A DNA stretch of 43,264 nucleotides, taken from the NCBI GenBank assembly GCA_949292795.1, contig CASFBR010000136.1, forward strand, positions 1-43,264. Reading direction: 5' to 3'. Origin of the DNA: an uncultured Eubacteriales bacterium (lineage in GTDB: Bacteria > Bacillota > Clostridia > Lachnospirales > Lachnospiraceae). A program made the position numbers and the translations under genes. The notes under the pieces were generated by a model, which searched no databases, was not told the origin of the DNA, and saw nothing but the letters and a program-made list of their open reading frames with translations. The number at the start of each line of letters is the position of its first letter. Within the stretch, counting starts at the first letter, position 1. This document shows, in pieces, positions 1 to 43,264 of this stretch.

Positions 1-181
1 GAGCGCCAGATCATGTAGCCGTGTCAAAATGCTTGAATGCTGCTGGCGCAGCGATTGCCGCTGGCGCGTCAAAACGCTCGATTACGGCTAAGCGCCGTAT
101 GTCCGGATATGTCTAAAGTCTGCGCAGGTATTACCTGCGCAGACATTTGCCATATCCGTCCGCATGGCTGAATAGTTATGA
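1..181. repeat. MITE-like structured intergenic repeat, copy 1 (left end cut by window)
   Basis: Non-coding, strongly structured DNA. A 12-bp perfect hairpin (118-129 with 133-144, loop ATT) sits inside an outer stem CGGATATG (104-111) / CATATCCG (151-158). Another inverted repeat, GCGCCAG (3-9) / CTGGCGC (43-49), lies to the left. The stretch 73-105 is almost identical to 18406-18438, and the right end, GCATGGCTGAATAGTTA at about 163-179, is identical to the right terminal repeat of the copy at 18340-18511. The matching left terminal repeat would lie before base 1. There is no ORF, so this is a non-autonomous element or a bacterial interspersed repeat. Confidence 0.7.
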
Positions 182-211
182 AAATGCTGTTTTTGTACTT
201 TATTGGGATGC

Positions 212-255
212 AAATAAGGACGGTTGAATTTCCAAATCGCGTCCTTATTTTTGTG
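212..255 (+). terminator. Probable rho-independent terminator
   Basis: An 11-bp perfect inverted repeat (AAATAAGGACG at 212-222 and CGTCCTTATTT at 240-250) with a 17-nt loop is followed by TTTTG. It probably ends transcription arriving from the gene upstream of the window and insulates the rhamnose genes. The long loop and AT-rich outer stem make it only moderately convincing. Confidence 0.5.
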
Positions 256-276
256 TCCGGGATTATGTAGAATAAA

Positions 277-385
277 ACTATTACAGCAGTGTGTTTTGTA
301 TGGAACGATTACAGCAGTGTGTTTTGTATGGAACGATTGCAGCGGTGTGTTTTGTATGGAACGATTGCAGCGGTGTATTTTGAGA
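277..385 (+). repeat. Four tandem 28-bp repeats upstream of rhaB
   Basis: Units lie at 277-304, 305-332, 333-360 and, incomplete, 361-385. Each contains ACGATT(A/G)CAGC(A/G)GTGTG followed by TTTTGTATGGA. Units 1 and 2 carry A where units 3 and 4 carry G at two positions, which suggests stepwise duplication. The array ends only about 8 bp before the rhaB ribosome binding site, so it lies in the promoter/5' leader region. It could be a set of binding sites for a rhamnose regulator or a slippage product. No standard -35/-10 pair is clear here. Confidence 0.85.
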
Positions 386-407
386 TTGGTGTAAAGGAGG
401 TATTTTT

Positions 408-1838
408 TTGGCGAGCTATTATCTGGCGGTGGATATTGGGGCCTCCAGCGGGCGGCATATCCTTGGACATATGGAAAATGGCCGGCTGGTGCTTGAGGAG
501 GTCTGGCGCTTTGAGAACGGGATGACCGAACAGGACGGACAGCTTTGCTGGAATCTGGAACATTTGTGGGAAAATATCATTGAGGGTCTTAAGCAGTGTT
601 CCCGTCTTGGAAAAATTCCAAAATCGATGGGAATTGATACATGGGCCGTGGATTTCGTATTGCTTGATGAGCGGAACCGGCTGCTGACGCCGGCGGTGGG
701 CTACCGTGATCACCGCACCGAAGGCATGGACCGGGAGGTTGCAAAAAAAATCTCACAAAAACAGCTTTATGCGCGTACCGGAATCCAAAAGCAGATATTT
801 AATACGATCTATCAGCTTATGGCCATTAAAAAAACGCAGCCAAAGCTGCTTGAGCGTGCCAAAGCATTTTTAATGATTCCCGAATATTTTAATTTTTTAC
901 TGACGGGAAATAAAATAGCCGAATATACCAATGCGACGACGACACAGCTTGTCCGTGCTGAAACCGGAACATGGGATACGGAGCTTTTAGAGCTTCTCGG
1001 CTATCCGGCGCCGATGTTTTTGCCCATTGCCATGCCGGGACAGACCGTAGGGCATTTGCGGCCGGAGCTTCAGGCGCAGATTGGCTTTGATTGTGCGGTC
1101 GTGCTTCCGGCAACCCATGATACGGGCTCCGCCGTACTGGCAGTGCCGGCCCGCAGTGATGATTGTATCTATATCAGCTCCGGTACATGGTCGCTTATTG
1201 GCATCGAACGCAGCGCGGCGGACTGCTCGCCGGCCAGCATGGCGGCTAATTTTACCAATGAGGGCGGCTACGGCAGGCGATTCCGCTATCTGAAAAATAT
1301 TATGGGGCTGTGGATGATACAATCTGTGCGCCATGAGCTTGGTGACCGGTATAGCTTTAGTGATCTGTGCGATATGGCCTGCGCGCACGGGGATTTTTCA
1401 TCCCGGGTGGATGTCAATGACCCGCGCTTCCTCTCGCCCGAAAATATGACCCGGGCGATACAGGAAGCCTGCCGTGAGAGCGGGCAGCCGGTACCAAATA
1501 CGCCCGGAGAGCTGGCAGCTGTTATTTATCAGAGCCTTGCAGACAGCTATGGCACAGCCGTCCGGGAGATTGAGGCGCTGACGGGACGAAGGTTTACAAA
1601 AATCCACATTGTAGGGGGCGGCTCCAACGCCGATTACCTAAATGCGCTGACGGCGAAGGCGACCGGCTGCACAGTCTGTGCCGGGCCTGCCGAAGCGACA
1701 GCAATCGGCAATTTACTGGCACAGCTGCTAAGCGACGGCTGTTTTGCCACACTTTTAGAGGCACGCAGCTGCGTCTTTGATTCATTTGGCGTCCGGACCT
1801 TTGACGGACAAAGTGAGAAGGAGGAAAACAGATTATGA
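408..1838 (+). CDS. rhaB: Rhamnulokinase
   Basis: Phosphorylates L-rhamnulose with ATP to L-rhamnulose 1-phosphate in the cytoplasm, the second step of L-rhamnose catabolism. The 476-residue length fits the FGGY sugar kinase family. The N-terminal phosphate-binding strand [12 protein letters not shown] (residues 6-17) and the second-lobe motif [13 protein letters not shown] are typical of RhaB. The start is TTG at 408: AAAGGAGG at 393-400 is ideally spaced and no in-frame ATG gives the conserved N-terminus. The stop overlaps the rhaA start (ATGA at 1835-1838), so the two are translationally coupled. RhaD aldolase, a transporter and a regulator are not in the window. Induction by rhamnose is likely but is inference; the 28-bp repeats just upstream are candidate control sites. 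Confidence 0.95.
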
Positions 1839-3088
1839 CAATTCAGGAAAAATACGAGGAAGCAAAAAGGGTTTATCGTGAGCTTGGCGTAGATACAGAT
1901 GCAGCTTTGGAAACGTTAAAGCATGTACCGATTTCCATGCATTGCTGGCAGGGCGATGACGTGATGGGCTTTGAAGGCGCGACTGAGCTGACCGGAGGCA
2001 TCCAGGCGACCGGCGACTACCCCGGACGGGCACGCACGCCGGAGGAGCTGATGATGGATATTGACCAGGCGCTGCGCCTGATTCCGGGAAAGCACCGCCT
2101 CAATCTTCATGCAAGCTACGCGATTTTTGAGGACGGCAAAAAGGCTGACCGCAATGCACTTAAGCCAGAGCATTTTAAAAAATGGGTGGAATTTGCAAAG
2201 GCACGGGGACTGGGGCTGGATTTTAATCCGACATTTTTTTCACATCCGCTGGCATCGCCCTTTACCCTGTCAAGTCCGGATGAGAATATCCGCCGTTTCT
2301 GGATTGACCATGGCAAGGCATGCTTAAGGATCGCCGAATATTTTGCCGGCGAGCTGGGCGGCCAGTCGCTGGTTAATATATGGATTCCTGATGGCTATAA
2401 GGATATTCCTGCGGACCGCCTTGGGCCGAGAGCGCGGTTTAAGGATTCGCTCGATCAGATTTTGTCCATCGGTTACGATAAAAGCAAGGTGCTTGTAGCC
2501 ATCGAATCCAAGGTGTTCGGCATTGGCATGGAATCCTATACCGTCGGCTCCCATGAGTTTTGCATGAATTATGCTGCGAAAAACGGCATTTTATGTCTCC
2601 TGGATAATGGTCATTATCATCCGACGGAGATGGTTTCCGACAAAATCTCGTCTATGCTGTTATTTAATGAAAAGCTTGCGCTCCATGTCACGCGCCCGGT
2701 GCGTTGGGACAGCGATCATGTCGTTATTTTTGATGACGAGCTTAAAGAAATTGCCAAGGAAATCGTCCGCAACGGGGCGCTTGACCGGGTAATCATCGGG
2801 CTGGATTATTTTGATGCCAGCATTAACCGTGTCAGCGCATGGGTGCTTGGAATGCGCAACATGCAAAAGGCGCTGCTTTATGCACTGCTGACGCCGGATA
2901 AGCAGCTGGCAAAGCTTCAGAATGAAGGCAACTATACAGAGCTTCTGGTGCGCCAGGAGGAGCTTAAGTTTTATCCATTTGCGGATGTGTGGAATTATTT
3001 TTGCCAGTGCAATGGCGTGCCGGCCGGTGATGCCTGGTTTAAGGAAATCCGCAAATATGAGCAGGAGGTTTTAGCTCTGAGAAAATAA
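1835..3088 (+). CDS. rhaA: L-rhamnose isomerase
   Basis: Interconverts L-rhamnose and L-rhamnulose, the first step of the pathway, as a cytoplasmic metal-dependent TIM-barrel enzyme. The protein has 417 residues, the usual size for RhaA. Family stretches are plain: the opening [49 protein letters not shown] and [19 protein letters not shown]; the last two carry the Asp and His metal ligands known for the family. AGAAGGAGG at 1816-1824 precedes the ATG, which overlaps the rhaB stop by four bases. Gene order kinase-isomerase in one operon fits rhamnose use as carbon source. No strong terminator follows; only an imperfect T-rich hairpin around 3126-3153. Confidence 0.97.
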
Positions 3089-3234
3089 TTGTGAAAAATA
3101 CAAAAGCATAACGATTTTTTCTAAAATTTTTCCTGAAACTTTGGAAATTTTTATGACATAATAAAGCTATCGGATCAAAGCAGAAAAAAACGGCAGTAAT
3201 GCCGGATATGTCAACGAAAAGGAGGACAAAGAAA

Positions 3235-3636
3235 ATGAAGGAAAAAAGCAGTAAGAAAGGCGTTATGATCGGCGCGGCTGTCCTGATTGTTGCTGTGGCA
3301 GCCGCTGCGCTGATTTACGCATTTTTGGGCCCGAAAGCACAGGCTGGCTCTAAAAATGTGACGATTGAGGTTATTAACAGTGCCGGTGAACAAAAAAGCT
3401 ATTCCGTAGTTACAGATGCACAGTATCTAAAGGAAGCGATGGATGATGCAGAAGGCCTGACCTATACGGTAGATTCGGGAAATATGGTGATCTCTGTCAA
3501 CGGTGAAACGGCAGATTATGCCGCAGATCATGCATACTGGGCGTTTTATGTCCAGGGAGAATATTGCAGCTATGGTATTACTCAGCAGCCGGTGGCAGAC
3601 GGCGATGTTTTTACGATTGAATATTGCAGGGAATAA
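3235..3636 (+). CDS. Exported DUF4430-type (transcobalamin-like) domain protein
   Basis: A 133-residue protein. The N-terminus is KEKSSKKG followed by a hydrophobic helix (about residues 10-31), giving a membrane anchor or signal peptide with the rest outside the cell. The C-terminal part carries YWAFYVQGEYCSYGITQQPVADGD, here split as HAYWAFYVQGEYC and PVADGDVFTIEY, the pattern of the DUF4430 family, which resembles the C-terminal domain of animal cobalamin carriers. I use the ATG at 3235 because AAAAGGAGG (3217-3225) is well placed for it; an upstream start at 3199 has no such site. The ECF S component follows after five bases, so a role as surface ligand-binding partner of that transporter is likely but unproven. 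Confidence 0.75.
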   Translation: MKEKSSKKGVMIGAAVLIVAVAAAALIYAFLGPKAQAGSKNVTIEVINSAGEQKSYSVVTDAQYLKEAMDDAEGLTYTVDSGNMVISVNGETADYAADHAYWAFYVQGEYCSYGITQQPVADGDVFTIEYCRE

Positions 3637-3641
3637 CCAAT

Positions 3642-4145
3642 ATGTCCAAGGCGCGTAAGATCGCTTTTTCGGCACTTCTGGCAGCCGTGCTGTTTGTCGC
3701 TCAGGTGGCATTGTCTTTTCTGCCAAATATTGAAGTCGTGTCCATTCTGGTCATTGTCAGTGCGGTTGTTTTCGGGCGGCTGACACTGGTAAGCATTTAT
3801 GCCTTTGCTCTGCTGGAAGGCCTTTGCTATGGTTTTGGAATATGGTGGCTGAATTATTGTTATGTCTGGGCGATTCTTTACGGGATTGCCAGGGCGCTGC
3901 GGCGCCGTGAGAGCAGCTTCTTCTGGGCGGTTGCTTCCGGCGCTTTCGGGCTGTCCTTCGGATGCCTATGCGCCATCCCCTATGGCCTGGCAGGGGGCTT
4001 TTATGCCGCACTGTCTTATTGGATCAGCGGGCTTCCATTTGACATTTTGCACTGTGTAGGAAATTTTGTCACAGCTCTTGTGCTTTTTAAACCATTAAAG
4101 CAAGCCTGCTGCCACATCGGGCGGATGCTGGGGCTTTCTAAGTAG
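3642..4145 (+). CDS. ECF transporter substrate-binding (S) component
   Basis: A 167-residue, very hydrophobic protein with about five or six membrane segments. Its N-terminus SKARKIAFSALLAAVLFVAQVAL has the ARKIAFSALLAAL pattern and size usual for S components of energy-coupling-factor vitamin or metal transporters. The ATPase (EcfA) and EcfT subunits are not nearby, as expected of group II systems that share one module. Start ATG 3642 is preferred over a TTG at 3624. The DUF4430 gene just upstream suggests a cobalamin- or corrinoid-like ligand, but that is inference. The last 130 bp overlap, tail to tail, the glycosyltransferase gene on the other strand. Confidence 0.8.
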   Translation: MSKARKIAFSALLAAVLFVAQVALSFLPNIEVVSILVIVSAVVFGRLTLVSIYAFALLEGLCYGFGIWWLNYCYVWAILYGIARALRRRESSFFWAVASGAFGLSFGCLCAIPYGLAGGFYAALSYWISGLPFDILHCVGNFVTALVLFKPLKQACCHIGRMLGLSK

Positions 4146-4798
4146 CCGCACTCGATCATCTGCCGGATGACCTGCTGCTGCCGCTGCCGGGCCAGCCTGG
4201 GATTGGCCGTAGGCGCATAGATGGAGGGCGCGTTTGGTATACCGGCCAGGAGTGTTGCCTCATCGTCGTTTATCTGCGAGGGCTCCTTCCCGAAATAGCC
4301 TTCGCAGGCATCTGCGACACAGTAATAGCCGTCGCCAAAATAAATCGAATTTAAATACAGCTCTAAAATCTCATCTTTCGTAAAATGCTTTTCCATATCC
4401 ATAGCCATAAATACCTCGGCAATTTTTCGGGTGATGTCTTTATCCTGAGAAAAATACTGGTTTTTAGCAAGCTGCTGTGTAATCGTGCTTCCGCCTTCCA
4501 CCAGGCTTCCGGCTTTAAGATCATGGTAAAGCGCCCGGGCGATGGCAATCAGATCGATACCGCCATGACTGTAAAAGCGCTTGTCCTCTACACTGATGAC
4601 GGCGTTTTTATAAATATCTGGGAGCTCATCAATGGACGTATAATTGTCGATCGAGCGGATACGCAGCGCCATCTCATCAAGCCCTTCTTCCTCTATGGCT
4701 TCTTTATAATAGCTGTACCCTTTGAGTGTCAGATAGCCTCCGAGGCAGAGCATCGCTGTGAGCATCAGAAGAACAATGGATAATAAAAGCTTTTTCAT
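4016..4798 (-). CDS. Stand-alone GT51 peptidoglycan glycosyltransferase
   Basis: Polymerises lipid II into glycan strands outside the membrane. It has 260 residues, a membrane helix at about 4-26, then the GT51 domain of class A PBPs and monofunctional transglycosylases. The catalytic Glu71 lies in EDKRFYSHGGID, and GGSTITQQLAKN (103-114) and KDEILELYLNSIYFG are the other signature blocks. No transpeptidase domain is present, so it is monofunctional (MtgA-like). ATG at 4798 has AAAGGA upstream; the longer GTG start at 4819 overlaps that site. Residues from about 219 onward (ESPSIRPM to the end) read through the complement of the ECF gene and look unlike the family, so the C-terminal 40 residues may be a read-through tail. 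Confidence 0.88.
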   Translation of the reverse strand: MKKLLLSIVLLMLTAMLCLGGYLTLKGYSYYKEAIEEEGLDEMALRIRSIDNYTSIDELPDIYKNAVISVEDKRFYSHGGIDLIAIARALYHDLKAGSLVEGGSTITQQLAKNQYFSQDKDITRKIAEVFMAMDMEKHFTKDEILELYLNSIYFGDGYYCVADACEGYFGKEPSQINDDEATLLAGIPNAPSIYAPTANPRLARQRQQQVIRQMIECGYLESPSIRPMWQQACFNGLKSTRAVTKFPTQCKMSNGSPLIQ

Positions 4799-4894
4799 TG
4801 AATATGCACATCCTTTCACTTTTCACAAAACGTATATCGTAAATGTATCTTTACTCATAATTTAGCAAAGAAGCAGTGTATGTGCCATCGAAGC

Positions 4895-4985
4895 GGCTTA
4901 CAAAAGCGGCGCACTACCTTACAGTTGTGTAAGCCATAGGGTTTCACTTTTTGCTATGTGATTTTTCATCTTAAAAAGGTATAAT
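4895..4985 (+). promoter_or_regulatory. Possible operator palindrome and -10 box upstream of the fused TIM-barrel gene
   Basis: CTTACA-GTTG-TGTAAG at 4918-4933 is a 6-4-6 palindrome, and its right arm, extended as TGTAAGCC (4928-4935), is also complementary to GGCTTACA at 4895-4902. A consensus TATAAT lies at 4980-4985 with no good -35 at 16-18 bp. The remaining gap to 5089 holds a weak inverted repeat GTGCCA/TGGCAC (5006-5035). This is suggestive of repressor-controlled transcription of the gene at 5090. Confidence 0.35.
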
Positions 4986-5089
4986 TTTATTATAAAAGCT
5001 CCGGAGTGCCAACGGACATTTGTGCAGACTGGCACACAATGGTATCGGGGCATCCGGGGTGCAAAATTATATAAAGGGGGTTAAATTTT

Positions 5090-6505
5090 ATGGTCAATTT
5101 TATCAAACGGGGCGTCACTGTGTATAGCTTTAAGGAGAAGGTAACACTGGGCGAGCTCACATGGGAGGACTGCATTGCCGCCATGTCCAATATGGGGGTC
5201 CAGGGTATTGAGTTTCTCGGACAGCTTTTTTTTAGAAACTGCCCGGATATTAATACCGAAGATGTGGAAAACTGGAAGCACCTGATGTGGAAATATGGCA
5301 CAAAGACAGTGGCCCATGACTTCTTTGTCGACAAGACGATGTTTAAAAACAGAAACCTGACGCTGCGGGAGAGTGTGGACATTGTCAGGCGCCATGTACA
5401 GTTTGCCAAAGCTGTGGATTGCCCGATCATCCGTATCGGCGGTACTTTTGATCCGGAGCTGTTTAGGCAGGCTGCACCGATCTGCGAGGAATATGGCGTA
5501 AAGCTTGGCGTGGAAATCCATAACGGTTCATCTTCGTGGATACTGCCGTCAATCCAGAAAACGATTGAGATCATTAATCAGGTCAATTCACCCTATCTTG
5601 GGATCATACCGGATATGAGCATGTTTGTGAAACATATCCAGGACAGCGCCTATTTTGTGCGCGCGGCTCATGCTGCCGGTGTGCGCGAGGACCTGATCCA
5701 GTTTATGAAGGAAGCTTATGAAAACGAGTCCAATGAAGATTACCGTGCCCGCTGCGACCGGATGCTTGAACAAACTTCAGACAAGGCAGAACAGAATTTT
5801 ATCATTCAGTGCCGACGGACGGAATACCATGATCCGAGAGAGCTGCTCATCCATATGCCGTATATTCTCCATATTCATGGAAAGTTCTGGGAGATGGATG
5901 AAAACTGCGAAGAGACAAGTATCGACTATCCGAACATCCTTCCGGTACTTGTGGAGGGTGGATATGAAGGTTATATTTCTGCGGAATATGAGGGCGGCCC
6001 GGTTGACGGCGATCCCTTTGAGCCGCTGCGGCGCTACCAGAAGATGCTTGACCGCTATCTTGGCGAATATCCGGGCTATCCGATGCCAAAGCCAGGCGCG
6101 CCGGCAACCGACGTGCAGGTGCTTAGCAATAAGGGCTTTAAAAACCGCTATGACAGTGAAGGCAACTGCACGGGCTTTGAAGTATATGCGCGCTGCTTTT
6201 ATTACCGCGGTATTCCACTGTGTCTTGTCGATGACTGTCAGCTTACGGTAGACGGTGAACATTTTGGAACGGATAAGATCAGCTTTGGCGTGGAGGGCGA
6301 AGAATTTCGCTTTGAAGAAATGTCGACGATCCAGACATATTACTGGAATTATGGCCATCTGGCAACAATCATTGTGGACAAGCCCGGCGGACTGGACGAG
6401 ACAAAGGAGCATACGTTTGAATACAGTCACCGGCTCAGAACCTATTATCTGCCCTTTAATCACACCGGCCACGCCGTTGTGACCATGGGTGTGAAAAAAG
6501 ACTGA
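5090..6505 (+). CDS. TIM-barrel sugar isomerase/epimerase-like protein fused to a C-glycoside deglycosidase beta-like domain
   Basis: A 471-residue protein in two parts. Residues 1-325 are a xylose-isomerase-like/AP-endonuclease-2 TIM barrel with likely metal ligands Glu142 (GVEIHNG), Asp175 (IIPDMS), His261 or His263 (ILHIHGKF) and Glu299 (ISAEYEGG). Residues 341-470 match the DUF6379 pattern of the small (beta) subunits of C-glycoside deglycosidases: CFYYRGIPLCLVDDCQLTVDGE, here seen as FYYRGIPL and LTVDGE, then FEEMSTIQTYYWNYG, VDKPGGL and RTYYLPF. Known enzymes (DgpBC, CarBC) have these as separate alpha and beta chains that, with Mn, cleave the C-C bond of 3-oxo-C-glycosides made by a partner oxidoreductase. 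No Gfo/Idh oxidoreductase lies beside this gene. The function is inferred by domain resemblance; a sugar-acid or inositol epimerase is an alternative. It is monocistronic, with a strong terminator at 6541. Confidence 0.75.
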   Translation: MVNFIKRGVTVYSFKEKVTLGELTWEDCIAAMSNMGVQGIEFLGQLFFRNCPDINTEDVENWKHLMWKYGTKTVAHDFFVDKTMFKNRNLTLRESVDIVRRHVQFAKAVDCPIIRIGGTFDPELFRQAAPICEEYGVKLGVEIHNGSSSWILPSIQKTIEIINQVNSPYLGIIPDMSMFVKHIQDSAYFVRAAHAAGVREDLIQFMKEAYENESNEDYRARCDRMLEQTSDKAEQNFIIQCRRTEYHDPRELLIHMPYILHIHGKFWEMDENCEETSIDYPNILPVLVEGGYEGYISAEYEGGPVDGDPFEPLRRYQKMLDRYLGEYPGYPMPKPGAPATDVQVLSNKGFKNRYDSEGNCTGFEVYARCFYYRGIPLCLVDDCQLTVDGEHFGTDKISFGVEGEEFRFEEMSTIQTYYWNYGHLATIIVDKPGGLDETKEHTFEYSHRLRTYYLPFNHTGHAVVTMGVKKD

Positions 6506-6540
6506 TGAGATTTAGATAACCATATGGTAACTAAAGCTCA

Positions 6541-6576
6541 AAAAAAAGACACTTTTGCCAAAAAGTGTCTTTTTTT
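6541..6576. terminator. Strong rho-independent terminator (bidirectional form)
   Basis: A 16-bp perfect stem, 6541-6556 (A-tract then GACACTTTT) with 6561-6576 (AAAAGTGTC then T-tract), around loop GCCA. The A- and T-runs at either end let it act on both strands. It ends the gene at 5090-6505 and isolates the thiolase promoter immediately downstream. Confidence 0.92.
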
Positions 6577-6586
6577 AAAACGGGTA

Positions 6587-6648
6587 TTGCAAAAGCTATT
6601 GGCGGGGTGTATAATGGTTTCCAGAGATTGATAAAAAAATATCAATCT
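6587..6648 (+). promoter_or_regulatory. Sigma-A-type promoter and operator-like inverted repeat for the thiolase gene
   Basis: TTGCAA (6587-6592), a 17-bp spacer and a consensus TATAAT (6610-6615) predict a start near 6622. Directly at the start is a perfect 9-bp inverted repeat AGATTGATA (6625-6633) / TATCAATCT (6640-6648) with a six-A centre, well placed for a repressor. The remaining leader to 6895 (about 270 nt) has no gene; it holds a palindrome GCCGGAAAA-T-TTTTCCGGC (6708-6726) but no riboswitch class that I recognise. Confidence 0.75.
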
Positions 6649-6895
6649 AAAATGAGACTAAAATCATCGGAAAAATTGCGGAAGAAACGTATGCTCCGGA
6701 CATAAGGGCCGGAAAATTTTTCCGGCATCGGCCGGCTTCTGAAGAAAGAAATGTTCTTCATTGATTCTGGCATGGTTTTTGCTCTAAAGTAAAGTGATCG
6801 GCCGGGAACAGGTACGGACATTTGCCGGACTGTTATCGATACCGTGCAGTGCATGGCGCCGGCATCATTAGAGAAGTATAAAGGAGAGATTTAAG

Positions 6896-8074
6896 ATGAA
6901 AGAAATCGTTATTGCAAGTGCATGCAGAACTGCTATTGGCAGCTATGGCGGAACATTAAAGAACGTTCCGGCTGTGGATCTTGGTGCAGCGGTTGTTAAG
7001 GAAGCTGTCAACAGAGCAGGCATCAAACCGGAACAGGTAGATGAGGTGATTTTCGGTGATGTTCTTCAGGCCGGACTGGGACAGAACGTAGCCCGTCAGG
7101 TATCGATCAAGGCTGGACTTCCTATTGAGTGTACAGCGATGACGATTAACATCGTGTGCGGCTCCGGACTTAAGGCGGTTGCGCTTGCTGCAAACCAGAT
7201 CATTGCCGGTGAATCGGAGATCGTTGTGTGCGGCGGTACAGAAAATATGAGCGCAGCACCTTATGCCGTTCCATCCGCTCGCTGGGGCGCAAGAATGAAC
7301 AATGTACCGATGATCGATATTACTGTAAACGATGGTTTATGGGATGCTTTCAATGATTATCATATGGGTATTACCGCTGAAAATGTTGCTGAAAAATACG
7401 GCATCACAAGACAGATGCAGGATGAGTTTGCTGTAAGAAGCCAGAACCGTGCCGAGGCTGCGATTAAAGCCGGCAAGTTCAAGGACGAGATCGTGCCGAT
7501 TACGATCCCTCAGAGAAAAGGCGATCCGATCGTTTTTGATACCGATGAATTTCCAAAGTTTGGAAACACGATGGAGAAGGTTGCAAAGCTCCGTCCGTCC
7601 TTTAAGAAGGATGGTACAGTAACCGCGGCCAATGCGTCCGGTATCAATGACGGCGCTGCTGCACTTGTTGTTATGTCCAAGGAAAAAGCAGATGAGCTGG
7701 GCATTACTCCGATGGCAACGATCGTTTCTTACGCGACAGCCGGCGTTGATCCGAAGATCATGGGCGTAGGTCCGGTACCGGCTTCAAGAAAAGCACTTGC
7801 CAAAGCCGGCATGGAAATTAAAGATATAGACCTCGTAGAAGCAAACGAAGCATTCGCTGCTCAGTCTCTGGCAGTTGCGTCAGAGCTTGGCCTTGATATG
7901 GAAAAGACCAATGTCAACGGCGGCGCGATTGCCCTCGGACATCCGGTTGGCGCTTCCGGCGCAAGAATCCTTGTAACACTGCTTTACGAAATGCAGAAGC
8001 GTGATTCCAAGTATGGTCTGGCAACGCTTTGCATCGGCGGCGGCCAGGGCCAGGCGATGATCGTTAAGAGATAG
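6896..8074 (+). CDS. thlA: Acetyl-CoA acetyltransferase (thiolase)
   Basis: Condenses two acetyl-CoA to acetoacetyl-CoA (or cleaves it), the entry step of the butyrate/acetoacetate branch of clostridial fermentation. It has 392 residues, the normal thiolase length. The acyl-carrying Cys88 lies in [11 protein letters not shown], His349 in [17 protein letters not shown] and the proton-transferring Cys379 in [10 protein letters not shown], so the triad is complete. AAAGGAG precedes the ATG. The CoA-transferase genes follow on the same strand under their own promoter at 8075. The cell position is cytoplasmic. ThlA versus the degradative AtoB label is a matter of context; other butyryl-CoA synthesis genes are not in the window. 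Confidence 0.96.
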
Positions 8075-8150
8075 TTGAATCCTTTTCATTCATGCCGTAT
8101 AATAAATACAGTGTGATGTCTCAGGCATTTTTGCATAGCAGACATCACAC
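8075..8150 (+). promoter_or_regulatory. Promoter and 11-bp inverted repeat before the CoA-transferase genes
   Basis: TTGAAT (8075-8080), 17-bp spacer, TATAAT (8098-8103); the -35 begins immediately after the thiolase stop codon. At the predicted start is a perfect inverted repeat GTGTGATGTCT (8111-8121) / AGACATCACAC (8140-8150) with an 18-nt centre. The stem lacks a T-tract and is followed by an RBS and ATG, so an operator or mRNA-stabilising 5' hairpin is more likely than a terminator. Confidence 0.75.
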
Positions 8151-8176
8151 GATTAAACACAAAAAGGAGAACTGAT

Positions 8177-8881
8177 ATGTCAAAAGTTAAGCAGATCACA
8201 GCGATCGAAGCGGCTGAGCTTATCAAGGACGGAATGACGGTCATGGTAGGCGGCTTTATGGATAACGGAACACCGGAAGAGATTATCGACGCGCTTGTTG
8301 AACGGGAAGTTAAACATTTAACAATTATTTGCAATGACGCAGGCTGGGGAAGAAAGAAAAACCGCCAGACCGGCGAGTACGAGGGTAAGCCTTTAGGCGT
8401 GGGCAAGCTGGTGGATCACCGTCAGGTGAAAAAGCTGATTGCCTCCCATGTTGGCTTAAACCCTGAGTTTGGCGAACAGTACACAAAGGGCGTGACTGAG
8501 CTGGAGCTTGTGCCCCAGGGAACGCTTGCTGAACGTATCCGCTGCGGCGGCGCTGGCCTTGGCGGCTTTTATACACCGACCGGTGTTGGAACGGATGTTG
8601 CCAATGGCAAGGAAACAAAGGTGATCGGTGATACCGAATACCTTCTCGAGCTGCCGCTGCGCGCAGATGTCGCCTTGATCAAAGGCCATGTAGTTGATAA
8701 AAAGGGAAATATCCGCTATATCGGCTCTGAAAGAAACTTTAATCCGCTCATGGCTATGGCTGCGGATACTGTCATTGTTCTTGCAGACAAGCTTGTGGAG
8801 GCCGGAGAGATCGGCCCGGATTATGTGGAGACATCCGGCATTTTCGTAGATTATATTGTGAGTAAGGAGGGTGAAGAATAA
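8177..8881 (+). CDS. atoD: Acetoacetate-type CoA-transferase, subunit A (AtoD/CtfA-like)
   Basis: The alpha subunit of a family I CoA-transferase, which moves CoA between acetate (or another acid) and acetoacetyl- or butyryl-CoA. The N-terminal block [19 protein letters not shown] (residues 22-40) is the CoA-binding signature; [18 protein letters not shown] and [20 protein letters not shown] are also typical. At 234 residues it is longer than usual (about 217) because of a charged insertion around residues 57-73 ([17 protein letters not shown]) in a loop before [16 protein letters not shown]. The stop overlaps the subunit B start (TAATG), so the two are made together. Substrate specificity cannot be read from the sequence. 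Confidence 0.92.
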
Positions 8882-9528
8882 TGGAAGATGTTAAGAATTT
8901 TATCGCTGCCCGTGTGGCAAAAGAGCTGCAGGATGGAGATATTGTCAACCTCGGAATCGGGCTTCCGACACTGATCCCTCATCATCTTGACCCAAGCGTA
9001 CATATTACGCTTCAGTCGGAAAATGGCTTTGTTGGCCTTAAGCCTGTGGAGAAAGGCCAGGAGAATCCGCACATCGTTAATTCCGGCGGTATTATGGCAG
9101 GCATTGCACCGGACGGCGCATTCTTTGACAGCGGCACATCCTTTGCCATCATCCGCGGCGGCCATGTGGATGCCACGGTGCTTGGCGCACTTCAGGTAGA
9201 TGAAAACGGCAATATTGCCAACTGGATCATCCCAGGAAAGATGGTGCCCGGTATGGGCGGCGCCATGGACCTTGTTGTAGGCGCTAAAAAGGTAATCGTA
9301 GCGATGGAGCATACGAACAAAGGCAAGCCAAAGATTCTTAAAAGCTGTACGCTGCCTTTGACGGCCAAAGGTCAGGTAGACCTGATTATCACGGAGATGG
9401 GCGTGATGGAAGTCACTGCGGATGGCATTGCATTAAAGGAATACAATCCGGAATATACCATTGAGCAGATTCAGGCTGCAACAGAAGCAACGCTGATCAT
9501 TGACGAGGATATTAAGCCGATGATCTGA
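8881..9528 (+). CDS. atoA: Acetoacetate-type CoA-transferase, subunit B (AtoA/CtfB-like)
   Basis: The beta subunit, carrying the catalytic glutamate that forms the glutamyl-CoA intermediate: Glu47 in [10 protein letters not shown]. The stretch [15 protein letters not shown] (22-36) and the C-terminal [16 protein letters not shown] are family signatures, and 215 residues is the expected length. It overlaps subunit A by one base. With thiolase upstream it would interconvert acetoacetyl-CoA and acetoacetate, or transfer CoA to acetate, in fermentation. The following 127 bp hold an imperfect G/C-rich hairpin (about 9591-9636) and the RBS of the next gene, so read-through into the next CoA-transferase is plausible. 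Confidence 0.93.
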
Positions 9529-9655
9529 TAAAAAGCCCGGTGGGTGATATATACAATGGGGATGCCGTACAGAAACGGTATGGCCGAAAAAAGCGAGGGG
9601 GGAGCGTCTTGTATAAGGATGTCTCTCCCTCTCGTTTTGAAAGGAGTTTTCGTAA

Positions 9656-10978
9656 ATGAACTGGAAAGAAATCTATCAAAGCCGCCTTGTGACGGCAAAG
9701 GAGGCTGTTTCGCATATTAAATCCGGGGACCGGGTCGTGACCGGTCACGCCTGTGCGGAGCCGCAGTATCTTGTGGAGACGATGGTTGAAAACAGGGAAA
9801 TGTACCGGGACGTGGAGATTGTCCATATGGTGCCTATGGGCAAGTGCGACTACGCAAAGCCGGGGATGGAATCGTACTTCCGTCATAATGCGATTTTTGT
9901 CGGCGGCGGAACGCGGGACGCAATCTATGAAGGCCGCGCGGATTTTACACCGTGCTGTTTTTCGCGGGTGCCAAAGCTGTTTGAACGTTATCTTCCCATA
10001 GACGTTGCCCTTGTCCAGGTGACGCCGCCGGATAAGTACGGCAATTGCAGTCTTGGCGTGTCCGTAGATTATACAAAGGCTGCGGTGAAAAACGCAAAGC
10101 TTGTCATTGCTCAGGTCAACGACCAGATGCCTTATACTTATGGCGACAGCCGGGTTCCGGTATCGGATATTGATATGTTTGTGGAAAAGTCCATGCCGCT
10201 GCCGGAGCTTAAGCCCCGCGCCATCGGCGAGGTTGAAAAGCGTATCGGTGAATACTGCGCAACACTTATAGAGGACGGCGCTACGTTACAGCTTGGTATC
10301 GGGGCCATCCCTGATGCTGTGTGCAGCTGCCTTCACAATAAAAGAGACCTGGGACTGCACTCAGAGCTGCTCTCCGACGGCGTTGTGGATTTGATCGAGG
10401 AAGGCGTGATCAATAATTCCCGCAAAACATTAAATCCCGGAAAGTCCATTGCCACATTCCTTATGGGGACACGGAAGCTTTATGATTTTGTGGACCGCAA
10501 CCCGGATTTTGAGCTTTACCCTGTGGACGTGGTGAACAACCCGGACATTATTATGCAAAATAAAAATATGATTTCCATAAACTCCTGTGTGGAAGTCGAT
10601 CTCATGGGGCAGGTCGATTCAGAGTCTGTGGGCGACAAGCAGATCAGTGGTATCGGCGGCCAGGTGAACTTTGTTAAAGGCGCTGTCAACAGCCCCGGAG
10701 GAAAATCAATTATTGCCATGGCATCGACTGCTGCCAACGGAACGATTTCCAAGATTGTCCCGAGACTGGAGTCCGGCGCTGTGGTGACGACCTTAAGAAC
10801 GGATGTGGACTATATTATTACAGAGTATGGTATTGCCCGGCTTACAGGGCATACACTGCGCCAGAGAGCAACAGCGCTGATCAATATCGCACATCCGAAG
10901 TTCCGTCCTCAGCTGATCGAAGCTTTTGAAGCCCGCTTCCACCGCCCCTTTGATCCCAACTGCGTAGCCATTAGCTGA
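9656..10978 (+). CDS. Acetyl-CoA hydrolase/transferase family protein (4-hydroxybutyrate- or butyrate-type CoA-transferase)
   Basis: A one-chain CoA-transferase of 440 residues, the same size as the clostridial 4-hydroxybutyrate and butyryl-CoA:acetate enzymes. Glu237 in GLHSELLSDGVVDL is expected to be the catalytic glutamate. GGQVNFVKGA, GKSIIAMASTAANGTISKIVP and DVDYIITEYGIARLTG are conserved family blocks, and the STAANGTISKIVP wording is closer to the 4-hydroxybutyrate group than to Roseburia-type But, by memory only. AAAGGAG at 9640-9646 sets the start. It sits after thiolase and the two-subunit CoA-transferase, so a role in acetate/butyrate exchange is likely. A terminator follows at 11056. 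Confidence 0.87.
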   Translation: MNWKEIYQSRLVTAKEAVSHIKSGDRVVTGHACAEPQYLVETMVENREMYRDVEIVHMVPMGKCDYAKPGMESYFRHNAIFVGGGTRDAIYEGRADFTPCCFSRVPKLFERYLPIDVALVQVTPPDKYGNCSLGVSVDYTKAAVKNAKLVIAQVNDQMPYTYGDSRVPVSDIDMFVEKSMPLPELKPRAIGEVEKRIGEYCATLIEDGATLQLGIGAIPDAVCSCLHNKRDLGLHSELLSDGVVDLIEEGVINNSRKTLNPGKSIATFLMGTRKLYDFVDRNPDFELYPVDVVNNPDIIMQNKNMISINSCVEVDLMGQVDSESVGDKQISGIGGQVNFVKGAVNSPGGKSIIAMASTAANGTISKIVPRLESGAVVTTLRTDVDYIITEYGIARLTGHTLRQRATALINIAHPKFRPQLIEAFEARFHRPFDPNCVAIS

Positions 10979-11055
10979 GCCGTTTATGCATTAAAACAGC
11001 ATACAACGATCATGCTATCCGGGAAAAATAATCAAAAAGGCACCCTGACCGACAA

Positions 11056-11089
11056 AAAAGCTGTCAAAATGAATTTTTTGATGGCTTTT
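11056..11089 (+). terminator. Rho-independent terminator after the CoA-transferase operon
   Basis: Arms 11056-11069 and 11076-11089 pair over 14 bp with two G-U wobbles (AAAAGCTGTCAAAA with TTTTGATGGCTTTT) and end in TTTTC. It separates the fermentation genes from the regulator operon; the next promoter starts two bases later. Confidence 0.8.
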
Positions 11090-11090
11090 C

Positions 11091-11119
11091 TTGTATTTTG
11101 CGGCTAAAACGTATATAAT
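11091..11119 (+). promoter_or_regulatory. Sigma-A-type promoter for the rpiR-family operon
   Basis: TTGTAT (11091-11096), 17-bp spacer, TATAAT (11114-11119). A leader of about 95 nt with no clear gene or riboswitch leads to the regulator start at 11223. The promoter probably serves the following five genes through 16010. Confidence 0.75.
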
Positions 11120-11222
11120 AAAAAATCAGCAGAAACGGCTGCCGGGGACGCCCTGTCTTTCGGATGAAACCATAGCTTTAGGGCGAGCTGGGGAACCTTT
11201 GGCGGCATGAAGAGGTGACAAG

Positions 11223-12101
11223 ATGGAAGTAGCAGAGGACCTGCTTAAAAAGATCGAAGAGTCTTACAGGACCTTCAGCAAAGGGCAGAAACGGATTGCC
11301 AATTATATATGTGCCAATTATGATAAAGCTGTGAATCTGACGGCGGCAAAGCTTGGTACGATCGTCGGTGTCAGCGAGTCTACTGTGGTGCGTTTTGCCA
11401 CGGAGCTGGGCTTTAAAGGGTACCCGCAGTTTCAAAAGACGCTTGAGGAGATCGTGAAAAACCGTATCAATTCGGTGCAAAGAATTGCTATGGCCAATGA
11501 CCGGGTGGACGAAAACGATGTGGTTGGCTCTGTTCTGCGCACAGATTACGAAAACATCCGGCAGACGCTCGCTGCCCTGGATAAAGAGGAGTTCGACCGC
11601 GCGGTGGATCGGATATGTGCCGCCCGGCGCATTTATATTGTCGGCGGGAGAAGCTCGGAGATACTGGCACGCTTCTTTTACTACTATTTAAATTATATCT
11701 TTGACAATGTGAAGATGGTGCGTTCCAACAGCCTGGCAGAATCTATGGAGGACGTGCACCGCATTGATGCCCGGGATGTGATCATTGGTATCAGCTTTCC
11801 CCGGTATTCGATGGATACGGTTCGGGTAATGGAATATTCCAGAAAACGCGGGGCCGTAGGCGTGGCGCTGACCGACAGTGCAGCTTCGCCGATGGTGGAA
11901 TATGCCGGCTGCCATCTGTTTGCGGAAAGCAATATGGCATCCATCGCCGACTCGCTGGTAGCCCCTTTAAGCGTGATCAATGCGCTGATTACGGCATTAA
12001 GCCTGAAAAACAGGGAAAAAGTCACAGAAACAATGCGTACACTGGAAATGATCTGGGAAGAATACGGTGTGTACAAGACGCCCGGAGATGAGGAGGAGTA
12101 A
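11223..12101 (+). CDS. MurR/RpiR-family transcriptional regulator
   Basis: A DNA-binding regulator of 292 residues with an N-terminal HTH_6 domain (about 1-77; LTAAKLGTIVGVSESTVVRFATELGFKGYPQFQ, with recognition helix SESTVVRFATELG) and a C-terminal SIS sugar-phosphate-binding domain (about 120-260; RRIYIVGGRSSEIL, DVIIGISFPRYSMDTV). Members sense phosphosugars and repress or activate sugar genes. The neighbours here are a flavoprotein and housekeeping genes rather than sugar genes, so its target is not evident. AGAGGTG lies six bases before the ATG. The next gene starts ten bases after its stop, within one operon. Confidence 0.9.
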   Translation: MEVAEDLLKKIEESYRTFSKGQKRIANYICANYDKAVNLTAAKLGTIVGVSESTVVRFATELGFKGYPQFQKTLEEIVKNRINSVQRIAMANDRVDENDVVGSVLRTDYENIRQTLAALDKEEFDRAVDRICAARRIYIVGGRSSEILARFFYYYLNYIFDNVKMVRSNSLAESMEDVHRIDARDVIIGISFPRYSMDTVRVMEYSRKRGAVGVALTDSAASPMVEYAGCHLFAESNMASIADSLVAPLSVINALITALSLKNREKVTETMRTLEMIWEEYGVYKTPGDEEE

Positions 12102-12110
12102 AACCGGTCT

Positions 12111-13364
12111 ATGAAAAAAAATATCGTGATCATCGGCGGCGGCGCCGCGGGCATGATGGCGTCCATCGCAGCAGCCGAAAACGGACATGAGGTGCATGTC
12201 CTGGAAAAAAATGAAAAGCTTGGGAAAAAGCTGTTTATTACCGGTAAGGGGCGCTGCAATGTGACCAATAACTGTGATGTGGAGACGCTTTTGAAAAATG
12301 TTGTCTCGAATCCGAAGTTTTTATACAGTGCCTTTTATGGCTTTAGCAGCCAGGACATGATGGCGTTTCTTCAGGCTGCCGGGCTGCCTTTAAAAACCGA
12401 GCGGGGCAATCGTGTTTTTCCGGTTTCGGATAAGTCGTCGGATGTGCTGCGGACGCTGGAGCAGGAGATGAAGCGCAGGAATGTGCATATTCACTTAAAT
12501 TGTCCGGTAAAATCGATACAGCATGAATCCGGCGGGAGCTGGACGGTTATTGCCAGAAAGGACGGACAGCCGTTTCATCTGCCGGCAGACGCCGTCATCG
12601 TTGCTACCGGCGGCCTGTCCTATAAGGCGACCGGTTCCACCGGCGACGGCTATGCATTTGCTAAAGAGGCGGGACATAAAATTACCGAAACGATGCCGTC
12701 CTTAGTGCCGCTGACGGTCAGCGAGCCGTGGTGTTCCAGGCTCATGGGGCTGTCGCTTAAAAATGTGAAAATCCGTTTGAGCAGCGGAAAGAAGCTTCTG
12801 TATGAAGATTTTGGCGAAATGCTCTTTACCCATTACGGGGTGAGCGGGCCGCTGATCCTTTCGGGAAGCGCCTATGTTATGGCGGCGCTTAGCCGGAATA
12901 AGCCGGTTACGCTGAGCGTGGATTTAAAGCCGGCGCTTTCCGATAAGCAGCTGGATGCCCGGATTTTAAGAGATTTTGACAGTGTAAAAAACCGTCATTT
13001 TGCCAACAGTCTTTCGGCGCTGCTTCCGGCAAAGCTGATTCCGGTGATTATAGAGCTGTCCGGGATTGACGGTACAAAGCAGGTCAATGAGGTCAGCAGG
13101 GAAGAACGCGCAGCGCTGGTGTCGCTGCTTAAAGACCTGAGGATGACCATATCCGGCGCCAGGGATTACAGCGAGGCAGTAATCACCCGCGGCGGCGTTT
13201 CCGTGAAGGAAGTCAATCCGTCGACGATGGAATCCCGGCTTGTTAAAGGACTCTATTTTGCCGGAGAGGTGCTGGATGTGGATGCGCTTACCGGAGGCTT
13301 TAATCTGCAGATTGCCTGGTCTACGGCCTGGGCGGCCGGGACGGCAGCCGGAGAGCGTCTGTAA
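12111..13364 (+). CDS. HI0933/YhiN-like NAD(P)/FAD-dependent flavoprotein
   Basis: A 417-residue flavoprotein of the HI0933 family (Pfam HI0933_like). The N-terminal dinucleotide fold IVIIGGGAAGMMASIAAAENG (split here as IVIIGGGAAGMMA, residues 5-17) binds FAD; LGKKLFITGKGRCNVTN is the family hallmark; VIVATGGLSYKATGSTGDGY and the C-terminal GEVLDVDALTGGFNLQIAWSTAW complete the FAD site. The cellular reaction of most members is unsettled; BaiN, a bile-acid-related reductase, belongs here. Position before cmk and ispH is common in Clostridia. The RBS GAGGAGGAG overlaps the end of the regulator gene, so they are cotranscribed. Confidence 0.9.
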   Translation: MKKNIVIIGGGAAGMMASIAAAENGHEVHVLEKNEKLGKKLFITGKGRCNVTNNCDVETLLKNVVSNPKFLYSAFYGFSSQDMMAFLQAAGLPLKTERGNRVFPVSDKSSDVLRTLEQEMKRRNVHIHLNCPVKSIQHESGGSWTVIARKDGQPFHLPADAVIVATGGLSYKATGSTGDGYAFAKEAGHKITETMPSLVPLTVSEPWCSRLMGLSLKNVKIRLSSGKKLLYEDFGEMLFTHYGVSGPLILSGSAYVMAALSRNKPVTLSVDLKPALSDKQLDARILRDFDSVKNRHFANSLSALLPAKLIPVIIELSGIDGTKQVNEVSREERAALVSLLKDLRMTISGARDYSEAVITRGGVSVKEVNPSTMESRLVKGLYFAGEVLDVDALTGGFNLQIAWSTAWAAGTAAGERL

Positions 13365-13393
13365 ATGGCGGAGTGGTAAAGGAGGAAGCTTTT

Positions 13394-14107
13394 ATGAGTT
13401 TTAATATTGCGATTGACGGGCCTGCGGGCGCCGGTAAAAGTACCATTGCCAAAGCGGCGGCCAGGGCGCTGGGGTTTATATATGTGGATACGGGCGCAAT
13501 GTACCGGGCACTGGCGCTTTATGTTTTAACACACCCAATCGACGCCGGCGATGAAGCGGCGGTAGCCCGTGCGATGCCCGGGATCGATGTGACGATCGCT
13601 TACGCGGACGGTGCGCAGCAGGTATTGCTGAATGGCGAAAATGTAACAGACCGCATCCGGGATGAACAGGTCGGCAACATGGCCTCAAAAATCAGTGCAT
13701 ATGGCCCGGTCCGGGAAAAGCTTCTTGGACTTCAGCGGTCTTTGGCAGCAAGAAACGATGTGATTATGGACGGACGGGATATAGGCACCCATGTGCTGCC
13801 CGAAGCCCCGTTAAAAATTTACCTCACAGCATCGGTTGAGGCGCGGGCGCAGCGCAGATATAAAGAGCTGACCGAAAAGGGTGTAACGGCTTCTTTGGAG
13901 GCGGTGGCGCAGGATATAAAAGCGCGAGATCATAACGATATGACCCGGACGATCGCGCCGCTCAGGCAGGCAGAGGATGCCGTGTATGTTGACACATCGG
14001 ATATGGACATTCCTCAGGTGATCGAGCGGATCATCGAACTGTACCACGACCGCGTACCGGGCTGCCCAAGCGGCCCCCAAAACGGAGGTGTGGACGGATG
14101 CAGGTGA
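13394..14107 (+). CDS. cmk: (d)CMP kinase
   Basis: Transfers phosphate from ATP to CMP or dCMP in pyrimidine nucleotide recycling. The P-loop IAIDGPAGAGKSTIAK lies at residues 5-20, and YVDTGAMYRALALY, IMDGRDIGTHVLPEA and IKARDHNDMTRTIAPL are the NMP-binding and lid segments. I start at ATG 13394, with AAAGGAGG at 13378-13385; a GTG at 13373 overlaps that site. The length is then 237 residues, slightly long because of the tail DRVPGCPSGPQNGGVDGCR, which overlaps the ispH start by ten bases and may be a by-product of gene packing. Confidence 0.95.
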   Translation: MSFNIAIDGPAGAGKSTIAKAAARALGFIYVDTGAMYRALALYVLTHPIDAGDEAAVARAMPGIDVTIAYADGAQQVLLNGENVTDRIRDEQVGNMASKISAYGPVREKLLGLQRSLAARNDVIMDGRDIGTHVLPEAPLKIYLTASVEARAQRRYKELTEKGVTASLEAVAQDIKARDHNDMTRTIAPLRQAEDAVYVDTSDMDIPQVIERIIELYHDRVPGCPSGPQNGGVDGCR

Positions 14108-14937
14108 CCCTTGCAAAAACCGCGGGCTTTTGCTTTGGCGTAAAGCGGGCGGTCAATATGGTTTATGAAGAGATCGGCCGCGGGCCGGTTTATACATACG
14201 GCCCGATCATTCATAATGAGGCGGTTGTAAGCGACCTTAATCGCCGGGGCGTGGCAGTGGTCGAGGATGTTTCGGACCCGCGCCTGATACCAGGCGCTTC
14301 CATCGTTATCCGTTCCCATGGGATTTCCCGGGAAGAGTATGAGGCGCTCAAGTGCCGGGGCGTACGCATTGTCGATGCCACCTGCCCGTTTGTCCGAAAA
14401 ATCCACCGGATCGTCCAGGAGCAGGCCGCGGAAGGCCGGAGCATTATTATCATCGGCAATGCCAGCCATCCTGAAGTGGAAGCCATCCGCGGCTGGTGCC
14501 AAAGCCCGGCAACCGTGATTGAAAGCATTGACGAAGCCGATAGATTTTGCGCGCCAAAATCTGAAAAGTTGTGCATTGTATCACAAACGACATTTAATTA
14601 CAATAAATTTAAAGAATTAGTTGAAATTATTTCAAAAAAAGGTTATGATATAAGATGTTTAAATACTATCTGCAGCGCGACGGAAGAACGTCAGACGGAA
14701 GCGCGGCAGATTGCAGCCGACGTGGACGCTATGATCGTGATCGGCGGCCGGCACAGCTCAAATACTCAGAAGCTATTTGAGATCTGTAAAAATGAATGTG
14801 AAAATACTTACTATATACAGACACTTGATGACTTAGATCTAGCGCAAGTAACATCTATGGCTAATGTAGGTATTACCGCAGGGGCATCCACCCCAAATAA
14901 TATTATCGAGGAGGTTCATAAAGCATGTCTGAAATGA
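14098..14937 (+). CDS. ispH: 4-hydroxy-3-methylbut-2-enyl diphosphate reductase
   Basis: The last enzyme of the MEP isoprenoid pathway, making IPP and DMAPP with an iron-sulfur cluster. Cys12 (AGFCFGVKRAV), Cys96 (DATCPFV) and Cys192 (NTICSATEERQTEA) are the cluster ligands; His40, His74 and the HPEV motif (124-127) belong to the active site. It has 279 residues, the normal bacterial length. The gene overlaps cmk upstream and the S1 protein downstream, so the three are translationally coupled; in several Clostridia ispH and the S1 protein are fused into one chain. The part encoding residues 162-191 is strikingly AT-rich (17 G+C in 90 bases at 14581-14670, against 51 in 90 at 14101-14190). Confidence 0.96.
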   Translation: MQVTLAKTAGFCFGVKRAVNMVYEEIGRGPVYTYGPIIHNEAVVSDLNRRGVAVVEDVSDPRLIPGASIVIRSHGISREEYEALKCRGVRIVDATCPFVRKIHRIVQEQAAEGRSIIIIGNASHPEVEAIRGWCQSPATVIESIDEADRFCAPKSEKLCIVSQTTFNYNKFKELVEIISKKGYDIRCLNTICSATEERQTEARQIAADVDAMIVIGGRHSSNTQKLFEICKNECENTYYIQTLDDLDLAQVTSMANVGITAGASTPNNIIEEVHKACLK

Positions 14938-16010
14938 GTTTTGAACAATTATTGGAGGCATCATTAAAAACAATTAGAACAGGAGAAGTCGTGGAAGGTA
15001 CCGTAATCGACGTCAAAGAAGACGAGATTATCTTAAATATAGGTTACAAAGCAGACGGAATCATCACAAGAAACGAATATTCAAACACTCCGGGCCTTGA
15101 CTTAAGAGAAGTTGTCCATGCCGGCGATACGATGCAGGCAAAGGTTCTCAAGGTTAATGACGGCGAGGGACAGGTTCTTTTGACCTACAAGCGTCTTGCC
15201 GCTGAAAAAGGCAACAAGAGACTTGAGGAAGCCTATGAGAATCACGAAGTGCTCACTGCAAAGGTGGCCCAGGTGCTTGACGGCGGCTTAAGCGTTGTGG
15301 TTGAAGAGACTCGCGTATTTATCCCTGCAAGTCTTGTATCCGATACCTATGAGAAGAATCTTTCCAAATATGACGGACAGGAGATTTCCTTTGTCATCAG
15401 TGAGTTCAATCCGAGAAAGCGCCGTATCATCGGCGACAGAAAGCAGCTTCTTTTAGCTGAGAAGGCACAGAAGCAGAAGGAGCTTCTTGAACGTATTTCT
15501 GCAGGTATGACTGTGGAAGGCAAAGTTAAAAATGTTACCGATTTCGGTGCATTTATCGATCTTGGCGGCGCAGACGGCCTGCTTCACATCTCTGAGATGT
15601 CCTGGGGACGTGTAGACAACCCGAAGAAGTTCTTAAAGGTTGGCGAGAACATCAAGGTGCTTATTAAAGACATTCAGGGCGAGAAGATCGCGCTGAGCCT
15701 GAAGTTCCCTGAGACGAATCCATGGCTGACCGCAGCACAGAAGTATGCCGTTGGCAATGTTGTCGAAGGCAAGGTTGCCAGAATGACCGATTTTGGTGCA
15801 TTCATCGAGCTTGAGCCCGGCGTAGACGCGCTGCTCCATGTATCTCAGATCGCCAAAGAGCATGTGGATAAGCCATCCGATGTGTTAAGCGTCGGCCAGA
15901 TGATCACAGCTAAGGTTGTGGATTTCAATGAAGCGGACCGCAAGATCAGCCTGAGCATCAAGGCTTTGGATAATGCAGAAAAAGCAGCACAGGAGAGTAC
16001 TGAAGAATAA
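14925..16010 (+). CDS. rpsA: S1 RNA-binding domain protein (short ribosomal protein S1 homologue)
   Basis: A 361-residue protein with four S1 OB-fold repeats at about residues 17-86, 104-168, 190-259 and 277-346. Repeats 3 and 4 are the most canonical (VEGKVKNVTDFGAFIDLGG with LLHISEMSW; VEGKVARMTDFGAFIEL with LLHVSQIA). It is shorter than the six-repeat E. coli S1 but similar to Firmicutes S1/YpfD-type proteins, which bind mRNA and assist translation; whether it is a stable ribosomal subunit is uncertain. The start lies inside ispH and is embedded in AT-rich sequence, which would favour open mRNA. A large hairpin follows at 16050. Confidence 0.9.
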   Translation: MSEMSFEQLLEASLKTIRTGEVVEGTVIDVKEDEIILNIGYKADGIITRNEYSNTPGLDLREVVHAGDTMQAKVLKVNDGEGQVLLTYKRLAAEKGNKRLEEAYENHEVLTAKVAQVLDGGLSVVVEETRVFIPASLVSDTYEKNLSKYDGQEISFVISEFNPRKRRIIGDRKQLLLAEKAQKQKELLERISAGMTVEGKVKNVTDFGAFIDLGGADGLLHISEMSWGRVDNPKKFLKVGENIKVLIKDIQGEKIALSLKFPETNPWLTAAQKYAVGNVVEGKVARMTDFGAFIELEPGVDALLHVSQIAKEHVDKPSDVLSVGQMITAKVVDFNEADRKISLSIKALDNAEKAAQESTEE

Positions 16011-16049
16011 TCAAGGGCAGAGCCCCCTTTCGGCTCGGCTTACTGTCAG

Positions 16050-16111
16050 AAAGCAGGAGTATCACCAGAGTACTGGCACGGCGTGCCGGTACGCCGGATA
16101 TTCCTGCTTTT
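16050..16111 (+). terminator. Large near-perfect hairpin after the S1 gene, possible terminator
   Basis: Outer arms 16050-16063 and 16097-16110 pair over 14 bp with one mismatch (AAAGCAGGAGTATC with GATATTCCTGCTTT). Inner arms 16070-16079 and 16083-16092 pair over 10 bp with one wobble (GTACTGGCAC with GTGCCGGTAC, loop GGC). It ends in only four Ts, so it may be an imperfect terminator or an RNA-stabilising element at the end of the operon. Confidence 0.6.
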
Positions 16112-16166
16112 ATGATATGCGGCCGATGGCAAATGGATATAAACATAAAAATATTCGAGGTGGATT

Positions 16167-17078
16167 ATGGAAAAGTACAGCCTTGTAAAGTTGAGAAGCT
16201 ATATCGTGCATCTGGTGATCGGCACGGCAGTACTGATTTTTGGCGGCAGTGTACTGTATTCGATCCTTTCAGAGATGATCCAGGTTTATGACAGCGCCAG
16301 CAAATACGCCTATATTTTTGGGATTATCGCCTGCGTGCTGATCCTGCTGATCGGCCTGTTTTTTATGGTGAAGGCCTTTGGCTTTGAAAATCAGGTATTT
16401 AAAAAGGTTTCCCTGGAGGATCGGGCGGCATTTTTTCAGGAGCTTGCAGATACACATACGTTATTTTTTGACCGCTATATGTTTATTACCCGGCACTTTA
16501 TCATGCTTTATGTAAAGTCCTGGAATCCGTGTGTAAAGCTTGTCCGTATCGACGATCTGATTGCTTGCTTTGGCCGGCCGTACTATGCGGGGAGCAATGA
16601 GCTGGTGCAATACGATGTGATTTTGTGCGATCAGCAGTTTCATATTTACCGCTGTGCAGTGAAAGGAAAAAAGGCAGGGATGATGTCAGAGGCATGTAAG
16701 GCTGTATACAGTCTGGCACCATGGGTGATCTGCGATGATTATGAAGATTTTATGGCCGGTCTGACGACACGCTCCAAAAAACGCTCTTATTTAAAGATCG
16801 TGGAGCACCGAAAGGCGGCGGGAGATGTTTCTGAGGATACGATCCAGGATGTTGTGATCGGCGCTGCGGATGTGATCCGTTCATTTAATGAACGAAAAGC
16901 AGAGGGGCGCAGCAAAAAAAGTGACAGGCCCCCGGAAGATACAGACGTTGGAGCGGATATTGATGATACCCAGCCGGTTCTTAATATCCCGGAGCCTGCC
17001 CAAAAGCTGCTGAAGCATCCGAAAATCTCCAGACATACTCAAAAGCTTCCTAAATTAAAGAAACGTAAAAAAGACTGA
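16167..17078 (+). CDS. Uncharacterised two-helix membrane protein with long cytoplasmic tail
   Basis: I do not recognise this 303-residue protein. Two hydrophobic helices (about residues 13-34 and 46-68) are followed by a soluble part with a mixed region (75-205; aromatic-rich, with Cys in CVKLVRIDDLIACFGRPYY) and a charged, disordered tail (about 225-303) ending in KISRHTQKLPKLKKRKKD. The basic tail could contact nucleic acid or acidic phospholipid, which is speculation. GAGGTGG precedes the ATG. It follows the S1 operon after a large hairpin and converges on the YprB-like gene, overlapping it by 40 bp. Probably a lineage-specific protein. Confidence 0.8.
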   Translation: MEKYSLVKLRSYIVHLVIGTAVLIFGGSVLYSILSEMIQVYDSASKYAYIFGIIACVLILLIGLFFMVKAFGFENQVFKKVSLEDRAAFFQELADTHTLFFDRYMFITRHFIMLYVKSWNPCVKLVRIDDLIACFGRPYYAGSNELVQYDVILCDQQFHIYRCAVKGKKAGMMSEACKAVYSLAPWVICDDYEDFMAGLTTRSKKRSYLKIVEHRKAAGDVSEDTIQDVVIGAADVIRSFNERKAEGRSKKSDRPPEDTDVGADIDDTQPVLNIPEPAQKLLKHPKISRHTQKLPKLKKRKKD

Positions 17079-18184
17079 ATATATGCGCAGGCATTTTCTT
17101 CGGAAAATGCCGCAGGGTCGTATTCAAACCACGAAAGGTCGTCTTTATATTGGAATTTAAAGGCAGGTGAAAAGATTTGTTCCGGCTGCGGAAGAAAGAC
17201 ACCTGCCTTTTTTGTATAGCAGTTTCGAGCAGTTGCCTTTTGGCGGAATGCTTTGTCCACAAAAGCGGCAACACTTTTATGAATGGCGTAATCCTCCTGC
17301 GGAAGATAATAGTAATCTTTGTAATTTGGGAAAAAATATTTCAGCGTAGCTGTCATTTCCGGGACGGTCAGCGTCATGGAGCATGTATCGATCTGAAGCG
17401 TCACCAAAAGATCATCATCCGCCATATCAGAGCCGCCTGTTTTTACAGATATTTCTTTTTTGCCAGGCGCTTTAGGCAGCGGCTGGTCAAAGGAAAGCGT
17501 GACGGCAAGCCGGCCGCCGGATAATTGAGCCCGGGACAGCTTCCAGGGACCGCAAAGAAGCTGCCGGTAGGCGAGGACTGGCAGGATAAAAAGCATGTCC
17601 TTAATATCTTCATAATTATGCAGCAGCAGGAGCTTTTCAAGAGCGGGGCTGTGATTGATGGCGTAGCTTTTATAAATAGGAATAAGCTCACCGCCGGAAT
17701 ATTGATCCTCGCGGTCATATCCGAGAAAGCGCTCGACGGTTTTTAGCTTGAGATTTTCAATCTCAAGGAAGGTGCGCAGGCTGCGGATGTCTTTGTATAA
17801 ATCCCAGTGTTCCCATCGCGAAAGCCGGCTGTCAAGCTTCAGTGCGGCGCATTTTTTTTCAATAAAGGGAAGATCAAACGTCTGTCCATTATAGGAGATG
17901 AGTACCGGAGCTGCCGCTGCTGCCTCAAAAAAGCTTTCAAGGAGCCGGCGCTGCTCTTTTGGACTTTCATTTTCCGCCAGCCATTGTGTCAGCTGCCATA
18001 CGCCGTTTTCAAAACGGCAGCAGCCGATGAGGTAAAGGGCATTTTTTTCAGCCATAAAGCCGGTCGTTTCTATATCAAAAAACATACCGCCGCAAAGCCT
18101 GCTGTCGTAGCAGGGCAGCTTTGTGACAGCGGTTTTACTTTGGGGAAAATCATCGTCAGTAATCGTATAGGTTTTTGTAACCAT
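17039..18184 (-). CDS. YprB-like DEDD-type ribonuclease H-like protein
   Basis: A 381-residue protein with a 3'-5' exonuclease fold. Motif I is FFDIETTGF (Asp37, Glu39), motif II ISYNGQTFDLPFIE (Asp104) and motif III LHNYEDIKDM (His189, Asp193), so the DEDDh acidic set is complete. This matches the YprB/predicted 3'-5' exonuclease family of Firmicutes, a relative of the exonuclease domain of DNA polymerases. The C-terminal half (about 215-381) has no motif that I can name. AAAGGAGG lies six bases before the ATG at 18184. It is alone on the minus strand, and its 3' end overlaps the convergent gene by 40 bp. Confidence 0.85.
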   Translation of the reverse strand: MVTKTYTITDDDFPQSKTAVTKLPCYDSRLCGGMFFDIETTGFMAEKNALYLIGCCRFENGVWQLTQWLAENESPKEQRRLLESFFEAAAAAPVLISYNGQTFDLPFIEKKCAALKLDSRLSRWEHWDLYKDIRSLRTFLEIENLKLKTVERFLGYDREDQYSGGELIPIYKSYAINHSPALEKLLLLHNYEDIKDMLFILPVLAYRQLLCGPWKLSRAQLSGGRLAVTLSFDQPLPKAPGKKEISVKTGGSDMADDDLLVTLQIDTCSMTLTVPEMTATLKYFFPNYKDYYYLPQEDYAIHKSVAAFVDKAFRQKATARNCYTKKAGVFLPQPEQIFSPAFKFQYKDDLSWFEYDPAAFSEENACAYIQSFLRFFNLGSF

Positions 18185-18271
18185 GGGAGCCTCCTTTGCG
18201 TGTCCTTTGGATATTGCCAGGACTATAATGATTATACAATACTTAAAGCAGGAATGTAAATGTATCTGTTT

Positions 18272-18511
18272 GAGCCAAAATCACCTCTGCAAGTAAACTT
18301 GCGCCGGGCTTTTGGCTCTGCGGCCGCATGGCCGGGGAGTAACTATTCAGCCATGCATCTCGCGTTTGCGCTGCTTTGGCAGCTTTTTCGCCGCATACGC
18401 GGCTAAACGCTCGATTGCGGCTAAACGCCGTATGTCCGCAGAGACAAAACCACCTCTGCAAGTAAACTTGCGCCGGGCTTTTGGCTCTGCGGCCGCATGG
18501 CTGAATAGTTA
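18272..18511. repeat. MITE-like structured repeat, copy 2 (best preserved)
   Basis: A perfect 17-bp terminal inverted repeat, TAACTATTCAGCCATGC (18340-18356) and GCATGGCTGAATAGTTA (18495-18511), bounds a 172-bp non-coding unit. Inside it is a long hairpin with arms CCGCAGAGACAAAA (from about 18436) and TTTTGGCTCTGCGG (to about 18492) enclosing GCAAGT-AA-ACTTGC. A second copy of the inner module, with arms GAGCCAAAA (18272-18280) and TTTTGGCTC (18310-18318) and the same GCAAGTAAACTTGC core (18289-18302), lies directly before the element. No transposase is encoded. The right end stops 10 bp before the ruvA -35 box. Confidence 0.85.
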
Positions 18512-18521
18512 AAAAATAAGG

Positions 18522-18550
18522 TTGATTTCGGTTATGAAATTTCATATAAT
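18522..18550 (+). promoter_or_regulatory. Sigma-A-type promoter of ruvAB
   Basis: TTGATT (18522-18527), 17-bp spacer, TATAAT (18545-18550). It lies between the right end of the structured repeat and the ruvA RBS, giving a leader of only about 28 nt. No LexA-type box (GAACNNNNGTTC) was seen near it, so SOS control is not evident. Confidence 0.75.
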
Positions 18551-18585
18551 AGAACTGATGTTTGCAAAAAGGTAAGGAGATTTTT

Positions 18586-19194
18586 ATGATTGCATATATA
18601 AAAGGGCAGCTGGAGCTTATAGGAGAGGATTATGTCATCGTGGATCATGACGGGATCGGCTATCAGATTTTTGTTCCGGCTTCGGTGATCGATCAGATGC
18701 CGGAGCGGGGAAGCATGGTTAAGATATATACATATTTGTATGTTCGCGAGGATAATATGTGCCTGTATGGTTTTATGACCCGCGATGACCTGACGGTTTT
18801 CAGACTCCTGATTACGGTTAATGGCATCGGCCCGCGGGGTGCCCTGGGGATTTTGTCTACAATCTCTCCGGATGAACTGAGATTTGCCGTGCTTGCCGAG
18901 GATATAAAGACCATTTCCAAGGCGCCGGGGATCGGTCAGAAAACGGCGCGAAAGCTTGTCATCGAGCTTAAGGATAAGCTCAGTCTTTCCGATGCCCTGG
19001 ACAGCCTGGCTGACCCATCCCCGGTTGTGGGACGGGTGGACACAGACAGTAAAAACGAAGCTGTTCTGGCGATGGTTGCCCTCGGTTACAGTCAGACGCA
19101 GGCGCTTCAGGCGGTGCGCAAATGCGATATTACAGAGGATATGACCAGTGATGAAATCCTTAAATTGGCGCTGAAAAAGGCTCTGACCTTATAA
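18586..19194 (+). CDS. ruvA: Holliday junction branch migration protein RuvA
   Basis: Tetrameric protein that grips Holliday junctions and loads the RuvB motor. It has 202 residues: an OB-like N-terminal domain (MIAYIKGQLELIGEDYVIVD), two helix-hairpin-helix motifs (about 70-135; LLITVNGIGPRGALGIL and ISKAPGIGQKTARKLVIELK), and a C-terminal RuvB-binding helical domain (EAVLAMVALGYSQTQALQAV). ATG 18586 with GGTAAGGAG at 18571-18579 is chosen over an upstream TTG at 18562. ruvB follows 45 bp later. Confidence 0.97.
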   Translation: MIAYIKGQLELIGEDYVIVDHDGIGYQIFVPASVIDQMPERGSMVKIYTYLYVREDNMCLYGFMTRDDLTVFRLLITVNGIGPRGALGILSTISPDELRFAVLAEDIKTISKAPGIGQKTARKLVIELKDKLSLSDALDSLADPSPVVGRVDTDSKNEAVLAMVALGYSQTQALQAVRKCDITEDMTSDEILKLALKKALTL

Positions 19195-19239
19195 CGCCGC
19201 GATTGAAATAAGGCATGGATGCCAAGCAGGGAGGAAGCT

Positions 19240-20241
19240 ATGAACCGTCGAATTATTACGACCGAGTTAATGGAAGAGGATATAAAAATTGAAAATAATC
19301 TGCGGCCGAAGCTCCTTGAGGATTATATCGGACAGACAAAGGCCAAGGAAACCTTAAAGATTTACATTGAGGCAGCCAAGCAGCGGGAGGAACCGTTGGA
19401 CCATGTGCTGTTTTACGGCCCTCCGGGACTTGGAAAGACGACGCTGGCCGGTATTATTGCCAATGAGATGAATGTCAATCTTAAAGTGACCAGCGGGCCG
19501 GCGATTGAAAAGCCCGGAGAGATCGCAGCTATTTTAAACAGTCTTTCTGAGGGTGATCTGCTTTTTATCGATGAAATCCACCGGCTGAACCGTCAGGTAG
19601 AAGAGGTGCTCTACCCGGCAATGGAGGATTTTGCTATTGATATTATGATTGGCAAAGGTGCGACGGCGCGTTCCGTGCGTCTCGATCTTCCCAAATTTAC
19701 TCTTGTAGGTGCGACGACCCGCGTCGGTCTTTTGACGGCTCCGCTGAGAGACCGCTTCGGCGTGGTGAGCCGCCTGGAGTTTTATGATCCGAAGGAGCTG
19801 TGCGAGATTATCTGCCGCTCAGCCTCACTGCTGCATGTGGGGATCAATGAATACGGAGCCATGGAGCTGGCGCGCCGTTCCCGTGGGACGCCGCGCCTGG
19901 CGAACCGTCTGCTAAAGCGTGTCCGGGATTATGCCCAGGTGCGCTATGACGGTGTCATTACGGCGGACATTGCGGCGGAAGCGCTGGACCTTCTGGAGAT
20001 CGATTCCCTTGGCCTGGATCATATTGACCGGGCAGTGATCATGACGATGATCGATAAATTCGGCGGCGGCCCGGTCGGCCTGGATACGCTGGCAGCAGCG
20101 ATCGGTGAGGACGCCTCCACGCTGGAGGATGTCTATGAACCTTATCTGATCCAGAACGGGCTGCTGACACGCACGCCCCGGGGGCGTGTGCTGACTAAGG
20201 CAGCCTATGAGCATTTCGGCCTGGACAGTACGGGGAAATAA
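19240..20241 (+). CDS. ruvB: Holliday junction branch migration ATPase RuvB
   Basis: Hexameric AAA+ motor that drives branch migration with RuvA. It has 333 residues: Walker [10 protein letters not shown], Walker [12 protein letters not shown], sensor region [22 protein letters not shown] with the arginine finger, and a C-terminal winged-helix domain (about 255-330; [30 protein letters not shown]). ATG 19240 is used because GGGAGG (19229-19234) fits it. No RuvC is nearby, as usual in Firmicutes, which use RecU. Confidence 0.98.
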
Positions 20242-20282
20242 GCCGTTTCTTTTAGGGGACGGCAAGCCTGCTGTTTTTGGAC

Positions 20283-20311
20283 TTGTGCTTTTATGTCGTT
20301 TCGTTTATAAT
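20283..20311 (+). promoter_or_regulatory. Sigma-A-type promoter of zapA
   Basis: TTGTGC (20283-20288), 17-bp spacer, TATAAT (20306-20311). The zapA start lies about 55 nt downstream of the predicted transcription start. Confidence 0.7.
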
Positions 20312-20372
20312 AATGATAGTGTTGCCGTGCAGTACACTAGTGTATGAACAAAAGGGTTAGGAGGACAGCCGT

Positions 20373-20774
20373 ATGTCATCAAAAACAGATATTCAGGTCG
20401 TGATCGGCGGCAAGGTCTATACGCTCAGCGGATATGAAGGCGAGGACTATCTTCAGAAGATTGCGTTATATATCAATAACAAGATGGCTGAGCTTAATGA
20501 TACGCCAAATTACCGCCGTCTTAATTCAGATATGCAAAAGATTCTGCTGGAATTAAATATGGCTGACGATTATTATAAGGCCAAGAGCCAGATCGAAGTT
20601 TTAGAGCAGGATATAGAAGATAAAGATAAGGTTGAGTATGATTTAAAGCATGAGCTGATTTCATCGCAGATTCGTCTTGAGGAGGCGGATAAAGAGATTG
20701 AAAATCTCAAAGCGGAGATCAATGAATTACAGAAACAGATCGTGAAGCTGGAGACAAAGGCTTACCATAAGTAG
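20373..20774 (+). CDS. zapA: Cell division protein ZapA
   Basis: A small FtsZ-associated protein that bundles protofilaments at the division ring. It has 133 residues: the ZapA domain (about 4-70; DIQVVIGGKVYTLSGYEGEDYLQKIALYINNKM) and a C-terminal coiled coil (about 68-130) with heptad-like Glu/Leu/Lys spacing. TTAGGAGG precedes the ATG. The domain is clear, and the position upstream of a U32 peptidase and an FtsW-like gene agrees with many Clostridia. Confidence 0.92.
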   Translation: MSSKTDIQVVIGGKVYTLSGYEGEDYLQKIALYINNKMAELNDTPNYRRLNSDMQKILLELNMADDYYKAKSQIEVLEQDIEDKDKVEYDLKHELISSQIRLEEADKEIENLKAEINELQKQIVKLETKAYHK

Positions 20775-20902
20775 CCCGGGCCAGCTGCCGGGCCAAACGC
20801 TGCGCCAGATGGTTATGCCGGGCCGGCCGGACGGTCACATATTAAAGAGGGGTGTTGCATGGGATTGGATCAATGCAGCACTTTCTTTTTCAGGAGAATT
20901 TT

Positions 20903-23317
20903 ATGAAAACGATTGAAATTTTGGCGCCGGCCGGCTCATATGAGAGCATGGTCGGGGCATTTAACGCCGGTGCTGACGCTGTCTATATGGGCGGGCAGCA
21001 GTTCGGCGCCCGTGCTTATGCCGACAATCCCGATGAAAACGGACTGCTGTCGGCGATCGATTATGCCCATATTCATGGAAAAAAGCTTTACCTGACGGTC
21101 AATACGCTGCAAAAGGACGAGGAGCTTGAAACGCAGCTGTATAATTATTTGTATCCGCTCTACATTCAGGGGCTTGATGCGGTGATCGTGCAGGATATGG
21201 GCGTGCTTCAGGCCATACGCGGCTGGTTTCCCGAAATGGCGGTTCATGCCAGTACGCAGATGACGGTGGTCGCTGCGAACCATGCCCGCCGTTTAAAGGA
21301 GCTGGGCGTGACCCGGATCGTACCGGCCAGAGAACTGAGACTGGATGAGATTTGCCAGATCAAAGAGCAGTTTCAGGGTGAGATCGAATGCTTTGTCCAC
21401 GGAGCGCTGTGCTATTGCTATTCCGGGCAATGTCTGATGAGCAGTATGATCGGTGGGCGCAGCGGGAACCGCGGCCGATGTGCCCAGCCATGCCGGCTTC
21501 CGTACAGGCTTTTGGAGGACGGGCGCAAAATCAGCAGTGATGCGGCGCCGTATTTACTCAGCCCGAAGGATATTTGTACGCTGGAAATGATCCCTCAGCT
21601 TGTGGAGGCGGGCATTGATTCCTTTAAAATCGAAGGGCGGATGAAAAAACCGGAATACGCGGCGTTTGTGTCTTATATGTATCGGAAATATACCGATCTG
21701 TATCTGTCCCGGGGAAAGGAAGGCTATCATGTGGCGCAGGAGGACATCCGGGCGCTCATGGAGCTTTATAACCGGGGCGGATTTTCTTCAGGGTATTTTG
21801 GCGGAAACCGCGGGCCGAAGATGATGTCGATGGCGCGGCCAAACCATTTTGGCCGCGAGGTGGGGCAGATCGTCCGCTCTAAAGGCAGCGGTACACATTT
21901 TGTGCCGGATGTACCCATCGCCGCCGGTGATCTTTTACTGGCGGAGGGCATGGCGGATGCGTCTGCGGTTACAGCGAAGGAGCCGATGCTTCCGGGCCAT
22001 AAGTATACGCCCGGGTTTCCCACACTTTTGCCGGGGACAAGCATTTACCGTTTGCGCAGTGAGCATCTTTTAAAGGACATCCGGGAACATTTCCTGAATG
22101 TGAAAAAACAAGAAAAGCTTTATATTTCATTAACACTTTTGAAAGAATTGCCTGCTAAAATGCAGGTAACCTGTGAAGGCTTTACGGCAGAGGCGTATGG
22201 ACCGGCAGTGGAGGCCGCGGCAAAGCTGCCGCTGACCCGCGAGGTGATTTGGGATAAGCTGAAAAAAACCGGCAATACACCGTTTATGGCAGCGGAACTT
22301 GAGCTTGTCATGGATGACGATGCGTATTTGCCGCTGACTGCACTTAATCAGCTGCGCAGGTCCGCTGTTGAAGCGCTGACAGAAACGATACAAAACAGCT
22401 TCCGGCGGCAGCTTCCTTTACAACAGCAGTCAACGGCGTGTCCAAAGGCGCCGCAATCGGCAGAGGCTATTGCCCCCAAAACGAAAAAGCCGGATGAAAT
22501 TTTCCGGGATGGCTGCCGGCAGCGTCCATTAAAAACCGCGCTTGTGAGCAGCCCGGATATTTTGAATGTGCTGCTTGAGATTGGGGGCTTTGATGAAATC
22601 TATCTGGAGTCATGGATGATTTTCTCAGAGTCGTTTGCCCGGTGGATAGCGGCCGTGAAGGCGGCCGGAATAAAGGCCGGAGTGGCGCTTCCCTACATTT
22701 TCCGCAGCAGCAGCCAAAAGCAGTGGACGAGGCTGCTTTCTGTGCTTAAGGCATGTGAGCCGGATGCTTATCTGGTGCGCAACATGGAAAGCCTGGAATT
22801 TATCCGGGAGCATCAGCTTCTTGATGGCGGCGCCGCATTGATTTGCGATTACACACTTTATACGATGAACCGACGGGCCCGGGCTTATTATCAGGACCTT
22901 GGAGCCAGGCGCGTGACTGTGCCGGTGGAATTAAACTACCCGGAGCTTTTAAAAAGGGGCTGTGCCGGCGATGAGATGATCGTTTACGGCTTCCTTCCGC
23001 TGATGGTCAGTGCCGGGTGTCTTTATGAAAATGTGGCCCGGTGTGAAAAAGTATCGAAAAATCTCAGCCTGACGGACCGCTATCATAAATCGTTTCGTGT
23101 CCGAAATGTGTGTACGGACTGCTATAATCTGATTTATAACAGTCAGCCCACTGTTTTATATGATATGGAAAGTAAACTTTCCCGACTTCAGCTTGGGGCG
23201 GTGCGCTATAACTTTACAGATGAACGTCCGGAAATGGTGCGGGGTCTGCTTGAGCAGCCTGTGAAAAACCGGCCGGAAGCTTTTACGCGGGGCCATTTTA
23301 ACCGCGGCGTCGAATAA
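20903..23317 (+). CDS. U32 family peptidase-like protein (RlhA/DUF3656 type)
   Basis: A protein of 804 residues, the long form of the U32 family. The N-terminal TIM-like domain begins KTIEILAPAGSYESMVGAFNAGADAVYMGG (here IEILAPAGSYESM), and the hallmark HGALCYCYSGQC plus GRSGNRGRCAQPCRLPY lies around residues 170-200. The four-Cys set, including CTDCYNLIYN near the end, fits an iron-sulfur cluster. Characterised members act in RNA hydroxylation (RlhA on 23S rRNA C2501, TrhP on tRNA) rather than proteolysis; which target applies here is not visible. ATG 20903 is preceded by AGGAG; the ORF could open 51 bases earlier but without a good RBS. Confidence 0.88.
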   Translation: MKTIEILAPAGSYESMVGAFNAGADAVYMGGQQFGARAYADNPDENGLLSAIDYAHIHGKKLYLTVNTLQKDEELETQLYNYLYPLYIQGLDAVIVQDMGVLQAIRGWFPEMAVHASTQMTVVAANHARRLKELGVTRIVPARELRLDEICQIKEQFQGEIECFVHGALCYCYSGQCLMSSMIGGRSGNRGRCAQPCRLPYRLLEDGRKISSDAAPYLLSPKDICTLEMIPQLVEAGIDSFKIEGRMKKPEYAAFVSYMYRKYTDLYLSRGKEGYHVAQEDIRALMELYNRGGFSSGYFGGNRGPKMMSMARPNHFGREVGQIVRSKGSGTHFVPDVPIAAGDLLLAEGMADASAVTAKEPMLPGHKYTPGFPTLLPGTSIYRLRSEHLLKDIREHFLNVKKQEKLYISLTLLKELPAKMQVTCEGFTAEAYGPAVEAAAKLPLTREVIWDKLKKTGNTPFMAAELELVMDDDAYLPLTALNQLRRSAVEALTETIQNSFRRQLPLQQQSTACPKAPQSAEAIAPKTKKPDEIFRDGCRQRPLKTALVSSPDILNVLLEIGGFDEIYLESWMIFSESFARWIAAVKAAGIKAGVALPYIFRSSSQKQWTRLLSVLKACEPDAYLVRNMESLEFIREHQLLDGGAALICDYTLYTMNRRARAYYQDLGARRVTVPVELNYPELLKRGCAGDEMIVYGFLPLMVSAGCLYENVARCEKVSKNLSLTDRYHKSFRVRNVCTDCYNLIYNSQPTVLYDMESKLSRLQLGAVRYNFTDERPEMVRGLLEQPVKNRPEAFTRGHFNRGVE

Positions 23318-23338
23318 TACGGATAAGGCAGGTGAATT

Positions 23339-24691
23339 ATGGTTAATTTATTGACACAGCTATCCAGATATATACTTATTATTCTGGCGGCAGTTTATGC
23401 GATGAAGTGTTTTACAGTGTTCCGTTCAAAGCATGCATGGGACCGGGGCTCTGTGTATATGACACAAAACATTTTGATGTTTATGATCCACTTTATCTGC
23501 TATCTGCTGATTTTTTTGAATGAGCGTGATTTTAAAATACTGGCATTTTATATGTTTCAGGTCGTCTTTTTTATCGTGACGCTTGTGCTTTACAGTGTTA
23601 TGTACCGTCACGCGAGCCGTCTGCTCGTCAATAATATGTGTTTTTTGATGATGATTGGCTTTATAATGCTGACAAGGCTTGATTTTTCCTTGGCGATCCG
23701 CCAGTTTTTTATCGCCGTGGCAGGCGCCGCCGTGGCGCTGGCGATTCCGGTGATTATTGCCCGGGTGAGGAATCTGGACCGGTTTGGCATTGTTTATGGT
23801 ATTTTATGTTTCCTTGTGCTGGCATCGGTCTTTGTTGTGGGACGCTCAGCCAACGGCGCGACCAACTGGATTCAGATCGGCCCTATCGGATTGCAGCCGT
23901 CAGAGCTGGCAAAGGTTATTTTTGTATTTTTCGCTGCGGCGATGCTCTGCCGCAGGACAGATTTTAAATATCTGGTCTTTGTCTCAATTTTTGCCGCGGC
24001 CTTTGTGCTGATTCTGGCGGCGGAAAACGACCTTGGTGCCGCAGTGATTTTCTTTATGATCTATTTGGTGATGGTCTATGTGGCCACACAAAAGGCCCGC
24101 TATCTGGCGATTGGCTTTGGCGGCTTTGCGGCGGCATGTCTGCTGGGCTACCGTTTTTTCGGCCAGGTCAAGGTGCGTGTCTCCGTATGGCTGAACCCAT
24201 GGGCGGATTATGAAAATACCGGTTACCAGATCGCGCAGTCGCTTTTTGCCATCGGCACCGGCGGCTGGTTTGGCCTGGGACTTTACCAGGGGGCTCCGAC
24301 ACAGATTCCCATTGTGGAGTCGGACTTCATCTTTTCAGCGATCTGCGAGGAGCTGGGAGGGCTGTTTGCAATCTGTATCCTCCTGGTTTATATCAGCTGT
24401 TTTGTGATGTTTATTAATATTTCACTTCAGCTGACACGGCCGTTTTATAAGCTTTTGGCTATCGGTCTGAGCGCCGGCTATGCATTTCAGCTTTTTTTAA
24501 CGATTGGCGGTGTGATCAAATTTATTCCGCACACCGGTGTCACACTTCCGCTCATCAGCTACGGCGGAAGCTCGATCTTGTCAACAATCATTATTTTTGC
24601 GGTCATTCAGGGACTGTACTTGTTAAAGCAGAAGGAAAGCGAGGAACAAAGCTATGAAGAACAGCAGGAATACAGGGCGCAGCAGCAGTAA
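23339..24691 (+). CDS. FtsW/RodA/SpoVE-family SEDS glycosyltransferase
   Basis: An integral membrane peptidoglycan polymerase (SEDS family) with about ten to eleven helices in 450 residues. Diagnostic stretches are NWIQIGPIGLQPSELAKVIFVFF, seen here as IGLQPSELAK, then IVESDFIFSAICEELGG and GVTLPLISYGGSSIL. It is followed, with a 38-bp overlap, by a class B PBP, its expected transpeptidase partner. The pairing resembles the RodA-PbpA arrangement. Whether it serves division, elongation or sporulation cannot be decided here, although ZapA two genes upstream hints at division. Confidence 0.9.
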   Translation: MVNLLTQLSRYILIILAAVYAMKCFTVFRSKHAWDRGSVYMTQNILMFMIHFICYLLIFLNERDFKILAFYMFQVVFFIVTLVLYSVMYRHASRLLVNNMCFLMMIGFIMLTRLDFSLAIRQFFIAVAGAAVALAIPVIIARVRNLDRFGIVYGILCFLVLASVFVVGRSANGATNWIQIGPIGLQPSELAKVIFVFFAAAMLCRRTDFKYLVFVSIFAAAFVLILAAENDLGAAVIFFMIYLVMVYVATQKARYLAIGFGGFAAACLLGYRFFGQVKVRVSVWLNPWADYENTGYQIAQSLFAIGTGGWFGLGLYQGAPTQIPIVESDFIFSAICEELGGLFAICILLVYISCFVMFINISLQLTRPFYKLLAIGLSAGYAFQLFLTIGGVIKFIPHTGVTLPLISYGGSSILSTIIIFAVIQGLYLLKQKESEEQSYEEQQEYRAQQQ

Positions 24692-26498
24692 GCGGCAGGA
24701 TGATTCCTTTATGTTCCCCGACAGGAACGACCTTGGCGGCATGGATGATTCTTACTATGAGGAACCGGGCGAAAACTACGGTTCCGGCTACGATGACGGG
24801 TATGATACGTTTCAGGATGACTATGACCGTATCGACAGTTATGATGATGCCGGCGGCTATGGACAAAACGGGAATGCTTACGGTCATATGCCTGGCAGCA
24901 AAGGCAGACATGTAAACGGTAGCGGGCATATGGGCGGCTATGACCGGGACGAAGGCGGCCGTGACCGCCGCAGCCGGGGATATGATTCTCAGGCGTATGA
25001 GGATGCCGGCATGACGCCACCTGCAGGCAAAAGGCAGAGAAAGGCCTGCGAGAAAAAACAGCAGAAGCAGGCGCAGCGGGCAAAGACCGGAAAAAACAGG
25101 GAAATCCTTGTGGTGATGTATACATTTATCTGTATATTTCTGGCAACGATGGGCTATTTTATATATTATAATGTGGCCGAGAGCCGGGATGTCATTACAC
25201 ATCCGGGCAACGTGCATATGGCCAAGCTTCAGGAAAATACATCCCGCGGCCGTATTCTGGCGGCAGACGGCTCTGTGCTGGCAGAAACGCTTGTGGATGC
25301 CGGCGGCGATGAGTCGCGCAATTACCCGTATGCCAATATATTTGCACATGTTGTCGGCACGTCTGAGATTAATAAATCCGGGCTGGAGAAATCTTTTGAA
25401 AATGAGCTGCTGATGTCGAATATTAATCCGTTCCAGCGGGCGGTCAATGAGCTGACCAATGAGAAAAATCCCGGGGACGATGTGGTGACGACACTAGACA
25501 CAGCGCTTCAGCAGGTTGCCTATAATGCGCTTGGGAGCAATCAGGGCGTTGTGATTGCCCTGGAGCCATCTACCGGAAAGGTTTTGGCGATGGTTTCTAA
25601 ACCGGACTATGATCCCAACACGCTGGAAGCCAATTATAATGCGATTATTTCCGATACACAAAGCAAGGTTTTGCTCAATCAGGCAACGCAGGGGCTCTTT
25701 ACGCCGGGGTCCATTTTTAAAATTTGTACGACACTGGAATATATCCGGGAAAATCCCGACTATGATAATTACAGCTACACCTGTCAGGGAAGTATTTCCC
25801 TGTCTGACGGAAACGGCGGGACGCAGTCGCTGGCCTGCTATCACAATACGGTGCACGGGACGCAAAACCTGTTTCAGTCGTTTGCAAACTCCTGCAATGC
25901 GTCATTCGCCAATATAGGGACAACATTGGATGCTTCGGGCTTTTCAAAGCTGGCGTCAGAGCTTTTGTTTAATCAGAAGCTGCCCACAAGTATTCCTCAT
26001 GTACAGAGCAGCTTTTCCATCAGCAGCAGCGACAGCGACTGGCTTACCGGCGCGACGGCGATTGGACAGGGCAATACGACCATGACTCCGCTGCATGCTG
26101 CCATGCTCACCAGCGCCATCGCCAATGGCGGCGTGCTCATGGAACCGTATCTCGTTGACCATGTGCAAAGCAGCGACGGACATACTGTGAAAAAATATAT
26201 GCCTCAGTCTTATGGAAGTCTTATATCCACTTCCGAGGCGTCCATCCTGACCGATATGATGATCGGTACCGTTCAGAGCGGAACGGCGACGGCGCTGAGT
26301 ACACTCGGTTACAGCGTTGCGGGAAAGACCGGAACGGCAGAAATTGATAATTACGGAAATAATGCATGGTTCGTCGGATTTGCACCGGCCGAAAACCCGC
26401 AGATCGCGGTGTGCGTTCTTGTGGAAAATGCAAGCACAAGCAGCTCGTATGTTGCTGTGCCGATTGCTCAGCAGCTGTTTGCCGCTTACGTCCGGTAA
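24654..26498 (+). CDS. Class B penicillin-binding protein (peptidoglycan transpeptidase) with disordered N-terminus
   Basis: A D,D-transpeptidase that crosslinks glycan made by the SEDS partner upstream. In 614 residues: a cytoplasmic, low-complexity stretch rich in Asp, Gly, Tyr and Arg (about 12-147), one membrane helix (about 150-171), a short linker or dimerisation region, and the transpeptidase domain with Ser353-x-x-Lys356 (TPGSIFKI), Ser413-Cys-Asn415 (ANSCNAS) and Lys558-Thr-Gly-Thr561 (AGKTGTAE). All catalytic motifs are intact. The family usually has a much shorter N-terminal tail, so the 147-residue extension is notable. The start overlaps the FtsW-like gene by 38 bp. Confidence 0.92.
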   Translation: MKNSRNTGRSSSKRQDDSFMFPDRNDLGGMDDSYYEEPGENYGSGYDDGYDTFQDDYDRIDSYDDAGGYGQNGNAYGHMPGSKGRHVNGSGHMGGYDRDEGGRDRRSRGYDSQAYEDAGMTPPAGKRQRKACEKKQQKQAQRAKTGKNREILVVMYTFICIFLATMGYFIYYNVAESRDVITHPGNVHMAKLQENTSRGRILAADGSVLAETLVDAGGDESRNYPYANIFAHVVGTSEINKSGLEKSFENELLMSNINPFQRAVNELTNEKNPGDDVVTTLDTALQQVAYNALGSNQGVVIALEPSTGKVLAMVSKPDYDPNTLEANYNAIISDTQSKVLLNQATQGLFTPGSIFKICTTLEYIRENPDYDNYSYTCQGSISLSDGNGGTQSLACYHNTVHGTQNLFQSFANSCNASFANIGTTLDASGFSKLASELLFNQKLPTSIPHVQSSFSISSSDSDWLTGATAIGQGNTTMTPLHAAMLTSAIANGGVLMEPYLVDHVQSSDGHTVKKYMPQSYGSLISTSEASILTDMMIGTVQSGTATALSTLGYSVAGKTGTAEIDNYGNNAWFVGFAPAENPQIAVCVLVENASTSSSYVAVPIAQQLFAAYVR

Positions 26499-26513
26499 GC
26501 CCTACATTATACC

Positions 26514-26542
26514 TTGTAAATATCCGCGAAAGAGTGTATACT
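26514..26542 (+). promoter_or_regulatory. Sigma-A-type promoter of the NUDIX gene
   Basis: TTGTAA (26514-26519), 17-bp spacer, TATACT (26537-26542), then a leader of about 40 nt to the RBS GGAGGAATTGCG and ATG 26589. A consensus-like pair with correct spacing. Confidence 0.65.
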
Positions 26543-26588
26543 GTTTACAGTGCAAAAGGACACACCATAAATAACAGGAGGAATTGCG

Positions 26589-27041
26589 ATGACAGAAGCA
26601 ACGAGCTGTGGCGGTGTGGTTATTTTTAGAGGTAAGATCCTTCTATTATATAAAAACTATAAAAATAAATATGAAGGATGGGTATTACCAAAAGGAACTG
26701 TTGAAGAAGGCGAAGAATACAAGGAAACGGCGATTCGGGAAGTTAAGGAGGAAACCGGTGCCAGCGCGGCGATCATTAAGTATGTCGGTAAGAGCCAATA
26801 TACCTTTAACACGACACATGATATGATCGTAAAGGATGTTCACTGGTATCTGATGATGGCTGACAGCTATTTCAGCAAACCACAACGTGAAGAATTTTTT
26901 GTAGATTCCGGCTATTATAAGTATCATGAAGCTTATCATCTGCTGAAATTTACCAATGAAAAACAAATACTTGAAAAGGCCTACAATGAATATCTTGAGT
27001 TGAAAAAGAGTAATCTGTGGGGGTCAAGGAAGTACTTTTAG
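26589..27041 (+). CDS. NUDIX hydrolase
   Basis: A pyrophosphohydrolase of 150 residues. The Nudix box G-x5-E-x7-REVxEETG is complete in GTVEEGEEYKETAIREVKEETG (spanning about 36-57; key residues Gly36, Glu41, Arg49, Glu50, Glu53, Glu54), after the strand CGGVVIFRGKILLLYK. Substrates of this family range from nucleotides to capped RNA and cannot be told from sequence. The gene is more AT-rich than its neighbours, with a C-terminal basic tail KKSNLWGSRKYF. Its stop is 50 bp before the next gene, likely in one transcript. Confidence 0.92.
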   Translation: MTEATSCGGVVIFRGKILLLYKNYKNKYEGWVLPKGTVEEGEEYKETAIREVKEETGASAAIIKYVGKSQYTFNTTHDMIVKDVHWYLMMADSYFSKPQREEFFVDSGYYKYHEAYHLLKFTNEKQILEKAYNEYLELKKSNLWGSRKYF

Positions 27042-27091
27042 TAACCATTCATACGCCAAAAAACGGTATGAGAGTGGTTTGGGAGGTTCAT

Positions 27092-27874
27092 ATGGAATTT
27101 GACAGAACAGAAGAGTTTGCCTCCATGATGGAACATGAAGTCGATGGCGTTAAAATGTTTGGAAAAAAGGTTTACGATGATGCCTTTAATGAACTGTTTA
27201 ACCGCTATACCGATGTGATGCAGGCGTATGTGAACGGCTGCGCCGAACTGGATGATGAAAGCTGCCGGGCAATGGCGCATCAGGTAGGTGCCGCCTTTAT
27301 TTCCCGCGAGGAAGAACGCCTGGCCCGGGAGACCAGGATGAGCCGGCGGCGCCGCCTGGACGATGATAATCTGTATATGGCACTGTTTGTGATCCCGGCC
27401 ATTGGCTATTTTAAGGCCGGGCCTACGGATATTCTGGCAAAGACGCTTGTTGAGCTTTGGCGGGCACAATATCCTGAGCATCCGATCAATCAGGGGGACT
27501 ATGAAAAGATCAGCAACGGCTTTAAAAAACACCGGTTTTGTTATATTACGACCGCTGTATGCGAAAGCCTTGGCAAGGATGACTCCTGCGAGGAGCTGAT
27601 GTGCCTGAGAGAATTTCGGGATCACTGGCTGCTTCTGACCGATGGCGGGCAGGAGCTGGTGGATCAGTATTACGAAACGGCGCCCGGCGTCATCCGGGCA
27701 ATGCAGCAGCGCCCGGATTACAGGGAGCTGTGCCGGGATATTTATGAGCGTTATATTTGTCCATGTATTCATATGATCCATGAAGGGCGCTATGAGGCTT
27801 GCAAAGCGCATTATATAGACATGGTCGAGACGCTGAAGGCTCAGTATATGAGCGGAGATTCGTCCGGCATTTAG
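27092..27874 (+). CDS. CFI-box-type C-terminal domain protein of unknown function
   Basis: A 260-residue soluble protein. The N-terminal half is helical and charged (EEFASMMEHEVDGV..., basic patch TRMSRRRRLDDD at 81-92). Around residues 149-205 it has FCYITTAV, LMCLREFRDHWLL, GGQELVDQYYETAPGVI, the pattern of the CFI-box C-terminal domain (Cys-Phe/Tyr-Ile ... LR-x-FRD ... YY), whose role is not known. Seven cysteines, including CPC at 223-225, might bind metal, but no classic site is clear. ATG 27092 is supported by GGGAGG at 27081-27086; the frame opens further upstream inside the NUDIX gene. A 20-bp near-duplicate (TTAGAGCCGGTAT...) spans 27871-27910 at its end. Confidence 0.75.
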   Translation: MEFDRTEEFASMMEHEVDGVKMFGKKVYDDAFNELFNRYTDVMQAYVNGCAELDDESCRAMAHQVGAAFISREEERLARETRMSRRRRLDDDNLYMALFVIPAIGYFKAGPTDILAKTLVELWRAQYPEHPINQGDYEKISNGFKKHRFCYITTAVCESLGKDDSCEELMCLREFRDHWLLLTDGGQELVDQYYETAPGVIRAMQQRPDYRELCRDIYERYICPCIHMIHEGRYEACKAHYIDMVETLKAQYMSGDSSGI

Positions 27875-27890
27875 AGCCGGTATGAGGTGC

Positions 27891-29159
27891 TTAGAGCCGG
27901 TATAAGGCATTTAACAAGGGCCAGTTTTGAGGATAAGGGCGCATCAGGTTCCAGTAACCGGCGCCCTTTAACTGATACTGGGAAATGAGGGATAGCCGGG
28001 CATGCATACTGCGGGCGTCCTCAAACCAGACCTCATGGGGGATGCCGGACTGCACATAAGTAAACCACGGCGCCTGAGCGCGGTCGTCATATTTGATGGA
28101 AACACCGGCGCTGCGCGCCAGGTCAACGGCCTGGGCATTTCCAATGGAAACGGCCTGAGAGCGCGAAAATTCCGGGCCCTTTGGCCAGTCATAGCCGTAA
28201 TTGGGGATTCCGAGAAGAAGCTTTTTACGGGGAATACGGGTGACGGCGTAGTCCAGCACCTTTTTTACTTCCGGAAGCGGGGCCACTGCCATCGGTTCTC
28301 CGGCTGCATAGCCCCATTCATAAGTCATTAAAAGGACGGCATCCGCTGACGCTCCAAGAGCTGCATAATCCAGCCCTTCAACAAGCTTTCCAGAGGCGTC
28401 ATCGTCTGTTTTGGCTGACAGGGCGGCGGTGAGCATCCATCCCCGGGACGAAAGTCTTTCATGGAGCAGCGCCATAAAATCCGGATAGCTTTTCCGGTCA
28501 CTTTTTGGGACATATTCAAAATCAATGTTAACGCCGCTGTATTCTTTGGCCTCACAGACTGCAATGATCTCATCGATGAGCGGCTTCCATGTTTTAGTGT
28601 TTCCGAGAATGTGGTGAGCAAGCTTTGGATCAAAGCCGTAAGGCTCGCGGAGGTTGGAGACAACCATGTGGGGCCGGGTGCCCAGTTTTTTGGATAACGA
28701 TATAAGAAGGTCATCTCCGGGTGCGGACAGATGGCCTTCTTCTGTGATTTCATAGGTAAATGAATTAAAGATCGTAATATAGGGAAGTGTCTGTAAAAAC
28801 AGCGCTACATCGATAAACGGATAGGCGTAGCCGCTGATAACGGCGGACATGGCCGGTGTATCTGTGTAGCGGATGATGACCGGATCTCCGGGATAAATAT
28901 AGCTTTTTGTTAAAAGCCAGGGATTATTGCGAAAAAGCTGCCGCAGTGTCAGCCCATGCATGGCGGCAATCCGGTAAAGGGTATCGCCTTCCTTAACTGA
29001 GTGGATTTGTTCAGGAAATAGAAGGAGGAGCGTCTGACCTTCCACCAGAGCTGTCTGGTCGGTAAGGCCATTGACTTTTAAAAGCAGCCAGAGTGGCATG
29101 TTCCATTCCCGGGCGATGGATTGTGCCGTGTCGCCCGGACGGACAATATGGATTTTCAT
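27891..29159 (-). CDS. LysM-GH18 protein, spore-germination/cortex-type glycosidase (YaaH/SafA-like)
   Basis: A 422-residue protein with two LysM peptidoglycan-binding domains at the N-terminus (about 3-47 and 52-97; IHIVRPGDTAQSIAREW, IHSVKEGDTLYRIAAMHG) and a GH18 barrel (about 110-422). The catalytic region reads YSGVNIDFEYVPKSD, with Asp213 and the acid/base Glu215, like the cortical fragment lytic or spore-coat proteins YaaH/YdhD. There is no signal peptide, which is usual for spore-coat-assembled members. ATG 29159 has GAGGAA seven bases before it. The minus-strand amidase gene lies upstream, so both act on peptidoglycan. It suggests a spore former, though no other sporulation gene is in the window. 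Confidence 0.9.
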   Translation of the reverse strand: MKIHIVRPGDTAQSIAREWNMPLWLLLKVNGLTDQTALVEGQTLLLLFPEQIHSVKEGDTLYRIAAMHGLTLRQLFRNNPWLLTKSYIYPGDPVIIRYTDTPAMSAVISGYAYPFIDVALFLQTLPYITIFNSFTYEITEEGHLSAPGDDLLISLSKKLGTRPHMVVSNLREPYGFDPKLAHHILGNTKTWKPLIDEIIAVCEAKEYSGVNIDFEYVPKSDRKSYPDFMALLHERLSSRGWMLTAALSAKTDDDASGKLVEGLDYAALGASADAVLLMTYEWGYAAGEPMAVAPLPEVKKVLDYAVTRIPRKKLLLGIPNYGYDWPKGPEFSRSQAVSIGNAQAVDLARSAGVSIKYDDRAQAPWFTYVQSGIPHEVWFEDARSMHARLSLISQYQLKGAGYWNLMRPYPQNWPLLNALYRL

Positions 29160-29290
29160 AGTGACATTCCTCAGATGACATGCTTGGTCCATGTATATGC
29201 CGGTATAGGCACGGTTATGCCTGTCCCGCACGGCGCCTGCCTATTTGTCGTCCCGCTTGGAATCAATCTGTCTGATCTCTCCCGCCTGGC

Positions 29291-29397
29291 GGGCTGCGGT
29301 TTTGGCCGGACTGTTGCCAGCGGGCTGCGGTTTTGGCCGGACTGTTGCCGGCGGGCCGCGGTTTTGACCGGATTGTTGCCGGCGGGCTGCGCTTGCT
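29291..29397. repeat. Tandem 31-bp GC-rich repeats
   Basis: Units at 29291-29321, 29322-29352 and 29353-29383 plus a partial unit to 29397, with core GGGCTGCGGTTTTGGCCGGA and then CTGTTGCC(A/G)GC. Units differ at a few positions. The array fills the space between the amidase stop (29402) and the LysM-GH18 gene. The 31-bp period is not a multiple of three, so it is not a protein repeat. It is too short and lacks spacers, so it is not a CRISPR. Confidence 0.85.
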
Positions 29398-29401
29398 GCG
29401 G

Positions 29402-30133
29402 CTATTGTCCGCTGCCCTGGGCTTTTAGGTCGGTAAGAAACTGAACCCATGCATCCGGATGCTCCACATAATATTTGGGACATTCTTTGCCGGTAACATC
29501 ATAGTGGCGGATGACATCAGCGGATGCATCCAGCCCATAGGCATCACAAAGCCAGCGGGTCAGCTTAAGCAGTGAATCGTACGTCTGCGGATTAAACTGG
29601 CCGTCTGCATCAGGATGGCAGCATTCGATGGCGATCGTATCGTCATTGCGGTCATTGGAGCAATAGGCGATCTCAGACAGAGGGATGCACTGGATGATCT
29701 CTCCGTCAAGGCCAATGACAAAATGGCTGCTGGCGTATGTCTCGCCGGTCACGGAGAGCTGCTCAAAATAGTTGTGGTTAGCCTGGGCAGTTGTCCCCGG
29801 ATTCCCGACATAGTGAATGACGATTGCATTTACATGCCGAAGCGGCGTCTGCGGGCGGGAATATTCATTGGGCGTTAAGTAATCTTTTGTGACCCAATCC
29901 GGTGCTTCTACAAGAACAGCCTGTCCGACCACCTGGTCAGATACCGCTTCGCGCGCCGCGGTCCCTGTCTGAAATCCGGCATCCTCATGGAAAATGGCAG
30001 TGTAAAGCGTGTGAAAGATAAGCATACACACAAAGGTTACGGCAGATACACCTATAAGACGGCGCCATTTGCGCCATTTGCGGCTGCCGGACGGCGGCCT
30101 GACGCCGGAATGTCTGTGAGAGCTGTGATACAT
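29402..30133 (-). CDS. N-acetylmuramoyl-L-alanine amidase (Amidase_2/PGRP type)
   Basis: Cleaves the amide bond between MurNAc and the stem peptide. In 243 residues: a basic cytoplasmic N-terminus, a membrane helix (about 26-48, signal anchor), a linker, then the Amidase_2 domain. Zinc ligands appear as His107 (AIVIHYVGNPG), His210 (VIRHYDVTGKECPKYY) and Cys218. SSHFVIGLDGEIIQCIPLSEIAYCS is typical of the family. AAAAGGGGGG precedes the ATG. It is the upstream partner of the LysM-GH18 gene on the minus strand; a T7-lysozyme-like or sporulation amidase role is possible. Confidence 0.92.
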   Translation of the reverse strand: MYHSSHRHSGVRPPSGSRKWRKWRRLIGVSAVTFVCMLIFHTLYTAIFHEDAGFQTGTAAREAVSDQVVGQAVLVEAPDWVTKDYLTPNEYSRPQTPLRHVNAIVIHYVGNPGTTAQANHNYFEQLSVTGETYASSHFVIGLDGEIIQCIPLSEIAYCSNDRNDDTIAIECCHPDADGQFNPQTYDSLLKLTRWLCDAYGLDASADVIRHYDVTGKECPKYYVEHPDAWVQFLTDLKAQGSGQ

Positions 30134-30237
30134 TGAAAAATCCCCCCTTTTAAGTCGTGTCCGGCAGCATTACAGGCATGTATGCCGTGCTGTTCCGGTT
30201 TTTTACATTGTAGCGCGGTATTGTAACAAAAATGTTT

Positions 30238-30451
30238 CGTATGTCCGCAGAGCAAAAATCACCTCTGCAAGTAAACTTGCGCCGGCTTTTGGCTCTGCGG
30301 CCGCATGGCAGGGGGAAGTAACGATTCAGCCAGGCCTGCGCATTTACTGCGCAGGCCGTAAGAAAATGATTCAAGAGTGCAAAAATCCCATCGCCGCAGA
30401 CGGTTTTAAATGGATTTTTGCATGTAACCGTTCAGCTGGCTGAACGGTTAC
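30238..30451. repeat. MITE-like structured repeat, copy 3 (degenerate, nested)
   Basis: The region 30134-30569 holds no gene. Its left part (30241-30310) repeats the inner module of the 18.4-kb copy: CCGCAGAG...GCAAGTAAACTTGC...TTTTGGCTCTGCGG, 14-bp arms with one mismatch. The right part (30320-30449) starts AACGATTCAGCCA and ends TGGCTGAACGGTT, a decayed form of the terminal repeat. It contains a perfect 10-bp hairpin GGCCTGCGCA/TGCGCAGGCC (30333-30357), an 11-bp inverted repeat TGCAAAAATCC/GGATTTTTGCA (30378-30422), and a 13-bp perfect palindromic hairpin (30424-30451; GTAACCGTTCAGC-TG-GCTGAACGGTTAC). Confidence 0.75.
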
Positions 30452-30480
30452 AATAGTTACGAAAAACTTCATAAAATATG

Positions 30481-30509
30481 CTGAAATTTGCGGCGGGTTA
30501 TAGTATAAT
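30481..30509 (+). promoter_or_regulatory. Probable promoter of the gene at 30570
   Basis: CTGAAA (30481-30486), 17-bp spacer, TATAAT (30504-30509). The -10 is perfect, the -35 weak. The 13-bp hairpin of the repeat lies immediately upstream, ending at 30451. Confidence 0.5.
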
Positions 30510-30569
30510 AAATATGTATGCCACGGGATTTTTTCCGGGCTTACAGAATGGACAAGGAGAAGATGATTC

Positions 30570-31754
30570 ATGGAACATGTTGACCTGCGCGATGCATTCA
30601 GCCGGGAGATCGAAGTCCTGGAGCTGAATGATCACGAGATGATCTACGCGCTCGATCAGAAGAATGAGATAAAGGACCTGTGTTCGATTGAACGTATGGA
30701 CCTGGACAGCCGGGAGGTGACGCATTTAATAACCCTGGATTATACCCGTCTGTGGGAATCATTTCGGACCTACGGGCAGATGCCGGGATTTTTTTATGCA
30801 GTGAACGTCCTGGCTGATTACCGGCTGCGTTTGAGAAAGATCGACAAAAAGACATGGGAGATTACCTCCGATATACTGATTCAGCCGGAAGGTGAGATCA
30901 TCAATATTTATTCGCTGAATGAAAATTACCTGATTATTACCGATGAGGTGAAAGCAGATGCACAGACGCTTGAAGCCTACGGCCTTAAGGATGAGGGCCG
31001 CCGTTATGTTAATGTCCGGTATCTTTATGAAATCTATACCGCTAAAAAATATCCGATCTTAGACCGCCGCTTTGACTCGCTCACCGAAGATATTCCGGTG
31101 CGTCAGATCAATGGTGTTTCCACAGTGATCTATGAAGCCTTTTACTGTGGCGAGGATGAAGAATCCGTGTCGGGCGGGAGTGCGATTACCGCAGCGCCGG
31201 TAAACCAGGTGATTAGTCAGATCAAAACGGACGGGATGACAGGTCTTACAGCCATCGCAAGTGCCGGAGAGGACGGCTTTGATTATGTACGCTGTGTCGA
31301 TACGGCTGATGATATGATCGTGTATCGCCGACGGCAGAAGGCATCCGGTCTGGAGCAGCTTGTAGAGCTGACCCCTGCGGCGGACGGAACACTTTTGCGT
31401 CAGGTCATTGCCGAATATAAAGTACCCGAGGAGGGGGAAGTCTTTTATGATTCCAAAAAACGCCAGGTATACTGGTGCCCGGATGGCGAGCAGGCAGCTA
31501 CAAAGCATATCCGGTGTCTGACAAAGGATATTCCGGAGGTGACCTATGACGGCAGGTTTGGCCGCTTTCTGGGATTGTTTAATGAGGAGCTTCTCGTAAC
31601 GGCGTATTATGATGAAGTGTTTGTGAGAGACTATGAGTATCACGAATATGTGGCCTTCCACGATCTTAAAGCGGGCGCGGTGGTCACTGCGGCCGGACGT
31701 ATCGAGCATAACGGCAGCCGGGTGCTTTTGCTGCGGTCATTTCTGGCATTGTAG
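30570..31754 (+). CDS. Uncharacterised soluble protein, all-beta character
   Basis: A 394-residue protein that I do not recognise. There is no signal peptide, membrane segment or catalytic motif. The sequence has repeated short beta-strand-like blocks separated by polar turns (for example HEMIYALDQKNEI, YLIITDEVKADA, GEVFYDSKKRQVYWCPD, ELLVTAYYDEVFVRDYEYHEYVAFHDL), which would suit a beta-propeller or WD-like fold; that is a guess from pattern alone. AAGGAGA precedes the ATG. It stands 56 bp before the Mrp gene and could share a transcript with it. Confidence 0.75.
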   Translation: MEHVDLRDAFSREIEVLELNDHEMIYALDQKNEIKDLCSIERMDLDSREVTHLITLDYTRLWESFRTYGQMPGFFYAVNVLADYRLRLRKIDKKTWEITSDILIQPEGEIINIYSLNENYLIITDEVKADAQTLEAYGLKDEGRRYVNVRYLYEIYTAKKYPILDRRFDSLTEDIPVRQINGVSTVIYEAFYCGEDEESVSGGSAITAAPVNQVISQIKTDGMTGLTAIASAGEDGFDYVRCVDTADDMIVYRRRQKASGLEQLVELTPAADGTLLRQVIAEYKVPEEGEVFYDSKKRQVYWCPDGEQAATKHIRCLTKDIPEVTYDGRFGRFLGLFNEELLVTAYYDEVFVRDYEYHEYVAFHDLKAGAVVTAAGRIEHNGSRVLLLRSFLAL

Positions 31755-31810
31755 GACATGTATCCGGTGAATGATCATTATGATAAATATAAAAAAGGAG
31801 AGCATAAGCA

Positions 31811-32635
31811 ATGAGTGAATGTAGTCAAAACTGCGGTTCCTGTTCTCAGGCAGATTGCAGTTCAAGAAAAGAAAGCTTTAAAGTGGAGGAAAATAAATAC
31901 AGCCATATCAAACATGTACTTGGCGTTGTAAGCGGCAAGGGCGGCGTAGGAAAATCGCTGGTGACTAGCGAGCTCGCAGTTCTTTTAAATAAAAAGGGCT
32001 ATAAAGTCGGTATTTTGGACGCGGATATTACAGGCCCTTCCATCCCGAAAATGTTCGGCGTTCATGAACAGGCCCTTGGCAATGATCAGGGTATCCTGCC
32101 GGCAGTTACCCCCGGCGGTATCAAGATCATTTCGATTAATATGATGCTGGATGACGAGGAGACGCCGGTTATCTGGCGCGGGCCGGTGCTGGCCGGTGTG
32201 GTAAAGCAGTTCTGGAATGAGGTTGTCTGGGGCGAGCTTGATTATCTGCTTGTCGATATGCCTCCCGGAACCGGCGATGTACCTTTAACGGTATTCCAGT
32301 CCCTTCCGGTCAGCGGTATCGTGATCGTCACCAGCCCGCAGGAGCTTGTGGAGATGATCGTAAAGAAAGCCTACAACATGGCAAAGCAGATGAATATCCC
32401 GGTTGTCGGCCTTGTACAGAACATGAGTTACCTTCTGTGCCCGGACTGCGGAAAGAAGATTTATATTTACGGCGAAGGCAAGGGCGAGGAAATGGCTAAG
32501 ACACTTGCAATCCCGGCGTATGCCGCACTGCCGATCGAACCGGCGATTGCTTCGCTGTGTGACCGGGGCGCTATCGAAGAATTTACTCACAGCTATCTGG
32601 ATGATATGATCCATTACATTGAGACAATCGCCTGA
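31811..32635 (+). CDS. mrp: Mrp/NBP35-family iron-sulfur carrier ATPase
   Basis: A P-loop ATPase of 274 residues that binds and hands over iron-sulfur clusters. An N-terminal Cys cluster (Cys4, Cys8, Cys11, Cys16 in ECSQNCGSCSQADC), the deviant Walker A GKGGVGKS (42-49), DADITGPSIPK (70-80), DYLLVDMPPGTGD (Walker B) and the CxxC pair Cys210/Cys213 (LLCPDCGKKIY) are all present. AAAAAAGGAGAG precedes the ATG. The stop is 26 bp before the FAD subunit of a molybdenum hydroxylase, whose 2Fe-2S subunit is encoded next, so it may serve cluster assembly of that enzyme. A general housekeeping role is equally possible. Confidence 0.93.
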   Translation: MSECSQNCGSCSQADCSSRKESFKVEENKYSHIKHVLGVVSGKGGVGKSLVTSELAVLLNKKGYKVGILDADITGPSIPKMFGVHEQALGNDQGILPAVTPGGIKIISINMMLDDEETPVIWRGPVLAGVVKQFWNEVVWGELDYLLVDMPPGTGDVPLTVFQSLPVSGIVIVTSPQELVEMIVKKAYNMAKQMNIPVVGLVQNMSYLLCPDCGKKIYIYGEGKGEEMAKTLAIPAYAALPIEPAIASLCDRGAIEEFTHSYLDDMIHYIETIA

Positions 32636-32660
32636 CAAGCAAAGGAGTAGGAGGAGATTC

Positions 32661-33467
32661 ATGTTTACTGCAAAAGATTACGCAATGCCGCAGAGCCTTG
32701 ATGAGGCGTATGAGGTATTGACTGCGCGCAAGACAAACCATATTGTTGCCGGATGCGCATGGCTGCGGATGGGCAATAAAAGAATCAATACCGCTGTTGA
32801 TTTGTCCGAAGCCGGGCTTGATTATATTCGGGAAACACAGGATGCCATTGAGATCGGAGCGATGACAAGCTACCGCAGTGTGGAGACAAGCCGTCTTTTA
32901 CAGGAAAATTTTTCAGGAATTTTAAGCCGGGCTGTGGCGCCCATTATCGGCGTACAGTTCCGAAACGTAGTGACAGTGGGCGGTTCGGTCTATTCGCGGT
33001 TTGGATTTTCGGATTTTCTGACGCCGCTGCTGGCGCTGGATACGAAGGTGAAGCTGTACAGGGAAGGTATGATGAGCCTTGAGGAATTTATGCAGATGCC
33101 CTATAAAAAGGATATTCTTGAAAAAATTGTCATCCGCAAAGGCACCATTACCGCCAGCTATCAGATGTTCCGCAATGCGGAGGCCGATTTTCCTCTGGTC
33201 AATGTTGCTGCGGTAAAAGAAAACGGCTGCTATAAAGTAACCGTGGGCGCCCGGCCGGGGCGGGCCGTCTGCGCTCCAAAGACAGCACAGTGCCTGACAC
33301 AGCTGCTGTCGGAGGGAAAGCCCGCAGACGAAGCCGCAGAGCAGGCAAAAGCGCTGCTTAAGTCGGAGATTTCTTTTGGGACAAATATGCGTGCCAGCGC
33401 CGGCTACCGCCAGAAAATTGCCGGCGTGCTCCTTGGACGGGCCGTAAAGGAGGTGGAGGGATGTTAA
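32661..33467 (+). CDS. Molybdenum hydroxylase FAD-binding subunit (xanthine dehydrogenase family)
   Basis: The 268-residue medium subunit passes electrons from 2Fe-2S centres to FAD and on to an acceptor. It has the CoxM/XdhB-like fold with the FAD-binding segments HIVAGCAWLRMGNK (replacing the usual AGGT-type turn), IEIGAMTSYRSVE, GVQFRNVVTVGGSVYSRFGFSD (FAD loop) and DFLTPLLALDTKVKLY. AGGAGGAG precedes ATG 32661; a longer frame begins at 32619 inside the Mrp gene. It overlaps the 2Fe-2S subunit by seven bases. The order FAD - 2Fe-2S - Mo subunit is common to bacterial enzymes of this family. Confidence 0.9.
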   Translation: MFTAKDYAMPQSLDEAYEVLTARKTNHIVAGCAWLRMGNKRINTAVDLSEAGLDYIRETQDAIEIGAMTSYRSVETSRLLQENFSGILSRAVAPIIGVQFRNVVTVGGSVYSRFGFSDFLTPLLALDTKVKLYREGMMSLEEFMQMPYKKDILEKIVIRKGTITASYQMFRNAEADFPLVNVAAVKENGCYKVTVGARPGRAVCAPKTAQCLTQLLSEGKPADEAAEQAKALLKSEISFGTNMRASAGYRQKIAGVLLGRAVKEVEGC

Positions 33468-33913
33468 TCCACATCAATATTAACGGTGAAAAGAAAAAGC
33501 TTCACTGCGATCCCGACGATATGCTCATGTCCGTGCTGCGTAGTGCCGGCTATAAGAGCGTAAAGTGCGGCTGCGATACGACCAACTGCGGGCTGTGTAC
33601 GGTGTGGCTGGAAGGAAAGCCGGTGCTTTCTTGCAGCGTGCCGGCGATGCGCTGCAACAATAAAAATGTAACAACACTGGAGGGTGTGCAGGAGGAAGCA
33701 AAAGTCATCGGCTCCCTGCTCGTTGACGAGGGCGCCGACCAGTGCGGCTTTTGCAGCCCGGGATTGATCATGAATATTATCGCGATGAAAAAGGAACTGG
33801 AAAATCCCACAGAAGAAGATATTTTACATTATCTGGCAGGAAATCTGTGCCGCTGCACCGGCTATATGAGCCAGATGCGGGCCATTAAGAAATATATGGG
33901 GGTAGAGGAATGA
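33461..33913 (+). CDS. Molybdenum hydroxylase 2Fe-2S subunit
   Basis: The small electron-transfer subunit, 150 residues. A plant-type 2Fe-2S centre uses Cys38, Cys43, Cys46 and Cys58 (CGCDTTNCGLCTVWLEGKPV then LSC), and the second centre in the helical domain uses Cys95, Cys98, Cys130 and Cys132 (QCGFCSPG; LCRCTGY). All eight ligands are there, plus an extra Cys36. Start and stop overlap both neighbours (ATG inside the FAD gene; ATGA with the Mo subunit), a tightly coupled operon. Confidence 0.95.
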   Translation: MLIHININGEKKKLHCDPDDMLMSVLRSAGYKSVKCGCDTTNCGLCTVWLEGKPVLSCSVPAMRCNNKNVTTLEGVQEEAKVIGSLLVDEGADQCGFCSPGLIMNIIAMKKELENPTEEDILHYLAGNLCRCTGYMSQMRAIKKYMGVEE

Positions 33914-36222
33914 GATATGTGAGCAGACCTGTGCGCAAGGTGGACGGCATGTCCCTTGTGACAGGAAAACCATTGTATACCAATGATTTAGCGCCCAGGG
34001 AATGTCTGATCGTCATGGCTTTGCGCAGCCCCTATGCCTATGCCCGCATCAAAGCGATTGATGTTTCGAAGGCACTGCTTGTCAAAGGCGTAGCCTGTGT
34101 CCTGACGTATAAGGATGTGCCGAAGGTTCGTTTTACCAATGCCGGGCAGACATATCCGGAGATGTCCTCCTATGACCGCCTGATCCTTGATGAGTATGTG
34201 CGCTATGTAGGCGATGAGGTCGCGCTGGTGGCCGCCTCCAATAAAAAAGCCGCTTTACAGGCGCTTAAGCTGATCAAAGTGGATTATGAAGTACTTACGC
34301 CGGTGCTGGATTATAAAAATGCGATGGATAATCCGGTCATTATTCATAATTATGATGATTATTTTAACCATTACGATTTCCAGGGTGAGGATAATAAACG
34401 CAATATCGTTGTCAATGGTGTGGAAGAGCACGGAGATGTGGACGCGGAGTTCGGGCGCTGCGATGTGATCGTGGATCACGAATATGAAACCTATGCCCAG
34501 GAGCAGTGTATGATGGAAACCTTCCGTACATATACTTATCTGGATCACAATGGCCGTCTTTGTGTTGTCACATCGACGCAGGTGCCGTTTCATGTGCGTC
34601 GTATTCTTTCCCGTGCACTGCAGATTCCGCAGACGCGCATCCGCGTGATCAAGCCAAGGATCGGCGGCGGCTTTGGCGCCAAGCAGACGGTCGTTTCAGA
34701 ATTTTATCCGGCTATTGTGACATTAAAAACCGGTATGGCCGCAAAAATGATCTATACCCGCCAGGAAGCCTTTATGGCATCCAACAGCCGTCATCAGATG
34801 TGCATCCGCGCCAGAGTCGGCGCCGATCATGACGGAAGTATACGGGCAATCGAGCTGACGACGCTGTCGAACCAGGGGGCCTACGGCGAGCACGGAACGA
34901 CGACGATCGGACTAAGCGGCCATAAGTCGATTCCGCTGTATAACCAGGCTAAAGCATTCCGTTTTAAATATACAGGCGTGTATACCAATACAATGCCCGC
35001 GGCGGCCTTCCGCGGTTACGGCGCAACTCAGGGACTTTTTGCCCTGGAGTCGGCGGTCAATGAGCTGGCAGTGAAGCTTGGCATGGACCCGACGGCTCTT
35101 AGAGAGAAAAATATGGTCCGTTTCGGCGAGCTGATGCCGGCCTATTATAATGAACCGCTGACAAGCTCGGCGCTGGACCGCTGTATTTATCGCGGCAAGC
35201 AGATGATCGGGTGGGACAAAAAATATCCGCGCGTTGAGGTCAGTGAAACAAAGGTAAGAGCGGTCGGTATGGCGATTGCCATGCAGGGCTCCGGTATCGC
35301 CAAGGTTGATACGGCCGGTGCGGAGATCAAGCTCAACGATGACGGTTACTATACGTTAAAGATCGGAGCGACAGATATGGGTACCGGCTGTGATACGATT
35401 CTGACCCAGATCGCAGCAGAAACGCTTCTGGCCGATATGGATCAGTTTATTATCGCACAGGTAGATACCGATGTTTCACCGTTTGATCCGGGCTCCTATG
35501 CGTCGGCGACGACTTATGTGACCGGTATGGCGGTGTATAACGCGGCCTGCGATCTGAAAAATAAAATTATTTTTGCCGGCGCCAAAATGCTTGACCCGGA
35601 AAAATATGATATGCCGCTGGAGCGGTTTAATCCGAAAAAGTTTTATTTTGACGGGACAAAGGTGACCGAGGTGGCGACCGGAAGAAGCGTATCGATCCAT
35701 GATATTGCAGTCCACAGTGCGGGAAGCTACCTTGGAAATTATCTTAACGGTTCCGGCTTTTATTCAAGCCCCACATCCCCGCCGCCGCTGATGGCCGGCT
35801 TTGTGGAGATCGAGCTGGACAAGGAGACCGGAAAGTATGAAATATTAGACTATGTCGGTGTTGTAGACTGCGGAACGGTCGTCAATACGAATCTGGCCCG
35901 GGTACAGACAGAGGGCGGTATCGCTCAGGGTATTGGCTTTGCCATGTACGAGGATGTCAAGTACAGCGACCGGGGAAAGATGATGACCAATTCCTTTATG
36001 CAGTATAAGATTCCTTCCCGCGTCGATGTCGGAAAAATCCGTGTGGAATTTGAATCCAGCTATGAGCCAAGCGGCCCTTACGGCGCCAAGTCCATCGGCG
36101 AGATCGTTGTCAATACGCCGGCTCCGGCCATCGCCGACGCGCTTAGAAACGCTGTTGGCATTAATATGCGGTCGCTGCCGATGACACCGGAAAAGGTGAT
36201 GGCTGCGATGGAGGCCCTGTAA
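33910..36222 (+). CDS. Molybdenum hydroxylase molybdopterin-binding catalytic subunit
   Basis: The large catalytic subunit, 770 residues, of the xanthine dehydrogenase/aldehyde oxidase family, which hydroxylates carbon next to nitrogen or oxidises aldehydes using water. Key blocks: VTGKPLYTNDL (start of the domain), PRIGGGFGAKQ (cofactor loop), AAFRGYGATQGLFALES, IGATDMGTGCDTILTQIAAE and the catalytic Glu731 in GAKSIGEIV. There is no in-frame UGA, so it is not a selenoprotein; with yqeB, yqeC and selD downstream, a labile selenium ligand on molybdenum (as in clostridial xanthine and purine hydroxylases) is likely. The substrate is open: no purine, nicotinate or other pathway genes adjoin it. 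A 14-bp tandem duplication (TAATACAGGCGGC) covers its stop. Confidence 0.9.
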   Translation: MRYVSRPVRKVDGMSLVTGKPLYTNDLAPRECLIVMALRSPYAYARIKAIDVSKALLVKGVACVLTYKDVPKVRFTNAGQTYPEMSSYDRLILDEYVRYVGDEVALVAASNKKAALQALKLIKVDYEVLTPVLDYKNAMDNPVIIHNYDDYFNHYDFQGEDNKRNIVVNGVEEHGDVDAEFGRCDVIVDHEYETYAQEQCMMETFRTYTYLDHNGRLCVVTSTQVPFHVRRILSRALQIPQTRIRVIKPRIGGGFGAKQTVVSEFYPAIVTLKTGMAAKMIYTRQEAFMASNSRHQMCIRARVGADHDGSIRAIELTTLSNQGAYGEHGTTTIGLSGHKSIPLYNQAKAFRFKYTGVYTNTMPAAAFRGYGATQGLFALESAVNELAVKLGMDPTALREKNMVRFGELMPAYYNEPLTSSALDRCIYRGKQMIGWDKKYPRVEVSETKVRAVGMAIAMQGSGIAKVDTAGAEIKLNDDGYYTLKIGATDMGTGCDTILTQIAAETLLADMDQFIIAQVDTDVSPFDPGSYASATTYVTGMAVYNAACDLKNKIIFAGAKMLDPEKYDMPLERFNPKKFYFDGTKVTEVATGRSVSIHDIAVHSAGSYLGNYLNGSGFYSSPTSPPPLMAGFVEIELDKETGKYEILDYVGVVDCGTVVNTNLARVQTEGGIAQGIGFAMYEDVKYSDRGKMMTNSFMQYKIPSRVDVGKIRVEFESSYEPSGPYGAKSIGEIVVNTPAPAIADALRNAVGINMRSLPMTPEKVMAAMEAL

Positions 36223-36265
36223 TACAGGCGGCGTAATACAGGCGGCATTTGAAAGCTTCAAGACA

Positions 36266-36287
36266 GCATTCGGAAATTTCCGGATGC
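36266..36287 (+). terminator. Possible weak terminator after the hydroxylase genes
   Basis: GCATTCGG-AAATTT-CCGGATGC forms an 8-bp stem with one wobble, followed by CGTTTGTT. The T-tract is poor. It may reduce but not stop transcription into the maturation genes downstream. Confidence 0.4.
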
Positions 36288-36327
36288 CGTTTGTTCGCCT
36301 GTGAAATAGTTTGGAGAATATATAACG

Positions 36328-36746
36328 ATGGAAAACGACATTGAAATGATTTATGCCATTGCAAAAAAAATAGATATGCCAGAGCCGGTGCAGGCGTCCA
36401 TCTGTCAGGCAGCGGCGCTGCTCCCGGCGGATGCGTCGGCGCTTATACCGTCACTTTCTGGCCCGCAATGGGAAAAAAGCCGGCTAAAGCTAAAAAAATC
36501 CTTGGCGATGACGGGCAGGGCATGAAAATGCTTGCCTGTATGCTTCGGGCTGCCGGCAATACACGGGAAAAATACAGGACTGCCGGAATCGATGCATCGG
36601 TTTTTATCGATACGATGAAGTGCTTTTCACGATTTGTCAGAGAACATAAAAACAGCTTTGGCGTATGGGGATTTGACCGGGACTTCTGGACGGGTCGGCG
36701 AGGCGTCCGGACGGCTTTTAGACGGCATCTGCCAGGAGGAAAAGAA
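36328..36746 (+). pseudogene. Frameshifted, truncated acyltransferase-like (DUF5596-type) gene
   Basis: The first frame (36328-36525, 65 residues) opens MENDIEMIYAIAKKIDMPEP with TTTGGAG upstream. At the run CTAAAAAAATCC near 36489-36500 the coding similarity moves to the -1 frame, continuing ILGDDGQGMKMLACMLRAAG, then KYRTAGIDASVFIDTMKCF, SRFVREH and GFDRDFWTGRR. The FIDTM-x-CFxRF and GFDRxxWT pattern resembles the N-terminal half of a GNAT-like/DUF5596 acyltransferase of about 280 residues, by memory. After WTGRR the match is lost and yqeC begins, so the C-terminal half is deleted. One missing A in the A7 run would explain the shift. Programmed -1 slippage at A-AAA-AAA is an alternative, though the truncation argues for decay. 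Confidence 0.6.
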
Positions 36747-37460
36747 ATGCTTTTAAATATTGAAGCTGTAATCGCTGAGCTTGATCTTCATAAAGGAAGC
36801 ATTGTGTCTGTTGTAGGTTCCGGCGGTAAGACAACGCTCATTGAAACGCTGGCGGAAGCGCTCTGTACGCAATACCGTGTCTGTGTGGCCGCTTCAACGC
36901 ATATGCGTGTTCCTCCGGCAGACGTGCACCGCCATCTGATCTTAAAGGACCAATCCGGTCTGTCAAATCCGTGCAGCCTTCCGGGCATTTACTATGCTGC
37001 CGATGCGCTTGTGCCCGGGGGAAAGCTTAGCGGATTTTCACCGGAAATGGTTCAATGGGCGCAGACGCATACGGATATAATTCTGATCGAGGCGGACGGC
37101 TCACGTTCACTGCCGCTGAAAGGCTGGGCAGAATATGAGCCGGTGGTGATCCGGGAGACGCAGATGACCATCGGCGTTATGCCGCTGTTTCTTCTCGGAC
37201 AGCCTGTTGGCCCGCATAATGTACACCGGTTTGAACTTTTTTCGCAGCTTACCGGAGCAAAAGACGGCGATATGCTGACCTGCGGGCACATTGTGGCTGC
37301 CATTACAGGAAGCAGAGGGCTTTTCGCAAAAGCAATCGGGAAAAAAGCAATGTTTTTTTCCCAGGTAAACACACCGGAGCTTAAGGAAGCGGCTGCGTTG
37401 ATTGCTGCAAAGCTGCGGCCGGATATAGACCCGGTCATCATTGGGAGCCTGCGGCCATGA
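36747..37460 (+). CDS. yqeC: Selenium-dependent hydroxylase accessory protein YqeC
   Basis: A 237-residue putative P-loop NTPase of the YqeC family, found almost only with selenium-dependent molybdenum hydroxylases. The N-terminus LHKGSIVSVVGSGGKTTLIETLAEAL holds the nucleotide loop VVGSGGKTT (about 19-27). VAASTHMRVPP, IILIEADGSRSLPLKGWAEYEPVV and ITGSRGLF are further family blocks. ATG 36747 with AGGAGG (36734-36739) is the natural start; the frame extends upstream to 36468 through the broken gene but without family similarity. ATGA overlap with the next gene. Its exact step in selenium insertion is unknown. Confidence 0.88.
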   Translation: MLLNIEAVIAELDLHKGSIVSVVGSGGKTTLIETLAEALCTQYRVCVAASTHMRVPPADVHRHLILKDQSGLSNPCSLPGIYYAADALVPGGKLSGFSPEMVQWAQTHTDIILIEADGSRSLPLKGWAEYEPVVIRETQMTIGVMPLFLLGQPVGPHNVHRFELFSQLTGAKDGDMLTCGHIVAAITGSRGLFAKAIGKKAMFFSQVNTPELKEAAALIAAKLRPDIDPVIIGSLRP

Positions 37461-38146
37461 GGGCGCAGGGAAATGGCAGCCGTGCCGCCAGCGGCGTGGC
37501 AGCAAAGCCGTCAGCCGTGTGTCTGGCAGCGGTTATTATGGCATCCGGATTTTCAAGGCGGATGGAAGAAAATAAGCTGTTGATGATGTATCAGGGAAAG
37601 CCTTTGGCGGCGCGGGTCATGGATCATGTAAAAACAGCCTGTTTTTTTAAGACGGTAGCTGTGGTTGCAGAGGATGCCGTAGGAAGGCTGGCTGAGGAGC
37701 GAAAGATTATCGTTGTTTATAATGACTGTCCCGGGCAGGGGCAGAGCCGGTCTGTGATGCTTGGCACACAGGCGTGTATGGATGCCGAAGGCATTATGTT
37801 TATTCCGGCAGACATGCCTTTTTTGACACCGCAGGTGCTAAGGCAGCTTCAGGCCGCATTTAATTTGTACCCGGACCGGATCATCCGTCCGCTTTATCTG
37901 CCGGTGCCGATGCCCGCAGAAGGCCTTCCACCGCTAAATCCCGAACGTCCGCAAAAGTGGATTCCGGGAAGTCCGGTAATTTTCCCAAGGTGCCTTTTTG
38001 GGGAGCTGTGTGCCTTAAGGGGGGATACCGGAGGCCGGGAGGTGCTGCGCAGGCATCCAAAGCTTGTGCAGACGGTAAAAATTAAGGACGCTTTAGCGGG
38101 AATCGATATCGATACGCCCCGGGATGCCATCCGGTGGCTGAAGTAA
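37457..38146 (+). CDS. mocA: MocA-like nucleotidyltransferase (molybdopterin cytidylyltransferase type)
   Basis: A 229-residue protein of the MobA-like NTP transferase family. The nucleotide-binding block AAVIMASGFSRRMEENKLLM contains the G-x-S-x-RM-xxNK signature, and FIPADMPFLTPQVL holds the metal-binding DMP; GSPVIFP and DTGGREVL fit MocA, which makes the cytidine dinucleotide form of the molybdenum cofactor used by xanthine-dehydrogenase-family enzymes. An alternative is a general MobA role. A disordered 22-residue N-terminus precedes the fold, so an internal start may be used. It overlaps yqeC by four bases, within one operon with the selenium genes. Confidence 0.85.
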   Translation: MRAQGNGSRAASGVAAKPSAVCLAAVIMASGFSRRMEENKLLMMYQGKPLAARVMDHVKTACFFKTVAVVAEDAVGRLAEERKIIVVYNDCPGQGQSRSVMLGTQACMDAEGIMFIPADMPFLTPQVLRQLQAAFNLYPDRIIRPLYLPVPMPAEGLPPLNPERPQKWIPGSPVIFPRCLFGELCALRGDTGGREVLRRHPKLVQTVKIKDALAGIDIDTPRDAIRWLK

Positions 38147-38302
38147 TGCCATCCGGTAAGCACAGCCCTGCATCCGGCGGTAAGCTCATGCAGGCCGCCG
38201 GCGGGGCGTCCGGTAAGCCCGCGCTAAGAAGTGACCGGGAGATTGAAGGCCGCCGTCTGGCGTGCCGGTGTATGCGTGTTAGGATTTAGGAGAGTGATTA
38301 GT

Positions 38303-39109
38303 TTGGAGAGAAGCGATTGTCTTGTCATTGTCCGCGGCGGCGGAGATATTGCAACAGGAACGATCCATTGTCTTGCCTCCTGCGGCTTTAAAGTGCTTGT
38401 GCTTGAGAGCGGACAGCCGACGACGATCCGACGTCTGGCGGCATTCAGCGAGGCAATGTATAAAAATGAGGTGACGGTGGAAGGGATATGTGCCCGGCGG
38501 GTATTTAAAAAAGAGGACATCCTTTCGGCCTGGAGACAGAAAGCCGTGCCGGTCATTGAGGACACCAAAGGGCTGTGGATTAAAACGATGGCTCCGCAGG
38601 TCGTGGTCGATGCCATTATTGCCAAAAAAAATACCGGTACGGATAAAACGATGGCTCCGCTTGTCATTGGCCTTGGCCCGGGCTTTTGTGCGGGCAGGGA
38701 TGTTCATGTCGTCATTGAGACAATGCGGGGACATCATCTGGGCCGTATCCTGCGGGACGGATATGCCCTTCCAAATACCGGGATTCCGGGGATCATTGCA
38801 GGCATTGGCAAAGAACGGGTCATCCACGCTCCGGCAGCCGGAACAATGCGGGAGGCGGCCGCTATCGGTGATCTTGTGCATCAGGGCGATGTGATCGCGT
38901 GGATCGGTGACACGCCGGTAAAAGCGTCCATCGATGGCGTTTTGCGCGGGCTTTTGCATGAAGGGCTGCCGGTGACAAAAGGCTTTAAAATCGCGGATAT
39001 TGATCCGAGAGCTTCAGAGCAGGGAAACTGTGTCACAATTTCGGATAAAGCCCGTACGATTGCCGGCGGCGTACTTCAGGCTATTTTAATGTCCGGCATG
39101 ATCGGATGA
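38303..39109 (+). CDS. yqeB: Selenium-dependent molybdenum hydroxylase maturation protein YqeB (EF2563 family)
   Basis: A 268-residue protein of the YqeB/EF2563 family, a marker of selenium-dependent molybdenum hydroxylases. It has a Rossmann-like start LVIVRGGGDIATGTIHCLASCGFKVLVLE, seen here as VRGGGDIATGTIH, and later GLGPGFCAGRDVHVVIETMRGH and a biotinyl-like hammerhead region (VHAPAAGTM near IHAPAAGTMREAA and IGDLVHQGDVIAWIG). The start is taken as TTG 38303 with TTAGGAG about nine bases upstream; GTG at 38294 or 38231 is also possible. The 156 bp before it hold only degenerate CCGGTAAGC repeats. selD follows 15 bp later. Confidence 0.85.
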   Translation: MERSDCLVIVRGGGDIATGTIHCLASCGFKVLVLESGQPTTIRRLAAFSEAMYKNEVTVEGICARRVFKKEDILSAWRQKAVPVIEDTKGLWIKTMAPQVVVDAIIAKKNTGTDKTMAPLVIGLGPGFCAGRDVHVVIETMRGHHLGRILRDGYALPNTGIPGIIAGIGKERVIHAPAAGTMREAAAIGDLVHQGDVIAWIGDTPVKASIDGVLRGLLHEGLPVTKGFKIADIDPRASEQGNCVTISDKARTIAGGVLQAILMSGMIG

Positions 39110-39124
39110 GAAAGGAGACTGGAT

Positions 39125-40213
39125 ATGGCCGACTATGGTTTTACAGATACAAAAGCATTGTATCAGAGGGTCTTTCCCGGGGATGGAAAGATTCATCTGA
39201 CAGCGCTTTGCGCCACCGGCGGCTGCGGCGCAAAAATTCCGGCAGATACGCTGGAAACGATGGTACAGGGGCTTCCTGCCATCTGGGATGACAACCTGCT
39301 TGTAGGATTTGAGGGCAGCGATGATGCCGGGGTGTATAAGCTTAGCAGCTCCATGGCAATCATACAGACTCTGGACTTTTTCCCGCCGATTGTCGATGAT
39401 CCGTATTTGTATGGTAAGATTGCCGCAGCCAATGCCTTAAGCGATGTGTATGCCATGGGCGGAACGGTAAAGACTGCTATGAATATTGTGGCATTTCCGG
39501 AATTTCTGGAGTATGAGATACTTGGTGAAATATTGCGCGGCGGTGCTGAGAAAGTGGCGGAGGCTCAGGCAGTTCTGTGCGGCGGTCATTCGATCAAGGA
39601 CAATGAGCCAAAGTACGGCCTGTCTGTCACAGGTATTGTTCATCCGGAGCATATCCTGACAAACCGGGGCGCCCGGCCAGGGGATTTCCTGCTTTTGACA
39701 AAGCCGCTGGGTGTGGGGATCATTACAGCGGCAGTGAAGGTGGAGATGGATCATCTGGGAGCCTTTGAAGAGGCTGCTAAGAGTATGGAAATGCTTAACC
39801 GCTACGGCTGTGAGGCCATGGCCGAATTGAAGGTTCATGCGTGTACGGATGTGACCGGCTTTGGCTTCCTTGGACATCTTCTGGAAATGACAAGGGCATC
39901 CGGAGTCAGCGCACTGGTCTACCGCGATAAAATCCCGTTTTTTCCGGCCGCCTATGCGTATGCAAAGGAGTTTATGATTACCTGCGCTGCTCAGCGCAAC
40001 CGGCATCATGTGGAAGCGTCTGTGGCGTTTATCGATGACGACTATGCTTTTGAAGAGGTACTTTTAGACCCTCAGACAAGCGGCGGTCTGCTCATCGCCT
40101 GTGCCCCGGAGGATAGCGGGCGCCTCTTAGAACGGCTCAGGTGCCGTCATGCGTATGCCCGGATCATTGGTCAGATCACAGAAAAGACTGAAAAAGATAT
40201 AACGGTTCTGTAA
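39125..40213 (+). CDS. selD: Selenide, water dikinase (selenophosphate synthetase)
   Basis: Makes selenophosphate from selenide and ATP. It has 362 residues. The catalytic Cys34 and Lys37 lie in GGCGAKIPAD, so it is the Cys, not the Sec, form; the second Cys of the E. coli CGCK motif is Ala here. GFEGSDDAGVYKL, IIQTLDFFPPIVDDPYLYGKIAAANALSDVYAMGG and TDVTGFGFLGHLLEM are AIRS-fold signatures, here seen as FFPPIVDD and ANALSDVYAMGG. AAAGGAGAC precedes the ATG. selA, selB or ybbB do not adjoin; next to yqeB/yqeC the likely use is the selenium cofactor of the hydroxylase (an 'orphan SelD' arrangement), unless other selenium genes lie elsewhere. Confidence 0.96.
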   Translation: MADYGFTDTKALYQRVFPGDGKIHLTALCATGGCGAKIPADTLETMVQGLPAIWDDNLLVGFEGSDDAGVYKLSSSMAIIQTLDFFPPIVDDPYLYGKIAAANALSDVYAMGGTVKTAMNIVAFPEFLEYEILGEILRGGAEKVAEAQAVLCGGHSIKDNEPKYGLSVTGIVHPEHILTNRGARPGDFLLLTKPLGVGIITAAVKVEMDHLGAFEEAAKSMEMLNRYGCEAMAELKVHACTDVTGFGFLGHLLEMTRASGVSALVYRDKIPFFPAAYAYAKEFMITCAAQRNRHHVEASVAFIDDDYAFEEVLLDPQTSGGLLIACAPEDSGRLLERLRCRHAYARIIGQITEKTEKDITVL

Positions 40214-40261
40214 ATAGGAATAAGCTTAAACGGGCGTGAAGCCGGTTGCCGAAGGTGTGAC

Positions 40262-40303
40262 AAAAAGTGTGACACAATTTTTTAAAAATACGTCACGCTT
40301 TTT
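40262..40303 (+). terminator. Rho-independent terminator after selD
   Basis: AAAAAGTGTGAC (40262-40273) pairs with GTCACGCTTTTT (40292-40303) over 12 bp with one G-U wobble and ends in five Ts. The loop is 18 nt and A/T-rich. It closes the selenium/molybdenum gene set. Confidence 0.8.
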
Positions 40304-40346
40304 GGACATTTTACACAAAAAACTAAAAGAAAAAGAAGGCAGAAAA

Positions 40347-40355
40347 TGATATAAT
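40347..40355 (+). promoter_or_regulatory. Extended -10 promoter of the HTH/kinase pair
   Basis: TGATATAAT at 40347-40355 is a perfect extended -10 (TGnTATAAT); no convincing -35 lies 17 bp upstream in the A-rich tract. It sits 32 bp before the RBS GAGGAAGGA and ATG 40396. Confidence 0.6.
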
Positions 40356-40395
40356 AAATACATTGAAATTTCTCGGATTGAGGAAGGATTATGTT

Positions 40396-41871
40396 ATGTC
40401 AAAATTTTCTGTTTTCTTAAAGGAACTGCTGACCCAGAGCGGGGAACCGATTGCCCGTATTGCAAAAAACGCCGGACTTGAGCGTACATCGATTCATAAG
40501 GCGCTTAAGGACGAGCGTATCTTATCATACAGCGCCCTGCGTCAGCTTATTCAGTATTTGCAGCTGACACTGCCCCAGGTGCGGGAGTTAAACCAGTATT
40601 ATGAGATGCTTTTGCAGGGGGAGGAAACTTACCATACAAGGGAAGCAATCAGCGAACTTTTATCGGATTTATCCCAGCTTCATTTTTCCGCGCAGGAGCC
40701 GCCGGAAGCTTTAAAGGCACTGGCCAGAGCCATACCGGAGCATTTGCCTCAAAACGGCCTGATCTATGGCAGGCCGCAGATTGAAGCGGCGCTGGAAAAT
40801 ATTTTTGAGTGGGAGACATCCCAGGATGAAGCACAGATGTCGATGTATTTGCCCGGAGAAAGCAGCCTGTTTTCCGGACTGTTTTATTTATGGCGGGCCG
40901 GACGGCGGTTTGACGTTCATCAGCTTGTCGCTTTTTTGCCTCAGAGAAGCGGGGACGATACCCGTCGGGGAAATCTGAAGCTGCTTCGGCGGCTGCTTCC
41001 CCTGGCGCTTGTATCCCGGGGACAGTACTCGGTTTACTATTATTTTGCTCAGGATGCGGCCTTTGTGAATATCGACCCGCTGCCGTTTTTTGTCATTACA
41101 CCCCATTATCTCATACGGATGGATGACCGTTTATCCGTAGCACAGATCGAAACGGCGCCAAAGCTTATCGGACTTTACGAGAAGCGTTTTACGGCAGTGC
41201 TTACGGAATGTCAGATGCTGACTGCTTACAGCAGTGATGTGGAGCAGATTCTGGCATCTTATATGCGCGGAACAGACACGGACAGCTATTTTGTACTGAT
41301 GTCGCAGCCCTGTCTCGGACATTATTATACCCGTGAACGGATTGCCGGTCATTTCTGGCCGGAGGTGCCAAACCGGGAATATCTGATCGATTTAAGTGAC
41401 CGGAGATTTGAGCGCCTGCGCTGCCTGACCGGGGATTACTACACAATTTTTACAGAGGATGGCCTGAGAAAATTTGCTATGGACGGCATTATGGCGGATC
41501 TTCCGCCGGAGCTGATCATGCCGGTGCCGCCTGGGGTGCGAAAGGAGCTGCTGACAGAGTTTCGGGAAGATATTGCTGCCGGCCGTATTTTTGGATGCAT
41601 TGCGGATATGGAGCGGCTGCCGGTGCCGCCGTATCTGACGCTGACCTGTGACCCGAAATTCGGCGTCCACATTTATGCAACGCAGGAATTTATCGACGGC
41701 GCTTATGCCTGCAATCTCCATCTTGAAGAAAGCAGCATCGGGCAGGCGTTTTGCGAGTTTATCCAGGCGCTTCCGGGAAGCCGGTATGTCTATCCGAAGC
41801 AGCGCACATTAGACATCCTTGATGAGCTGATTAAGGAAATCGCAGACGAAAGCGGGGGCGGCAGTTTATGA
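40396..41871 (+). CDS. HTH-domain protein coupled to a Ser/Thr kinase, uncharacterised effector region
   Basis: A 491-residue cytoplasmic protein. Residues 1-60 form a Cro/C1-type helix-turn-helix (FLKELLTQSGEPIARIAKNAGLERTSIHKALKDERI), with recognition helix ERTSIHKALK. The remaining 430 residues have no motif that I recognise; they are rich in Leu, Tyr and Pro, without membrane helices, and contain APKLIGLYEKRF and DLPPELIMPVPPGVRKELL. ATG 40396 has GAGGAAGGA eight bases upstream; the frame can open at TTG 40363, at the -10 box, which is unlikely. The stop overlaps the kinase start (ATGA), so both are made together. It may be a regulator whose large domain is a kinase target or sensor, which is inference only. 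Confidence 0.75.
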   Translation: MSKFSVFLKELLTQSGEPIARIAKNAGLERTSIHKALKDERILSYSALRQLIQYLQLTLPQVRELNQYYEMLLQGEETYHTREAISELLSDLSQLHFSAQEPPEALKALARAIPEHLPQNGLIYGRPQIEAALENIFEWETSQDEAQMSMYLPGESSLFSGLFYLWRAGRRFDVHQLVAFLPQRSGDDTRRGNLKLLRRLLPLALVSRGQYSVYYYFAQDAAFVNIDPLPFFVITPHYLIRMDDRLSVAQIETAPKLIGLYEKRFTAVLTECQMLTAYSSDVEQILASYMRGTDTDSYFVLMSQPCLGHYYTRERIAGHFWPEVPNREYLIDLSDRRFERLRCLTGDYYTIFTEDGLRKFAMDGIMADLPPELIMPVPPGVRKELLTEFREDIAAGRIFGCIADMERLPVPPYLTLTCDPKFGVHIYATQEFIDGAYACNLHLEESSIGQAFCEFIQALPGSRYVYPKQRTLDILDELIKEIADESGGGSL

Positions 41872-43264
41872 TTGATGTTCATCATCTTTGCCCGCAGTGT
41901 ATGAAGTATTGGAAGGAGACACGCCAGCCTTGTCCACACTGCGGTTTTTCATGGGATCATTTTCGGCCGGGCAATGAGCTGTCGCCGTTTTCAATTTTGG
42001 CGGGACGCTATCTTTTGGGAACATTGATTGGCCATGGCGGTTTTGGCCTGACATATATTGCAGCAGACATGCCTAAAGAGACCGTTGTGGCGGTGAAGGA
42101 ATTTTTCCCGCAGAGATATGCTCGCAGGGACGGACAGGATGTATGTCCGGTCCCGGGAACAGCCCCGGTGGATTTTAATAATGAGATTCAGAAATTTCGC
42201 CGGGAAAGCGGGATTTTATCACAATTTTCCGGTATTGACGGCATTGTGGCGTTCCGGGATTTTATAGAGGATAACCATACAGCCTATCTTGTGACCGAGT
42301 ATGTGCCCGGCCTTACCCTGCGGGAATATATGCGCCGGACCGGTCAGTTATTTACACAGCAGGAGACAGTAGCGCTGATGCAGCCTGTTTTAATGGCTGT
42401 ACAGGCGATGCACCGGGCTCATGTGATCCATCGGGATATAAGTCCCGATAATCTCATCCTCGGGCCGGACCGGCGGCTGACGCTGATTGATTTTGGAGCG
42501 GCCCGAAGCTATGATTTTAATGAACAGGAAAACATGACCGTTATTTTAAAGCATGGATATGCCCCGGAAGAACAGTACCGTCCGGACAGCCATCAGGGCC
42601 CGTGGGGGGATGTTTATGCCTGCTGTGCCGTAATGTATCAGATGGTCAGCGGCATTGTGCCTCAGGCCAGTGCAAGCCGCAGCGTTTCTGATTTGTTGAC
42701 GCCGTTAGGCGATATTGCCGGTATCTGTGTGTCCGAAGCTTTTTCGCGCAGTATTGCCCGGGGGATGTCTGTTCAGGCAGATCAGCGTTTTTGCGGGATT
42801 GACGAGCTGTTAAAAGAACTGACGCAGACCGGGCAGCCGGATGCAGACGATGCGTTGAAGGCCGGCGGGTGTGCCGGTTCGGACACGGCTGTAGGTCCGA
42901 ATACAACAGACCAGTTTTTGACCGTGCGGATGGCTGGTGTGGCCGATGCGGCTGAAACTGCTGATCAAATTAATAGCAAAGAAGTGCAGGCCAATAACAA
43001 AGAAGAGCAGGCCAATAACAAAGAAGCACCGCTTCCATTTTCCCGGCCGGCTTCAAAATATGACACAGCAGAAGACGGCCGTATGCCGTCAGGGGCAGCG
43101 CCCAATGCCGGCGATGTACAGTATAGAGGTATGGCACAGGCCGCCGGGACTGCTGCGGATGCAACTGCGGTACAAATTGCGGGCCTGGCGCCGGATAAAA
43201 GTGAAATGCAGACTGCGGCCGGAAATAAGGCGGCAAAGAAACGCATCGGTGTGATTTTTGCCGG
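41868..43264 (+). CDS. Zinc-ribbon Ser/Thr protein kinase (3' end beyond window)
   Basis: A partial gene; 465 codons are seen and no stop occurs before the window ends. Residues 8-25 form a zinc ribbon (Cys8, Cys11, Cys22, Cys25 in CPQC...CPHCG). The kinase domain (about 45-325) has the Gly loop GHGGFG (55-60), Lys77 (VAVKEFFP), Glu113, the catalytic HRDISPDNLIL (His188, Asp190, Asn195) and DFGAAR (Asp208), so it is a full Hanks-type kinase. A disordered Ala/Gln/Asn-rich linker follows with a 21-bp tandem repeat (NSKEVQA, NNKEEQA, NNKEA at 42972-43029), and the last residues AAKKRIGVIFA look like the start of a membrane helix. Coupled to the HTH gene upstream. Confidence 0.92.
   Translation, partial: MIDVHHLCPQCMKYWKETRQPCPHCGFSWDHFRPGNELSPFSILAGRYLLGTLIGHGGFGLTYIAADMPKETVVAVKEFFPQRYARRDGQDVCPVPGTAPVDFNNEIQKFRRESGILSQFSGIDGIVAFRDFIEDNHTAYLVTEYVPGLTLREYMRRTGQLFTQQETVALMQPVLMAVQAMHRAHVIHRDISPDNLILGPDRRLTLIDFGAARSYDFNEQENMTVILKHGYAPEEQYRPDSHQGPWGDVYACCAVMYQMVSGIVPQASASRSVSDLLTPLGDIAGICVSEAFSRSIARGMSVQADQRFCGIDELLKELTQTGQPDADDALKAGGCAGSDTAVGPNTTDQFLTVRMAGVADAAETADQINSKEVQANNKEEQANNKEAPLPFSRPASKYDTAEDGRMPSGAAPNAGDVQYRGMAQAAGTAADATAVQIAGLAPDKSEMQTAAGNKAAKKRIGVIFA

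Follow-up and report, generated by a model that had tools for sequence, protein, structure and literature searches.

A one-chain alpha-beta protein of the C-glycoside deglycosidase family from an uncultured Lachnospiraceae bacterium

The window, i.e., the whole stretch of 43,264 nucleotides analyzed here, contains a 471-codon open reading frame whose product is related to both subunits of the C-glycoside deglycosidases (Table 1). Upstream of it lie genes for a rhamnulokinase and a rhamnose isomerase and a divergent peptidoglycan glycosyltransferase-like gene (4016-4819, minus strand), and an acetyl-CoA acetyltransferase-like gene starts downstream at 6896. The product of the divergent gene is a short, 267-aa PBP1A-type protein; it aligns only with the initial, glycosyltransferase portion of longer penicillin-binding protein models, in all cases below the cut-offs. 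The window also carries a molybdenum hydroxylase cluster (31811-39109) with an XdhA-like subunit, which scores below its cut-off, and a YqeC selenium-cofactor protein, which scores above it. No oxidoreductase, transporter or regulator gene is found beside the window copy. The absence of a nearby Gfo/Idh oxidoreductase, as originally predicted, was borne out: tblastn with 15 Gfo/Idh proteins returned nothing in the window, and the genome's 12 Gfo/Idh domains all lie on other contigs.

The original prediction also placed the gene between its own control region and a strong terminator. The divergent gap upstream is real (4820-5089, 270 bases), but nothing specific emerged within it: a TATAAT at 4980-4985 was not called on the strand of the gene by the promoter scan, and the 11 promoter-like sites in 4780-6900 on both strands, as against 3.2 expected, are mostly intragenic or on the opposite strand. 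A regulatory RNA was rejected as no Rfam family matched anywhere in the window, and the upstream repeats were set aside as short and chance-like. Downstream, the hairpin is stable (16 pairs, -17.6 kcal/mol, z -5.96), but it is missing from the list of a simple terminator scan.

Table 1. Coordinates of the fused gene, its parts, flanking elements and putative active-site residues in the window, with reverse-order fusions from other genomes
Feature	Position	Strand	Basis or remark
One-chain alpha-beta C-glycoside deglycosidase-like protein, 471 aa + stop	5090..6505	+	ORF exact, ATG start
Ribosome-binding-like stretch AAAGGGGG, ATG 9 bases downstream	5073..5080	+	sequence
Alpha part, residues 1-326, TIM barrel with predicted four-helix insert	5090..6067	+	
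Linker, residues 327-342, Pro/Gly-rich, low model confidence	6068..6115	+	
Beta part, residues 343-466, CGDB (DUF6379) domain, strands in model	6116..6487	+	PF19906, solved beta chains, Foldseek
E142-I-H144, metal ligand and catalytic base (PuCGD E141, H143)	5513..5521	+	alignment; 7BVR numbering; PMC8563793
D175, metal ligand	5612..5614	+	alpha alignment
H263-G-K265, metal ligands (taken as AgCGD2 H269, K271)	5876..5884	+	alignment; spacing
E299-Y-E301, metal ligand and water-positioning Glu (PuCGD E299, E301)	5984..5992	+	alignment; 7BVR numbering
Terminator-like hairpin with flanking A and T runs, possibly bidirectional	6541..6576	+	fold energy
Three beta-alpha one-chain deglycosidases	L063:3981-5375, L064:6441-7928, L065:2968-4395		two other Lachnospiraceae genomes

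That this one frame joins both subunits, as first proposed, is upheld by two curated Pfam models, both far above their cut-offs: PF01261 (AP_endonuc_2) covers residues 30-308 (74 bits against 31.1), as had been suggested for the barrel, and PF19906, the C-glycoside deglycosidase beta subunit, covers residues 343-453 (94.7 bits against 27.6). The C-terminal part by itself, for which a match to the beta-subunit profile had been set beforehand as the test, gives an E-value of 3.6e-28, and the motifs named for it are found where they were described. Sequence searches place 8QVC_A (E 2.1e-64) and DgpC 7BVR_A (1.9e-40) as the nearest solved alpha chains, and DfgB (1.4e-11) and DgpB (2e-11) as the nearest solved beta chains. 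Thus, both an AP_endonuc_2-type TIM barrel, seen in Pfam and in fold matches, and a CGDB domain, seen in Pfam and in the matches to solved beta chains, are present. NCBIfam gave only weak matches to the protein, mostly to sugar epimerases and isomerases and far below the cut-offs. The single frame sets it apart from the two-chain sub-type (DgpBC, DfgAB, AgCGD2), and its alpha-then-beta order from the one-chain beta-alpha sub-type (M. testaceum CGD).

The closest folds to the window protein are deglycosidases; the VIA-align rows span residues 2-326 and barely cover the beta part, and a beta chain (7BVS_B) is present in the Foldseek list. In the model, four helices (188-195, 200-212, 215-228 and 232-243) separate the strand that ends at 175 from the one beginning at 262; in number they match the four-helix lid described for PuCGD and AgCGD2, on which PuCGD activity depends (PMC8563793). 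The linker region (330-346) has pLDDT values below 50, and the beta domain is modeled with low to moderate confidence, parts of it under pLDDT 60.

In an alignment of 27 alpha rows, comprising 23 from the loci (one fragment having been dropped) and four solved chains, E142, H144, D175, H263, K265, E299 and E301 are invariant in every row. By 7BVR numbering H144 and E301 correspond to PuCGD H143 and E301, identified by Mori et al. (PMC8563793) as the base and the water-positioning Glu. The remaining residues fit by order the Mn ligands reported there for AgCGD2 (E147, D179, H269, K271 and E305), a match made through the published numbering rather than by aligning the AgCGD2 sequence; the spacing of 36 residues between H263 and E299 equals that between H269 and E305. 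Hence, the metal ligands of the solved members (Glu, Asp, His, Lys and Glu), together with the base His and its Glu, are all kept. Among the ligands initially suggested, E142, D175, H263 and E299 survive this comparison; H261, in place of which other members may carry S, C, Y or E, does not, and K265, the base H144 and its helper E301 had been overlooked.

By these features the fusion is real and conserved, and the window gene probably encodes an active one-chain alpha-beta deglycosidase, a variant within a known enzyme family rather than a new kind. DgpBC (PuCGD/PuCGE, strain PUE) and DfgAB (EuCGD, Eubacterium cellulosolvens) have the same domains, and DgpC carries the same seven residues, including the base His143 and Glu301; however, both are described as two-chain alpha4beta4 complexes (PMC8563793, PMC11170127), and the C-glucosyl deglycosidase of Deinococcus aerius (8QVC, 8QVD, 8UMC) likewise has alpha and beta on separate chains. 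In strain PUE, dgpBC is clustered with the oxidoreductase gene dgpA, unlike the window gene (PMC8563793, PMC11170127). Catenibacillus, like the organism of the window a member of the Lachnospiraceae, has several dgpBC sets, at most six clusters (in C. decagia), with dgpA genes apart from them, and the accessible text of its description names no fused form (PMC11170127). A one-chain deglycosidase as such is already known from Microbacterium testaceum (8QRZ, 8UN2), as a single 435-aa chain in the reverse order, i.e., beta (7-121) followed by alpha (from 138), with 20-23% identity to the window protein. No description of an alpha-beta fused deglycosidase turned up in the open-access literature searched.

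Searching GTDB genomes for six exact peptide patterns, an approach limited to close relatives, recovered three relatives, all of them fused and 59-67% identical over the whole length, in MAGs of an Oscillospiraceae (L045), a Treponema (L046) and a sheep Lachnospiraceae (L047). In the family sample (E <= 1e-60), three of 299 genomes match: that of the window with three fused genes, G067 of the same genus with two, and G110 with separate alpha and beta genes that follow the order of the fusion and are split by 15 bases. The window's own genome is the sole match in both the class sample (391 genomes, E 1e-55) and the phylum sample (398 genomes, E 1e-50); the three samples overlap, and each is drawn from a larger group. 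The full-length fused proteins in four other genomes rule out a chance or annotation artefact. The eight alpha-beta fused proteins form one clade, with support of 100/100 in the alpha tree and 100/99, 99/98 and 98/99 in three beta trees. Within it, the window type (window protein, L045, L046 and L047) is separated from a second type (on contigs C163 and C19 of the window's genome and in G067) that is confined, as observed, to the window's own genus.

The relatives occur in richer surroundings. In L045 a Gfo/Idh gene lies 107 bases upstream of the fused gene and a two-chain pair downstream; L046 has a Gfo/Idh gene downstream and, further up, a second one and a two-chain pair, with genes between that look transporter-like from the starts of their sequences. 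In L047 the end of a two-chain pair precedes the fused gene by 32 bases, and the 17.4 kb covered gave no Gfo/Idh match. In G067 a fused copy, a dpp-type ABC transporter, a solute-binding protein and a Gfo/Idh gene stand in a row on one strand, with the second fused copy near. The enzyme encoded elsewhere that was originally envisaged thus has candidates, both in the window's genome and in the clusters of three of the four relatives, but none is tied to the window copy. None of the Gfo/Idh domains of the window's genome shares a contig with an above-cut-off CGDB domain, although the assembly is in 171 contigs. The second Gfo/Idh of L046 has an 82% identical relative in the window's genome (L059, contig C24), for which DgpA1 and DgpA are the top hits in the PDB, and that of G067 an 85% identical one (L058). 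Since the Gfo/Idh proteins adjacent to the fused genes of L045 and L046 reach no more than 27% and 31% identity, respectively, with their nearest counterparts there, the partner enzyme is not the same everywhere. The 82% identity between the DgpA-like oxidoreductase of the Treponema MAG (L046:1-1230) and L059 suggests an exchange between phyla or a mis-binned contig. Similar-looking esterase-like proteins are encoded near a two-chain deglycosidase (L028:5847-6719, contig C26) and beside the DgpA-like gene of C24 (L059:2057-2905); judged from their sequence starts, they perhaps strip acyl groups from glycosides.

Taken together, the window protein is likely to be a natural one-chain C-glycoside deglycosidase or eliminase that acts on 3-keto glycosides supplied by a separately encoded oxidoreductase. 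The chemistry described for solved relatives starts with a DgpA-like enzyme that oxidizes C3 and goes on to Mn-assisted beta-elimination (PMC8563793; PMC10628242), and the chemistry, metal, beta-domain placement and partner enzyme proposed here are modeled on them. The sugar C3 of a plant glycoside would first be oxidized by a Gfo/Idh/MocA oxidoreductase whose gene lies apart in the same genome, and the 3-keto glycoside would enter the cleft between barrel and beta domain. There, the keto-sugar would be bound by a Mn ion on E142, D175, H263 and E299 (perhaps also K265), and H144, with a water placed by E301, would take the C2 proton, resulting in beta-elimination to the free aglycone and an unsaturated keto-sugar. 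The beta domain, held by a short Pro/Gly-rich tether instead of being a second chain, would shape the aglycone pocket. The bare surroundings of the window copy, the missing Gfo/Idh gene in the 17.4 kb of L047, the dissimilar Gfo/Idh proteins of L045 and L046, the divergence of the fused clade, and the modest model confidence for linker and beta domain weigh against this picture.

Several other readings may be weighed against this one. Cleavage and epimerization had at first been offered side by side; since the deglycosidase metal and catalytic residues, including the base His and its Glu, are kept and the closest folds are deglycosidases, elimination is favored, and a protein that instead hydrates or epimerizes the sugar, in the manner of the hydratase AtHYD or the 3-keto-glucoside 4-epimerase YcjR, is improbable. 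The solitary position of the window gene among unrelated genes could also mark a decayed or idle paralogue left over after leaving its cluster, but this is very improbable given its full length, its complete set of seven residues, its 59-67% identity to three relatives across the whole length, and GC and GC3 values resembling those of neighboring genes.

The choice of substrate leaves more room. An eliminase restricted to 3-keto O-glycosides would share the site and chemistry but lack the features required for C-C cleavage, and thus overlaps the main reading; we consider it possible, if on the unlikely side. PuCGE cleaves 3-keto O- and C-glucosides alike, so that sequence cannot tell which of these the window protein takes, and the ability to cut C-glycosides is presented as a specialty added to a shared Mn site (PMC10628242). 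AtOGE, a 3-keto O-glycoside eliminase, is described as virtually identical in its Mn active site and elimination chemistry but unrelated by sequence to the CGD/CGE enzymes (PMC10628242). Further, all eight alpha-beta fused proteins carry a glycine pair, G117-G118, at positions occupied by Q/L/V and W/N/F/S in the four solved enzymes, and the branch leading to their clade is long (1.1-1.15 changes per site in the alpha tree); together these imply that its substrate may differ from the known ones, the glycine pair perhaps reflecting a different sugar or aglycone. Against the restriction to O-glycosides, the relatives adjoin other CGD and Gfo/Idh genes, the setting known for C-glycosides, although this does not separate O- from C-substrates. 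The broader deglycosidase or eliminase reading remains the preferred one.

Across the Lachnospiraceae sample, 34 of 397 genomes contain at least 85 CGDB domains, with 11 candidates scored in each of the window's own genome, G067 and G046, out of 18, 17 and 12, respectively. Six of those listed lie in open frames of at least 470 aa, three of alpha-beta type and three of beta-alpha type (two in G110, one in G689). These reverse fusions, together with 8QRZ, counter the notion of a unique fusion, and the three from Lachnospiraceae do not cluster together in the trees. A single clade of all 11 fused proteins was rejected by the alpha data (p-AU 4.8e-70) and less firmly by the beta data (p-AU 0.016); this test group was defined once the first trees were known, combines the two orders and includes some long branches. 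Hence, more than one origin of one-chain deglycosidases, in both orders, is most likely, and the Microbacterium fusion, which is absent from the trees, presumably represents a separate event, judged by its reverse order. More speculatively, one old alpha-then-beta fusion might have founded a lineage that traveled between Bacillota and Spirochaetota as part of catabolic clusters and now serves glycosides not accepted by the two-chain enzymes; alongside the beta-alpha fusions of Lachnospiraceae and Microbacterium, it would show a two-part site repeatedly welded in both orders.

C-glycosides withstand ordinary glycosidases, and the bacteria and enzymes able to cut them decide what people and animals gain from many plant compounds. 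A one-chain form fixes the alpha:beta ratio and may ease expression, crystallization and engineering. For annotation, counts of adjacent dgpB-dgpC pairs overlook such enzymes: in the 2.89 Mb genome of the window, three of 16 above-cut-off CGDB domains are inside fused proteins. This complement fits a specialist of plant glycosides; 29 of the 34 positive Lachnospiraceae genomes have one to three such domains, and G067 may equal the window's genome, all 11 scored of its 17 candidates being positive. The domains are spread over contigs C120, C3, C26, C130, C145, C154, C46, C103, C9, C65, C161, C83, C19 and C163 (L026-L039). Among the 13 separate beta genes, 11 adjoin an alpha gene, and those on C161 and C83 are near contig ends; C3 has two closely similar beta-alpha pairs in tandem. 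A partial alpha subunit of 211 aa, which may be broken, is encoded on C170 (L040:6666-7301), a contig on which no CGDB domain was found.
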